From Lachnospiraceae bacterium (lineage in GTDB: Bacteria; Bacillota; Clostridia; Lachnospirales; Lachnospiraceae), in assembly GCA_024696005.1 (NCBI GenBank), contig JAILHF010000020.1:1-43632 (forward strand): a stretch of DNA of 43,632 nt, in the 5' to 3' direction. Numbering within the stretch: the first letter of the stretch is position 1; each line of letters begins with the position of its first letter. The position numbers and the translations under genes were made by a program. Below are positions 1 through 43,632 of the stretch, piece by piece. The notes below the pieces were generated by a model. The model searched no databases, had not been told where the DNA came from, and worked only from the letters and a program-made list of their open reading frames with translations.

Positions 1-225
1 GTTTTTAAGATTATGTTTCTTAACCCCATATGCCTTTATATAGTTTCCCATTCTATCCTGTATGATGCTACTAAAACATCACTTGTTCCTTCCTCAAGGT
101 ATATTTTTATTACATTAAAACCTTTTCTTAATATTTTATCATATTTAACATTTTGCTTCCTGCTTCAGATTGAAATAATCCGTCATGTCACACATGACCA
201 TGACATCAAACATAAGCTTCTGTCG
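1..225. other. AT-rich non-coding end of window with one palindrome
   Basis: No convincing gene is seen here: short frames exist but have no ribosome binding site and no recognisable protein. The stretch lies 3' of the GNAT gene that ends at 226. Positions 182-198 form a 17-bp palindrome, GTCATGT-CAC-ACATGAC, and the nearby TGACAT at 201-206 repeats part of it. It could be an operator for a gene to the left of the window or a weak hairpin. There is no T-run, so it is not an obvious terminator. Confidence 0.4.
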
Positions 226-981
226 TCATACTATTTCACCTAACACCGCGCGACCTGCTTTGCGTACTTCAACTACTCTGAATCCGCCTTCTTCGTATAT
301 TCTTTTAGGAGTATCCCCATCAGGCCAAATATATACCTTCCCTATATTATTCTGTCTGCACCACTCCACATAACCATAAAACAGTGCTCGACCGGCGCCC
401 GTTTTTCTGAATTTTTTAGATACGAGAAGATAATCGACGCGGCAGGCTCTCTCGGAAACATGTCCATATAACAGGCCTATGATCTTTCCGTCTAAAGAAG
501 CTGCGAACATCCATGCTTTCGGGTATGCCAGTGTCTTTTTTGCCACCATGATCTCCCACGGCTCTTCCGCTTCGAGAAATACAGTTTCTATCTCATCATT
601 CCATTCCGAAACCATTCGTACTTCAATTTCCGGATTGGGGATGATGCGGTTTCTGTCAGACGGAAGCATATATTCCTGATCTTCAATCCAACTCTTAAAT
701 CCCGCCGCAGCAAGTTCATCTTTTATTTCCTCAAACCAGTTGTCATCCAACATCGACTGGTAGATGATCGGCCTGCTGCCCTTCGCCTTATAAAACTCGA
801 CAATATCTTTCAGCACTTTCGGAACATCATGTATTCTGTCTTTATAGATTACAGCATGATTAGAATCGAAAGAGTCCCTGTTCTCCGTGTTATAAAACAA
901 AATACCGTAATCCCGTTCTTCATGCTCTGTGAAGATCATCGGGAACAAGTCCTCTTCCACATAGCATTCTTGTAAATTCAT
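226..981 (-). CDS. GNAT-family N-acetyltransferase (251 aa)
   Basis: Predicted acetyl-CoA-dependent N-acetyltransferase; the substrate is unknown. The C-terminal half carries the GNAT core: a beta strand VDYLLVSKKFR followed by the acetyl-CoA pyrophosphate loop RKTGAG (R/Q-x-x-G-x-G/A) and helix GRALFYGYVEWC, then a final VYIWPDGDTPKRIYEEGGF segment typical of motif B. The N-terminal 120 residues are a separate region without a family I can name, so this may be a two-domain GNAT with a degenerate first half. The start at 981 has AAAGGA about 10 nt upstream. It is the last gene of the hydrolase-TetR-TIGR04076-GNAT-GNAT run, 28 nt after the preceding GNAT stop. Confidence 0.85.
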   Translation of the reverse strand: MNLQECYVEEDLFPMIFTEHEERDYGILFYNTENRDSFDSNHAVIYKDRIHDVPKVLKDIVEFYKAKGSRPIIYQSMLDDNWFEEIKDELAAAGFKSWIEDQEYMLPSDRNRIIPNPEIEVRMVSEWNDEIETVFLEAEEPWEIMVAKKTLAYPKAWMFAASLDGKIIGLLYGHVSERACRVDYLLVSKKFRKTGAGRALFYGYVEWCRQNNIGKVYIWPDGDTPKRIYEEGGFRVVEVRKAGRAVLGEIV

Positions 982-1009
982 CTAAATCAATTCCTTTCGG
1001 ATTTCACTT

Positions 1010-1456
1010 TTATCGTTTTTTGGAATAGTAAACGAAATCATCATCACGTCTTACTTCCGTATAGCCCAGTTTCGTATAAAACGAGTTGGTTCTGACATTC
1101 CAGATCGGTGTATCAAGTGTAAATTCCTTTACTGCCGGATACAAGGCTTCAATTTCCTGCATCATGAAAACGCCATAAGCTTTCCGGTGATTCTCAGGAT
1201 CGATAAAAACCCTGCCGATATTCAACTTTTCTTTATCCGGGAAAAGAACTGCCCCGCCGATGATCAGCCCGTTATCCACCAACTTGAACAGATGATTCGA
1301 TCTGGCCATCTTCGTATAATACGGAACGGACATATATCCCGGCGGCCCCGTTTTCCCCTCGGCCCCAACCTCCACATCACTGTGAAAGGCCCTTCTCGAA
1401 ATCCCCGTTATTGTCAAAGCATCGGCTGTAGATGCCTGTAATAATTCCAAACCCAT
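1010..1456 (-). CDS. GNAT-family N-acetyltransferase (148 aa)
   Basis: Compact single-domain GNAT. The core strand is KLNIGRVFIDPENH, followed by an acetyl-CoA loop HRKAYGVFMMQEIE in which the second glycine of R-x-x-G-x-G/A is not conserved (R-K-A-Y-G). The C-terminal NVRTNSFYTKLGYTEVRR is the classic N-x-x-x-x-F-Y-x-x-x-G-F/Y motif. Length is normal for the family. The start at 1456 has AGAGGTG about 6 nt upstream. It follows the TIGR04076 gene by 24 nt, so co-transcription is likely. The substrate cannot be told from sequence; small-molecule amine acetylation is the family default. Confidence 0.85.
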   Translation of the reverse strand: MGLELLQASTADALTITGISRRAFHSDVEVGAEGKTGPPGYMSVPYYTKMARSNHLFKLVDNGLIIGGAVLFPDKEKLNIGRVFIDPENHRKAYGVFMMQEIEALYPAVKEFTLDTPIWNVRTNSFYTKLGYTEVRRDDDFVYYSKKR

Positions 1457-1480
1457 AGACCCACCTCTGTCTCCTGCATT

Positions 1481-1852
1481 CTATTTATTCTGTGTTTCAT
1501 CAGGATAATCCCAGAATCCGCCGGTGTGGAAATTGTCATTTCCCAAAGGTTTCACAGTCAGTTTGAAGATCACGCATCCATCCGGACAAACAAGCGTTTT
1601 AGAGTATTTCCCATCTCCGCCAACCTTGGTAAGATCGCCGCCGCTTCTGACCGCCTCCATCAGGGGATATAACATCATCATTGTCTTCGAACAGATTCCG
1701 TAACCATCTGCATTAACCGGGCATCCATAGGTGCATTTATAAACATCCCCTATCTCTTCCCCATTACGACAATACCTTTCTGTATGATCTCCATGCAAAA
1801 AGCCGACCACTTCAACCGTAAACTCATATTCTTCGTCATACCACTTTTTCAT
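1481..1852 (-). CDS. TIGR04076-type small cysteine-rich protein
   Basis: A 123-residue protein starting MKKWYDEEYEF. The frame is open further upstream to 1981, but that extension would run back into the TetR gene. The start at 1852 has a strong GGAGGGG immediately upstream, so it is preferred. Cysteines occur as YCRNGEEIGDVYKCTYGCPVNADGYGICSK and LVCPDGCVIFKL, a pattern I associate with the uncharacterised TIGR04076 family. No enzymatic function is known to me. It sits 38 nt after the TetR stop and before two GNAT genes. Confidence 0.65.
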   Translation of the reverse strand: MKKWYDEEYEFTVEVVGFLHGDHTERYCRNGEEIGDVYKCTYGCPVNADGYGICSKTMMMLYPLMEAVRSGGDLTKVGGDGKYSKTLVCPDGCVIFKLTVKPLGNDNFHTGGFWDYPDETQNK

Positions 1853-1890
1853 TTTCCCCTCCCACACATACAGCATGCAATATTTGCACC

Positions 1891-2523
1891 TCAATGCTTG
1901 CTCGTCATCAAAAAGAACTGTTCCACATGATCCCTTATTGCCTTTTCGCATTCTTTTGCCCTTTGGGGCTCTCTGTCCCATATTCCCATATACATGATAA
2001 CCGGGGCATAAAACATCGCTGCGAGAGCTTTCGGATCTCCATTCTTTATCACTCCGGCTTTGATCAGCTGCTCAAACAGCTTTTCATCATACCCCAGCAT
2101 GGCATCTACGTAACGTCCCGTATACATTTCGCTCAGTTCCCTGCTCTGAAACTGTGATATGGTCAGCATGCGGCGTACCTGCCTTGAATACTCATCACTC
2201 ATGGAAAACCGGACAAATGCCAGAACATTTTCACACAATCCTTTTGCAGAGATGCCGCTGTATACATCCACATCTTTTTTATTCAGTTTATCATTACCGT
2301 TATCCGGGTAATGAACTGACAGTTTTTCAAGGACATCCTTATATTTTTCTTCCGACTCCTCTATGATCCTGTCGAAAATCTGCTGTTTGCTTTCAAAGTG
2401 CTTATATAGTGCGGCTTTTGATATTCCAAGCGGGCCGGCAATGTCACTCATGGAGGTTCCCTCAAAGCCCTTTTGGGAAAACTGTCTGAGCGCCTCTTCA
2501 AGGATCAGTTCTTTCGTGTTCAT
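1891..2523 (-). CDS. TetR/AcrR-family regulator, copy A (210 aa)
   Basis: N-terminal TetR helix-turn-helix: TKELILEEALRQFSQKGFEGTSMSDIAGPLGISKAALYKHF, with recognition helix ISKAALYKHF near residues 35-45. The rest is a helical ligand-binding domain. It is clearly homologous to the second TetR in this window (10488-11108), for example RRMLTISQF against RKMLTIEQF, and WDREPQR against CDREPER. The ATG overlaps the TGA of the upstream alpha/beta hydrolase (ATGA), so the two are translationally coupled and share the promoter at 3487-3515. That promoter carries two matching palindromes, which suggests autorepression. The inducer is unknown. Confidence 0.93.
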   Translation of the reverse strand: MNTKELILEEALRQFSQKGFEGTSMSDIAGPLGISKAALYKHFESKQQIFDRIIEESEEKYKDVLEKLSVHYPDNGNDKLNKKDVDVYSGISAKGLCENVLAFVRFSMSDEYSRQVRRMLTISQFQSRELSEMYTGRYVDAMLGYDEKLFEQLIKAGVIKNGDPKALAAMFYAPVIMYMGIWDREPQRAKECEKAIRDHVEQFFLMTSKH

Positions 2524-3443
2524 TTATTCTTCTCCACAAACCCGTCAAGTGCTTTATCGATCTCTTCGCCGTTCCCCGACATCAGATGCCCGCCTCCGGA
2601 AAAGAAAACAGCAGTACAATCGGGGATTTCCTTACTCCAGTACTTCGCTTTCTCCGGATCCGCCAGCTTATCATCTTCGGAATGAATAATGAGGACAGGC
2701 ACCCTGCTATTTCTCAGATCATAATGATCATAATGATTGACATGATCTTTATTAACCACGTCTCCGTCAAAAACGATACCTGCCTTACGTTCTTTCATGG
2801 GCATGATCTGCTTTATCACGCTTCTGTCCATTCCCATGATCGGCTTAAATAACGGGCTTATCAGCCATATGGCAAAATCGTTACAAATTGCTTCCGGAGG
2901 TCCTGTCATCCCCTCAGCCGGCCGGGCAGGTTTTTCCGATGCAGGATATCCCGAGCAGTATAGTACCAGGCCTTTGCATCTTTCAGGATACATCAACGCA
3001 AATCTCTGTGCAACTGTTCCTCCGGCACTGGTGGCAATTACAAAGCTTTTCTCAATGCCAAGTTCATCCAGCAATTCAACAAACGCTTCTGCCTGCATGT
3101 CTACCGTGGCATTCTCCGGCATATCCGAACCGGGATATCCGAATCTCGAAGGTGCAATGACTCTATAATCCGCTGTCCGGCCGTTCAATACATCAACGCC
3201 CTGGTCATATCCTCCTGTGATTCCGTGGAAGACGAGAAAGGTCTCTCCTTCTCCCTCGTCTATATAACTGATTTTACCATGGGAGGTGTTAATTGTCTTT
3301 GCTTTCTCTTCATAGACGGAAAATCTGTCCAATGCAATTTTTCTTACCATTATAAAATCTGCCGCAAAAGCCAGAACGATGATTCCAAATATGCATAATG
3401 CCGTCATTTTATCCTTTCCCGTTTTTTCCTTTTTCCTCTCCAT
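2520..3443 (-). CDS. Membrane-anchored alpha/beta hydrolase (307 aa)
   Basis: Residues 13-33 form one hydrophobic helix after a basic start, so the enzyme is probably anchored or exported. The fold motifs are HGITGG (oxyanion loop, about 73-78), the nucleophile elbow IATSAGG with Ser139 (the usual G-x-S-x-G has Ala in its first position), Asp257/258 in HSEDDK and His286 in GGGHLMSG, so the triad is complete. The start at 3443 is chosen because GAGGAAAG lies about 6 nt upstream; an in-frame ATG at 3527 lies upstream of the promoter. It is the first gene of a TetR-controlled operon. The substrate is unknown; ester or lactone hydrolysis is plausible. Confidence 0.88.
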   Translation of the reverse strand: MERKKEKTGKDKMTALCIFGIIVLAFAADFIMVRKIALDRFSVYEEKAKTINTSHGKISYIDEGEGETFLVFHGITGGYDQGVDVLNGRTADYRVIAPSRFGYPGSDMPENATVDMQAEAFVELLDELGIEKSFVIATSAGGTVAQRFALMYPERCKGLVLYCSGYPASEKPARPAEGMTGPPEAICNDFAIWLISPLFKPIMGMDRSVIKQIMPMKERKAGIVFDGDVVNKDHVNHYDHYDLRNSRVPVLIIHSEDDKLADPEKAKYWSKEIPDCTAVFFSGGGHLMSGNGEEIDKALDGFVEKNK

Positions 3444-3467
3444 GTTTCTTTCCTCACGCAGCAAAAA

Positions 3468-3515
3468 GTAACCGTCCGGTAACCTTATTGTAGTTACCGA
3501 GCGGTCACCTGTCAA
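3468..3515 (-). promoter_or_regulatory. Sigma-A promoter with two tandem TetR-type operators
   Basis: On the minus strand, -35 TTGACA (3515-3510), a 17-bp spacer, and -10 TACAAT (3492-3487). The spacer holds a palindrome, GTTACCGAGCGGTCAC read on the plus strand (3493-3508). A second, GTAACCGTCCGGTAAC, lies at 3468-3483, around and just past the expected transcription start. Both fit GT-N-ACCG-NN-CGGT-N-AC, with centres 25 bp apart. Binding at either would block RNA polymerase. The co-transcribed TetR (1891-2523) is the obvious ligand-responsive repressor. Confidence 0.85.
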
Positions 3516-3539
3516 CCATTTTTTCAATATCCAATATGT

Positions 3540-3605
3540 TCATGATTTTCTGAAACGGAGATGAAGAAAGGAAAGAATACCGATAGGCAGAAAATACACA
3601 CACCA
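3540..3605 (-). pseudogene. 3'-terminal remnant of a membrane-protein gene
   Basis: Positions 3546-3605 align without gaps to 9864-9923 at about 54 of 60 bases by eye. That second site is the 3' end of the six-helix membrane-protein gene at 9843-10472. Read on the minus strand the remnant encodes WCVYFLPIGILSFLHLRFRKS and then TGA at 3540, against WCVYFLPIGILSFHHFRFGK in the intact gene. There is no upstream coding part: the homology stops sharply at 3605/3606, where the end of another gene begins. This is a deletion or recombination scar. Confidence 0.85.
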
Positions 3606-3606
3606 A

Positions 3607-4098
3607 TTATCTGCCCTTCTCATAAAAATCACAGATCATCTTCATGATGTTTTCATCGTGTTCCATATATAATTTCTTGTCAACAGCACCCTGCGGTTCA
3701 CTTTTCATATACTCTAATGCATTGTCCGTGAGAAAATAGGTATAATGCTCATTGTGGTTTTGTTTATCCATGAGAACAAACTCACATTTCCGGTTCGTTA
3801 CAGCATCCTTTTTATCGTAAATCGGGCTTTTCCCGTTGCCATAATACCCGTCTTTTTCCGCACTTATGACAAGAACCGGAATGTCAGCCCTGTTAATTCC
3901 GTCTACCGCAGAAAGGTTACGATCTTCATCATATTTCAAAGCTATGAAAGCAAGGTTGACAGGCCGGATCAGGAAATACGCCGGTCCCGTGAATCGCTTC
4001 ACGGAGCATTCCCACTGCTCTTTGGCATGATCAAATCCGGACTTTTTCGTTTTTGTATTTTCCGTCACCATTGCATTTTCGTCTGTCATTCTGATCAA
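3607..4098 (-). pseudogene. Headless alpha/beta hydrolase (C-terminal half only)
   Basis: This 163-residue frame resembles only the C-terminal half of an alpha/beta hydrolase: VLVISAEKDGYYGNG (acid residue loop) and MDKQNHNEHYTYF (histidine loop) are present. The first half of the fold, with the G-x-S-x-G nucleophile, is absent. The frame opens with TTG (4098) overlapping the methyltransferase TGA, or ATG at 4089, and the upstream DNA belongs to that methyltransferase. It ends 1 bp before the membrane-protein remnant. It is probably non-functional as a hydrolase. It could still be translated by coupling. Confidence 0.7.
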
Positions 4099-4850
4099 GC
4101 CTTGATCCCGATCGCCGTAAACTCGCCGGGGAGATTTTCATGAACCCATGACGGATGCTCATCGAATCGTTTGAGCACGAATCCGTTGCCGATCATCGAA
4201 TTAAGGATCTCACTGATGGTATATTTTCTGTAACTGCACTTAGGCATGTTCTTTCGGGTTTCTTCATCGTAAAACCGCGCATGGGCCATTTCCCCTTCAT
4301 AGATCTCCGAGAAAAAATAACCCATCGTCGGCATTTGAAAATCCAGGCTGTCATTGATCTTCGTAAAAGGATGAAAATCACTGCAGATGATCTTTCCGCC
4401 TTTCTTCAGAATGGCATACATGATCTTCATGAATTCATCCAAGTCATGGAAATAATGAAGGATCCCCCCTTCCATGAATACCACATCAAAGTATCCGGAA
4501 TACTTTTTCAGATCAATCTCCAGCACGTCTCCGACGACGTATTCTATTTCCGTATTCGCCGCCCTTGCAACTTCGAGCGCATATCTCTTATTGTCCTCGG
4601 AAATATCAAACACCGTGACATCCGCTCCGAGAAGAGAGAGCGGGATTGCCTTTTTGCCGCACGATCCGCAGATATTAGCGATCCTCACTTCCTCGTAGGA
4701 ATCAAAATACCGGGCATACTTTCTCAGCTTCCCGACCGGATCTTTAACGTCCTCGGCCGCTCTTTCTTCCGGTGTGCCGGATTGCTTTACCCAAAAATCG
4801 TATGCATCGAATTCCCAAGCCTTTTTGTTCTGAACACTGTAATCTCTCAT
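4095..4850 (-). CDS. Class I SAM-dependent methyltransferase (251 aa)
   Basis: Rossmann-fold methyltransferase. Motif I is RIANICGSCGKKAIPLSLLG (a G-S-C-G variant of G-x-G-x-G), followed by the acidic end of strand 2 VTVFDIS, then YVVGDVLEIDL and motif IV FDVVFMEGGILHYF. A post-motif region LKKGGKIICSDFHPF follows. Length and order are normal for small-molecule or unspecified methyltransferases; the acceptor cannot be assigned. It starts 6 nt after the EamA transporter stop and overlaps the following hydrolase fragment by 4 nt, so it belongs to the PadR-controlled operon. Confidence 0.85.
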   Translation of the reverse strand: MRDYSVQNKKAWEFDAYDFWVKQSGTPEERAAEDVKDPVGKLRKYARYFDSYEEVRIANICGSCGKKAIPLSLLGADVTVFDISEDNKRYALEVARAANTEIEYVVGDVLEIDLKKYSGYFDVVFMEGGILHYFHDLDEFMKIMYAILKKGGKIICSDFHPFTKINDSLDFQMPTMGYFFSEIYEGEMAHARFYDEETRKNMPKCSYRKYTISEILNSMIGNGFVLKRFDEHPSWVHENLPGEFTAIGIKA

Positions 4851-4856
4851 TTTCTT

Positions 4857-5732
4857 TTACCCCGCCTTTGTATTGTATCTCCACCTCAGTACCGCGACGC
4901 CGATAATGATCACATATCCCGCAAGGGAAAGCAATGTCGGCAGCTCTCCCAGGAACAGCATGCCAAGGATCGCCGCAAAAATGACCTGTGTATAATCAAA
5001 TACCGATATCTCCTTTGCCGGTGCAAACTTGTAAGCCGAGGTGATCCCAAACTGACCAACCGTTGCCGACAGCCCGGCCAGAACAAGGCACAGAAGCTGC
5101 TGTGGCTTAAGAGGAACATAGTTCATCGCGATGAACGGGATCGTCACCAGCGTGGAGAATGTTGAAAAGCATAGGACTATCATGGAAGTCCTTTCTCCCT
5201 TTTTGCCAAGCCTTCTGACAAAGACATATGCGGTTCCGGCTCCGAACCCGCCATACAGTCCCAGGAGCGCAGGCGCCAGCTGCACATTGCTTCCGGACGG
5301 CCTGACAATGAGCATCGCTCCGAGGAATGCGATAACCACTGCCAGAATATCCGTTTTTTTAGGCTTTTCTTTGAGGATCGGGATTGAGATCAGGATCGCA
5401 AAAAAGGGGGACAGCTTATTGAGCATGTTGGCATCCGCGATGTTCAGCTTGTCTATGGCATAGAAGTTTGCGATAAGCCCGCTCGTCCCAAACAGGCATC
5501 TGAAAAAAATATCCCCTGCGCATCCTTTCCTGATCCCGATCTTCTCTTTGGACCTGATCAGAAGGATCAGGGATGCAACAATGGCAACCGCATTTCGGAA
5601 GAAGGCCTTCTCCATGGTCGGAACATCCCCCGACAGCCTGACAAAGAAGGTCATGAGCGAAAAGCCGAAAGCCGCAAAAATGATGCATATGATTCCCTTT
5701 GATTTATTGCTTATGCCCGAAAAATCCTTCAT
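4857..5732 (-). CDS. EamA/DMT-superfamily membrane transporter (291 aa)
   Basis: Ten hydrophobic helices in two repeated EamA halves: the first begins IICIIFAAFGFSLMTFFVRLS, the second APALLGLYGGFGAGTAYVFVRRLG. The boundary NMLNKLSPFFAILISIPILKEKP and the end GQFGITSAYKFAPAKEISVFDYTQVIFAAILG are diagnostic of the drug/metabolite transporter superfamily (RhaT/EamA). It is likely an exporter of an amino acid or other metabolite across the cytoplasmic membrane. The start at 5732 has no strong ribosome binding site. The flavodoxin gene ends 49 nt upstream and the methyltransferase follows after 6 nt. Confidence 0.9.
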   Translation of the reverse strand: MKDFSGISNKSKGIICIIFAAFGFSLMTFFVRLSGDVPTMEKAFFRNAVAIVASLILLIRSKEKIGIRKGCAGDIFFRCLFGTSGLIANFYAIDKLNIADANMLNKLSPFFAILISIPILKEKPKKTDILAVVIAFLGAMLIVRPSGSNVQLAPALLGLYGGFGAGTAYVFVRRLGKKGERTSMIVLCFSTFSTLVTIPFIAMNYVPLKPQQLLCLVLAGLSATVGQFGITSAYKFAPAKEISVFDYTQVIFAAILGMLFLGELPTLLSLAGYVIIIGVAVLRWRYNTKAG

Positions 5733-5781
5733 TTCCGCTTCTTCGCATCTGATAAATGTTTACGTGCCCGCGCCGCGATCC

Positions 5782-6276
5782 TCAAAGCGCACTCTCCCTG
5801 AGCTTCTCAATGAATCTTTCCAATCTCTGCTCATTCTCTTCCGACGGCTTTTCCTTCGGGTCGATGAATATGGCTGTGCCGCAAAGTTCATCCGTCCCAA
5901 GGAGGCTTTTTAATTTTTCGAAAGCCTTTTCCGCACCGGAACCGCTCTGGCAGGCAAAAGCCGATATCCTCTTTCCCTTCATCCGTTCTTTGTTTTCCGA
6001 TACAAAGGTCCTGATTGGCGGCGTAATGGTTCCTGCCCATACCGGAAATCCGATAATGATCTCCTCAAGATCATCATCCAGAACATAAGGCTTCAGCGCC
6101 GGCTTTTCCGCCATGACGGCACTCTTGCCGCCCCAGAAGAATTTTGCAAAGCCCTTATCCGCATAAGCCTTTTCGGGCACAAGGCTCAGCTTGCCGGCTC
6201 CCAGGGCATCCGAAAGCTTATCCGCAATGTATTCCGTATTGCCTTCCAGTGAAAAATAAACAATGAGCCTCTTCAT
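5782..6276 (-). CDS. Flavodoxin-like FMN protein (164 aa)
   Basis: Starts MKRLIVYFSLEGNTEYIADKL: the first beta strand and FMN phosphate loop S-L-E-G-N-T-E of flavodoxins. A second flavin loop is GFPVWAGTITPPIRTFV, and ACQSGSGAEKAF is a third contact region. The ATG at 6276 overlaps the PadR stop (ATGA) and is preferred to an in-frame ATG at 6318 that lies inside PadR. It is likely a one- or two-electron carrier. Its partner in the same operon is a polyferredoxin, so the pair may pass electrons between them. A role as flavodoxin-type NAD(P)H oxidoreductase is less likely given the size. Confidence 0.88.
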   Translation of the reverse strand: MKRLIVYFSLEGNTEYIADKLSDALGAGKLSLVPEKAYADKGFAKFFWGGKSAVMAEKPALKPYVLDDDLEEIIIGFPVWAGTITPPIRTFVSENKERMKGKRISAFACQSGSGAEKAFEKLKSLLGTDELCGTAIFIDPKEKPSEENEQRLERFIEKLRESAL

Positions 6277-6821
6277 CCTTTCATGCCTCCGAGCATCTTT
6301 TTCGCCTTCCCGCACCATTTCAGATACGCTTCGTAGGTGTCTATCCCGAAAGTGACCGTCAGATAGTAATAAACATGATCCTGCCGGTCCAGCACCTTTT
6401 CCAGGCTTTCCCGGTATCCCTTCAAAACAGCCAGATCCGCTTTCACCCGCTCCTCAAAATACCGGATGTTCTCAAGGGCGGTACTTTTGTCCTCCGCCCC
6501 GCCGAAATACAGCTTCAAAAGGGTTTCGTATTTCAGGTCATTTGCGGCCTGCTCCGTGTTCAGCCATTCCTTCAGCGCATCCGAACCCTTTTCGGTAATG
6601 TGATACAGGATCTTTTCACGCCTGCCTTTTGTCTCGGCCCTGCGTTTTTCGACAAAGCCGTTCTTTTCCATGTCGGAAAGGGACGGATAGATGTTCCCGA
6701 AGCTCCCTTTCCAGAAGAAGCTGATCGCCCCGTCTATCCGCTTTTTGATGTCATATCCCGTCAGGTCTTCATGAAACAAAAGTCCCAGGATCACCAGATC
6801 GATCTTTCTGTCCTTTGCCAC
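6273..6821 (-). CDS. PadR-family transcriptional regulator (182 aa)
   Basis: Winged helix at the N-terminus: IDLVILGLLFHEDLTGYDIKKRI, the characteristic PadR G-Y-D/E-I-K motif, then FGNIYPSLSDMEKNGFVEKRRAETKGRREKILYHITEKG, which covers the recognition helix and wing. A C-terminal helical dimerisation domain (Vir_act_alpha_C type) runs from about residue 95. It starts 4 nt after the polyferredoxin stop and overlaps the flavodoxin gene. The promoter of this operon holds overlapping TATATC/GATATA palindromes, so the operon is probably autoregulated. The effector is unknown; PadR proteins often sense small aromatics or drugs. Confidence 0.93.
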   Translation of the reverse strand: MAKDRKIDLVILGLLFHEDLTGYDIKKRIDGAISFFWKGSFGNIYPSLSDMEKNGFVEKRRAETKGRREKILYHITEKGSDALKEWLNTEQAANDLKYETLLKLYFGGAEDKSTALENIRYFEERVKADLAVLKGYRESLEKVLDRQDHVYYYLTVTFGIDTYEAYLKWCGKAKKMLGGMKG

Positions 6822-6825
6822 GCCC

Positions 6826-7554
6826 TTATCTCCATTTCATCCTGTATTTCAGAACCTTTTTCGGACATTCATCCACACAGGCTCCGCACCCGATGCACTC
6901 CGTACACCTGGAATTCGCCCCGTCCGAAACCATCTGCTTCACATCCAGGCCCATGGGGCAGGCCCTGCTGCATTTTCCGCAGGAGATGCATTGATCCCTG
7001 TCCGCCTCGATATGAAGCTGGGGCAGATGCAGCCATCTTCCCACAGTGCTTCCGATCACCATGAACGGTGCCATCCAGCAGAAGTAATGGCAGGATGCCC
7101 TGCGTCCGTGGATCAACGCCGGGAGCACAAGGATGAACAATACACCATAGTATATCACATAGTCATATATTTCGGAAACGGAGATTCCGTGATCCGTCAT
7201 GTAAAACGGATCGATCGTCACATCATTCTTGCCGAGGATAAAGGTAACGATAACGGCAATGATCCAAACGATCCAGATCACATATTTGATCCGGTTCCGT
7301 CCGCCCTGCTTCGAAGGCTTGTCATTCATGCGGAACACACATTCCTGTGCCCCTCCCGCCGGGCATAAAAAACCGCACCATGCGCGTCCGAAAAACATGG
7401 ACAATACAAGCATTGCCGCAAACACGATGAAACTGCCGTTCATGACATGCTCCGAAGCGGCCCGGATGATCAGATATGGCGAGAAATACCATATCGTTAT
7501 CGGGAACAGCAAAAAGGAAACAAAAAGCAACGTTTTTCTGATCTTTTGTCTCAT
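6826..7554 (-). CDS. Membrane 4Fe-4S polyferredoxin, NapH/YccM type (242 aa)
   Basis: Four or five membrane helices with the cysteine motifs CGFLCPAGGAQE near residue 60 and CHYFCWMAPF near 155. Two ferredoxin clusters follow at the C-terminus, CISCGKCSRACP and CTECIGCGACVDECP. This is the NapH/YccM/CcoG-type layout, which moves electrons between the membrane quinone side and cytoplasmic carriers. The start at 7554 has GGAGGT 7 nt upstream; the longer in-frame start at 7629 would lie in the promoter. It is the first gene of the PadR-flavodoxin operon, and the flavodoxin is a likely electron partner. Confidence 0.9.
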   Translation of the reverse strand: MRQKIRKTLLFVSFLLFPITIWYFSPYLIIRAASEHVMNGSFIVFAAMLVLSMFFGRAWCGFLCPAGGAQECVFRMNDKPSKQGGRNRIKYVIWIVWIIAVIVTFILGKNDVTIDPFYMTDHGISVSEIYDYVIYYGVLFILVLPALIHGRRASCHYFCWMAPFMVIGSTVGRWLHLPQLHIEADRDQCISCGKCSRACPMGLDVKQMVSDGANSRCTECIGCGACVDECPKKVLKYRMKWR

Positions 7555-7572
7555 GACCACACCTCCATATAT

Positions 7573-7629
7573 ATATATCGTTTTGATATATCTATTTGAT
7601 ATACTAATGGAGTGCTTATAAAATGTCAA
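7573..7629 (-). promoter_or_regulatory. Promoter with overlapping PadR-type operators
   Basis: On the minus strand, -35 TTGACA (7629-7624), a 17-bp spacer, and -10 TAGTAT (7606-7601). Overlapping and following the -10 are palindromes TATATC-N5-GATATA (7587-7603) and ATATATC-GTTTT-GATATAT (7573-7591), which share the middle half-site. PadR repressors bind AT-rich dyads of this kind, and a padR gene is in the operon. This indicates autorepression of polyferredoxin, PadR, flavodoxin and the genes after them. Confidence 0.8.
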
Positions 7630-7669
7630 GTACTTACCGGGATTTCCTTCTCTTCATTTTTTAGGATCC

Positions 7670-7698
7670 TTGCACGCCCCCCGGCCCTGTGATAAACT
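7670..7698 (+). promoter_or_regulatory. Promoter of the Sel1-like gene
   Basis: TTGCAC (7670-7675), a 17-bp spacer and TAAACT (7693-7698), reading toward the gene at 7728. The -10 lies inside a small imperfect palindrome GATAAACTGTTATC. It is divergent from the polyferredoxin promoter about 40 bp away. Confidence 0.5.
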
Positions 7699-7727
7699 GT
7701 TATCAAACCGCCGAAAGGAGCATGGGC

Positions 7728-8687
7728 ATGGAAGAAAAGCTTTACCGGGCCGATCTGCAGGAATACTCCGAAAAAGTATTGGAGACCTATGGTGTTGCAT
7801 CACAGTCTGCGGAAAGAGAGATCATCCGTCTGGCCGATGAAGGAAACAGCGTAGCACGAAAGCTGTATGCCGATATGCTCTTTTACGGAAAGCTTGTCCG
7901 GAAAGAGCCGCTGACTACCGCTTTTGAGCTCTACCGGCTGGCTTCAGACCTTACGATCCCGGAGAACGGTGAGGAGTGGTCCGTCGGCGAACACTCCTAT
8001 CCCGCAGCGCTCTGGTCATGCGCCTATTATCTGCTCGATTACCGGCGCAAGGGAGTTCTGCTGAAATGCGGGGAGATCCCCTGCATCGAAAAACTCGATA
8101 TCCCTAAACGCCTTGCCCTTTCTCTCAGGCTCGCTCTTCTATGCATAAGCGACATTCCTTATGCCGGCGCATTGAACCTGGCCGGCCGTATCCTGCAGGA
8201 ATGTGCGGCAGCGGAAGAAACGTTTCATTCCCTGAAGGCGCAGATAAAAGAATCCCTTGCAGGCAAAAAATATCCCACGCTCTCCTTTTCCGTCGGCCCG
8301 GTCAGCAGCTGTGCGGAATGCGCCGAATGCGCAGAACAATTCTTTCAGGCTGCTGCAGAAGGCGGTTATGTATACGCCTGCAACAACCTGGCAGCCATGG
8401 AAGCCTCCCGCATCGTCAGGCTTTCTGATTCCGGAGAATCCGGTCCGGAAACGGACAAGCATATCAGTCACTATATTTCTGCCTTATCGAAAGCCGCAGA
8501 CAGCTACGAACCCTATGCCGCCAACAGGCTGGGCGTTTTTTATATCACCGGTGAGATACAGAGTCCCGAAGGCAAAGCTGTCTTCCGCTCTTATGTGAAT
8601 TTCGGCGCAGCCAAAGAATGCTTCCGAAAAGCCTGCGTCTGTCCCGACTTGTTTATTCCATTTATGCATCGGCATCAATCCCCTTAA
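7728..8687 (+). CDS. Sel1-like repeat protein of unknown function (319 aa)
   Basis: Two segments look like Sel1/TPR-like repeats: ARKLYADMLFYGKLVRKEPLTTAFELYRLA near residue 45 and AANRLGVFYITGEI with AAKECFRKAC near the end. The middle contains CAECAECAEQFFQAAAEGGYVYACNNLA, also repeat-like. There is no signal peptide or membrane helix. Such proteins act as cytoplasmic scaffolds. The start at 7728 is taken because GGAG lies 8 nt upstream; ATG at 7722 is too close to it. The last 15 residues (DLFIPFMHRHQSP) do not continue the repeat, so the 3' end may be frameshifted or worn. It stands alone and divergent. Confidence 0.65.
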   Translation: MEEKLYRADLQEYSEKVLETYGVASQSAEREIIRLADEGNSVARKLYADMLFYGKLVRKEPLTTAFELYRLASDLTIPENGEEWSVGEHSYPAALWSCAYYLLDYRRKGVLLKCGEIPCIEKLDIPKRLALSLRLALLCISDIPYAGALNLAGRILQECAAAEETFHSLKAQIKESLAGKKYPTLSFSVGPVSSCAECAECAEQFFQAAAEGGYVYACNNLAAMEASRIVRLSDSGESGPETDKHISHYISALSKAADSYEPYAANRLGVFYITGEIQSPEGKAVFRSYVNFGAAKECFRKACVCPDLFIPFMHRHQSP

Positions 8688-8712
8688 ATCCGTTGAAGAG
8701 ATACCATCCGAG

Positions 8713-8735
8713 AACCGCCGTGAAACCCGGCGGTT
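8713..8735. repeat. GC-rich hairpin 3' of the Sel1-like gene
   Basis: Perfect 8-bp stem AACCGCCG (8713-8720) and CGGCGGTT (8728-8735) with loop TGAAACC. It lies between the convergent Sel1-like gene and the serine hydrolase. There is no T-run on either strand, so it is not a standard intrinsic terminator. Confidence 0.55.
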
Positions 8736-8775
8736 GAAATACTCCGGCTGCCTTCATGCAATATCCCTCCCGGGG

Positions 8776-9762
8776 TTACAGCATCGGCAACACCTTCTGT
8801 TCAATAAAATCAACCCTGTCAAAGATACGCGCCTTGAATGTGCCCGTCATGCCCACAGATACATTTCTTTCTTTGTTTACATAGATGATATTTCCGCTGT
8901 CACCGATCGCCGCATATACCTCTTTATCATCATGGGGTTTGTACCATAAGTAGCCGTAGTTCATGAATCCGAATCGTTCACCAAGCTTAACGTGAGGCGC
9001 CAGCATGTCTTTTACGTATTCTTCGGAAATGATCCTCTTTCCGCCATGAAGCCCGCCATCCAGTACAAGCGCCCCGATCACAGCCATGTCTTTTGCCGAC
9101 ATGCATAATCCCCAGCCTGCGGTAACACTGCCCTGCGGATCAGTGTACCACTCATGTTTTCTGGGATTCTTGTTCATGAAGAAGTCGAACTGGTCTTCTT
9201 TGGAGCTGTCACCGTGCGGTATCCGGTCCGGAAGTCCCAACGGCGCAAAGAGATGCCTGTTCGCAAAATCGATGCACTTTTCGGCTGTTGCTCTCTCAAT
9301 GATCCCCACAAGGATCTGAATCCCAAGGGTCGCGTACCTGAATTCTCCGGTGATCCCGTTTCGTCCTCCGAGATGATCGAGGATTGCAAGTGTCCAATCC
9401 TGCGAAGTGCAGACTTTTTTCCAGGGCTCCGACTTTCCCTTATAAGGTGCCGTCATGGTAAGCAGATGTCTGACCGTAACATCATAAATGGTCTTCTCGC
9501 CCCGCTTAACAACATGATCAGGGAAGAAATCCATCACCTTTTGATCCACGCTTCTGATAAATCCTTTATCCAGCGCGATCCCTGCAAGCAAAGCCGTCAC
9601 GCCTTTGGTCACGGAATTGACATTCATCGCATCCTCTGTCTTAAACCCGCGCCAGCAATCATCAAAAGCCATGTCACCATCTTTGATCGCATATATCTGA
9701 CAAATATTGCTTTCGTTTCCTTTGCTCTCTGAAATAACTCTGTGAAGTTCTTCCTTATTCAT
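8776..9762 (-). CDS. Class C beta-lactamase-like serine hydrolase (328 aa)
   Basis: Penicillin-binding/beta-lactamase fold. The catalytic tetrad S-V-T-K is at residues 50-53 (NVNSVTKGV), followed by the DVTVRHLLTMTAPY segment typical of this family. The tyrosine motif is YAT (143-145) in place of Y-x-N, and the third motif is GDSGN rather than H-x-G. It has no signal peptide, so it is probably a cytoplasmic esterase or amidase rather than a true beta-lactamase. The start at 9762 has GGAGGGAAAAG just upstream. The upstream TetR/membrane-protein unit ends in a terminator at 9821-9841, so this gene may have its own promoter. Confidence 0.88.
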   Translation of the reverse strand: MNKEELHRVISESKGNESNICQIYAIKDGDMAFDDCWRGFKTEDAMNVNSVTKGVTALLAGIALDKGFIRSVDQKVMDFFPDHVVKRGEKTIYDVTVRHLLTMTAPYKGKSEPWKKVCTSQDWTLAILDHLGGRNGITGEFRYATLGIQILVGIIERATAEKCIDFANRHLFAPLGLPDRIPHGDSSKEDQFDFFMNKNPRKHEWYTDPQGSVTAGWGLCMSAKDMAVIGALVLDGGLHGGKRIISEEYVKDMLAPHVKLGERFGFMNYGYLWYKPHDDKEVYAAIGDSGNIIYVNKERNVSVGMTGTFKARIFDRVDFIEQKVLPML

Positions 9763-9820
9763 CTTTTCCCTCCTCTTTTTTCAAGATTCGGACGTCCTGA
9801 AAAAGATGTTAAGTGAATTA

Positions 9821-9841
9821 AAAATGCTTTTCAAGCATTTT
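9821..9841 (-). terminator. Intrinsic terminator after the TetR/membrane-protein operon
   Basis: Stem AAAATGCTT (9821-9829) and AAGCATTTT (9833-9841) with loop TTC. On the minus strand the stem ends in TTTTTAATTC. It sits immediately 3' of the membrane-protein stop at 9843. Confidence 0.65.
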
Positions 9842-9842
9842 T

Positions 9843-10472
9843 TTATGAAGCTTCCTTTCCTCTTTTTCCGAAACGGAAATGATGAAAGGAAAGAATTCCG
9901 ATGGGCAGAAAATAAACACACCACGCAACAAGTGCAAGCCTTCCGCCGAGCCCGTCGCCACCAGAGGACATCTTTGCAAATATTCCCGTCATCGGCATGA
10001 ACGTGCAGCTGAAGTAGAACACTCCGTGTATCATCAACAACGCTCTGAGCCACTTGTCCGTCTTTTTCTCCGGCTTCATCGAAAGTCCTGTGAAGAAGGT
10101 AGAAAGTGCCATTACACCGTAGCCGAGCATATCATAGTTGAAGATAAGCCCGTAATTACTGAATACCAGCAGCTTTGCCGCCTGTTCATTCAACTGTTCG
10201 TTATTTACCGTGGTCAGCTGTGAAAAATAGACGAGCATGATAAATGTGCCGTACAGCGCCGCAAGGATCAAACCCGTGCTCGCAGCGACTTTGCGGTCAT
10301 CCTCGCACTCGTTGTAAAGACCTGCCGTCATCATGATAAAGCCTACCGGCAGGATCAGGCAGACAAAATAGCTGCCCATGGTAAAATCGATGATCTCAAA
10401 AATCGCAAACAGAAACACTGTTGCCGTTACGATCGCTGAGCCTGCCTTCGATATCATCCCGTTCATGTCCAT
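9843..10472 (-). CDS. Six-helix integral membrane protein (209 aa), unknown function
   Basis: Six hydrophobic helices with short loops: about residues 12-30, 33-52, 65-85, 105-130, 142-162 and 180-198. A mildly charged loop KPEKKTDKW and a basic end GKRGKEAS are seen. I do not recognise a named family. The start at 10472 has AAAGGAGAG upstream. It lies 15 nt after the TetR gene and must share its operator-controlled promoter, so it is the probable target (for example a sensor, exporter or stress membrane protein). A near-identical 3' remnant of a paralogue lies at 3540-3605. Confidence 0.75.
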   Translation of the reverse strand: MDMNGMISKAGSAIVTATVFLFAIFEIIDFTMGSYFVCLILPVGFIMMTAGLYNECEDDRKVAASTGLILAALYGTFIMLVYFSQLTTVNNEQLNEQAAKLLVFSNYGLIFNYDMLGYGVMALSTFFTGLSMKPEKKTDKWLRALLMIHGVFYFSCTFMPMTGIFAKMSSGGDGLGGRLALVAWCVYFLPIGILSFHHFRFGKRGKEAS

Positions 10473-10487
10473 TTATCCTCTCTCCTT

Positions 10488-11108
10488 TCAATTTGTTTTA
10501 TATGCATATATGCTGTTAAACTGCCGGATGTGCGCTTCCATCGTTTTCAGCGCCTCTGCCTCACGCTCCGGTTCCCGGTCACACACGGTCAGCAGCAGAT
10601 AGATCGGCGCGTAAAAATGCAGCGTCATGATCTCCACGTTTTCGGCCTGCAGAACACCCGCGGAGACCATCAGCCCCAAGAGCATGCCCTCATAGGAAAG
10701 CGGATCATCCACATACTGTTTCATGTATGCAGCCGCAAGTGTCCTGTCACGAAACTGTTCGATGGTAAGCATCTTTCGTACGCGTCTTGTATAATCGTCG
10801 TGAAGGAAATACAGAAAAAGGTTGTTCCCGAGAGCGATCAGCTGTTCTTCCGATATCTGCTTATAGATCTCCGCATCCGCCAAAACGTCGGCTCCGTTGA
10901 TCTGCAGGACGTTTGCCTCCTCCAAAAAGCGCCTTTTCATCTCTTCAATGATCGCATCAAAGATGGCCTGCTTGTTTTTGTAGTGCTTGTAAAGAGACGG
11001 CGCTTTGATGCCGACCCGTGCTGCAATGTCCGCGACATAAACGTTTGCATATCCCTTTTCGGAAAACAGCGTCAATGCTTCCTCCAGGATCCTGTGCTTG
11101 GTATCCAT
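10488..11108 (-). CDS. TetR/AcrR-family regulator, copy B (206 aa)
   Basis: N-terminal DNA-binding domain TKHRILEEALTLFSEKGYANVYVADIAARVGIKAPSLYKHYKNK, then a helical effector domain. It is homologous along its length to the TetR at 1891-2523, but the recognition helix differs (IKAPSLYKHY here, ISKAALYKHF there). The start at 11108 has GAGGAAAGGAC upstream. It is the first gene of its transcript, followed by the membrane protein. Two GGCTAATT/AATTAGCC palindromes cover its promoter, so autorepression is likely. Confidence 0.93.
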   Translation of the reverse strand: MDTKHRILEEALTLFSEKGYANVYVADIAARVGIKAPSLYKHYKNKQAIFDAIIEEMKRRFLEEANVLQINGADVLADAEIYKQISEEQLIALGNNLFLYFLHDDYTRRVRKMLTIEQFRDRTLAAAYMKQYVDDPLSYEGMLLGLMVSAGVLQAENVEIMTLHFYAPIYLLLTVCDREPEREAEALKTMEAHIRQFNSIYAYKTN

Positions 11109-11144
11109 GTCCTTTCCTCTCTTTTTGTTCTTCCGAATGGCAGT

Positions 11145-11194
11145 TGGCTAATTTCAATTAGCCATATAATAAGCTAATTCAAATTAGCTGTCAA
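11145..11194 (-). promoter_or_regulatory. Promoter with two tandem TetR-type operators (GCTAATT type)
   Basis: On the minus strand, -35 TTGACA (11194-11189), a 17-bp spacer and -10 TATTAT (11171-11166). The spacer and its edges are the palindrome AGCTAATT-CA-AATTAGCT (11172-11189). A second, TGGCTAATT-TC-AATTAGCCA (11145-11164), lies just past the -10. Centres are 26 bp apart. The plan is the same as at 3468-3515 but the operator sequence is unrelated. Confidence 0.88.
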
Positions 11195-11254
11195 GAGAAA
11201 AATATTGTTTCTGCTTTTTTTCAAAAATGTGAGTGTTTTTTTCAGTGCGTTTCG

Positions 11255-11260
11255 TATAAT
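11255..11260 (+). promoter_or_regulatory. Possible promoter of the ECF sigma operon
   Basis: TATAAT at 11255-11260 lies 40 nt upstream of the sigma factor ATG, preceded by CG (CGTATAAT). No good sigma-A -35 is seen 17 bp upstream. The CGTA element recalls ECF-type -10 boxes, so self-transcription is possible but unproven. Confidence 0.4.
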
Positions 11261-11299
11261 ATTATGACCGGGTCAAAAAAAACACGAAAGGAGTTTACC

Positions 11300-11827
11300 A
11301 TGACCGACGCAAACGCCATCAGGCGGATACGCTCCGGCGAGGAAAAAGCCATCGCGGCACTCATGAACAAATACAGCCGCATGCTCTGGAAAACAGCCGC
11401 CGGAATACTCACATCCTCCGAGGAAGACATAGAGGAATGCGTGGCAGATGTTTTTATCACCCTGTGGCAGAAACCCGAACTGTATGATGAAACCCGCGGA
11501 AAGCTCTCCACCTGGCTGTGCAAGATGGCAAAAAACAAGGCACTGGACCGCCTTCGTTCCATCAAAGCCCGCAGGGAAGATCCCGTGGAAGAGATAGCAG
11601 AAACAGCGGCACCGACCGATGAGCGCGAAAGCGGATACGATCTGGAACAATACCTCAGCCTTCTTCCGGAAGAGGACCGCGAGATCGTAAAACGCCGCTA
11701 CTACGACGAGCAGAAGCCCGCCGAGATCGCGCAGGAAATGGGAATGGAAAAGAAGAAAGTCGAAAACAGACTCTTCCGTTCCAAAAAGAAGCTGAAAGGC
11801 ATGCTCATGGACATGAGCACAAGCTGA
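11300..11827 (+). CDS. ECF-type sigma-70 family RNA polymerase sigma factor (175 aa)
   Basis: Region 2: GEEKAIAALMNKYSRMLWKTAAGILTSSEEDIEECVADVFITLWQKPELYDETRGKLSTWLCKMAKNKALDRLR, containing the core-binding and -10 recognition segments. Region 4: LSLLPEEDREIVKRRYYDEQKPAEIAQEMGMEKKKVENRLFRSKKKLK, the -35 helix-turn-helix. Length and two-domain layout are typical of extracytoplasmic-function sigma factors. AAAGGAG lies 6 nt before the ATG at 11300. The next gene encodes a single-pass membrane protein 34 nt downstream, the usual place for the anti-sigma factor. Confidence 0.93.
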   Translation: MTDANAIRRIRSGEEKAIAALMNKYSRMLWKTAAGILTSSEEDIEECVADVFITLWQKPELYDETRGKLSTWLCKMAKNKALDRLRSIKARREDPVEEIAETAAPTDERESGYDLEQYLSLLPEEDREIVKRRYYDEQKPAEIAQEMGMEKKKVENRLFRSKKKLKGMLMDMSTS

Positions 11828-11861
11828 ACGGAAGACACACTCTTGCATGGAGGAATAATCG

Positions 11862-12725
11862 ATGAGAATGAAAAAAGAGAACATGGATCATATCAGAGAA
11901 CGTTTCGAAAACGAAACCGGCGTAAAACTTACGGAAAAAGCAGGCTTTGAAATGCCGGCCTGGACAGGCCGCATGCTGGCAGCTGCCGCCGGCCTCCTCT
12001 GCCTGGTCGGTCTGGGACTGGCATGGCACAAAGTAAGCATTGACAAGCAGGCATCCGCGGAAATGCTTCTGGCAGGCGCAGAAGACGGACAGGAAGCAAG
12101 CATTGAAGAAACAGAAGAAACGGAAGAAGCGCCCGCGACAGAGCCCGAAGAAGCCGATCCGGAAGCTGAGACTCCTGATGCGGAAACCGGAGATAACGGC
12201 TCGGAAGAAGAGGATCCCGATTTCATTTCCGCAGATGCCCTGGTCGAACGCAATCTCAACCTGTATCTTACGGTCGATGAGGCCAAAGAGCTTGTTGCCG
12301 CAAGGCTCTTCGGCCCTGAGACAAACTGGACATGGCCCGTAAGCAACTCGGAGGATCGTGTGATCCTTTCCGATGCGACCGGTTCCGGTGATCCGGACCG
12401 CTATCTTTCCATCTGCGGAACCGTCGGAGATGAGGTTGTGGCAATGAATGCCTGCACGGTGACCGAAATCGGCTTCAATGTCGAACGCGGCAATTACATC
12501 ATAACGGAAGCCGGCGATCTCAGCATCATATACTCGCATCTTGATGAGATATGTGTATCGGAAGGCGCACAGCTGAACGCCGGCGACAAGATAGGAACCC
12601 TCGGCAACACCGGCGCCTCCACAGGCCCTCATCTCGGCATCGAGGCAAGCGACTCGATCGGCTGCGTACTCGAAGTCATTGATGTTGACGGAAGCTTCTA
12701 CAGTGAGGAAGTCATCGAGGAGTGA
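11862..12725 (+). CDS. Membrane-anchored degenerate M23/LytM-domain protein, candidate anti-sigma factor (287 aa)
   Basis: Short cytoplasmic part (1-35), one membrane helix (36-55), a Glu/Asp/Pro/Thr-rich linker (70-120), then an extracytoplasmic M23-like domain ending YSHLDEICVSEGAQLNAGDKIGTLGNTGASTGPHLGIE. M23 peptidases bind zinc with an H-x3-D and a final H-x-H. Here the final motif is HLG and no first H-x3-D is seen, so metal binding and catalysis are probably lost. No zinc anti-sigma domain is visible in the cytoplasmic part. It lies directly after the ECF sigma gene with GGAGG 8 nt before the ATG. It may sense the cell wall and hold the sigma factor. Confidence 0.75.
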   Translation: MRMKKENMDHIRERFENETGVKLTEKAGFEMPAWTGRMLAAAAGLLCLVGLGLAWHKVSIDKQASAEMLLAGAEDGQEASIEETEETEEAPATEPEEADPEAETPDAETGDNGSEEEDPDFISADALVERNLNLYLTVDEAKELVAARLFGPETNWTWPVSNSEDRVILSDATGSGDPDRYLSICGTVGDEVVAMNACTVTEIGFNVERGNYIITEAGDLSIIYSHLDEICVSEGAQLNAGDKIGTLGNTGASTGPHLGIEASDSIGCVLEVIDVDGSFYSEEVIEE

Positions 12726-12749
12726 TCCCCCGGCTTTTGTCAAATAAAA

Positions 12750-12783
12750 AAACGGTTCATCCTTTCACCGGGATGAACCGTTT
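12750..12783. terminator. Bidirectional intrinsic terminator
   Basis: Stem AAACGGTTCATCC (12750-12762) and GGATGAACCGTTT (12771-12783), loop TTTCACCG, with A-run before and T-rich tract after. It serves both the sigma/M23 operon (plus) and the chemotaxis-type gene (minus) that converge here. Confidence 0.9.
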
Positions 12784-12794
12784 CTTTTTGTTTC

Positions 12795-14213
12795 TTAATT
12801 GTACAGCGTCTTTGCCATCTGACCGATCACATCGGCTGCGGCATGAAGCTCCTCGATCGTTGCGTTGATGGTGCTCATCTCCTCGGTTTCTTCCCGGATG
12901 CTCTCACTGATCAGGCGGATCTTTTCGAGGATGTCCTTGACGGAGGTATTCACATTTGTAAGCTTTTGTGAGATGTGCTCCGTAGTCTCCTTGGAGGAAT
13001 CGGAAAGCGTGCGCACCTCCTGTGCCACCACGGCAAAACCACGGCCCGCATCTCCGGCTCTTGCCGCTTCTATGGATGCGTTCAGGGAAAGCAGGTTTGT
13101 CTGGCTGGCAATGTCCTGGATGCTGCCGATGATCTCCATGGACGCACTTACCGCCTCCTCGATCACATTGGCCGCTTCCGTCAGTTCATCCTGTCTCACG
13201 GCCACTTCCTGCATCTGATTGGTCGCCTTCTCCACATTGCCCGCGATCTCGGCAATGCCCGAACGCAGGGAATCGATGTTGGGATCCATCTCCTGTTCGA
13301 AACGTACCTTGTTCTTTTTCTGTTCCGAAATATCCAGTATGGTGCCGGCAGCCATGACGGGCACTCTGCCTTCCCATACCACATAACTGGAGGCTCTCAC
13401 CCAGACATACTCTCCGTTCTTATGCCGGATCCGGTACTCCATGTCGAAGACATAATTCCCGCTGGGATCCGCAAGCTGTTTTCCCATAGCCTCCGATGCT
13501 CCGGGCACATCATCCGGATGGATCCTGGTGATCCAGGACTGCATGATATCCGGAAATTCCGGGGAATGCTCACTGAAACCGAGGATCTTCTTGAACTGCG
13601 CGGAATAGACCATCGGCGAAGCCGGGTCATCGATCGCGTATTTCGTAAGATCCATGCTCCAGCTGCCTTCCAGCATCATCTTGTCTACTGCAAGCTGACG
13701 CCTGGAATCATGTTCAAAGATCTCGGCATTCTTTTTCTGTTCATCGATATCCGAAAACGTGCCGATGAACTCCCGGGGATTGCCGTTCGGCCAGCGCAGG
13801 CATTCTCCCGCCGCATGGAACCATTTATATCCGAAGCTTTTCGTTTTGATGCGGTAATCCACATCGTATTTTGTGCGGCCGGTCCGGTCCCCTGCCGCCG
13901 CCCCATATGCACTGAAGGCCAGCTCCGTATCATCCGGATGGATGATGCTGCCCAGGGAATCCAGCGTATCCGGCAATTCCTGCTTGCTGAAACCCAGCAT
14001 TCTCCGGAACTCTTCGGTATAATGCACACTCTTTTGATTCCCGTTCTCATCGTAATGGCATTTCCAGATCCCGAGATGCGTGCTGGCATTGACCGCTTCC
14101 AGCTCGGTCTCGCTGAATTCCAGTTTCTCTTTCAGCTCTGCAATTTGCTGCTCCAGATCCGAGATCCGCGCATTGTTTCCCTGCTCCTGTGCCGATTTCG
14201 ATTTTCCGAACAT
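12795..14213 (-). CDS. Soluble PAS-PAS methyl-accepting chemotaxis-type protein (472 aa)
   Basis: Domains in order: an N-terminal coiled coil (about 15-45), PAS/PAC 1 (about 45-160, with [32 protein letters not shown]), PAS/PAC 2 (about 175-300, with [19 protein letters not shown]), then an MCP signalling domain with the hairpin tip [34 protein letters not shown]. No membrane helix or HAMP domain is present, so it is a cytoplasmic sensor, perhaps of redox or a small ligand through PAS. The signalling domain is shorter than in classical MCPs. GGGGG precedes the ATG at 14213. No che genes are nearby. Confidence 0.92.
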
Positions 14214-14258
14214 GATAGCCCCCTTTCATATCGTGTAATTTCACACAAATTAAGGGTT

Positions 14259-14287
14259 ATTATATCATAATTATTGGTTACTATCAA
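14259..14287 (-). promoter_or_regulatory. Promoter of the PAS-MCP gene
   Basis: On the minus strand, TTGATA (14287-14282), a 17-bp spacer and TATAAT (14264-14259). The -35 overlaps the stop codon of the upstream serine hydrolase gene. The leader contains a GTGT/ACAC inverted repeat at about 14233-14246. Confidence 0.7.
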
Positions 14288-16044
14288 CAAATGCCGACCC
14301 TCCAGAACTCAAACAGCTCCCAGTATATGATCCCGTATGTACTTAAAGCCAGCGTTATCAGCGTCAGAACGTTTCGGGCTTTTGAGATGCCGCTTCGGGA
14401 ATGATTCTTTATCCCGTATATGATCAATGCGATATCAGCCATAAGCAGTGCAAATACAGGGACAAACAACAGCCTCAGCTTTTCTATCTCCAGGAAAGGC
14501 GCCTGTTCAAACACCAACTGAACAATCACGCGATACATCACAATAAGGGGTATAAGCTGCATGCCTGCGGATACCATGCTCCATAAGGACAGCCCTCGCC
14601 TTCCGTGCCGCAGGATCTGCACGACTGCAATGATGAACAGAACGGCCGACATCAATAAAGACAGTATATACACAGCGATCGAGATGATATCCGGAAGTAT
14701 CTCTCCAGTTTCCCTGACAATAAGATCCGACTGACCTGCTTCAAGCCTGCAGATACCGTTTTCATCAGAAAGCGTATACCTTGCATGCACGATCTGCGAC
14801 GGATCCGTGGTAACGGATTGCATGCCGAATACCCTCTGCAGCTTGAGCGGGCCGGTATATACAGCCCGTGCATCCTGAACGGTACCTTCAAATTCAGGGA
14901 GATGCCCCTCATATCTTTCAAAGACCAGTTCCGGCAATCCGTTAACGAAAGTGCTTTCCTCATGCTGATTCGTTATCAGGGTGATACAGATACCGTTTTC
15001 AATATCTATCCATAATGCCGAGGAGCAGCCGACAGTTCCGCCCGGATGACCTATCACTGTTCCTTTCATGAAAACGTTATAGCACAAGCCGTGATAACTT
15101 CTGCCTATGCCGGTATCGCCATAGTAGTCTGTAGGCGAAAGCAACTCTCTGTGTGTTTCAGGACTTTCAAACAGAGCTGAGTTTTCATCAAGAAGCGCCT
15201 GTGCAAACTTCTGCATGTCTTCCATTGTTGACATACATGCGCCTGCAGGATAGCAATAAGCATAATAATCTCCATAGGAAAGGACCTCACCGCTCAGGTC
15301 ATCCGAGTAAGTCTTTAATTCTTTTCGCTTATTCATGACCCATTCATTATCCGAAGCATCGGGCATGATCGATGTGTGCTCCATGCCGAGCGGTACGAAA
15401 ATATACTCCCTGACATACTCCTCATAAGGCTGACCGCTGACACGCTGCACGATAAGAGCCGCCAGCGCCGCTCCCCAGTTGCTGTAAGAAGCTATCACTC
15501 CGGGCTCATATACCTGGGCCGGCTCCGTACATTTAAGCCAGTCCTCCAGTGACTTAAGCCGTTCTTCTGAACCGACCCACACAAAAGGCACCTCGTCAAA
15601 TCCTGCCTTGTGGTTCATAAGATCGGTCATGGTGATCGGCTTTTCATATTTAAGCCGGGTAAAGAAACCCTCCGGCAGGTATGTGCGGATATCCTCATCA
15701 AGGTCTATAAGTCCCTTCTCCTTAAGCTGCATGACGCATATCCACACCTGAATTTTTGATATGGAGCCCCACTCCATTACAGTTTCATGCTCAACCGGAA
15801 CATGGTTTTCCATATCAGCATATCCGAAATATCCCGTGTAGATCTCACCCTTACGGTCGGATACAGACACCATCAGCCCGGCCATGGTATCTTCGTGTTC
15901 TTCAACGAAGGCTTCTATCCGCTCTCCGATGTCCGTTGATCCATCCGGTTCCGCCGCCTGTGAGATAACGGGCAAGCAGAATACGATCATCAGGACCGTC
16001 GTCAGCAGCAGATTCCATATTCTACGTAAATGATGATTTTTCAT
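14284..16044 (-). CDS. Exported beta-lactamase-fold serine hydrolase with C-terminal membrane domain (586 aa)
   Basis: Signal peptide at residues 1-30 (LLLTTVLMIVFCLPVISQA), then a class C-like catalytic domain: S-I-S-K at 94-97 (EWGSISKIQV), Y-S-N at 187-189, and IGHPGGTVG as the third motif. All three motifs are intact. The last 150 residues contain about four membrane helices. The layout matches extracellular D-Ala-type peptidase/esterase proteins such as the FmtA/Pbp-like group in Bacillota. The start at 16044 has AAAGGCGG 8 nt upstream. Upstream lie 11-bp repeats that look like OmpR-type boxes, and the adjacent two-component system is the likely activator. Confidence 0.9.
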   Translation of the reverse strand: MKNHHLRRIWNLLLTTVLMIVFCLPVISQAAEPDGSTDIGERIEAFVEEHEDTMAGLMVSVSDRKGEIYTGYFGYADMENHVPVEHETVMEWGSISKIQVWICVMQLKEKGLIDLDEDIRTYLPEGFFTRLKYEKPITMTDLMNHKAGFDEVPFVWVGSEERLKSLEDWLKCTEPAQVYEPGVIASYSNWGAALAALIVQRVSGQPYEEYVREYIFVPLGMEHTSIMPDASDNEWVMNKRKELKTYSDDLSGEVLSYGDYYAYCYPAGACMSTMEDMQKFAQALLDENSALFESPETHRELLSPTDYYGDTGIGRSYHGLCYNVFMKGTVIGHPGGTVGCSSALWIDIENGICITLITNQHEESTFVNGLPELVFERYEGHLPEFEGTVQDARAVYTGPLKLQRVFGMQSVTTDPSQIVHARYTLSDENGICRLEAGQSDLIVRETGEILPDIISIAVYILSLLMSAVLFIIAVVQILRHGRRGLSLWSMVSAGMQLIPLIVMYRVIVQLVFEQAPFLEIEKLRLLFVPVFALLMADIALIIYGIKNHSRSGISKARNVLTLITLALSTYGIIYWELFEFWRVGIC

Positions 16045-16090
16045 AAAAAAGACCGCCTTTCTTTTCGTTTGAAAAGATCCTAACATGGCA

Positions 16091-16134
16091 GTCTTTTAAC
16101 CGGCATATCACCGTCTTAAATCCGTCTTAAATCC
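16091..16134 (-). promoter_or_regulatory. In-phase 11-bp direct repeats, candidate OmpR/PhoB-type boxes
   Basis: Read on the minus strand, four consecutive 11-mers each begin with GG: GGATTTAAGAC, GGATTTAAGAC, GGTGATATGCC, GGTTAAAAGAC (plus coordinates 16134 down to 16091). The first two are identical and the fourth is a close variant; the third only keeps the phase. An 11-bp step is typical of OmpR/PhoB-family response regulator sites. They lie 47 bp upstream of the serine hydrolase ATG and just after the histidine kinase stop. Confidence 0.65.
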
Positions 16135-16156
16135 GAAGATGCGGGGACGGTTCCCA

Positions 16157-17425
16157 CTATTTATTCAGGGGGAGAATGATAAGCCACCTGCAGCCGCCTT
16201 TATCTCCGGTGTAGGAGATATCGCCGGCGTGCAGCGTGATTATCCGGCGGACAATAGCGAGTCCCAGCCCGCTTCCGTCACGTTTTGATGAAGCTTTGTC
16301 TGCCCTGAAAAAAGGCAGGAATATCTTGTCTGTATATTCCGCGGGGATACCGATACCGTTATCGGCAACAGTTATCTCAACTGATGAACCTTTATCCGCA
16401 ACGCCGATCAAGATCTTTGTCCCTGCAGCATTATACTTCAACGCATTTTCAATAAGGTTATCATATACTCTTCTGAAAAGTTCCCTGTCTATGCTGACAT
16501 CCAGTTCACTCTCCGGTACCTCAAGCTCGTATCCGAAGTCTTTTTCCTCAAATACCGGAATGTACTCTGCGATGATCTGCCTCGTGTATTCGCAGATGTC
16601 TGTGCGCTCTGTATCGGGTTTGAAGCCTGCACTTCCAAGCTTGGAAAACATGAACAACGAACGCAGGATATTGTTTGAACGAACCGAATTATCATGTATG
16701 CTTTGCAGGTACTCACGCTGTTTCTGCGCATCAACATCCTTTGAAAGAAGCATTTCACTGTATCCCTGAACACTTGCCAGAGGCGTTTTCAGGTCATGGG
16801 ATATCTCGGAGACCAGCAACATGCGCTTCTCCTCCTCACTGCGAAGGAGCTCCTCTCCGGCCCTTATCTCGTTCGCAGTACGCTTAAAGGAATATATCAC
16901 AAATGCGGCGACCGCAGCGAAATATGCAAAAAACGGAAAAAGAAATCTGATGAAAACAGCAGCGAAATCTTCAGCCTCGGGATTAAAAAACAACGCCAAT
17001 GACAGCGTTACCGCTGCCGGCTTTCTCATGACAAGCCAGTATCCGTCACTGCCGCTTTGGCAGGCGATATCATAATGATAGGCGTACACTTCATCCATCC
17101 CGGTCAGGAAATCTGTCCATTCTTCCTCTGAGAATGATGCTCTGTTCCATATGGGTTTTCCTCCGAGCAAAGTGACATTCAGATCCTTGTCCACTATCAT
17201 GGCGCTCCCGCCCTCAGCGATGTAATCCGAAACATCAACATCCTCAACCTCAGGCGCTATCCTTTCCGCTGCAGAAACATGCACAGCCGGATCGATCCGG
17301 TATATAAGCTGATCGATAAATATCAGAAAAAAAGGCAGGAGTGACAGACCGATGGTCACCAGGACAATTTCCAGGAATCTCCGTTTTAAGAGCTTTCGTG
17401 TATTGTATTTCGTACTGTTTTTCAT
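16157..17425 (-). CDS. Membrane sensor histidine kinase (422 aa)
   Basis: Membrane helices at about 18-40 and 158-180 enclose an extracytoplasmic sensor of about 115 residues. HisKA follows with the phospho-acceptor His210 in VSEISHDLKTPLASVQGYSEML. The HATPase part has N box YDNLIENALKYNAAG, G1 VADNGIGIPAEY, F box IFLPFFRADKAS and G2 GSGLGLAIVRRII. No HAMP domain is evident; the linker is a short coiled coil. It starts 2 nt after the response regulator stop, so the two form one two-component unit. The conserved layout resembles kinases controlling cell-envelope stress genes. Confidence 0.95.
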   Translation of the reverse strand: MKNSTKYNTRKLLKRRFLEIVLVTIGLSLLPFFLIFIDQLIYRIDPAVHVSAAERIAPEVEDVDVSDYIAEGGSAMIVDKDLNVTLLGGKPIWNRASFSEEEWTDFLTGMDEVYAYHYDIACQSGSDGYWLVMRKPAAVTLSLALFFNPEAEDFAAVFIRFLFPFFAYFAAVAAFVIYSFKRTANEIRAGEELLRSEEEKRMLLVSEISHDLKTPLASVQGYSEMLLSKDVDAQKQREYLQSIHDNSVRSNNILRSLFMFSKLGSAGFKPDTERTDICEYTRQIIAEYIPVFEEKDFGYELEVPESELDVSIDRELFRRVYDNLIENALKYNAAGTKILIGVADKGSSVEITVADNGIGIPAEYTDKIFLPFFRADKASSKRDGSGLGLAIVRRIITLHAGDISYTGDKGGCRWLIILPLNK

Positions 17426-17427
17426 TT

Positions 17428-18093
17428 TTAATGGAATCGGTATCCTATGCCAACAAGTGTATCGATATGCTTATGCTCTTCATCATCTATCTTAGACCGC
17501 AGGTGCGAGATCTGCACCATGATCGTGTTATCATCATACATGTATTCTTCCTGCCATACAGCCTGATAGATCTGCTTTTTGGTCACAACCTTGCCTGCAT
17601 TCTCAGAAAGGTACTTCAGGATATGATACTCTTTTGCATTCAGGCTCAGCGCTTTACCGTTCTTTTCGATAATGCCGTTGGCAAAATCCATTCGGAGATT
17701 GCCGACAATCACTACATCACCGGCAGAAGCGTTTTTCTTTATGTGGCGCTTCTGCACTTCTATTCTGGCCAAAAGTTCATTCAGGCTCCAGGGCTTCACC
17801 AGATAATCATCAGCACCAAGTCTCAGACCGCTGACCTTGTCTGTTTCATCACCCCTGGCCGTCAGGAAGATAACCGGCATTTCCGTGGATTCACGTATTT
17901 TAGTCAAAAGCGAAAAGCCGTCCATATACGGCATCATCACATCAAGCAGTGCCATATCGGGAGCTTCGCTTATAAATTTATCATACGCCTCCCTGCCATC
18001 GGCTGCCTCAATAACAGAATACCCTTCACCCGTAAGCTGTTCATGCAAAAGCCTGCGCAGGTCTTTATCATCTTCTGCGATCAATATCTTCAA
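17428..18093 (-). CDS. OmpR-family response regulator (221 aa)
   Basis: Receiver domain with acidic pair EDD (7-9), phospho-acceptor Asp51 in LLDVMMPYMDG and Lys in LVKPWS. This is followed by a winged-helix output domain: LSLNAKEYHILKYLSENAGKVVTKKQIYQAVW and NTIMVQISHLRSKI. The start is TTG at 18093, with GAGG about 6 nt upstream; there is no better ATG. It lies 26 nt after the TetR stop, with no promoter visible between, so it may be co-transcribed with the hydrolase-TetR pair. Its likely targets include the repeats at 16091-16134. Confidence 0.95.
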   Translation of the reverse strand: MKILIAEDDKDLRRLLHEQLTGEGYSVIEAADGREAYDKFISEAPDMALLDVMMPYMDGFSLLTKIRESTEMPVIFLTARGDETDKVSGLRLGADDYLVKPWSLNELLARIEVQKRHIKKNASAGDVVIVGNLRMDFANGIIEKNGKALSLNAKEYHILKYLSENAGKVVTKKQIYQAVWQEEYMYDDNTIMVQISHLRSKIDDEEHKHIDTLVGIGYRFH

Positions 18094-18119
18094 AATTCCT
18101 CACCTCTGCCATGATCAAA

Positions 18120-18674
18120 TCAAGCAAGTATCCTGCCGATAAAGTCCCGGATGCACTGCTTCTTTTTTACCGCGCTCATCTTTTCAAACTCCTCCGAATG
18201 AATGGTCGCGGACAGGCCGTAGATCAGCTGTCCCGCCAGGATATCCGGCGATGCGCTGCCCGGAAGCTCCCACTTCCGGATCAGGCCGGCAACGACAGGC
18301 CGGAGTGCCTCCAGAGTGCCGTCATGCATGGCCGCCTGCACACTCCAGTGCACATTACCCTGTATCTTCTTAAAGTCCTCCATGGAGTTTTCATACAGCG
18401 GAAGAAAGGTTTTGATAAAATCTTCCGGTGTTTCGCAGCCCGAAAGCAGCGTCTCGAAACGGGCGCGGTAATCGCGGAAAAACTTCTCCACCACACGGTC
18501 AAACAGCATGTCCTTTGACTTGAAGTAGTGGTAGAACATCCCGATCTCGCCGCCCACTTCGTTCATGATCATCCTGACGGAAGTCGCTTCGTAGCCGTGT
18601 TCAAAAAACAGCTTCGACGCCGTCTCAATGATCTCATCTCTTTTTCCGCCTTCAAGTACCGCTTTCCTTGCCAT
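18120..18674 (-). CDS. TetR/AcrR-family regulator, copy C (184 aa)
   Basis: N-terminal domain KRDEIIETASKLFFEHGYEATSVRMIMNEVGGEIGMFYHYFKSKDMLFDRVVEKF is a standard TetR helix-turn-helix, with recognition segment IGMFYHYF. The rest is a helical effector domain unlike the two TetR proteins further left. It overlaps the end of the alpha/beta hydrolase gene by 23 nt and is translated from the same transcript. Two ACAGAA-N5-TTCTGT-like palindromes flank the shared promoter, so it probably controls its own operon. Confidence 0.93.
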   Translation of the reverse strand: MARKAVLEGGKRDEIIETASKLFFEHGYEATSVRMIMNEVGGEIGMFYHYFKSKDMLFDRVVEKFFRDYRARFETLLSGCETPEDFIKTFLPLYENSMEDFKKIQGNVHWSVQAAMHDGTLEALRPVVAGLIRKWELPGSASPDILAGQLIYGLSATIHSEEFEKMSAVKKKQCIRDFIGRILA

Positions 18675-19830
18675 TCGTTTTCTCCCCGATCCAGTCAGCT
18701 ATCGTATCCAATAATAAACCCATGTTTCCTACCTGGCAATGATGATCTGCCTGTTCTTCTTCGGTGAACAGCCGTCCCGTCACACTCCTCGCATTTTCAA
18801 GCGCATCGATCTGATCCCGGTAAAACACGGTATAGAGATCAGCGGCTCCCGCAAGGACAAGCGTGTCCTGGCTTATCAGCTTTGACAGTTCCCTGGTATT
18901 GTACTTCCGGATATGGTTGAAGTACTCACAGGGCGTGTGAACATCCTCATAGATGGCATATCCCTGCTTAAGAAGCCACTTCGTAAAATATTTCCGGTCG
19001 AACTTCCTGTCAAGCCATCTCCAGAAGATGCTCTTCGGATGCCGGGTCAGGTAGTCAAAGAACTTCCCGAAGCTGCCCATCTTATGCAAGATCGCACCGT
19101 AAAAGTCATAGATCAGGTCATACATGACAAGGCGGGATATCCTCTTGTCGTACGCCGCAGCCCTGGTCGCAAGATAGCCGCCCAGGGACACCCCGATGAG
19201 AGTCACATCCTCCAGCCCGAAATAGTCCAGCACCGCTCCGGTACAATGCTCCCATTCGGGAGTCATCCTCACGCCATGATGCATCAGGACTTCTCCCTGC
19301 CCGGGTCCCTCAAAGAAGTATGCCTCATAGGACTTCTCGTGAAAATACTCCAGCATGGCCAAAAGGTCCTGTGCTATGCTGTCATATCCGCCGTGGATCA
19401 CGATGATCCCCCGGGGATCCTCACAGCCTGCGTGATATACGGGAAGTTCATATCCCTCGAAAGGGATCCTCGTCACGCTCATGTAGGACAGCTGACCATA
19501 ATAAGCATTATACAACTTCACGCATCTTTCATACAACACATGTTTCAGACTTCTTCCTTCGGCATCCTTTTCCCCGCTGAGCGTATAAAACTGGGCCGCG
19601 CGGTAGCAGGTTGCGGCTTTCAGGAAATCCTTCTCCTTCTCCGCCTTTTCACCGGTCTCGATGAACAGCGCGATCCACTTTTCGAAACTGTCGATCCTGC
19701 TGCCGAGCTCCATCAGTTCCTGCTTCGCAAAAACGCCGTAGGTATAGAACCTGTTCAGCTGGAAATTCATCCCTTCATCCTCGTGAAAGCGGAAATAGCC
19801 TGCCTGAAATAATACTCTTTCCTTCTTCAT
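18652..19830 (-). CDS. Alpha/beta hydrolase, FrsA/dipeptidyl-peptidase-like (392 aa)
   Basis: Helical N-terminal part of about 115 residues, then an alpha/beta hydrolase core: GIIVIHGGYDS (oxyanion), AYFFEGPGQGE, and the nucleophile elbow IGVSLGGYLATRAA with Ser215. Late acid and histidine loops are VLAGAADLYTVF and DHHCQVGN. The two-part layout and the G-P-G-Q-G-E motif fit the FrsA-like esterase group. The start at 19830 has GGAGGT 7 nt upstream; the ATG at 19878 would overlap the -10. The hydrolase-then-TetR order repeats that of 3443-1891, though the hydrolases are not close. Confidence 0.88.
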   Translation of the reverse strand: MKKERVLFQAGYFRFHEDEGMNFQLNRFYTYGVFAKQELMELGSRIDSFEKWIALFIETGEKAEKEKDFLKAATCYRAAQFYTLSGEKDAEGRSLKHVLYERCVKLYNAYYGQLSYMSVTRIPFEGYELPVYHAGCEDPRGIIVIHGGYDSIAQDLLAMLEYFHEKSYEAYFFEGPGQGEVLMHHGVRMTPEWEHCTGAVLDYFGLEDVTLIGVSLGGYLATRAAAYDKRISRLVMYDLIYDFYGAILHKMGSFGKFFDYLTRHPKSIFWRWLDRKFDRKYFTKWLLKQGYAIYEDVHTPCEYFNHIRKYNTRELSKLISQDTLVLAGAADLYTVFYRDQIDALENARSVTGRLFTEEEQADHHCQVGNMGLLLDTIADWIGEKTNGKESGT

Positions 19831-19847
19831 CTTCGTTACCTCCATAG

Positions 19848-19921
19848 ACAGAATATCGTTCTGTTTATTATTATGCACAGTAGTTGTCGCTTTGTCAATA
19901 ATAAACCGAACATTATTCTGT
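19848..19921 (-). promoter_or_regulatory. Promoter flanked by two TetR-type palindromes
   Basis: On the minus strand, -35 TTGACA (19898-19893), a 17-bp spacer and -10 CATAAT (19875-19870). Upstream lies ACCGAA-CATTA-TTCTGT (19905-19921) and downstream ACAGAA-TATCG-TTCTGT (19848-19864), plus-strand reading. In addition, 15-bp arms at 19858-19872 and 19897-19911 are inverted copies with one mismatch, enclosing the spacer. The co-transcribed TetR at 18120-18674 is the likely binder. Confidence 0.75.
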
Positions 19922-19939
19922 TTATTTTTTCATACAGAA

Positions 19940-19963
19940 AAAGCCGCCCTTCCGGACGGCTTT
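19940..19963 (-). terminator. Intrinsic terminator after the PaaK-like gene
   Basis: Stem AAAGCCGCCC and GGACGGCTTT (plus strand, 19940-19949 and 19954-19963), loop TTCC. On the minus strand it is followed by a T-run. It lies 35 nt past the stop of the PaaK-like gene and upstream of the hydrolase promoter. Confidence 0.85.
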
Positions 19964-19998
19964 CCGTTCATGTTCCGTGGCAGGTATTCCTCCCGCTC

Positions 19999-21342
19999 TC
20001 AGACTTTGGGCAGGTCCTGCCTGAAATCGCTGTAGATGTGCTTGAATTTGCCGCTGGTCTTGTTGGCCTGCGGAGCTTCGTCCGAAAGCACTACCTCCAC
20101 CTTAAGTCCCTTGCTCCCAAAGAATTCCCCGAGGTCTTTCTTCGCCTGTTCAAATGCCTTCTGCGGATCGTCCGCTATCATTCTGAGCTCCACTTTGTCA
20201 GCCGCTCTCTGAACAAGCTGGAAGCGGCGGATGGAAGTCACTTCCTCAAGGACCTTGTACAAAGACATCGGCGCGATCCGCACTCCGTTTCCGAATTCCA
20301 GGATGTCATCGGTCCGCCCCTCGATCTCCAGCCAGCGTGTGGTCCTTCCGCAGCTGCATTTCTCACTGTGCACGATCACCCTGTCCGTCAGTTCATAGCG
20401 GATGAAAGGCTGGATGTGGTTGGAAAGGTTGGTGATCAGCACCTTGTCGGACATCTGTCCGCAGGGCACGGGCTCATTGTTCTTATCCACAGGCTCCACG
20501 ATCACCCAGTCCTCGTTGATGTGAAGATGCCCCTCTTCACACTCACAGGCGATCTCGCCGCCTTCCGTGCAGGAATAATGCGTCTGCACATAACAGCCGA
20601 ACTTGTTTCTGAGCTTTTCGCGGATCTCATCCGTCAAAAGCTCTCCGCCGGTGATCACAACATCGGGGTGGATGTCCAGTTCATCAAAATCGGCAAGCAG
20701 CGCCAGGTTCGAAGGGTAGCCGCTCAGCATGGCCGGCTGAAACTCGTTCAGTTGTTTTATGATCTCGGCCTCCGGCGCATTGACATCGACGGTGATCTTT
20801 GTCTTCTGATGCGGCATTTTCAGCTGAAGATACCGGGACATCCCGCAGGCAAGATAAAAGCCGTAATCCGCGAACACTCCGGCTGTTCTCTTTCCGTGTT
20901 TCATGAACTTCTTAAGGTCTTCCTCCCTCGCGAAGGTCCGAAACGCCGCAACGGCCGATGACACGTCGACATTTCCCGCGTCATACAGCACGACCGCCGG
21001 ATTCCCCGTCGATCCGGATGTTTTGAAGATCAGGTACCTGCCGTCGATCATTCTCCCGATATGATCAAGGTCCTGCGTAAACGCATCGATCCGTTTCATC
21101 GTGATGTTTTGGTCCGTCATGACCTCATCGAAATGCACCATCATCTCGGGTTTGCTCACCGCCGGAAGATCCGCAAGTGAAAAAGTTTCGGGAATGCCCG
21201 CATACAGCCTGCGATAGAACGGACTCTTCTTCCGGGCGAAGCCCACCAGCTCATTCAGTCGTTTTCTTTGTACCGCTTCGATCTTTTCTCTCGGCCATCG
21301 GTCTCCCCCGCGGGTTTTCATCATCTTGTCAAGTAGTCCCAT
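19999..21342 (-). CDS. PaaK-like adenylate-forming enzyme (447 aa)
   Basis: Member of the phenylacetate-CoA ligase / coenzyme F390 synthetase branch of ANL enzymes. The ATP-binding P-loop is FKTSGSTGNPAVV, the core motif is THYSCTEGGEIACE (Y-x-x-T-E), and the hinge region is EIEGRTDDILEFGNGVRIAP. A cysteine pair SEKCSCGRTTRW, common in this branch, is present. Length is normal for PaaK. It should activate an aryl or other carboxylate as acyl-AMP, then perhaps as a CoA thioester; the substrate is unknown and no phenylacetate pathway is nearby. GGGAGG precedes the ATG at 21342. The 5' leader holds the perfect hairpin at 21363-21396. Confidence 0.85.
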   Translation of the reverse strand: MGLLDKMMKTRGGDRWPREKIEAVQRKRLNELVGFARKKSPFYRRLYAGIPETFSLADLPAVSKPEMMVHFDEVMTDQNITMKRIDAFTQDLDHIGRMIDGRYLIFKTSGSTGNPAVVLYDAGNVDVSSAVAAFRTFAREEDLKKFMKHGKRTAGVFADYGFYLACGMSRYLQLKMPHQKTKITVDVNAPEAEIIKQLNEFQPAMLSGYPSNLALLADFDELDIHPDVVITGGELLTDEIREKLRNKFGCYVQTHYSCTEGGEIACECEEGHLHINEDWVIVEPVDKNNEPVPCGQMSDKVLITNLSNHIQPFIRYELTDRVIVHSEKCSCGRTTRWLEIEGRTDDILEFGNGVRIAPMSLYKVLEEVTSIRRFQLVQRAADKVELRMIADDPQKAFEQAKKDLGEFFGSKGLKVEVVLSDEAPQANKTSGKFKHIYSDFRQDLPKV

Positions 21343-21362
21343 TTTCCGTCCCTCCCGAAGCA

Positions 21363-21396
21363 GTTACTGTCACGGCCTTCAGGCCGTGACAGTAAC
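21363..21396. repeat. Extragenic palindrome, family member A
   Basis: Perfect 15-bp stem: GTTACTGTCACGGCC (21363-21377), loop TTCA, GGCCGTGACAGTAAC (21382-21396). It lies in the leader of the PaaK-like gene, 20 nt before its ATG. It shares the GTTACTGT...GTAAC ends with members at 24145 and 42365. Confidence 0.75.
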
Positions 21397-21399
21397 GGG

Positions 21400-21559
21400 T
21401 TTTGTTCATCTCTTCATTACGGATCCATCATAACACAGGTTGCCCCGCAGGCTCTACCAACGAAGCTTTGCAATTGGCTCTTTAGGCCGCAACCTTCCGT
21501 TGCGTTTTCGCACATCGCAGGCATTTCCGGCTTTGTGCGCCTCTCCGCCATCCGGGCAC
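21400..21559. other. Non-coding stretch between leuS terminator and PaaK-like leader
   Basis: No protein is supported here. Local complementarity is frequent: GGTTGC (21438-21443) with GCAACC (21489-21494), and GCAAC-CTTCC-GTTGC (21489-21503). On the minus strand, TG-T-TATGAT near 21427-21435 may be an extended -10 for the PaaK-like gene, without a good -35. It may be a structured leader or a dispersed repeat. Confidence 0.4.
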
Positions 21560-21591
21560 AAAAAACCGGGGGCCGCCTGCGGCACCCCGGC
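21560..21591 (-). terminator. Intrinsic terminator of leuS
   Basis: GC-rich stem, on the minus strand GCCGGGGTGCCGC, loop AGG, then CGGCCCCCGG followed by TTTTTTG. It lies 20 nt after the leuS stop. Confidence 0.9.
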
Positions 21592-21610
21592 ACTGCTTCT
21601 TTTAACCGGA

Positions 21611-24028
21611 TCAAAGGATGAAATTGATGATTTTGCCCGGCACATAGATGACTTTTCGGATCTCTTTCCCTTCAAAGAGCTCCGGGTATGTCGTCCGGAT
21701 CTTCTCGACCAGTTCCTCCTGCCCGATCTCCGCAGAAGCTTTGATCAGTCTTACTTTCTTTCCTTTCAGCTGAACCGGGATGTCGATCTCATCCTCCTGC
21801 AGGTAACGCTCGTCATATTTCGGCCAGCTCTCATCCAGGATGCTTCCGCCGAACACTTCCTCGTAGATCTCGCTGGTGATGAACGGCGCCATCGGGTTCA
21901 GTATCACAAGGAACTGCTTCAGTTCTTCCTTCGTGATGAAGCCGTCGTCGCGTATCGCCTTCACAAAGCCCATACAGGCGGCTATCGTCGTGTTCAGCTG
22001 CAGGTTCTCGTAATCCTCCGAAGCCTTTTTGATCAGCCTGTTTAAAAGGTAGATATGCTTCTCCGAAACCCCGTCGCCTTCCGCGATCTCGGGCAGTCTC
22101 CATACCTTGTTCAGGAAAGAGGTGATGCCGTTGATCCCATCGTAGGTCCAGGGGGTATTGTCCTCGTATCCGCCCAGGAAATGCACATGCAGTCTGGCTG
22201 CATCCGCTCCGTACTTGTCTATCACTTCGAGCGGCGATACACCGTTGGCGGAGCTCTTGCTCATCTTTCTTCCCGTATCATCCAGGATCAGGCCGCTTCC
22301 CATTTTGCGGATAAACGGATCCCTGGTCGGCACGGCGCCGATCTCGTACAGGAAATTCTGCCAGAAGAAGCTGTACAGAACGTGCCGCGTGATGTGTTCG
22401 GTGCCGCCGGTATAGCAGTCAACACTTCCCCAGTATTTCAGTTTCTCGAAATCGGCCAGGGCCTTGTCGTTATGCGGATCGATGTAGCGCAGCCAGTACC
22501 AGCTCGATCCGGCCCAGTTGGGCATCGTGTCCGTCTCCCTCACGGCCTTTCCGCCGCACTTGGGACAGCTGCAGTTCACCCAGTAGGTCACCTTCGAGAG
22601 CGGCGAATCGCCCTTGTCATTGGGCATGTAATCATCCGTCTCCGGAAGGACCAGAGGCAGATCCTCCTCATTCAGCGAAACGGTCCCGCATTTATCACAG
22701 AACACCACCGGGAAAGGCTCACCCCAATAACGCTGGCGGTTAAAGGACCAGTCCTGCATCTTGTAGTTGATCTGCAGCTTTCCGACGCCCATTTCCACCA
22801 CCTTTTCGGTGATCTTTTTCTTGGCCTCGTTTACCGGCAGACCCGTGAATTCCTCCGAATTCAGCATCCTGCTGTTCTTTGCGATGTATTCGTATTTTTC
22901 GACCGCCTTTTCGGACACGTCGCCCTCGATCACCTGGATCATCGGGATGTGAAACGCCTGCGCAAACTCATAGTCCCGCTGGTCATGCGTCGGAACGGCC
23001 ATGACGGCGCCCGTGCCGTAATTGGCCAGCACGAAATCCGCCAGATACACTTCCACCTTGTTACCGTTTACCGGATTGACCGCGTAGATCCCATCCAGCT
23101 TGCAGCCCGTTTTTTCCTTCTGGTCCGTCATGCGGTCCAGCTCGGTACGGAGTGCCGTCTTTTTCTTGTATTCCGTCACTTCATCGTAATTCCGGATATG
23201 CTCTTTAAGCTTTCCGACCAGCTCGTGCTCCGGAGCCAGCACCATGAAGGTGACACCATAGATCGTCTCGATACAGGTTGTGAAGATCTTTACGTTTTCA
23301 AGCTTTTCTCCGTCCGCGGAAAACAGGTCGAAACCGACCTCCACGCCTTCGCTCCTGCCGATCCAGTTCCGCTGGGATTCCTTGAGATGTTCCCGCATCT
23401 TAATCCGGTCGACGTTTCCGAGAAGCTTCTCGGAGTATTCCTTCATCTTCAGGAACCATACCCATCTCTCTTCCTGCACGACGGCTCCGCCGCAGCGGTC
23501 ACACAGGCCGCCCTGGCTGTCTTCGTTCGAAAGGACGGTCTTGCAGTTCGGGCAGTAATTGACGTAACCCTTCTTCTTGTAGGCCTTGTCATGCTTCAAG
23601 AGCTGCATAAAGATCCACTGTGTCCACTTATAGTATTCCTTGTCGCTCGTACAGATCGTTCTGTCCCAGTCGAACGACAGGCCCAGCTGCTTGGACTGGC
23701 GCAGAACGGTATCCATGCCCTTTTTCACAAATTCGTGCGGGTTGATCCCCGTCTTGATGGCTGCATTCTCTGCCGGGAGGCCGAACGCATCTCCCCCGAT
23801 CGGGAACAATACGTTATAGCCGCTGAAGCGTTTGTATCTCGCAAGCGCATCCGCCGGGACCGTTCCCTTCAGATGCCCCATGTGCAGATTTCCGCTGATA
23901 TTGTAAAACTCATACAGAACATAGTATTTGGGTTTTGTCGGATGGAAATCCACAGCCTGGAAGGCCTTTTCTTCGCTCCACTTTTCGGAGAACTTTTTTT
24001 CGATCTTTTTGAAATCATATTCTTTCAT
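21611..24028 (-). CDS. leuS: Leucyl-tRNA synthetase, divergent type (805 aa)
   Basis: Attaches leucine to tRNA-Leu. Class I signature HMGH (49-52) and KMSKS (588-592) are present, with zinc-type pairs C159/C162 and C176/C179, and the CP1 editing domain with YGTGAVMAVPTHDQRDYEF. It departs from the usual bacterial sequence at several conserved places: the segment before HMGH is YNISGN rather than PYPSG, MGWDAFG is IGGDAFG, the threonine-rich editing motif TTRPDT is TTCIET, and the late block reads YTGGTEHITRHVLYSFFW. It may be a second or lineage-specific LeuRS. The start at 24028 has GAGGTG 6 nt upstream. No T-box leader is seen. Confidence 0.92.
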   Translation of the reverse strand: MKEYDFKKIEKKFSEKWSEEKAFQAVDFHPTKPKYYVLYEFYNISGNLHMGHLKGTVPADALARYKRFSGYNVLFPIGGDAFGLPAENAAIKTGINPHEFVKKGMDTVLRQSKQLGLSFDWDRTICTSDKEYYKWTQWIFMQLLKHDKAYKKKGYVNYCPNCKTVLSNEDSQGGLCDRCGGAVVQEERWVWFLKMKEYSEKLLGNVDRIKMREHLKESQRNWIGRSEGVEVGFDLFSADGEKLENVKIFTTCIETIYGVTFMVLAPEHELVGKLKEHIRNYDEVTEYKKKTALRTELDRMTDQKEKTGCKLDGIYAVNPVNGNKVEVYLADFVLANYGTGAVMAVPTHDQRDYEFAQAFHIPMIQVIEGDVSEKAVEKYEYIAKNSRMLNSEEFTGLPVNEAKKKITEKVVEMGVGKLQINYKMQDWSFNRQRYWGEPFPVVFCDKCGTVSLNEEDLPLVLPETDDYMPNDKGDSPLSKVTYWVNCSCPKCGGKAVRETDTMPNWAGSSWYWLRYIDPHNDKALADFEKLKYWGSVDCYTGGTEHITRHVLYSFFWQNFLYEIGAVPTRDPFIRKMGSGLILDDTGRKMSKSSANGVSPLEVIDKYGADAARLHVHFLGGYEDNTPWTYDGINGITSFLNKVWRLPEIAEGDGVSEKHIYLLNRLIKKASEDYENLQLNTTIAACMGFVKAIRDDGFITKEELKQFLVILNPMAPFITSEIYEEVFGGSILDESWPKYDERYLQEDEIDIPVQLKGKKVRLIKASAEIGQEELVEKIRTTYPELFEGKEIRKVIYVPGKIINFIL

Positions 24029-24087
24029 TTTCATCACCTCGAAGAAATTATTGTTTACCATTCTGTCCCGAGCCACAGAACGTATCG

Positions 24088-24093
24088 ATTATA
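24088..24093 (-). promoter_or_regulatory. Probable leuS -10 element
   Basis: On the minus strand, TG-C-TATAAT, an extended -10, 60 nt upstream of the leuS ATG. The -35 region (TGGATA, 17 bp upstream) is weak. The leader is short and shows no T-box specifier or antiterminator features. Confidence 0.5.
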
Positions 24094-24144
24094 GCAAATC
24101 CCCGTATAATTATCCACAGGAAATTCTTCTATTGCGCCGCAGGC

Positions 24145-24181
24145 GTTACTGTTCAGTGGCTTGCCAGCCACTGAACGTAAC
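24145..24181. repeat. Extragenic palindrome, family member B
   Basis: GTTAC-T-GTTCAGTGGC (24145-24160), loop TTGCCA, GCCACTGAAC-GTAAC (24167-24181). The stem is 15 bp with one bulged T. It lies 34 nt past the cardiolipin synthase stop, upstream of leuS. There is no T-run, so it is not a classical terminator. Confidence 0.75.
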
Positions 24182-24215
24182 TGGCAGGCTCTTTCTCTTT
24201 CATCCATCCCCCCGG

Positions 24216-25787
24216 TCACAGAAGCTGGGCAAACAAACGCATCAAAAGCTGTCCGAAGCGGAGATAAAACTTGCGGCCGGATGTGTATTTCGGCGTTACA
24301 TATTGCGACTCCGCGATCATCTGCTCAAAGTCTTTCCTGATCCCGGTGATCAGCTCTCCCCCGTAAAGGAAGCAGCCGTTCTCGAAATGGTGATACAGGC
24401 TCCTGTAGTCGAGATTGATCGTTCCTACCGTTGCGGCTTTATCGTCCGTGACACACATTTTCGCGTGAACAAAGCCCGGCGTCCACTCGTAGATCCCGAC
24501 ACCGTTTCTGGCCAGATGATGGTAAAAGGACCTGGTCACGCCGTACACAAATTTCTTGTCCGGGATGCCGGGCGTCACGATCCGCACATCCACGCCGCGT
24601 TTTGCGGCAAGGGACAGGGCGTGGCTCATCTCGTCGGATATGATGAGGTAGGGCGTGACAAAATAGCAATACCGCTCTGCCAGATTCACCATGCTGATAT
24701 ACACTTCTTCCCCGACCTGCTCATTGTCCAGCGGCGTGTCGGCGTAGGGCTGAACGATGCTGACACGTTCCCCCTTCTCTTCCGCGGGCGGGACGGACGC
24801 GGCATCCAGATATCCCGTATAATCCGCATCATCCTCATCGGTGCTCCGTATGGCATTCCACATTTCCAGAAACATTGCCGTCATGTTTCTCACGGGTTCG
24901 CCGTAGATCTGTATCCCCGTATCCTTCCAGAGGCCGTAGGGATGTGTTATGTTGAAATACTCATCCGCCAGATTATAACCGCCGGTGAAACCGATGTTTC
25001 CGTCCACGATGGTGATCTTGCGGTGATCCCTGTTATTGAGGAACAGATTGGCGCCGATGATGAAAGGATTGAAGACTCTGGCATGGATCCCCAGGCTCTT
25101 CATCTTTTTGATGAAATCGGTGTTATTGATAAAGACGAGACTGCCGAGATCATCGTAGAACACGCGGACCTCCACGCCCTGCGCGACCTTTTCCGCCAGC
25201 ACTTCTTCCACTCTCTGCCAGGCAACGGAATCTTCGATCGCGTGATACTCCAGAAAGATGAATTTTTTTGCCGCTTTCATGGCTTCGATCTGCGCCGAAA
25301 GGGCTTCGTTCGTATCGGAGAAATAGCGGACATTCGCATCCGCATAGGCCGGGAACCCCGAGCGTGTGCTTATGTAAAAGGAAAGATTGTCAACAGACCT
25401 GTCGTCGGTCTCCGGCTTTTTCTTTCCTTCCAGCATCGGAAGGATCTCGGCATCCGTTTCGCGGAAGCGGTTGTACATCTTGCCGGTCCGGACCGTAAGA
25501 CCCACCAGGAGAAACAGCGTAACGCCCATGACCGGGAGCACCAGGATCAGGATGATCCACGGCATCTTCAGCGACGAGGTCTTGTACTGGCTGTAGATGC
25601 CCAGCACCAGAACGACAGCCACGATGCGGGTGATCAGATTGACCCAGCTGATCGAGTCGCTGATGTTAAAGGCAAGATGCACGAGAAGCGCGGTCTCGAG
25701 GATCACGGACAGGCTTACAAAGATCATCCTCACTATTCCGTTTTTGCGAGATGCTTTTTTTTCGTAAGTCCTGCTCTTTTGCATCAT
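24216..25787 (-). CDS. cls: Cardiolipin synthase, phospholipase D family (523 aa)
   Basis: Makes cardiolipin from two phosphatidylglycerols at the membrane. Three hydrophobic segments (about 20-40, 48-66, 76-97) precede two phospholipase D domains. HKD motif 1 is NRDHRKITIVDGNIGFTGG (about 255-270) and HKD motif 2 is FVHAKMCVTDDKAATVGTINLDYRS (about 435-455); His, Lys and Asp are all present in each. Length is normal for ClsA-type enzymes in Bacillota. Two ATGs in a row (25787, 25784) follow CCGGGGA. It lies 59 nt after the rhodanese-TtcA gene, possibly in one transcript. Confidence 0.95.
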   Translation of the reverse strand: MMQKSRTYEKKASRKNGIVRMIFVSLSVILETALLVHLAFNISDSISWVNLITRIVAVVLVLGIYSQYKTSSLKMPWIILILVLPVMGVTLFLLVGLTVRTGKMYNRFRETDAEILPMLEGKKKPETDDRSVDNLSFYISTRSGFPAYADANVRYFSDTNEALSAQIEAMKAAKKFIFLEYHAIEDSVAWQRVEEVLAEKVAQGVEVRVFYDDLGSLVFINNTDFIKKMKSLGIHARVFNPFIIGANLFLNNRDHRKITIVDGNIGFTGGYNLADEYFNITHPYGLWKDTGIQIYGEPVRNMTAMFLEMWNAIRSTDEDDADYTGYLDAASVPPAEEKGERVSIVQPYADTPLDNEQVGEEVYISMVNLAERYCYFVTPYLIISDEMSHALSLAAKRGVDVRIVTPGIPDKKFVYGVTRSFYHHLARNGVGIYEWTPGFVHAKMCVTDDKAATVGTINLDYRSLYHHFENGCFLYGGELITGIRKDFEQMIAESQYVTPKYTSGRKFYLRFGQLLMRLFAQLL

Positions 25788-25846
25788 TCATTCCCCGGAT
25801 ATCCGTTGCTGCCAAGCTTCCCGGAACCGCTGCCGCAAGGAACGGA

Positions 25847-26992
25847 TCAATAGTCCTCGAGGAAGTTGTGTCTTACCCCGTCCTTTTTGTATGCGATGAC
25901 CGTATCGAGATTGACGTTTTCAACGCTCTTGAAGATATTCGACTCGACAAAGGGATTTTCCTTCTTGAGTTCTGCGATCAGTTTTTTGGTCTCCAGCCGC
26001 TTGGAAGAAGTCGTCCCGTCCTCGTGGCAGGTCGAGCAGGTTTCCGTAAAATGGCAGGCGCACTGCAGAAAATGCAGCTCATTATAGTCACGCCATGCAA
26101 TGATGTCGCTTTCCCTTACCAGATACATCGGCCGTATCAGCTCCATCCCTTCAAAATTCGTGCTGTGAAGCTTGGGCATCATCGTCTGGATCTGCCCTCC
26201 CTGAAGCATGCCCATGAGTATGGTCTCGATCACATCGTCGTAATGGTGTCCCAGGGCGATCTTGTTGCAGCCGAGTTCCTTTGCCTTGCTGTAGAGATAC
26301 CCGCGGCGCATCCTCGCGCAGATATAGCAGGGGCTTTTTTCGATCGTGTCCACGGCATCGAAGATATCGCTTTCAAACACCGTGATCGGCACGCCGAGCG
26401 TCCTCGCGTTGCTTTCGATCAGCGCCCTGTTTTCCTTATTGTATCCGGGATCCATCACCAGGAAGGTCAGGGAAAAGCCGACTTTTCTGTGTCTTTGTAT
26501 CTCCTGGAAAAGCTTCGCCATGAGCATGGAGTCTTTCCCGCCCGAGATGCATACCGCGATATGGTCCCCTTCGCTGATCAGACGGTAATCCCTGCAGCCT
26601 CTCGCGAAGGGAGTGAACAGCTGCTTGTGAAATTTCTTCCGTATGCTCTCCTCGGCCCTCTGCTGTTTTTCTTCCCGGACCGCTTCATCGTCGTTTTGGG
26701 CACTGACAAAGCCGACATAACCACCTTCCAGGCTGTAGCAATCGCGCCCCGGCGCGAGCTGCCCCTCATCCAGTTCTCTGGTCCTTCGTCCGATCTGGCA
26801 ATAAAAAACGAGTTTTTTCTCCCTGCCGATCTTATTGATCCGCTCTCCGTTTTCTTTCCTGTCTCCGTCCGGATCCAGGCGGACGGCGCCTGGCAGCATG
26901 CCGTAAGCTGTCAGCCCCTCATCCCGGATGTCGATCAATGCATAGCTTTCTTTCGGCCAGTTTGCGATCTCTTTTACAGATACTTCCTTCAT
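25847..26992 (-). CDS. Rhodanese - TtcA-like PP-loop fusion (381 aa)
   Basis: Residues 1-100 are a rhodanese-like domain with active-site Cys65 in VFYCQIGRRT. Residues about 120-381 are a PP-loop ATPase of the TtcA/tRNA-thiolation group: SGGKDS at 150-155, CYICARMRRGYL with Cys222/Cys225, GHHYDDVIETILMGML, and a late cysteine cluster CACHFTETCSTC. TtcA makes 2-thiocytidine in tRNA using an Fe-S cluster; the fused rhodanese could hand over sulfur as persulfide. The start at 26992 has AGGAGACC upstream and begins the rhodanese domain, so an upstream ATG at 27091 is rejected. Confidence 0.85.
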   Translation of the reverse strand: MKEVSVKEIANWPKESYALIDIRDEGLTAYGMLPGAVRLDPDGDRKENGERINKIGREKKLVFYCQIGRRTRELDEGQLAPGRDCYSLEGGYVGFVSAQNDDEAVREEKQQRAEESIRKKFHKQLFTPFARGCRDYRLISEGDHIAVCISGGKDSMLMAKLFQEIQRHRKVGFSLTFLVMDPGYNKENRALIESNARTLGVPITVFESDIFDAVDTIEKSPCYICARMRRGYLYSKAKELGCNKIALGHHYDDVIETILMGMLQGGQIQTMMPKLHSTNFEGMELIRPMYLVRESDIIAWRDYNELHFLQCACHFTETCSTCHEDGTTSSKRLETKKLIAELKKENPFVESNIFKSVENVNLDTVIAYKKDGVRHNFLEDY

Positions 26993-27061
26993 GGTCTCCT
27001 GCCGGTCTTTCCCGGTCCCTTCCGAATACTTTCTGCTGATTATACCACATCCCCTCAAAAA

Positions 27062-27090
27062 TTGACAGAAACGCCGCGCTGTGGTAAACA
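27062..27090 (+). promoter_or_regulatory. Promoter of the acidic lipoprotein gene
   Basis: TTGACA (27062-27067), a 17-bp spacer and TAAACA (27085-27090), 38 nt upstream of the ATG at 27128. The -35 is perfect and the -10 moderate. Confidence 0.6.
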
Positions 27091-27127
27091 ATTAGAGGGA
27101 AAAAACCACCACATGGAGGGAACTATT

Positions 27128-27949
27128 ATGAAAAAGAAGTTGGTTATCGCACTGATCTTTGCGACCGTATTCTGCATGACTGCCTGCGGAGAAGACGACA
27201 GTGACTCCTCTTCCCGCGACAAAAAAGAATCCTCCTCAAAATCCCGCAAAGCGCTGGATGAAGATGAGGACGAGGATGACGAGGACGACGAGGACGACGA
27301 GGACGACGAGGACTACAACCTGGACGAGGAAGACTTTGACGACAGCTCTTCCGACATCGTGGTCACCGGCTGCTGGATCAACGAAGTAGAGCCCGTCATT
27401 TTTTACTCCTACGAATTTTTCGATGACGGAACCTGGAATTATTCATCCGAGGGCGGAGAGGGCGAATCGGGCACCTATGAGGTCACCGGGGATGGCGATC
27501 TCATCCTGTATTCATACAGCGGAGACAACAGCCATGAATGGCAGATCGCTGATTCCGATCTGCTCATTACTTCGGACGGCGACAGAATGATACCGTATGA
27601 TCCCAATGAGGGCTACCCCTACGTCGGTAATTATGACTATGATCCTGACTACGATGACTCGGACGACGCCGACTACTCGGATGTCCAGTATGCCTGGGCC
27701 TACACCGATCTTGACAGCAATAACTATCTGATCCTTGATTTTGATCTCACCTGGTACCTTACCATGGAGGACGGCAAGAGCGTGGCCGCGAACGGCTACT
27801 ACGATTATGAAGACGGGGTCGTTACCCTGCACTTCACCGGCGGCAGCCAGGATGACATCTATCTGTACTACGACGATTCGGATTATTCCCTGACGGACGA
27901 GGACGGAGACAAGATGCACATCTTATGCGCGCTTGAAGATTTCGAGTAA
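27128..27949 (+). CDS. Acidic lipoprotein with Asp/Glu repeat (273 aa)
   Basis: Lipoprotein signal peptide KKKLVIALIFATVFCMTAC, with Cys20 as the lipid-modified residue. A Ser/Lys linker and then a strongly acidic tract (residues about 41-75) follow, the core of which is a 9-bp DNA repeat. Two beta-rich units come next: CWINEVEPVIFYSYEFFDDGTWNY and YAWAYTDLDSNNYLILDFDLTWYLTMEDG, which resemble each other and recall small lipocalin-like or DUF-type domains. The function is unknown; calcium or cation binding at the cell surface is possible from composition. It ends in a strong terminator and is monocistronic. Confidence 0.8.
   Translation: MKKKLVIALIFATVFCMTACGEDDSDSSSRDKKESSSKSRKALDEDEDEDDEDDEDDEDDEDYNLDEEDFDDSSSDIVVTGCWINEVEPVIFYSYEFFDDGTWNYSSEGGEGESGTYEVTGDGDLILYSYSGDNSHEWQIADSDLLITSDGDRMIPYDPNEGYPYVGNYDYDPDYDDSDDADYSDVQYAWAYTDLDSNNYLILDFDLTWYLTMEDGKSVAANGYYDYEDGVVTLHFTGGSQDDIYLYYDDSDYSLTDEDGDKMHILCALEDFE
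27272..27313 (+). repeat. 9-bp coding repeat (GAGGACGAC)
   Basis: GAGGATGAC, then three GAGGACGAC, then GAGGAC, encoding alternating Glu and Asp at residues about 49-62 of the lipoprotein. Near-identical units suggest slippage-prone copy number. Confidence 0.9.
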
Positions 27950-27962
27950 ATGCTTTTCGCGG

Positions 27963-27993
27963 AGCCGGGCAGCTGCTGCCCGGCTCTTTTTTT
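27963..27993 (+). terminator. Intrinsic terminator after the acidic lipoprotein
   Basis: Perfect stem AGCCGGGCAG (27963-27972) and CTGCCCGGCT (27976-27985), loop CTG, then CTTTTTTT. Confidence 0.95.
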
Positions 27994-28062
27994 CTCCGAA
28001 AAGCCAATAAAAGATCCGTCCCGATCGTATCCGTATACAGAAAGAGCTTCGGGGGAGGGAAA

Positions 28063-29148
28063 ATGATGTTCAAAAGGGAATTAAAGAAGAATCCGATGAA
28101 ACGTTCGATCTTTGCTGCCTGTCTTGTGATGCTTTTGCTGATCGGATGCGGAAAGGCCGCGCCCGAAGAGCGGGGGCCTTTTCCCGTGCGCAAGGACGGC
28201 GGGGCAGTCCGCTCCGGCCTGAGCGATGCCGCAAGCGGCAGGGACGATGTGATCGGAAGCTACCCGGGATCTTTGCCGGACGAGGCGGCATGGACGGAAT
28301 ATCCCGGGGACAATATCTTCGGGCTGCGGGCCGTGGCCGGATACAGCGAGAAACAGTCCGACTTCCTGATCCTCGCTTTTGAAAGCCTGAATGCAAGCGG
28401 TTTCAATGACAGCATCATCCGCAACTCCGACTATCTGACGGGGTATTGCCCCTACGGTTCCTTCGACTTTGACGACACGGAGCTTTTGGAGCAGGGTGAC
28501 TATTATTACCTGAAGCTTTCCTGCGACAGCCGGATCGATCTGAAACTGGTTTCGTTCAGCAAGGGCGATGAGCGCTGCAATATCGACATAAAGGACGGGA
28601 TCGCCCTGACATATTGTGATTTCCGGAATCTGGAAAAAACAAAGAGGATCCGCCAATCCTACGATCCCAAACAGGCCGCATGGGTTGAAGCCGGGATCGA
28701 GGAGAGCGATGAGACTCCCGTGGCAAGCTGCGATCCCTCCGTCCATACCGAACTGGCGGTCGACTGCAACGAATATGAGCCCTCCTCTACCCTGGGCAAT
28801 GTGACTTTTTCTGCCTATAATTACCGCTACAGCACGGAAAGATACAACATCTACGGGGAAACGGATCAGCCGCAGCTGACCTCCCTCTTCTTCTTCCTGG
28901 CCGGGGAAGACAGCACCCCCGACGAAGAGAGCAGCTTTTCCCTGTATGTGAAAGACAAAAACGGATATAAGGAGATCACCCCCCGGGACTGTCAGATCGT
29001 CGTTACTCCCGATGACGTCCACAACAGGCTGATGCTCGAGATGCAGAGCAATCTGCTCGGCGAACTGACGGAAGGGGACTACAGGGCCGAATACGGGAAA
29101 TACAGCCTTGACTTCCGCCTGTCGGTCCAAACCTACGAGGTCTGGTAA
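28063..29148 (+). CDS. Lipoprotein of unknown function (361 aa)
   Basis: Basic start (FKRELKKNPMKR), hydrophobic stretch and lipobox LLLIGC with Cys29. The mature part is mixed beta-rich, without a family I recognise; it contains NTSxxx-free stretches such as TSLFFFLAGEDSTPDEESSFSLYVKDKNGYKEITPRD, which looks like an extracellular beta-sandwich unit. The start at 28063 (or 28066) is favoured by GGGAGGG a few bases upstream; the ATG at 28096 has none. It is convergent with the Xre gene, only 11 nt apart, and no terminator is visible between them. Confidence 0.7.
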   Translation: MMFKRELKKNPMKRSIFAACLVMLLLIGCGKAAPEERGPFPVRKDGGAVRSGLSDAASGRDDVIGSYPGSLPDEAAWTEYPGDNIFGLRAVAGYSEKQSDFLILAFESLNASGFNDSIIRNSDYLTGYCPYGSFDFDDTELLEQGDYYYLKLSCDSRIDLKLVSFSKGDERCNIDIKDGIALTYCDFRNLEKTKRIRQSYDPKQAAWVEAGIEESDETPVASCDPSVHTELAVDCNEYEPSSTLGNVTFSAYNYRYSTERYNIYGETDQPQLTSLFFFLAGEDSTPDEESSFSLYVKDKNGYKEITPRDCQIVVTPDDVHNRLMLEMQSNLLGELTEGDYRAEYGKYSLDFRLSVQTYEVW

Positions 29149-29159
29149 ATCGCCCTTCC

Positions 29160-29735
29160 CTATTTCAGCAAAAAGGCGATGACCCCGCATATGATCAGGG
29201 CGATCAGGCCTGCCGCGATCGCCAGAAGGAAACGCTGATACGGCCGTTTCCCTTCCTCGCGGGCCGTTTCGATCTCGTCCAGCCGCTTTCCTTCCATGAA
29301 AGCGGCTATTTCCTTATATGTGGAAATATCCAGTTCTTTTTTCTTCTTTTCCAGAAGGAAGGCATACACGAGGGTGATGATCATGAGCACGCCCCAGATC
29401 CCCGCTCCGGCCCAGCCGAGAAACTTCACCAGCGGGATCGGCGTGATGATGGTACCCAGCAGAAGGACCGCGTACAGGTTCCCCATTTTTCCGAACTGTC
29501 TGATGTCTTCTTCCTTTATGACCTGCTGCATCACTTCAATATCCCCCTTGAGCAGGACATCGGCGGAGACATGAAAGATCTCACTCAGACGCAGCAGACT
29601 GTTGATATCCGGGTAGTTTTTGTCGTTTTCCCAGTTGGATATCGTCTGTCTGGTGACATAGACCATTTCCGCCAGCTCTTCCTGCGATAATTTCAACTCA
29701 TTGCGATGCTGCTTTATCCTGCTTCCGAGTTCCAT
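29160..29735 (-). CDS. Xre-family regulator with C-terminal membrane helices (191 aa)
   Basis: Residues 1-65 are a Cro/C1-type helix-turn-helix: GSRIKQHRNELKLSQEELAEMVYVTRQTISNWENDKNYPDINSLLRLSEIFHVSADVLL. Two hydrophobic helices follow (about 86-105 and 108-125), then a charged segment and a last helix (about 168-190). This is a membrane-bound regulator layout that is common in Lachnospiraceae and other Bacillota. It may sense the membrane or relay contact with a neighbour. AGGAGGG lies before the ATG at 29735. Targets are unknown. Confidence 0.88.
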   Translation of the reverse strand: MELGSRIKQHRNELKLSQEELAEMVYVTRQTISNWENDKNYPDINSLLRLSEIFHVSADVLLKGDIEVMQQVIKEEDIRQFGKMGNLYAVLLLGTIITPIPLVKFLGWAGAGIWGVLMIITLVYAFLLEKKKKELDISTYKEIAAFMEGKRLDEIETAREEGKRPYQRFLLAIAAGLIALIICGVIAFLLK

Positions 29736-29825
29736 GTTCAGCCCTCCTGATCTCTCATTTTCTCATATCGGGCCCGGTTTGCATAGCCATTCTTTTTTCG
29801 GCCGCCCGGAAAGCATCCTCCGATC

Positions 29826-30563
29826 TCAGGACATGTCGCAGCTGTCCAGGACATACCGGGACACGCCGTCGCGGTTTTTCTCCGCCCCGGCCTTTACCCT
29901 TTCCATTTCCGCCTCATCCCCGTCCTCTTTTGCCCTCATGTACGCGTAATAGAATCCGTAATAACGGTAGGACGCGTCATCCGAATCCAGCAGGACTTCG
30001 ATCAGATGATCTTCCCGGGCTTTTTTTGTTTCCGCATCCCCGATCACTTCGGCAAAAATGGACTCGATCAGCACTTTTTCTTCTTCAGCCTCTTTTCCTT
30101 TCCTCCGGATGCGCAGAAAACGGGTCCCGTCATTGTAAAGGATGCCGGTCTTGATCTTCATCGGAAGGATGCAGACCAGTCCCTGGCCCAGGGAGACCAT
30201 GCCGAGCATCAAAAGAAACTCGTGCTTTGTCAGAAAAAATGCCGCCATCCCGGCCGTTCCCAGGACCAGGGAAGCCAGCGGCCCCGCGATCAGAATGCGG
30301 GCAAACACCTCCGTGACCGAATCATCGATCCGCTTGGGCATCGTTCCGCCGCAGCCTCCCCAAAGCGCCGGATTTTTCTCGATGCCGAAAAGGATCTTCC
30401 CGTCCGGGTCGTCCCGGTAGAGTTTGAACGGACCGATCACCATCATCAGGAACTTCCATCCGTTCATCAGCCCTGACAGCACATGTCCGAACTCATGCAC
30501 GACCGTCGAGATGAAAGATGCCGCCACCGCGTAAAACAAAACCACCAATACCACTGTCTTCAT
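29826..30563 (-). CDS. Small M50-family membrane metalloprotease (245 aa)
   Basis: The zinc motif H-E-F-G-H (residues 23-27) lies in the first membrane helix, and the third ligand region is LYNDGTRF (144-146, N-D-G). Both are in the order expected of site-2-protease/M50 enzymes. Hydrophobic helices are about 5-30, 90-110 and 115-135. The last 95 residues are a charged helical tail. It likely cleaves within or near the membrane, but its substrate is not evident. The start at 30563 has AAAGGAG 8 nt upstream; the frame runs open further but without an RBS. It lies upstream of the Xre gene by 90 nt. Confidence 0.85.
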   Translation of the reverse strand: MKTVVLVVLFYAVAASFISTVVHEFGHVLSGLMNGWKFLMMVIGPFKLYRDDPDGKILFGIEKNPALWGGCGGTMPKRIDDSVTEVFARILIAGPLASLVLGTAGMAAFFLTKHEFLLMLGMVSLGQGLVCILPMKIKTGILYNDGTRFLRIRRKGKEAEEEKVLIESIFAEVIGDAETKKAREDHLIEVLLDSDDASYRYYGFYYAYMRAKEDGDEAEMERVKAGAEKNRDGVSRYVLDSCDMS

Positions 30564-30656
30564 ATTTTTCTCTCCTTTGCTTTTTTGCCGACGGCCGGGA
30601 CCTGCCCGTCGTTTTCGCTTCTGCTCCCATCTTAGGTGCCCCCGGAGCATTTTGTC

Positions 30657-30674
30657 TATCAAAGGTCTTTGACA
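30657..30674. promoter_or_regulatory. Possible operator upstream of the M50 gene
   Basis: Imperfect palindrome TATCAAAG-GT-CTTTGACA with one mismatch. The terminator at 30691-30722 contains a related TGTCAAAG-CT-TTTTGACA. A clear promoter is not seen on the minus strand here, so this is tentative. Confidence 0.3.
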
Positions 30675-30690
30675 TCGGCCAAAAGCGCAT

Positions 30691-30722
30691 AAAAAAGGCA
30701 TGTCAAAGCTTTTTGACATGCC
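30691..30722 (-). terminator. Intrinsic terminator of the BMP/kinase/OYE operon
   Basis: On the minus strand GGCATGTCAAA, loop AAGC, TTTGACATGCC, then TTTTTT. It lies 43 nt after the OYE stop. Confidence 0.92.
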
Positions 30723-30765
30723 CGGGCCCCCCCCTCTGAAACGGGGAAAACAGCAGGTTGTTAAT

Positions 30766-31845
30766 TTATGATTTGACTTTTTGCGCCTGCTTGGCGGGAC
30801 ATTTGTGAGGCATCCCCGGTCCGTACTGGCAACGCGGACAGTCGAAACATTTGGCAAATTCCCTGTCCTCCAGAACCGCCTTCGGGAAAGCCGGATCGGC
30901 AAGGACCGCCCGGCCGAGGTCCACGGTATCGACCAGCTCGTTTTCGATCAGATACCTCACGGTCGAAGCTTCGTTGATGCTGTTTACACAGGATACCGGG
31001 ACCCGGCCCCGGAAATGTTCGTGAAAACGGACCCCGAGAGAGCAGATCGCGTTGTAAGGCCGGTCTTCCTCATCCTTCACCGTGGGATCCTCCCATTCGA
31101 TGCCCGTTGAAACCTGCAGATAATCACAGCCGGCTTTGACATATTCTTCCGCGATCTCGATGGCGGATGCCACATCCGGCTCAATGCCGGCCGTTCTCAC
31201 GGAAAGGAGAAAGGCATCGCCGCACTCCGTCCGCAGCCTTCTCAGGATCTCCGATGCAAAACGGGCGCGGTTTTCGGCATTTCCGCCGTATCCGTCCGTG
31301 CGGAGGTTCGTCTTTTTCGAGATGAACTGGTTGATCAGATAACCGTGGCAGCCGTGAAGCTGTATCCCGTCATACCCTGCCTCTTTTGCACGCAGCGCCG
31401 CGCTCACAAAGCTGTCCTGCATCCCGCGGATCTCTTCGGCATCCATCTCCTTCGCAAGCACCTCCGGATTCCGCGTGGGAACTGCCGACGGGCCCATCGC
31501 CGGGCCGCAATCGGGATTCGCCCCGATCCCGGTATGGTTCAGCTGTATGATGACCGCCGCCCCGTTCTCGTGACAGGCTTTCACGATGGCGCGGTGGCCT
31601 TCGATCTGTCCATCCTCCCACAGGCCCAGATGGTTCTTCGCGAATCTTCCTCCGGGCGTGACCGCCGTGGCTTCCACGCAGATCAGCCCGCATCCGCCTT
31701 CCGCCCGCTTCCGGTAATGGGCGATGTGTTTTTCGCACACCTTCCCATCCGGCCCGGCATAATCAAACTTGACCGTGGGCGCCATGGTCATTCGGTTTTT
31801 CAGCGTTGTTCCGTTGATGGTGATCGGATCGTTCACATGCGTCAT
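30766..31845 (-). CDS. Old Yellow Enzyme-type NADH:flavin oxidoreductase (359 aa)
   Basis: TIM-barrel FMN enzyme of the OYE / 2,4-dienoyl-CoA reductase group: motifs IQLNHTG, GYDGIQLHGCHGYLINQFISKKTNLRTDGYGGNAENRARFASEIL and VDLGRAVLADPAFP are typical. A C-terminal cysteine run CFDCPRCQYGPGMPHKC follows; longer family members bind an Fe-S cluster here, and this one lacks the NAD-binding extension. The start at 31845 has GGAGG 8 nt upstream and is preferred to 31851. It follows the hybrid kinase by 27 nt and ends in a terminator, so it is probably the last gene of that operon. The substrate is unknown. Confidence 0.9.
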   Translation of the reverse strand: MTHVNDPITINGTTLKNRMTMAPTVKFDYAGPDGKVCEKHIAHYRKRAEGGCGLICVEATAVTPGGRFAKNHLGLWEDGQIEGHRAIVKACHENGAAVIIQLNHTGIGANPDCGPAMGPSAVPTRNPEVLAKEMDAEEIRGMQDSFVSAALRAKEAGYDGIQLHGCHGYLINQFISKKTNLRTDGYGGNAENRARFASEILRRLRTECGDAFLLSVRTAGIEPDVASAIEIAEEYVKAGCDYLQVSTGIEWEDPTVKDEEDRPYNAICSLGVRFHEHFRGRVPVSCVNSINEASTVRYLIENELVDTVDLGRAVLADPAFPKAVLEDREFAKCFDCPRCQYGPGMPHKCPAKQAQKVKS

Positions 31846-31872
31846 GCCCATTCCCTCCTTTGCAAAAAACTG

Positions 31873-34629
31873 TTACGCTTTGCGCTTATCGATGCAGCTT
31901 ATGATGCTGTCATAATCGAAATTCGCCGCCGCCGTTTCCATTTCCTTCCAAAGCGCGGCGTCCTCTTCCGGCAGACTGTATCCTTCCAGTTCCCCCATGA
32001 CCTGGCGGATCAGATCGCAGTCCATCTCATCCGCTGCCTCCCGCAGCCTGCGAAAGACATCCGCCATCCGATCCGGATCGGCCACAGGCCGGTCCGTGCT
32101 CTCCTTTTCGGCAAAGACCGCGGCAAGCGGTTTTTGGAAGCTCTTAAACTCGCGGACAAAGGCCGCATGGTTTTCGCGGATATAATCAAGGTCGCCCCTC
32201 TTGCCGGCTTCCTCCAGCTTCCGGGCCATCTCCCCGAGGCCGGCGGCCCCGACGATCCTGGCCGAGCTCTTCAGCGCATGCACCTTGATGGTATAATTCC
32301 GGATGTCCTCCTGCGCGTACAGTTCGTCAAGCTCCCCGGCTTTCTCTTCAAGGGAGGTGTAGAAGAAACGCAGGACCGAAACATAGGCCTTCGGGGAGCC
32401 GCTGTTCTGGATCCCGGCATCGATGTCGATCCGCTCCTCGCTCTTCAGGCGGAGAAGCTCCTCCGGCTCCTCCCGGCGTTCCTTCGAAAGCTCTTCCGAA
32501 GAGCCCTGCTGCTCCGTCGCCTGCGATGTCCGGATCTTTTCCGCAGGCAGATATTTCCGGAGCATCTGCTCCAGCTTCCCGCTTTCGATGGGCTTCGCAA
32601 GATAATCATCAAAGCCGGCAGCCAGATACTGTTCCCTGGCTCCGGATACCGCATTGGCCGTCAGGCAGATGGTCTTTGTATCCCGGTTCGGGTTCTGCTC
32701 CTTCGAACGAAGCTCCTGCAGGGTCTCGATCCCGTCTTTTTCCGACATCATGTGATCCAGGAAGATCAGGTCGTAGTGCTTGTTCTCCGTGAGCGCAAGG
32801 CATTCGTCCCCGCTCTCCGCCATGTCGACCCGGATCAGGGTGCGCTTCAGCAGGCTTTTGAACACCATCAGGTTCATGGGATTGTCGTCCACCACCAGAA
32901 CATCCGCCGTCGGCGCCGTAAAGCGTCCTCCGGTCTTTTTCCGTTTCATCAGGGAGGCACGGGCGCAGTCCTCATAATCTCCCATGGGCTCCCGGGAGAC
33001 CACCTTCTGTCTCAGACGGAAGGAAAAGACGGATCCCTTTCCGTATTCGCTCTCCGCCTCCAAAGTGCTGCCCATCATCTCCAGCAGATGTTTGGTGATG
33101 TTCAGTCCAAGCCCGGTGCCCTCTATGCCGCGGTTTCGCTTTTCCTCGATGCGCTCGAACTCCGAAAAGAGCTTCGCCATGTCCTCTTTCCGGATCCCGA
33201 TGCCGGTATCGGCCACCGAAACATGAAGCAGGATCTCGTCTTCCGTATCCTCCGCGTTCTCATAGCCGACAGAAAAGGTGACGCTGCCCTTTTCCGTATA
33301 CTTGACCGCATTGGTGAGGATGTTGATGATGATCTGCTTGATCCGCACCTCATCCCCGTGCAGGATCCTGGGGATCCCCGGATCGATCTCGGTCTTCAGC
33401 AAAAGCTCCTTGTTCTCCGCACGCCCGCGTATCATGTTCACCAGGTCGTTGATCATCAGCGACAGGTCGTAATCCGTGGTAAAGATCTCCATCTTCCCGG
33501 CCTCGATCCTCGAAAAATCGAGGATGTCGTTGACAATGGCAAGAAGGGTATTGCCGGCATTCCGGACATTGTCGGCATACACAAGGACCATGCGGTCATC
33601 GCTTTCCCGCAGGATCATCTCGTTCATGCCCAGGATCGAGTTGATGGGCGTGCGTATCTCATGGGACATGTTTGCGAGGAAGTCGCTCTTTGCCCTGGAG
33701 GCCTCCTCCGCCTTTGCCTTTGCTTCCCGGAGGGCATCGCTCTCACGCGCCCTGATGGTCACGCGGCCGAGATAGAAGGCGCCCAACACCACCAGGAGCA
33801 TCAAAAGGCCGAATACCCATACCACCAGAAGCGTGATCTTTCCGATGCCTTCCGAAGCCACCGACTTCAGGACAAAGCCCGATACCAGGAAATCCGTTCC
33901 CGGGATCTCGGCCTCGAAGAGGAGCATTTCTCCCCTGTCCGTGGAAAAGCGCCTGGCTACCGCAACGGAAACCTCCATCTCCATGTGCATGGAAGCATAC
34001 TTTTGCCGGATGTCCGCGCTCTCGTACCAGGCCAGGTCCCGCTCACTGCTGTTATAGAAGGGAATGACAACACGGCCGTCCCTGGTGGTCACGCAGATCT
34101 TTCCCATGTCATCGTAGATCTCCGTAGACAGATACTCTCCCAGAACGGAGGAGGGGCACAGGCGGTAGAGGACGTAGCGGATGTTGGGCCCGTTGAACAC
34201 CGGGCAGGTAAACAGCAGGCCTTCCCCTTCCGCATAGGTTATGGCATGGTTCCCGCGGAAGGAGGACTGTATCCCCTCGTACACGGAGGCATCGATCTTT
34301 TCCCCGAAAACGGCTTCCCCGTCGAGGCCGAGCAGTCCCTGCTTCACTCCGGGTCCGAAGCAGAGGCGGGGCATCAGCTCCTCCATGTCATCCAGCGATG
34401 CCTCCAGACGCAAGGCGATGTTTTCCAGATCGTCCAGCTCGGTATTCAGTTTTTCCTCCAAAAGCAGCGCATAGACCTTCGCCTGTTCCTCCGTCTGCTT
34501 TTCCGTATAGGAATTCACCAGGGTCCCGATCCGGCTGTGCAGCACAAAGCCCACGGCCAGCAGGGCCAGCGCAAAAAAAGTCAGCATATACAGGGTTCCG
34601 TGTCCGTCGTAGTGTCTTTTCCTATTCAT
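31873..34629 (-). CDS. Hybrid sensor histidine kinase with REC and Hpt domains (918 aa)
   Basis: Membrane helices at about 13-31 and 264-288 enclose a sensor of about 230 residues (Cache-like size). Then HisKA with His323 (MSHEIRTPINSILGMNEM), HATPase (N box INILTNAVKYTEKG, G1 VADTGIGI, G2 GTGLGLNITKHL), receiver with Asp625 (VVDDNPMN, LIFLDHMMSEKDG, LAKPIE), and Hpt with His784 (KVHALKSSARIVGA). A further helical end follows. The layout supports a His-Asp-His phosphorelay. The ATG at 34629 lies inside the upstream BMP gene (8-nt overlap), with GGAG just before it. The likely ligand input is the two BMP proteins; the likely output is the REC-GGDEF protein of the same operon. Confidence 0.95.
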   Translation of the reverse strand: MNRKRHYDGHGTLYMLTFFALALLAVGFVLHSRIGTLVNSYTEKQTEEQAKVYALLLEEKLNTELDDLENIALRLEASLDDMEELMPRLCFGPGVKQGLLGLDGEAVFGEKIDASVYEGIQSSFRGNHAITYAEGEGLLFTCPVFNGPNIRYVLYRLCPSSVLGEYLSTEIYDDMGKICVTTRDGRVVIPFYNSSERDLAWYESADIRQKYASMHMEMEVSVAVARRFSTDRGEMLLFEAEIPGTDFLVSGFVLKSVASEGIGKITLLVVWVFGLLMLLVVLGAFYLGRVTIRARESDALREAKAKAEEASRAKSDFLANMSHEIRTPINSILGMNEMILRESDDRMVLVYADNVRNAGNTLLAIVNDILDFSRIEAGKMEIFTTDYDLSLMINDLVNMIRGRAENKELLLKTEIDPGIPRILHGDEVRIKQIIINILTNAVKYTEKGSVTFSVGYENAEDTEDEILLHVSVADTGIGIRKEDMAKLFSEFERIEEKRNRGIEGTGLGLNITKHLLEMMGSTLEAESEYGKGSVFSFRLRQKVVSREPMGDYEDCARASLMKRKKTGGRFTAPTADVLVVDDNPMNLMVFKSLLKRTLIRVDMAESGDECLALTENKHYDLIFLDHMMSEKDGIETLQELRSKEQNPNRDTKTICLTANAVSGAREQYLAAGFDDYLAKPIESGKLEQMLRKYLPAEKIRTSQATEQQGSSEELSKERREEPEELLRLKSEERIDIDAGIQNSGSPKAYVSVLRFFYTSLEEKAGELDELYAQEDIRNYTIKVHALKSSARIVGAAGLGEMARKLEEAGKRGDLDYIRENHAAFVREFKSFQKPLAAVFAEKESTDRPVADPDRMADVFRRLREAADEMDCDLIRQVMGELEGYSLPEEDAALWKEMETAAANFDYDSIISCIDKRKA

Positions 34630-35722
34630 AGATCTCCACACCTTCCGCGTACCAGTCAATGTGATTGAACAATTCGTCGTCCCCGATCCGTTCCTCGGCC
34701 GTGCAGCGTTCCTGCCCCGCGTTGTCGCGGATCTCGCCGGAAAACACGTCCCGCTGCGTGCATATCCTCTGTTTTTCGGCTTCCACCAGCTGCTTCGTCT
34801 CATCCGTTACCAGGTTTGAACAGGGATAGAGGGAAACCGCACCGTCCGGCAGTCCCAGCCAGTAGTCATTCTCGAAATTGGCCCTTCCGCTCAGAAAATC
34901 GGACAGCACCCTGTCGTACATCATGTCCCAGTTGATCAGGGCCGCCGTAAGGAAGCGCTCCGAATATTCCCCGCTGACGTAGTCATAGCCCGTGGTGTAA
35001 AGCCCCAGCTCGTCCGCCAGGTCGATGGAGTAGGTCTTGTCCTCGTGATAGGTCAGCACGTCCGCCCCGGCAGCCTTAAGCTCCCTTACCGCCTGTTCTT
35101 CGGCTTCCCTGTCGTCCCAGCTTCCGGTATAGTAAACAAGAAGCTTTGCGGACGGATCCGACATGCGGGCGCCCATGGCATAGGCATTGATGGAGCGTAT
35201 CGTCTCGGGCATGGGCATGGCCGTCACGTATCCGAGGATGCCGCTTTTTGTCGCGGCTCCCGCAACGATGCCGGAAAGATACCGTACCTGGTAATCCCTT
35301 CCGAAATAGGTGGAACTGTTTTCCGCTTCCTCCTCACCCGAGATGCAGTAAAAGGCGATCTTCGGATAGGCCCTTGCAATGGTGTCCAGCCAGGCACCGT
35401 ATCCGTAGCTCGTAAGAAAGATGCATGAACAGCCCTCCGCTGCCAGGGCGGCTACCGCTTCCTTCACGGCCTCTTCCTCCTCGGGCACGTTCATCCTCGC
35501 GTGGAAGCCGGCGGAATTCCGCTCGCAGGCCGCAAGGATCCCCTCATAATGGCTCTGGTTCCAGCCATTGTCATCGGCTGCCCCGATGAAGACGGCGCCC
35601 ACCGAGATGCCCTCCTTTTTTGCCTCGGGCCTAAAGCTCCAGATCAGGAGGATGATCCCGGCCACCACGAGCAGCGCGGCTATGTAAAAGGCGCCTTTGA
35701 CAAAGCTCTCTTTATTCTTCAA
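34622..35722 (-). CDS. Membrane-anchored BMP/PnrA-type binding protein 1 (366 aa)
   Basis: One N-terminal membrane helix (11-30) without a lipobox, so it is anchored rather than lipidated. The rest is a periplasmic-binding-protein fold of the BMP (basic membrane protein, PnrA/Med) family: VGAVFIGAADDNGWNQSHYEGI, CIFLTSYGYGAWLDTIARAYPKIAFYCISG, YQVRYLSGIVAGAATKSGILGYV and INAYAMGARM. BMP proteins bind purine nucleosides. The start is TTG at 35722 with GGAGGG 8 nt upstream. It overlaps both neighbours (11 nt upstream, 8 nt downstream). No ABC permease or ATPase is nearby, so a sensory role is likely. Confidence 0.88.
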   Translation of the reverse strand: MKNKESFVKGAFYIAALLVVAGIILLIWSFRPEAKKEGISVGAVFIGAADDNGWNQSHYEGILAACERNSAGFHARMNVPEEEEAVKEAVAALAAEGCSCIFLTSYGYGAWLDTIARAYPKIAFYCISGEEEAENSSTYFGRDYQVRYLSGIVAGAATKSGILGYVTAMPMPETIRSINAYAMGARMSDPSAKLLVYYTGSWDDREAEEQAVRELKAAGADVLTYHEDKTYSIDLADELGLYTTGYDYVSGEYSERFLTAALINWDMMYDRVLSDFLSGRANFENDYWLGLPDGAVSLYPCSNLVTDETKQLVEAEKQRICTQRDVFSGEIRDNAGQERCTAEERIGDDELFNHIDWYAEGVEIYE

Positions 35723-36854
35723 GCGTCACACCCTCCACATACCAGTCAAAGCGGTTCAGCATCTCGTCATCGGACATGGATTCCCCTTCCGGAACGCGCA
35801 GCTGTCCGGCATTATCGGTCACGGGTCCGTAAAAGACGTCAAAGGAGCGGTTCTCGAAGCGCGCTTTCGCCTCCTCCACCGCCGTCCCGGTCCCGGGTGC
35901 GCAGTTTTTCGTCAGCGCCGAGACCGCCACCATCCCTTCCTCCATGCCGATCCAGTCGTGTCTTCCGTAAAACTTTCCCTGCAGGCAGCTTAAGATCGCC
36001 TGGCGGTAATAATCCTCCCAGTTCCACACACAGGCCGTAAGATAGCTGTCCGGAAAAAGGGCGGCATTGTCCCTGTTAAAGCCGATGGAGCGGATCCCGT
36101 TTTCGGCGGCGATCCGGTCCGGCATCAGCGAATCGGTGTGCATTGTTAGGATATCCGTGCCGGGGTTCTGTGCGAGCAGCTTTCCGCACGCTTCCGCCGC
36201 CGCCTCGTCGTCCCCCCAGGAATTGATGTAGATCACATGAACCTCCGCATCCGGCGCAACGCTCCGCACCCCCAGGGTGAAGGCGTTGATCTGTCGGATC
36301 ACCTCCGGGATCGGAAAGGCCGCGGCATAACCGATCTCGCCCGTCTTTGTGCTCATGCCCGCAACGATCCCCGCCAGATACCTGGCCTGATACATCCTTC
36401 CCATGCAGGTGGCCAGATTGGCTGCGGTTTCCGTTCCGGTGGGCTGGATGAAGCACACCTCCGGATAGCGGTCCGCCATTTCCCGGACATACGCCCCGTA
36501 ACCGAAAGAGGCTGCAATAACCACCCTGCAGCCTTCCTTTTCCACCAGCTCCTCTATGGCTTCCGCGCAGCCTTCGTCCTGGGCCACGCTCTCTTTGCAG
36601 AGGATCTTCAGGTTCAGATCCTCTTCCAGACTCTTCAGGGAATCGTAATGCGACTGGGAATAGTTGGCATCGTCCTTTGCACCCGGGATGATAAGCCCCA
36701 CCTTTGTGGTTCGGGCGGTCACATCCGTCTCCTTGCGCACATCCCGGATCACCAGCATTCCGATGACGGCCGCCGACAGGATCAGGGCCACCAGAACGAT
36801 GAACACTCCACGGCTTCTTCCCGTGCTTCTTTTCCGCATCTCCTGCGTACCCAT
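35712..36854 (-). CDS. Membrane-anchored BMP/PnrA-type binding protein 2 (380 aa)
   Basis: Paralogue of the next gene. It has a basic start, one membrane helix (17-36), no lipobox, then the BMP fold: VGLIIPGAKDDANYSQSHYDSL, VVIAASFGYGAYVREMADRYPEVCFIQPTG, YQARYLAGIVAGMSTKTGEIGYAAAFPIPEVIRQINAFTLG. The end DNAGQLRVPEGESMSDDEMLNRFDWYVEGV matches the corresponding end of BMP protein 1 (DNAGQERCTAEERIGDDELFNHIDWYAEGV). Both ends are therefore conserved in this pair. The start at 36854 has AGGGGA about 10 nt upstream. Gap to the REC-GGDEF stop is 6 nt. Confidence 0.88.
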   Translation of the reverse strand: MGTQEMRKRSTGRSRGVFIVLVALILSAAVIGMLVIRDVRKETDVTARTTKVGLIIPGAKDDANYSQSHYDSLKSLEEDLNLKILCKESVAQDEGCAEAIEELVEKEGCRVVIAASFGYGAYVREMADRYPEVCFIQPTGTETAANLATCMGRMYQARYLAGIVAGMSTKTGEIGYAAAFPIPEVIRQINAFTLGVRSVAPDAEVHVIYINSWGDDEAAAEACGKLLAQNPGTDILTMHTDSLMPDRIAAENGIRSIGFNRDNAALFPDSYLTACVWNWEDYYRQAILSCLQGKFYGRHDWIGMEEGMVAVSALTKNCAPGTGTAVEEAKARFENRSFDVFYGPVTDNAGQLRVPEGESMSDDEMLNRFDWYVEGVTLEE

Positions 36855-36860
36855 AAGCTG

Positions 36861-38207
36861 CTATTCCCCTGCCTTTTCCAGATAGCGGAACACATGCTCC
36901 ACCGTGACGCCCTCCGAATACCCCGAGCGTTTCCACACCTCCATGATGCGCTCCGCGGCACCCTCCGCATCTGCCCCGCTCCTTTCCGTCAGTAGGGCAA
37001 AGATGCTGTCGACTCCGTTTCGGATGACGATATCGCTCATCCGGAGGGCCTTTCGGAGCACGTCCTCAAACTGCGCGCATTTTTCGGCCAGCATTCCGTC
37101 GTTTTCGCCCTCCTGCAGCTTTAAGGTGAACATCATCAGAATGACATCCCCGCCGAAGCGCTTGTAATAGCGCCTGATGAAGCGGTAGACCGGTCCGAAG
37201 GAATCGTTGCCCAGGGTCATGGCGCCGCCCTGATCACTGCGCTCCTCCATGATCCGCATGGTGCGCTCCAGCTTCCGGTCCGCATCGTCTTCCTCCGGCT
37301 CTGCCGTTTCCGAAACGGGAGAATAGACGGCGTACCCGTGCTTTCCGTTCTGCTTTACGCCGTACAATGCACTGTCCGCAAGGGTAAACAGCTCTTCCAT
37401 CTCCGTGCCCTGTCTCGGCACCATAACGGCTCCCGCCGATACACCGATGGGAAGCCCATGGTCCTCTCCCAGCAGCCGTGCGGTTTCCGAGCGGACCGCC
37501 TCGTTCAAACGTCCCACCAGTTCCGCCAGCGCCTTTTCCTCAACAAGTCCCTCGCAGAAGAGCAGGAACTCATCCCCGCCTATGCGGGCCGGGACATCGC
37601 CTTCTTTCATGTTGTTCCGCAGGATCTGTGCAAAAGCCTCCAGCATCTTATCGCCCATGTCGTGACCGAACAGATCGTTGACGAGCTTGAAGCTGTCGAG
37701 ATCCATGATCACAAGGGCACCTTCCGTGCTGCGGCACAGCTCCGCGATCTTTTTCGTGCCGTGGGCTTTGTTCAGAAAGCCCGTCATCCGGTCCACCGCC
37801 GCTTCCTCCGTGAGGGAGACGATGGTCCTGCTGTTGGTGATGGTGTTCTCGATGCGTCTTAACAGCACTTCCTTATTAAATGGCTTGCGTATGAAGTCGG
37901 CCGCGCCGATGGCCAGCCCCTTCTGCTCCACCTCGTCATCCCGCTCCCCCGTAAGAAAGATCACCGGGACAGGGGGCCTGCCCGCCTCCTCCTCACGCTG
38001 CCGCAGCGCCCGGAAGGTCTCGAAGCCGTTCAGATCGGCCATCAATATGTCCAGAAGGATCAGATCCGGCTCATTCTTTTCCATGAAGCGCAGCAGATCC
38101 TTGCCCGAGCGCAGACAGCTGACACGCAGGTCCTCATCGCTGAGCATGTTCTTTACATTTGTCAGGCTCAAGGCCTCATCATCAACCACAACGATCCAGT
38201 ATCCCAT
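36861..38207 (-). CDS. REC-GGDEF diguanylate cyclase response regulator (448 aa)
   Basis: Receiver at 1-120: VVVDDE, Asp53 in LILLDILMADLNG, Lys in FIRKPFN. The GGDEF domain (135-300) has the intact signature ARIGGDEFLLF at 210-214 and FGHDMGDKMLE, so c-di-GMP synthesis is expected. The inhibitory RxxD site is KEGD, so product inhibition may be lost. Residues about 325-440 resemble a second, inactive GGDEF-like fold (LRKALRMSDIVIRNGVDSIFALLTERSG). The start at 38207 has GGAG 6 nt upstream. It leads the operon with the BMP proteins and hybrid kinase, and is its likely phosphorelay output. Confidence 0.92.
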   Translation of the reverse strand: MGYWIVVVDDEALSLTNVKNMLSDEDLRVSCLRSGKDLLRFMEKNEPDLILLDILMADLNGFETFRALRQREEEAGRPPVPVIFLTGERDDEVEQKGLAIGAADFIRKPFNKEVLLRRIENTITNSRTIVSLTEEAAVDRMTGFLNKAHGTKKIAELCRSTEGALVIMDLDSFKLVNDLFGHDMGDKMLEAFAQILRNNMKEGDVPARIGGDEFLLFCEGLVEEKALAELVGRLNEAVRSETARLLGEDHGLPIGVSAGAVMVPRQGTEMEELFTLADSALYGVKQNGKHGYAVYSPVSETAEPEEDDADRKLERTMRIMEERSDQGGAMTLGNDSFGPVYRFIRRYYKRFGGDVILMMFTLKLQEGENDGMLAEKCAQFEDVLRKALRMSDIVIRNGVDSIFALLTERSGADAEGAAERIMEVWKRSGYSEGVTVEHVFRYLEKAGE

Positions 38208-38384
38208 TCGTTTCTCCGTATTCCTTCCTTATTCCGCAGGCCGGCACAAAATGCCTGTCCGCCTCCGGATCCATATCTGTTTACCAAAGTATCGGCCCGT
38301 AGCCACGCAGCAGGTGCGTGGCTTTGGCCCGAACAGCATCCCCATATCTGTTCTATAGCAGACGCCCTTTCGATCCGCATCCGC
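38208..38384 (-). other. Structured leader of the REC-GGDEF/BMP/kinase operon
   Basis: The 5' leader is about 175 nt. The predicted start coincides with a hairpin (minus 38384-38358, GCGGATG pairing CGTCTGC). A second hairpin has stem AGCCACGCA (38301-38309) and TGCGTGGCT (38315-38323) with loop GCAGG, flanked by GGCC pairing. An 11-bp direct repeat CCATATCTGTT lies on each side of it (38272-38282 region and 38342-38352). A third stem GGCA/TGCC lies before the ribosome binding site. It could be a cis-acting RNA. I could not match it to a riboswitch class; c-di-GMP class I landmarks were not found. Confidence 0.45.
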
Positions 38385-38389
38385 TAATT

Positions 38390-38418
38390 ACTATATAATA
38401 TCAGCCCACGCTTTTCAA
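38390..38418 (-). promoter_or_regulatory. Promoter of the REC-GGDEF/BMP/kinase operon
   Basis: On the minus strand, TTGAAA (38418-38413), a 17-bp spacer and TATAGT (38395-38390). Transcription should start near 38383, 175 nt before the ATG. Confidence 0.75.
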
Positions 38419-38461
38419 GCTGAAAAGGGTTCGAAAAAAGGCCTGCCGTTGAACGTAACCA

Positions 38462-38490
38462 TTGACGAACGGCATCTTATCTGTTATAGT
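38462..38490 (+). promoter_or_regulatory. Promoter of the amino acid ABC operon
   Basis: TTGACG (38462-38467), a 17-bp spacer and extended -10 TG-T-TATAGT (38485-38490). The -35 lies in the loop-proximal part of a hairpin TGCCGTT (38444-38450) / AACGGCA (38468-38474). It is back-to-back with the minus-strand promoter 44 bp away. Confidence 0.75.
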
Positions 38491-38507
38491 GTCGGTGTAT
38501 TTGCAAG

Positions 38508-38540
38508 GGAGCAAACTTTTTGTTTTGCTCCTTTGTTTGT
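38508..38540 (+). promoter_or_regulatory. Leader hairpin with U-tract, possible attenuator
   Basis: Stem GGAGCAAA (38508-38515) and TTTGCTCC (38524-38531), loop CTTTTTGT, followed by TTTGTTTGT. It lies about 11 nt after the expected start and 25 nt before the binding-protein ATG. The hairpin plus U-rich tail looks like a weak terminator in the leader, so read-through may be controlled. Confidence 0.5.
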
Positions 38541-38564
38541 AAAAGGGAGAAAAGGAGAGGAATT

Positions 38565-39419
38565 ATGAAAAAGAAGATCGCAGCAAGTATCTGTGCCGCA
38601 GCGGCAATGTGCAGCCTCGCGGCCTGCACCTCATCGGCACCGGTCGAGAGCACCACGACTACGGAAGCCGGAACCGAGACCAAGAGTGCATCCACCATCG
38701 ACATCTCCGGCGCAAAGCTGATGAGCGAGGGCGTCCTCAGCGTGGGATGTGAGGTAGGCTACCCTCCCTTCGAGGATTTCGCGGAGGACGGAACCACCCC
38801 CATCGGCTATGACATCGACATCATCACAGCCGTTGCCGACAAACTGGGCCTGAAGGTCAACATCATCAATACCGCCTGGGACGGCATCTTTGCCGGCATC
38901 GGCGTGAACTACGACGTAACCTGCTCGGCAGTGACCATCACGCCCGAGCGCATGGAGACCATGATCTTTTCCACGCCCTACATCAGCAACTACCAGGCCG
39001 TGGTCCTGCTTGCGGGAGATGAGAAGAACATCACTTCCTTCAACGATCTGGACGGCATGTCCATCGCCCTGCAGAAAGAGACGACCTCCGATATCCTGAT
39101 GAGCGATTACAAGTCCACCGGAAGCATCGACGTGCAGATCGTGGCCAACGAGAAGGTCACCAGCTGCTTCACCCAGCTTCAGAACGGTGAAGTGGATGCC
39201 GTGGTCGTGGACAGCACCGTAGCCGACGGCTATATCAACGGATCGGATGTCTTCCGCATCGCTTACAAGGATACCAGCGAGCCCGAGCAGTTCGGCATCG
39301 CCATGTCCCCCGAGAATACCGGCCTGCAGACAGCCATCAACCAGGCCCTGAAGGAGTTGGAGGAGGAAGGCTTCATCCAGCAGACCTATGATTACTGGTT
39401 CGGCGCGGCAGCGGAATAA
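38565..39419 (+). CDS. Polar amino acid ABC transporter substrate-binding lipoprotein (284 aa)
   Basis: Lipoprotein signal with lipobox LAAC, Cys21, and a Thr/Ser-rich linker. The mature part is a SBP_bac_3 (His/Gln/Cys-type) fold: VGCEVGYPPFEDFAEDGTTPIGYDIDIITAVADKLGLKV, WDGIFAGIGVNYDVTCSAVTITPER, FNDLDGMSIALQKETTSDI, and AMSPENTGLQTAINQALKELEEEGF. It captures the substrate at the outer face and hands it to the permease encoded next. Polar amino acid specificity (for example Gln, Cys or His) is inferred from the family, not read from a motif. The start at 38565 has AAAGGAGAGG upstream. Confidence 0.93.
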   Translation: MKKKIAASICAAAAMCSLAACTSSAPVESTTTTEAGTETKSASTIDISGAKLMSEGVLSVGCEVGYPPFEDFAEDGTTPIGYDIDIITAVADKLGLKVNIINTAWDGIFAGIGVNYDVTCSAVTITPERMETMIFSTPYISNYQAVVLLAGDEKNITSFNDLDGMSIALQKETTSDILMSDYKSTGSIDVQIVANEKVTSCFTQLQNGEVDAVVVDSTVADGYINGSDVFRIAYKDTSEPEQFGIAMSPENTGLQTAINQALKELEEEGFIQQTYDYWFGAAAE

Positions 39420-39446
39420 AAAGCCGGCTCCACATGACCAAGAGGA

Positions 39447-39475
39447 CCGGGACCGGCTTCATGCGCCGGTCCCGG
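39447..39475 (+). repeat. Perfect hairpin between binding protein and permease
   Basis: CCGGGACCGGC (39447-39457), loop TTCATGC, GCCGGTCCCGG (39465-39475), an 11-bp perfect stem. There is no U-run, so it more likely protects the 3' end of the binding-protein message, giving more binding protein than permease, as seen in other ABC operons. Confidence 0.7.
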
Positions 39476-39506
39476 AGCAGAAAACAAATAAGACGGGTCC
39501 CCGGAT

Positions 39507-40580
39507 ATGAAAAATCAAAATGAGGCCGGAGAAGCAGCAAAACAGAGCAGCTCCGGTGAAAAGAAAAAGAAGTTTGACCTGAAAAAATACGCGAAGCAGC
39601 TGATCGTCATCGGGATCATCCTGATCGCCTGCATCATCCTGGCTTTCCTGAAACCGGGACAGCAGGCGCTGCTGTCGCACACTTCCCCCGCGATGCAGAA
39701 GATGATCGATGCGGATGCGAACCTGACGCGCAAACGCGTGACCGCCACCTACAACAGCCTCTTCATCATCGAATATGTGTCCCTCTCCACTTCCGGGGCC
39801 AATCCGATGAGTGAGCGCTATGTCGGTTTCCTGGGCAGGGTCTTCCCCGCGGATGAAGGCGCGATGAAGGTGGTGGGCCAGATGGTCAACTACACCTACC
39901 GCATGCTGGGCTGCGGGGAGAACCTGATGCACGGCGCCAAGCTCACGATCCTGCTCACCACGCTGACGGTGATCTTCGGTGTGCTGCTCGGCACCATTCT
40001 GGCCCTTGGCAAGATCAGCAAGCGCAAGTTCCTTTCAAAGCTCTCCGGAGCCTATATCTTCTTTTTCCGCGGAACGCCGCTTCTGATCCAGCTCTTCGTG
40101 GTCTATTTCACGGTGCCCGGGATCTTCGGCTTCGCCTGGAGGGATCTTTTTCCCGCTTCGGATGCGGAGGCCGTATACAAAGGCGCGTTTACCGCTGCCC
40201 TGATCGCCTTCGCGCTGAATTCCGGTGCCTATTGCGCCGAGATCGTGCGAAGCGCCATCCAGTCCATCGACAAGGGACAGTTTGAAGCCTCAAAGGCTCT
40301 GGGCATGAGCTACGGACAGACCATGGTGCGCATCATCATCCCCCAGTCCGTGCGGCGCATGATCCCCAACGTAAGCAACGAGTTCATCATGATCCTCAAG
40401 GACGCGTCCCTGGTCTTCGCCATTTCACTGATGGATATCACCACGATCTCGAAAAACATCATGACTTCGGAAGGATCGTATCTGGTATTCATCCCGGCTC
40501 TGGTGATCTACCTGGTGATCACCGCGTTTTTCGGATTCATCTTCAACAAGATCGAGAAAAAATTCTCTGTATACGAGTAG
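39507..40580 (+). CDS. Polar amino acid ABC transporter permease, HisM/GlnP type (357 aa)
   Basis: Inner-membrane permease. The core starts LMHGAKLTILLTTLTVIFGVLLGTILALG and contains the EAA loop EASKALGMSYGQTMVRIIIPQSVRRMIP that contacts the ATPase. An N-terminal extension is unusual: a basic KKKKFDLKKY, an extra membrane helix (about 32-50) and an outside segment of about 65 residues before the core. The start at 39507 has only a weak ribosome binding site. It is separated from the binding protein by a hairpin and followed 9 nt later by the ATPase. Confidence 0.92.
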   Translation: MKNQNEAGEAAKQSSSGEKKKKFDLKKYAKQLIVIGIILIACIILAFLKPGQQALLSHTSPAMQKMIDADANLTRKRVTATYNSLFIIEYVSLSTSGANPMSERYVGFLGRVFPADEGAMKVVGQMVNYTYRMLGCGENLMHGAKLTILLTTLTVIFGVLLGTILALGKISKRKFLSKLSGAYIFFFRGTPLLIQLFVVYFTVPGIFGFAWRDLFPASDAEAVYKGAFTAALIAFALNSGAYCAEIVRSAIQSIDKGQFEASKALGMSYGQTMVRIIIPQSVRRMIPNVSNEFIMILKDASLVFAISLMDITTISKNIMTSEGSYLVFIPALVIYLVITAFFGFIFNKIEKKFSVYE

Positions 40581-40589
40581 GAGGCCTTC

Positions 40590-41369
40590 GTGAGCGACAG
40601 TTACGAATACATACTGCGTACCGAACATGTGAGCAAACACTTCGGTACCAATGAGGTATTAAAGGACATCTCCCTTTCGGTAAAGAAAGGGGAAGTGATC
40701 TGCATCATCGGTCCCAGCGGTGCCGGAAAATCCACATTCCTGCGTTCCCTGAACCAGCTGGAAAAGATCACCAGCGGCAAGATCTTCATCCGGGATGAGC
40801 TCTTTCTCCACCGCGAGAACGATCATACCGTGGAAAAGCTTCCCCGGGAAAAACAGCAGGAGCTGCTGCTGGAAATGGGCATGGTGTTCCAGCGCTTCAA
40901 CCTGTTCCCCCACAAGACCGTGCTGGCCAATGTGTGCGAGGCACCCATCGTGGTAAAAAAGGAAAAGAAGGACGTGGTGGAAGCCAGAGCCAGGGAGCTG
41001 CTGAATCGCGTCGGCCTTTCGGAAAAAGCCGATGAGTATCCCAACCGTCTTTCCGGCGGCCAGCAGCAGCGTGTCGCCATCGCAAGGGCCCTGGCGATGA
41101 ACCCCGAGATCATGCTCTTTGATGAGCCCACCTCGGCTCTGGATCCGGAGCTGGTTGGCGAAGTGCTGAAGGTAATGAAGGAACTGGCGGATACGGGAAT
41201 GACCATGCTCTGCGTGACCCACGAGATGGGCTTCGCGAAAGAGGTGGCCGACCGCGTTCTTTTTATGGCCGACGGGATCATCGCGGAGGAGGGTACTCCC
41301 GAGCAGATCTTCACGGCACCCAAAGCGGAACGTACAAAGAACTTCTTAAACGCAGTGTTGGAGGCATAA
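40590..41369 (+). CDS. Polar amino acid ABC transporter ATP-binding protein (259 aa)
   Basis: ABC ATPase of the GlnQ/HisP group. Walker [11 protein letters not shown]-loop [18 protein letters not shown], signature [19 protein letters not shown], Walker [18 protein letters not shown]-loop [19 protein letters not shown]. All are intact. It starts at GTG (40590), with GAGG close by, 9 nt after the permease stop. An insert of about 15 residues ([17 protein letters not shown]) lies before the Q-loop. It powers import by the two preceding gene products. Confidence 0.96.
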
Positions 41370-41378
41370 GAGTCTGTC

Positions 41379-42326
41379 ATGCCGAAAAAAGCCGTGTATT
41401 CACTGATGCTGCTTCTTACCGCAGCCATATGGGGCTTCGCTTTTGTGGCCCAGTCCGCCGGCGGCGATGCCGTCGGCCCTTTTACGTTCAACTGCATCCG
41501 CTGCATGATCGGCGCAGCCGTGCTGCTGCCGGTGATCGCCCTGTTGGACAAACTCGGTTACGGGATAAAGCCCCGTGACAAAGGCTCGCGGAAAAAGCTG
41601 CTTATCAGCGGAAGCCTGATCGGCATCGTGCTCTTTCTGGCCACCAACCTGCAGCAGCTCGGGATCACCTATGGCCGCAACGCCGGCAAGGCCGGCTTCA
41701 TCACCGCCTGCTACCTGATCCTGGTACCGGTCATCGGCTCTTTCTTCGGGAAGAAATGCGGACTGCACATCTGGATCGCCGTGGTCATCGCCATGGCCGG
41801 CATCTGGCTGCTCAGCATCACCGGAAGCACGGGGCTGGCATGGCCGGATATCCTGCTCCTGCTCTCCGCCCTGGCGTTCGCGGTGCAGATCCTGCTCATC
41901 GACAGCTTTGTGGCAGAGGTGGACGGCATCCGCATGGCAGCGATACAGTTTCTGGTCTGCGGCCTGCTCTCCGGCATCCCCATGCTGATCCTCGAGAGCG
42001 GCAGCTGGTCCGCGGACGGGAAGGCTTTTGCGGTCTTTGCCGCTCCCGATGCCCTGATCTCCATCCTGTATGCGGGACTTTTCTCCTGCGGCGTTGCCTA
42101 TACGCTCCAGATCGTCGGGCAAAAAAACGTGCCGCCCACCCTGGCGTCCCTGCTCATGAGCTTTGAATCGGTATTCTGCGTGCTGGGCGGACGGATCTTT
42201 CTCGGTGAAAAACTGAGTGTACGTCAGATCGCCGGCTGCGCCGTCGTATTTGCCGCGATCCTGCTGGCCCAGTTCGGAGAGCTTTTCTTTTTCCGCCCAC
42301 GGACAAAGGCCGAAACCGGACAGTAA
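41379..42326 (+). CDS. EamA/DMT-superfamily membrane transporter (315 aa)
   Basis: Ten helices in two EamA halves: VYSLMLLLTAAIWGFAFVAQSAG with FTFNCIRCMIGAAVLLPVIAL, and WPDILLLLSALAFAVQILLIDSF. The segment NLQQLGITYGRNAGKAGFITACYLILVPVIG, and the end VPPTLASLLMSFESVFCVLGGRIFLGEKLS, are diagnostic. It follows the ABC ATPase by 9 nt on the same strand, so it is in the same transcript; import of an amino acid beside an exporter could balance pools. It ends in a strong terminator. The substrate is unknown. Confidence 0.9.
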   Translation: MPKKAVYSLMLLLTAAIWGFAFVAQSAGGDAVGPFTFNCIRCMIGAAVLLPVIALLDKLGYGIKPRDKGSRKKLLISGSLIGIVLFLATNLQQLGITYGRNAGKAGFITACYLILVPVIGSFFGKKCGLHIWIAVVIAMAGIWLLSITGSTGLAWPDILLLLSALAFAVQILLIDSFVAEVDGIRMAAIQFLVCGLLSGIPMLILESGSWSADGKAFAVFAAPDALISILYAGLFSCGVAYTLQIVGQKNVPPTLASLLMSFESVFCVLGGRIFLGEKLSVRQIAGCAVVFAAILLAQFGELFFFRPRTKAETGQ

Positions 42327-42330
42327 ACAA

Positions 42331-42362
42331 AAAAGGCGGTTCCGGACGGGTCCGCCTTTTTT
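42331..42362. terminator. Intrinsic terminator of the ABC/EamA operon
   Basis: Stem AAAAGGCGG (42331-42339) and CCGCCTTTT (42352-42360), 12-nt loop, followed by TTT. The A-run before and T-run after make it usable from both sides. Confidence 0.92.
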
Positions 42363-42364
42363 TG

Positions 42365-42398
42365 GTTGTTCAGCAGCCGGACGGCTGCTGAACATAAC
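42365..42398. repeat. Extragenic palindrome, family member C
   Basis: GTT-GTTCAGCAGCC (42365-42378), loop GGAC, GGCTGCTGAAC-ATAAC (42383-42398). The 11-bp stem is perfect. It lies between the terminator above and the surface protein stop on the other strand. Confidence 0.75.
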
Positions 42399-42416
42399 TC
42401 ACTGACTTGCTTTTCC

Positions 42417-43632
42417 TTACTTCTCTCCAAATTTTCCCTGTTCAAAGCCCTTCATGTCCTTGGCCTTGATGGCGAAGACTGCTGCCTTGCTGCCGGTGGC
42501 AGCGGTACCCTTGCCGCTGACCACCACGGTAGCCTTGCCCTTCTCTACGTTATTGCTGTAGACGATGTTATAAGCCGAAGGATCAACATCCGTCCAGGTC
42601 TTGCCGACCTTTACCTGTACCTTTATGGCCGGTGTGACAGCCCTTCCGGTGTACTCCTGCTTGCCCAGCTTCTTGCCGGTAGCGGGATCGACGATCCTTG
42701 CCTTGCTCAGGTCGATCTTTCCTTCCCCGGCCCTGTAGAGCGCAAAGCTTACGACCTTGGAGGAATCGCTCTTGTAGTTGCCGGCGCCCGTGATCTTTGC
42801 GTACAGAACCACCTGGCTCTTGCCTTCTTCCATCGTATACTTAGCGGGAAGAGCATTGGTGCAGGCTTCATCCGTATAATAGGCTACGGTGTAGTCCTTC
42901 TTCTCTTTCAGCTGAACGTCTCCGTCCGTCACATAAACCTTGGAGAAGAACTTGCCGGGCTTTGTATAGGTCATGCTTCCCACAAAGAATTCCGCCCACA
43001 AGAACGGTGCAGCTTCGATGGTAAAGCTCTGCTTCTTTGCCTTCTGTCCCTTGTAGTTTCCGATAAAGCTGATGAGCGCCTGACCGGTTCCCACCTTCTT
43101 ATTGTTGCTGTATTTTACGGTATAGTCTATTCCTTCGGTAAGGATGCGGTCTCCGGCCGTTACGAGAAGGGACACGGTCGCGCCCGCAGGGTTGTGCAGC
43201 ACTTTTCCCTCGCTCTTCACCGCGATCACGCTGGTGGTATCCGGCTTGATGGTGAACGTTGCGGAAGCGCCGCCGTAATATTTGCCTCTGCCCTCGACCA
43301 CGACTGCAGCCTTACCTGCATTACAGTTATGGCTGTAGCTTACGACATAATCCGTGGTCTCCTCAAGCTTAGTTCCGTCCGATGCCGTAACGGTCACTTC
43401 AGGCCTCTGCTCCATGCCGTTAAATACCACGGTTTTTGCAGAAAGCGTGATCTTCAGGGTGCTCTTCTTCAGATCCGCTTTGGATATGGGTGTGAACACT
43501 TCTTTGATGCTGCCGCAGAAGTTTCCTTTGCCCTTGATCTCCAGCTCTTTCGCCTCGGTGATCTTTTCCTTCGGAAGCTCCACATCCTTCGCCTTCAGTT
43601 TGTAAGTGCCGTAATAGAGCTCGGCAACAGGC
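42417..43632 (-). CDS. Surface protein with YSNN-type beta repeats (partial, 5' end outside window)
   Basis: The frame is open to the window edge, so the N-terminus is missing; at least 405 residues are seen, with the natural C-terminus GFEQGKFGEK. Repeats of about 75-90 residues are built on the pattern DYTVKYSNNKKVGTGQALISFIGNYKGQ: also DYVVSYSHNCNAGKAAVVVEGRGKYYGG, AYNIVYSNNVEKGKATVVVSGKG and a variant DYTVAYYTDEAC. Such repeats are common in extracellular proteins of Lachnospiraceae and relatives, usually as stalks beside enzymatic or adhesive domains. No sortase motif or anchor is seen at this end. Confidence 0.8.
   Translation of the reverse strand, partial: PVAELYYGTYKLKAKDVELPKEKITEAKELEIKGKGNFCGSIKEVFTPISKADLKKSTLKITLSAKTVVFNGMEQRPEVTVTASDGTKLEETTDYVVSYSHNCNAGKAAVVVEGRGKYYGGASATFTIKPDTTSVIAVKSEGKVLHNPAGATVSLLVTAGDRILTEGIDYTVKYSNNKKVGTGQALISFIGNYKGQKAKKQSFTIEAAPFLWAEFFVGSMTYTKPGKFFSKVYVTDGDVQLKEKKDYTVAYYTDEACTNALPAKYTMEEGKSQVVLYAKITGAGNYKSDSSKVVSFALYRAGEGKIDLSKARIVDPATGKKLGKQEYTGRAVTPAIKVQVKVGKTWTDVDPSAYNIVYSNNVEKGKATVVVSGKGTAATGSKAAVFAIKAKDMKGFEQGKFGEK

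Follow-up and report, generated by a model that had tools for sequence, protein, structure and literature searches.

Why should genes for two Bmp-family binding proteins (BMPs) stand between those for a diguanylate cyclase and a hybrid histidine kinase, with no transporter beside them? An ABC ATPase and a permease are usually, though not necessarily, encoded in the same operon as Bmp/PnrA-like proteins. The DNA studied here, referred to as the window, is a stretch of 43,632 nt from a Lachnospiraceae bacterium (GCA_024696005.1, contig JAILHF010000020.1), the genome of which comprises 3.75 Mb in 74 contigs. A sequence-only reading of the window had proposed that the BMPs form a sensor complex with the kinase, which passes phosphate to the cyclase.

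A five-gene unit without transporter genes

The five genes were located in the tight or overlapping order that had been described, all on the minus strand and with the expected Pfam domains; read from 38207 to 30766 they are REC-GGDEF, BMP1, BMP2, hybrid kinase and OYE. The features of the region are as follows.

38390..38418, minus strand: promoter-like site before REC-GGDEF, TTGAAA-17-TATAGT, 10/12 match (motif scan)
36861..38207, minus strand: REC-GGDEF response regulator, 448 aa (Pfam Response_reg and GGDEF)
35712..36854, minus strand: BMP1, putatively membrane-anchored PnrA/Bmp-family binding protein (Pfam Bmp)
34622..35722, minus strand: BMP2, second orthologue group (Pfam Bmp; TTG start)
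31873..34629, minus strand: hybrid histidine kinase, 918 aa (Pfam HisKA, HATPase_c, Response_reg and Hpt)
30766..31851, minus strand: OYE-family flavoprotein, 361 aa, last gene of the unit (Pfam Oxidored_FMN)
30696..30723, minus strand: terminator-like hairpin after OYE, 12-bp stem and T-run (motif scan)

These genes are likely to constitute one transcription unit. The hairpin (30723-30696) has the longest stem among 17 such sites in the region, where 7.2 were expected; the promoter-like site is weak evidence, because six such sites occur in the region against 3.4 expected. The kinase reading frame opens at 34803 in the program-made list, and the true start is very likely the ATG at 34629, which overlaps BMP2 by 8 nt; the same 8-nt overlap was found in nine of the 34 other mapped loci. 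BMP1 and BMP2 overlap by 11 nt, which also recurs in relatives. Neither an ABC permease nor an ABC ATPase was detected within the operon by the open reading frame and Pfam scan, as had been claimed; amino-acid ABC genes lie nearby at 38520-41369 on the opposite strand.

Distribution of the cassette

A search for the gene order across Lachnospiraceae, which the earlier reading had recommended, was productive. The BMP1 search returned 15 named loci, with matches in 45 of 60 genomes including that of the window, and most of the named records closest to the window were Lachnospiraceae MAGs. Twenty BMP1-match regions were inspected, and those without the cassette held ABC-type, MCP-linked or long BMP-like proteins. 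A profile of the kinase sensor domain had matches in 21 of 397 family genomes, a sample from a larger group, at 22 places in all. A BMP gene lay directly upstream of the sensor at 21 of these 22 places, and the BMP1-BMP2-kinase cassette is therefore assigned to 20 of the 397 genomes, the window's among them; the lone exception (G367) is a sensor-GGDEF-EAL protein with no BMP upstream.

Thirty-five loci were mapped, yielding 34 kinases, as L055 stops at a contig end before the kinase; two of the loci, L064 and L065, come from one species and are nearly identical. Both BMPs were recognised at 27 loci, BMP1 only at four (L060, L062, L067 and L108) and BMP2 only at four (L094, L095, L103 and L100). 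L100 has an unlabelled 299-aa frame at its contig end that may be BMP1. The eight of 35 loci with a single recognised BMP weigh against the mechanism set out below. An obligate BMP heterodimer, one form of an earlier suggestion, is unlikely, because BMP1-only and BMP2-only loci exist.

Outside the family the cassette occurs in records titled Selenomonas ruminantium, including strains S137 and ATCC 12561. Five rows are labelled as other families: three from Selenomonas ruminantium, one Veillonellaceae MAG and one Succinivibrionaceae MAG on a 3.9-kb contig. In midpoint-rooted trees they form one group for the sensor (100/99) and for BMP2 (100/99), and weakly so for BMP1 (81/27), a pattern consistent with the cassette having been transferred whole. 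The Succinivibrionaceae MAG, the single case from another phylum, may be misbinned. A class-wide sensor search matched 7 of 391 genomes including the window's; besides the window it gave nine weak places, all sensor-GGDEF(-EAL) proteins and two of them partial, and no BMP was found in the short stretches flanking these nine. Distant relatives of the sensor are thus fused directly to GGDEF-EAL. At 21 of the 35 cassette loci, purine and c-di-GMP riboswitches were sought at Rfam gathering scores and none was found at a cassette; one c-di-GMP-I riboswitch lies several kb past the cassette in L110.

The arrangement is not a chance one, since other genera and families show the same BMP-BMP-kinase order. 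The cassette is genuine and conserved, and represents a variant of the solute-binding-protein/hybrid-kinase receptor. OYE accompanies it at one of 35 loci; a role for OYE as a component of the system was rejected on this count, and the gene is probably a passenger.

The REC-GGDEF protein and a probable c-di-GMP output

The REC-GGDEF protein has both its phospho-acceptor, D53, and a GGDEF motif at residues 210-214, and Foldseek matched it to entries for DgcR, WspR and PleD, with which it shares fold and motifs. It differs from these in an extra C-terminal region and in the I-site, where the Arg position is Lys (KEGD, 201-204). Of the eight other neighbouring GGDEF proteins in which the motif could be read, six keep the RxxD I-site (those of L062, L066, L069, L092, L107 and L109) and two lack it (L101 and L110). 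The extra region is as follows.

36879..37196, minus strand: degenerate GGDEF-like domain at the cyclase C-terminus, residues 338-443 (weak Pfam match, model and alignment)

The Pfam GGDEF match here (E 0.01) falls below the cut-off, and the region reads GVDSI where GGDEF would stand. R389 and D392, an RxxD pair, are invariant in nine of nine aligned proteins, and the model has a helix and strand order like that of GGDEF, at pLDDT 80 but pTM of only 0.45. From alignment and model, the tail looks like a second, degenerate GGDEF domain. The same genome encodes a paralogous REC-GGDEF-tail protein before another hybrid kinase (L052).

A gene for a GGDEF, EAL or HD-GYP protein was the immediate same-strand neighbour of the cassette in at least 15 of 35 loci, a lower bound, as the Pfam scan covered part of the neighbours and some contigs end there. 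GGDEF neighbours were recorded at ten loci (the window, L062, L066, L069, L092, L098, L101, L107, L109 and L110), the L098 protein lacking the GGDEF motif but having EAL; the neighbour is EAL in L057 and HD-GYP in L067, L096, L099 and L104, and L064 has a GGDEF gene two genes upstream. Ten GGDEF neighbours in 35 compare with ∼2% expected, assuming 0.9 genes per kb over about 31.6-31.85 Mb (P = 2e-9 if the loci were independent, but they are partly related). On the sensor tree the GGDEF-neighbour label requires eight changes, and at least six, and is not clustered (158 of 500 shuffles were as low).

The genome of the window served as a control. A co-directional GGDEF match lay within 4.5 kb of 8 of 17 HisKA frames of at least 700 aa, the eight including the window's kinase, one frame that itself has a GGDEF match and two counted on below-cut-off matches; among smaller HisKA frames the figure was 3 of 25. 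A GGDEF linkage special to the BMP cassette was rejected on these numbers, and the linkage is therefore partly a general habit of the large kinases of this genome. Taken with the L052 paralogue, the control identifies hybrid kinase and GGDEF protein as a recurrent pairing to which the BMP cassette is one input module. From the count of neighbours, the c-di-GMP output that had been proposed is well supported, with the qualification that the partner is interchangeable.

Alternatively, the response regulator chiefly served by a BMP-gated kinase might be an unlinked one or a transcriptional one, the adjacent cyclase obeying another kinase. The eight label changes on the sensor tree agree with this, as do an OmpR-type regulator that follows the L058 kinase by 1 nt, the isolated RECs of L098 and L100, and the 20 of 35 loci at which the cassette had no recognised c-di-GMP neighbour (with neighbours scanned in part and some contigs ending there), a count that also tells against the phosphorelay to a cyclase preferred here. 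It is opposed by the REC-GGDEF protein being the sole separate REC protein of the window operon, and by REC-carrying c-di-GMP proteins beside the cassette in 11 other loci (L062, L067, L069, L092, L096, L099, L101, L104, L107, L109 and L110). We regard signalling to such another regulator as unlikely, if a serious competitor.

The BMP pocket and its probable ligand

Both proteins match Pfam Bmp (PF02608) far above the cut-off of 24.1 bits (BMP1 155.6, BMP2 136.6). Their closest solved relatives are AtzT (6pi5; E 1.1e-54 and 7e-50, respectively) and 3s99. In AtzT, guanine is sandwiched by Tyr45 and Trp194 and held by Ser97, the Phe98 backbone, Glu165, Asn218 and Asn220, with a Kd of 0.11 µM for guanine and 2.5 µM for adenine (available part of PMC6834077). 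Alignment to AtzT placed Y65 S116 F117 E184 W213 H239 D241 of BMP1 and W54 S105 Y106 E173 W202 H226 D228 of BMP2 at these positions, all identical or conservative equivalents, the final His and Asp being those of 3s99. Across 61 BMP rows the stacking aromatic, the Ser and the Trp never change type; Glu becomes Gln in several rows, as does His in a single row; at the last site 60 rows have Asp or Asn and one has Ser; and the equivalent of Phe98, a backbone contact, varies.

As controls, the ABC-type BMP of L054 and the 653-aa BMP-like protein of the window's genome (L052) were without the pocket pattern; rows L020, L021, L023, L028 and L032 were left out of this comparison. Other ABC-type BMPs, including the genome's own (L053), have the same pocket, which therefore marks a subfamily and not sensing. 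Purine riboswitches are present in two of the nearest ABC-type BMP operons (L038 and L039), of which that of L039 also encodes a phosphoribosyltransferase. Judged from the starts of their sequences, L038 and L042 have putative neighbours of the same kind, and putative neighbours in L041 and L049 resemble xanthine dehydrogenase. An AtzT-like pocket combined with purine riboswitches at two of the nearest ABC relatives makes a purine base the best guess for the ligand. The earlier reading had looked to nucleosides; the pocket residues favour a base, of the AtzT/guanine type, as the likelier ligand.

Should the BMPs gate the kinase with a non-purine ligand, this could be a pyridoxal-type compound, a sugar, another heteroaromatic or a peptide. 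The only NCBIfam model matched by the BMPs was ABC_BMP_B6, far under its cut-off (66.6 and 49 against 400); sugar binding is predicted for Bmp proteins of model bacteria in the available part of PMC9602780; and the replacement of Glu by Gln or of Asp by Asn in several members points the same way. The conservative retention of those AtzT positions whose side chains hydrogen-bond to guanine or stack on it, and the purine riboswitches ahead of two of the nearest ABC relatives, speak for a purine, and we hold a non-purine ligand to be improbable, to about the same degree as an unlinked output.

The kinase and its sensor domain

The kinase is arranged as TM-sensor-TM-HisKA-HATPase-REC-Hpt. Its motif residues are H322 of HisKA or a neighbour (SHEIRTP from 322), D625 of REC and H784 of Hpt. 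NCBIfam models for LuxQ (276.4 bits, cut-off 1200) and TorS (374.4, cut-off 676.5) scored far below threshold. The sensor lies between the two TM segments.

33865..34512, minus strand: extracytoplasmic double-Cache sensor, predicted, kinase residues 40-255 (AlphaFold2 and Foldseek)

No Pfam family, and hence no Cache family, matched the sensor sequence at E 0.001. An AlphaFold2 model built with 33 sequences (pLDDT 85.2) was matched by Foldseek to dCache domains, with 115 matches at E ≤ 0.001 and TM scores by query of 0.35-0.55 among the 50 listed. The sensor thus models as a double Cache of the LuxQ-type fold. LuxQ has a tandem PDC (double Cache) domain and senses through LuxP (PMC8534201 and PMC6321045, as far as available). 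The dCache purine motif (Y-R-W-F-D/N) was present in none of 34 sensors, one of which is truncated, using a loosened pattern taken from residue numbers in the available part of PMC11245519 and no McpH alignment. No Trp is common to all 34 sensors, though about a dozen of them have one near residue 201.

Anchoring and ancestry of the BMP proteins

The hydrophobic BMP N-termini noted earlier are a consistent feature. All 61 cassette BMPs (31 BMP1 and 30 BMP2, the BMP2 gene of L069 being split across two frames and left out of BMP2 counts) have a strongly hydrophobic 19-residue stretch inside the first 60 residues, with a mean hydropathy of at least 2.44, and an N-terminal lipobox is absent from all 61. 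A lipobox pattern at residues 43-44 in BMP2 of L061, L064, L065 and L066 falls past the helix, where the folded domain begins, and six of the 61 have a Cys in or near the helix without the pattern. The four nearest ABC-type BMPs all carry a lipobox. The N-terminal helix of the cassette proteins would, from these sequences, remain uncleaved.

In a tree of 31 BMP1, 30 BMP2 and four ABC-type rows, each group fell on one side of a branch (99/93, 100/100 and 100/99); BMP1 and BMP2 are two separate orthologue groups. Another Bmp-family protein, 2hqb, carries a regulatory annotation ('transcriptional activator of comK gene'); it would be Med of B. subtilis and is not known to have a kinase partner.

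Consistent linkage of ABC genes to these BMPs was not seen: with an ATPase reference, no BMP-type double-ATPase gene was found within three genes in 35 maps, several of which stop at contig ends, and single ABC ATPase matches occurred near L058 and L094 only. That the BMPs are transport subunits of an importer encoded elsewhere, their own ABC genes lost and the kinase sensing another signal through its Cache domain, has in its favour the separate BMP-ABC operon of this genome (L053) with the same pocket residues, and is very improbable given the absent lipobox, the BMP gene directly upstream of nearly every sensor, the overlapping genes, and sensors without the dCache purine motif or a universally shared Trp. 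The earlier view of a sensor complex in place of a transporter is supported by the gene order, the lipobox count and the ATPase survey.

Proposed mechanism and relation to known systems

We consider it fairly probable that purine-base-binding BMPs gate the double-Cache kinase and that a phosphorelay to REC-GGDEF sets c-di-GMP. BMP1 and BMP2 would stand outside the membrane, tethered by the N-terminal helix, each with a purine base or a closely related heteroaromatic bound between its lobes. They may touch the double-Cache domain as LuxP does LuxQ, and so set the balance of kinase and phosphatase activity. Phosphate would pass from the HisKA histidine to D625 of the kinase REC, to H784 of Hpt and on to D53 of REC-GGDEF, where phosphorylation would change c-di-GMP synthesis. 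In this scheme the ligand, the contact between BMP and kinase, the sign of the response, the phosphotransfer and the c-di-GMP target are inferred. Adjacent SBP and kinase genes need not interact: three SBPs of P. aeruginosa took no part in activating the two kinases near which they are encoded, according to the available part of PMC11113362.

The closest parallels are LuxP-LuxQ, TorT-TorS and XylFII-LytS, in which a kinase is addressed through its extracytoplasmic domain by a solute-binding protein (PMC6321045 and PMC8534201, available parts). In the window an SBP gene is linked to that of a kinase whose extracytoplasmic domain is predicted from its model to be a double Cache. Unlike LuxP-LuxQ, the SBPs here are of the Bmp family, usually two per kinase and apparently helix-tethered, the kinase has its own Hpt, and a REC-GGDEF gene lies inside the operon. 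The dCache_1PU sensors, including VC2224 of V. cholerae, likewise join purines to c-di-GMP signalling through a Cache fold; there the Cache domain itself binds the purine, whereas here the motif is missing and the BMPs probably bind it (PMC11245519, available part). AtzT and 3s99, as nucleobase-type BMPs, are the best solved matches and have the same base-pocket positions; AtzT is thought to serve uptake (PMC6834077, in the part available), whereas BMP1 and BMP2 have no lipobox and are co-encoded with a kinase.

An action on receptors, which include diguanylate cyclases, is known for 13 of 22 SBP families (PMC9602780, in part). With such systems known, novelty is claimed for the combination and not the principle. 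The impression that no system of this layout had been described agrees with a search of open-licence PMC, in which none of the matches listed, as far as their text was available, dealt with a Bmp-family protein together with a kinase and c-di-GMP. Tentatively, and as a reading we think more doubtful than not, the cassette may represent an undescribed receptor class of gut and rumen bacteria in several families, perhaps phyla, in which two old tethered BMP orthologues with slightly different pockets would read two purines or their ratio, and jointly gate one double-Cache hybrid kinase with exchangeable REC-GGDEF, EAL or HD-GYP outputs to c-di-GMP.

If the mechanism is correct, the system would make it possible to test how a single kinase reads two binding proteins, and its natural variants, of which there are many, could be compared. 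The Bmp family would then join the binding proteins that gate kinases, unless it is already among the 13 families of PMC9602780 (seen in part), and anaerobic bacteria of the gut and rumen would sense external purine bases to steer c-di-GMP.

Genes beside the cassette

The BMP1-BMP2-hybrid kinase cassette is accompanied in several loci by further signalling genes, which are listed here with related features by locus (L).

Features at cassette loci and other BMP loci
L037:11394-13172, HisKA-REC gene right 3' of cassette kinase
L067:8771-11620, HisKA-REC gene right 3' of cassette kinase
L108:3254-5128, HisKA-REC gene right 3' of cassette kinase
L096:8505-11183, HisKA-REC gene right 3' of cassette kinase
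L061:9091-9945, response regulator, C-terminal REC, beside or near cassette
L064:9033-9899, the same
L065:7528-8319, the same
L092:1751-2530, the same
L067:12710-13561, the same
L060:5432-6577, phage-integrase-family gene directly 3' of cassette kinase
L110:13905-13990, c-di-GMP-I riboswitch
L052:9674-11635, 653-aa protein, Bmp-like C-terminal half
L045:7573-10505, BMP gene and chemoreceptor gene pair
L040:9138-13705 (G053:C4), BMP lipoprotein, 4HB-HAMP-SpoIIE, DUF6272, SiaC and GGDEF genes

No HATPase match was found in the four HisKA-REC genes, nor is there space for one, and the His box is kept in three of the four proteins. The BMP-linked kinase may phosphorylate these HATPase-less proteins in trans. 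The listed response regulators carry ∼140-170 residues ahead of REC; for L061, L092 and L067, the three tested, this part gave no convincing Pfam match.

The phage-integrase-family neighbour in L060 bears on cassette mobility. The L110 riboswitch scores 37.9 bits against a cut-off of 35; it lies several kb beyond a BMP-kinase-REC-GGDEF cassette, ahead of a large gene.

The window's OYE-like protein (30766-31851) ends in a Cys cluster, CxxCxxC...C, which from its sequence could hold an Fe-S cluster; the long enzymes have a second oxidoreductase half, which this protein lacks.

BMP proteins in other settings

In the window's own genome (L052), the 653-aa protein has lost the pocket residues in its Bmp-like half, and its N-terminal half had no Pfam match. 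Many relatives have BMP1-matching frames of similar length.

Genomes of the window's genus carry a chemoreceptor gene (sCache_3_3 and MCPsignal by Pfam in L045, the one tested) directly 3' of a BMP gene in L045, with similar pairs in L043, L044 and L046 (L048 is cut). A TACG lipobox was seen on the BMP of L043, L045 and L046.

The L040 set, headed by its BMP lipoprotein gene and comprising the others listed, is SiaABCD-like. It is a second kind of linkage from BMP to c-di-GMP, besides the cassette.
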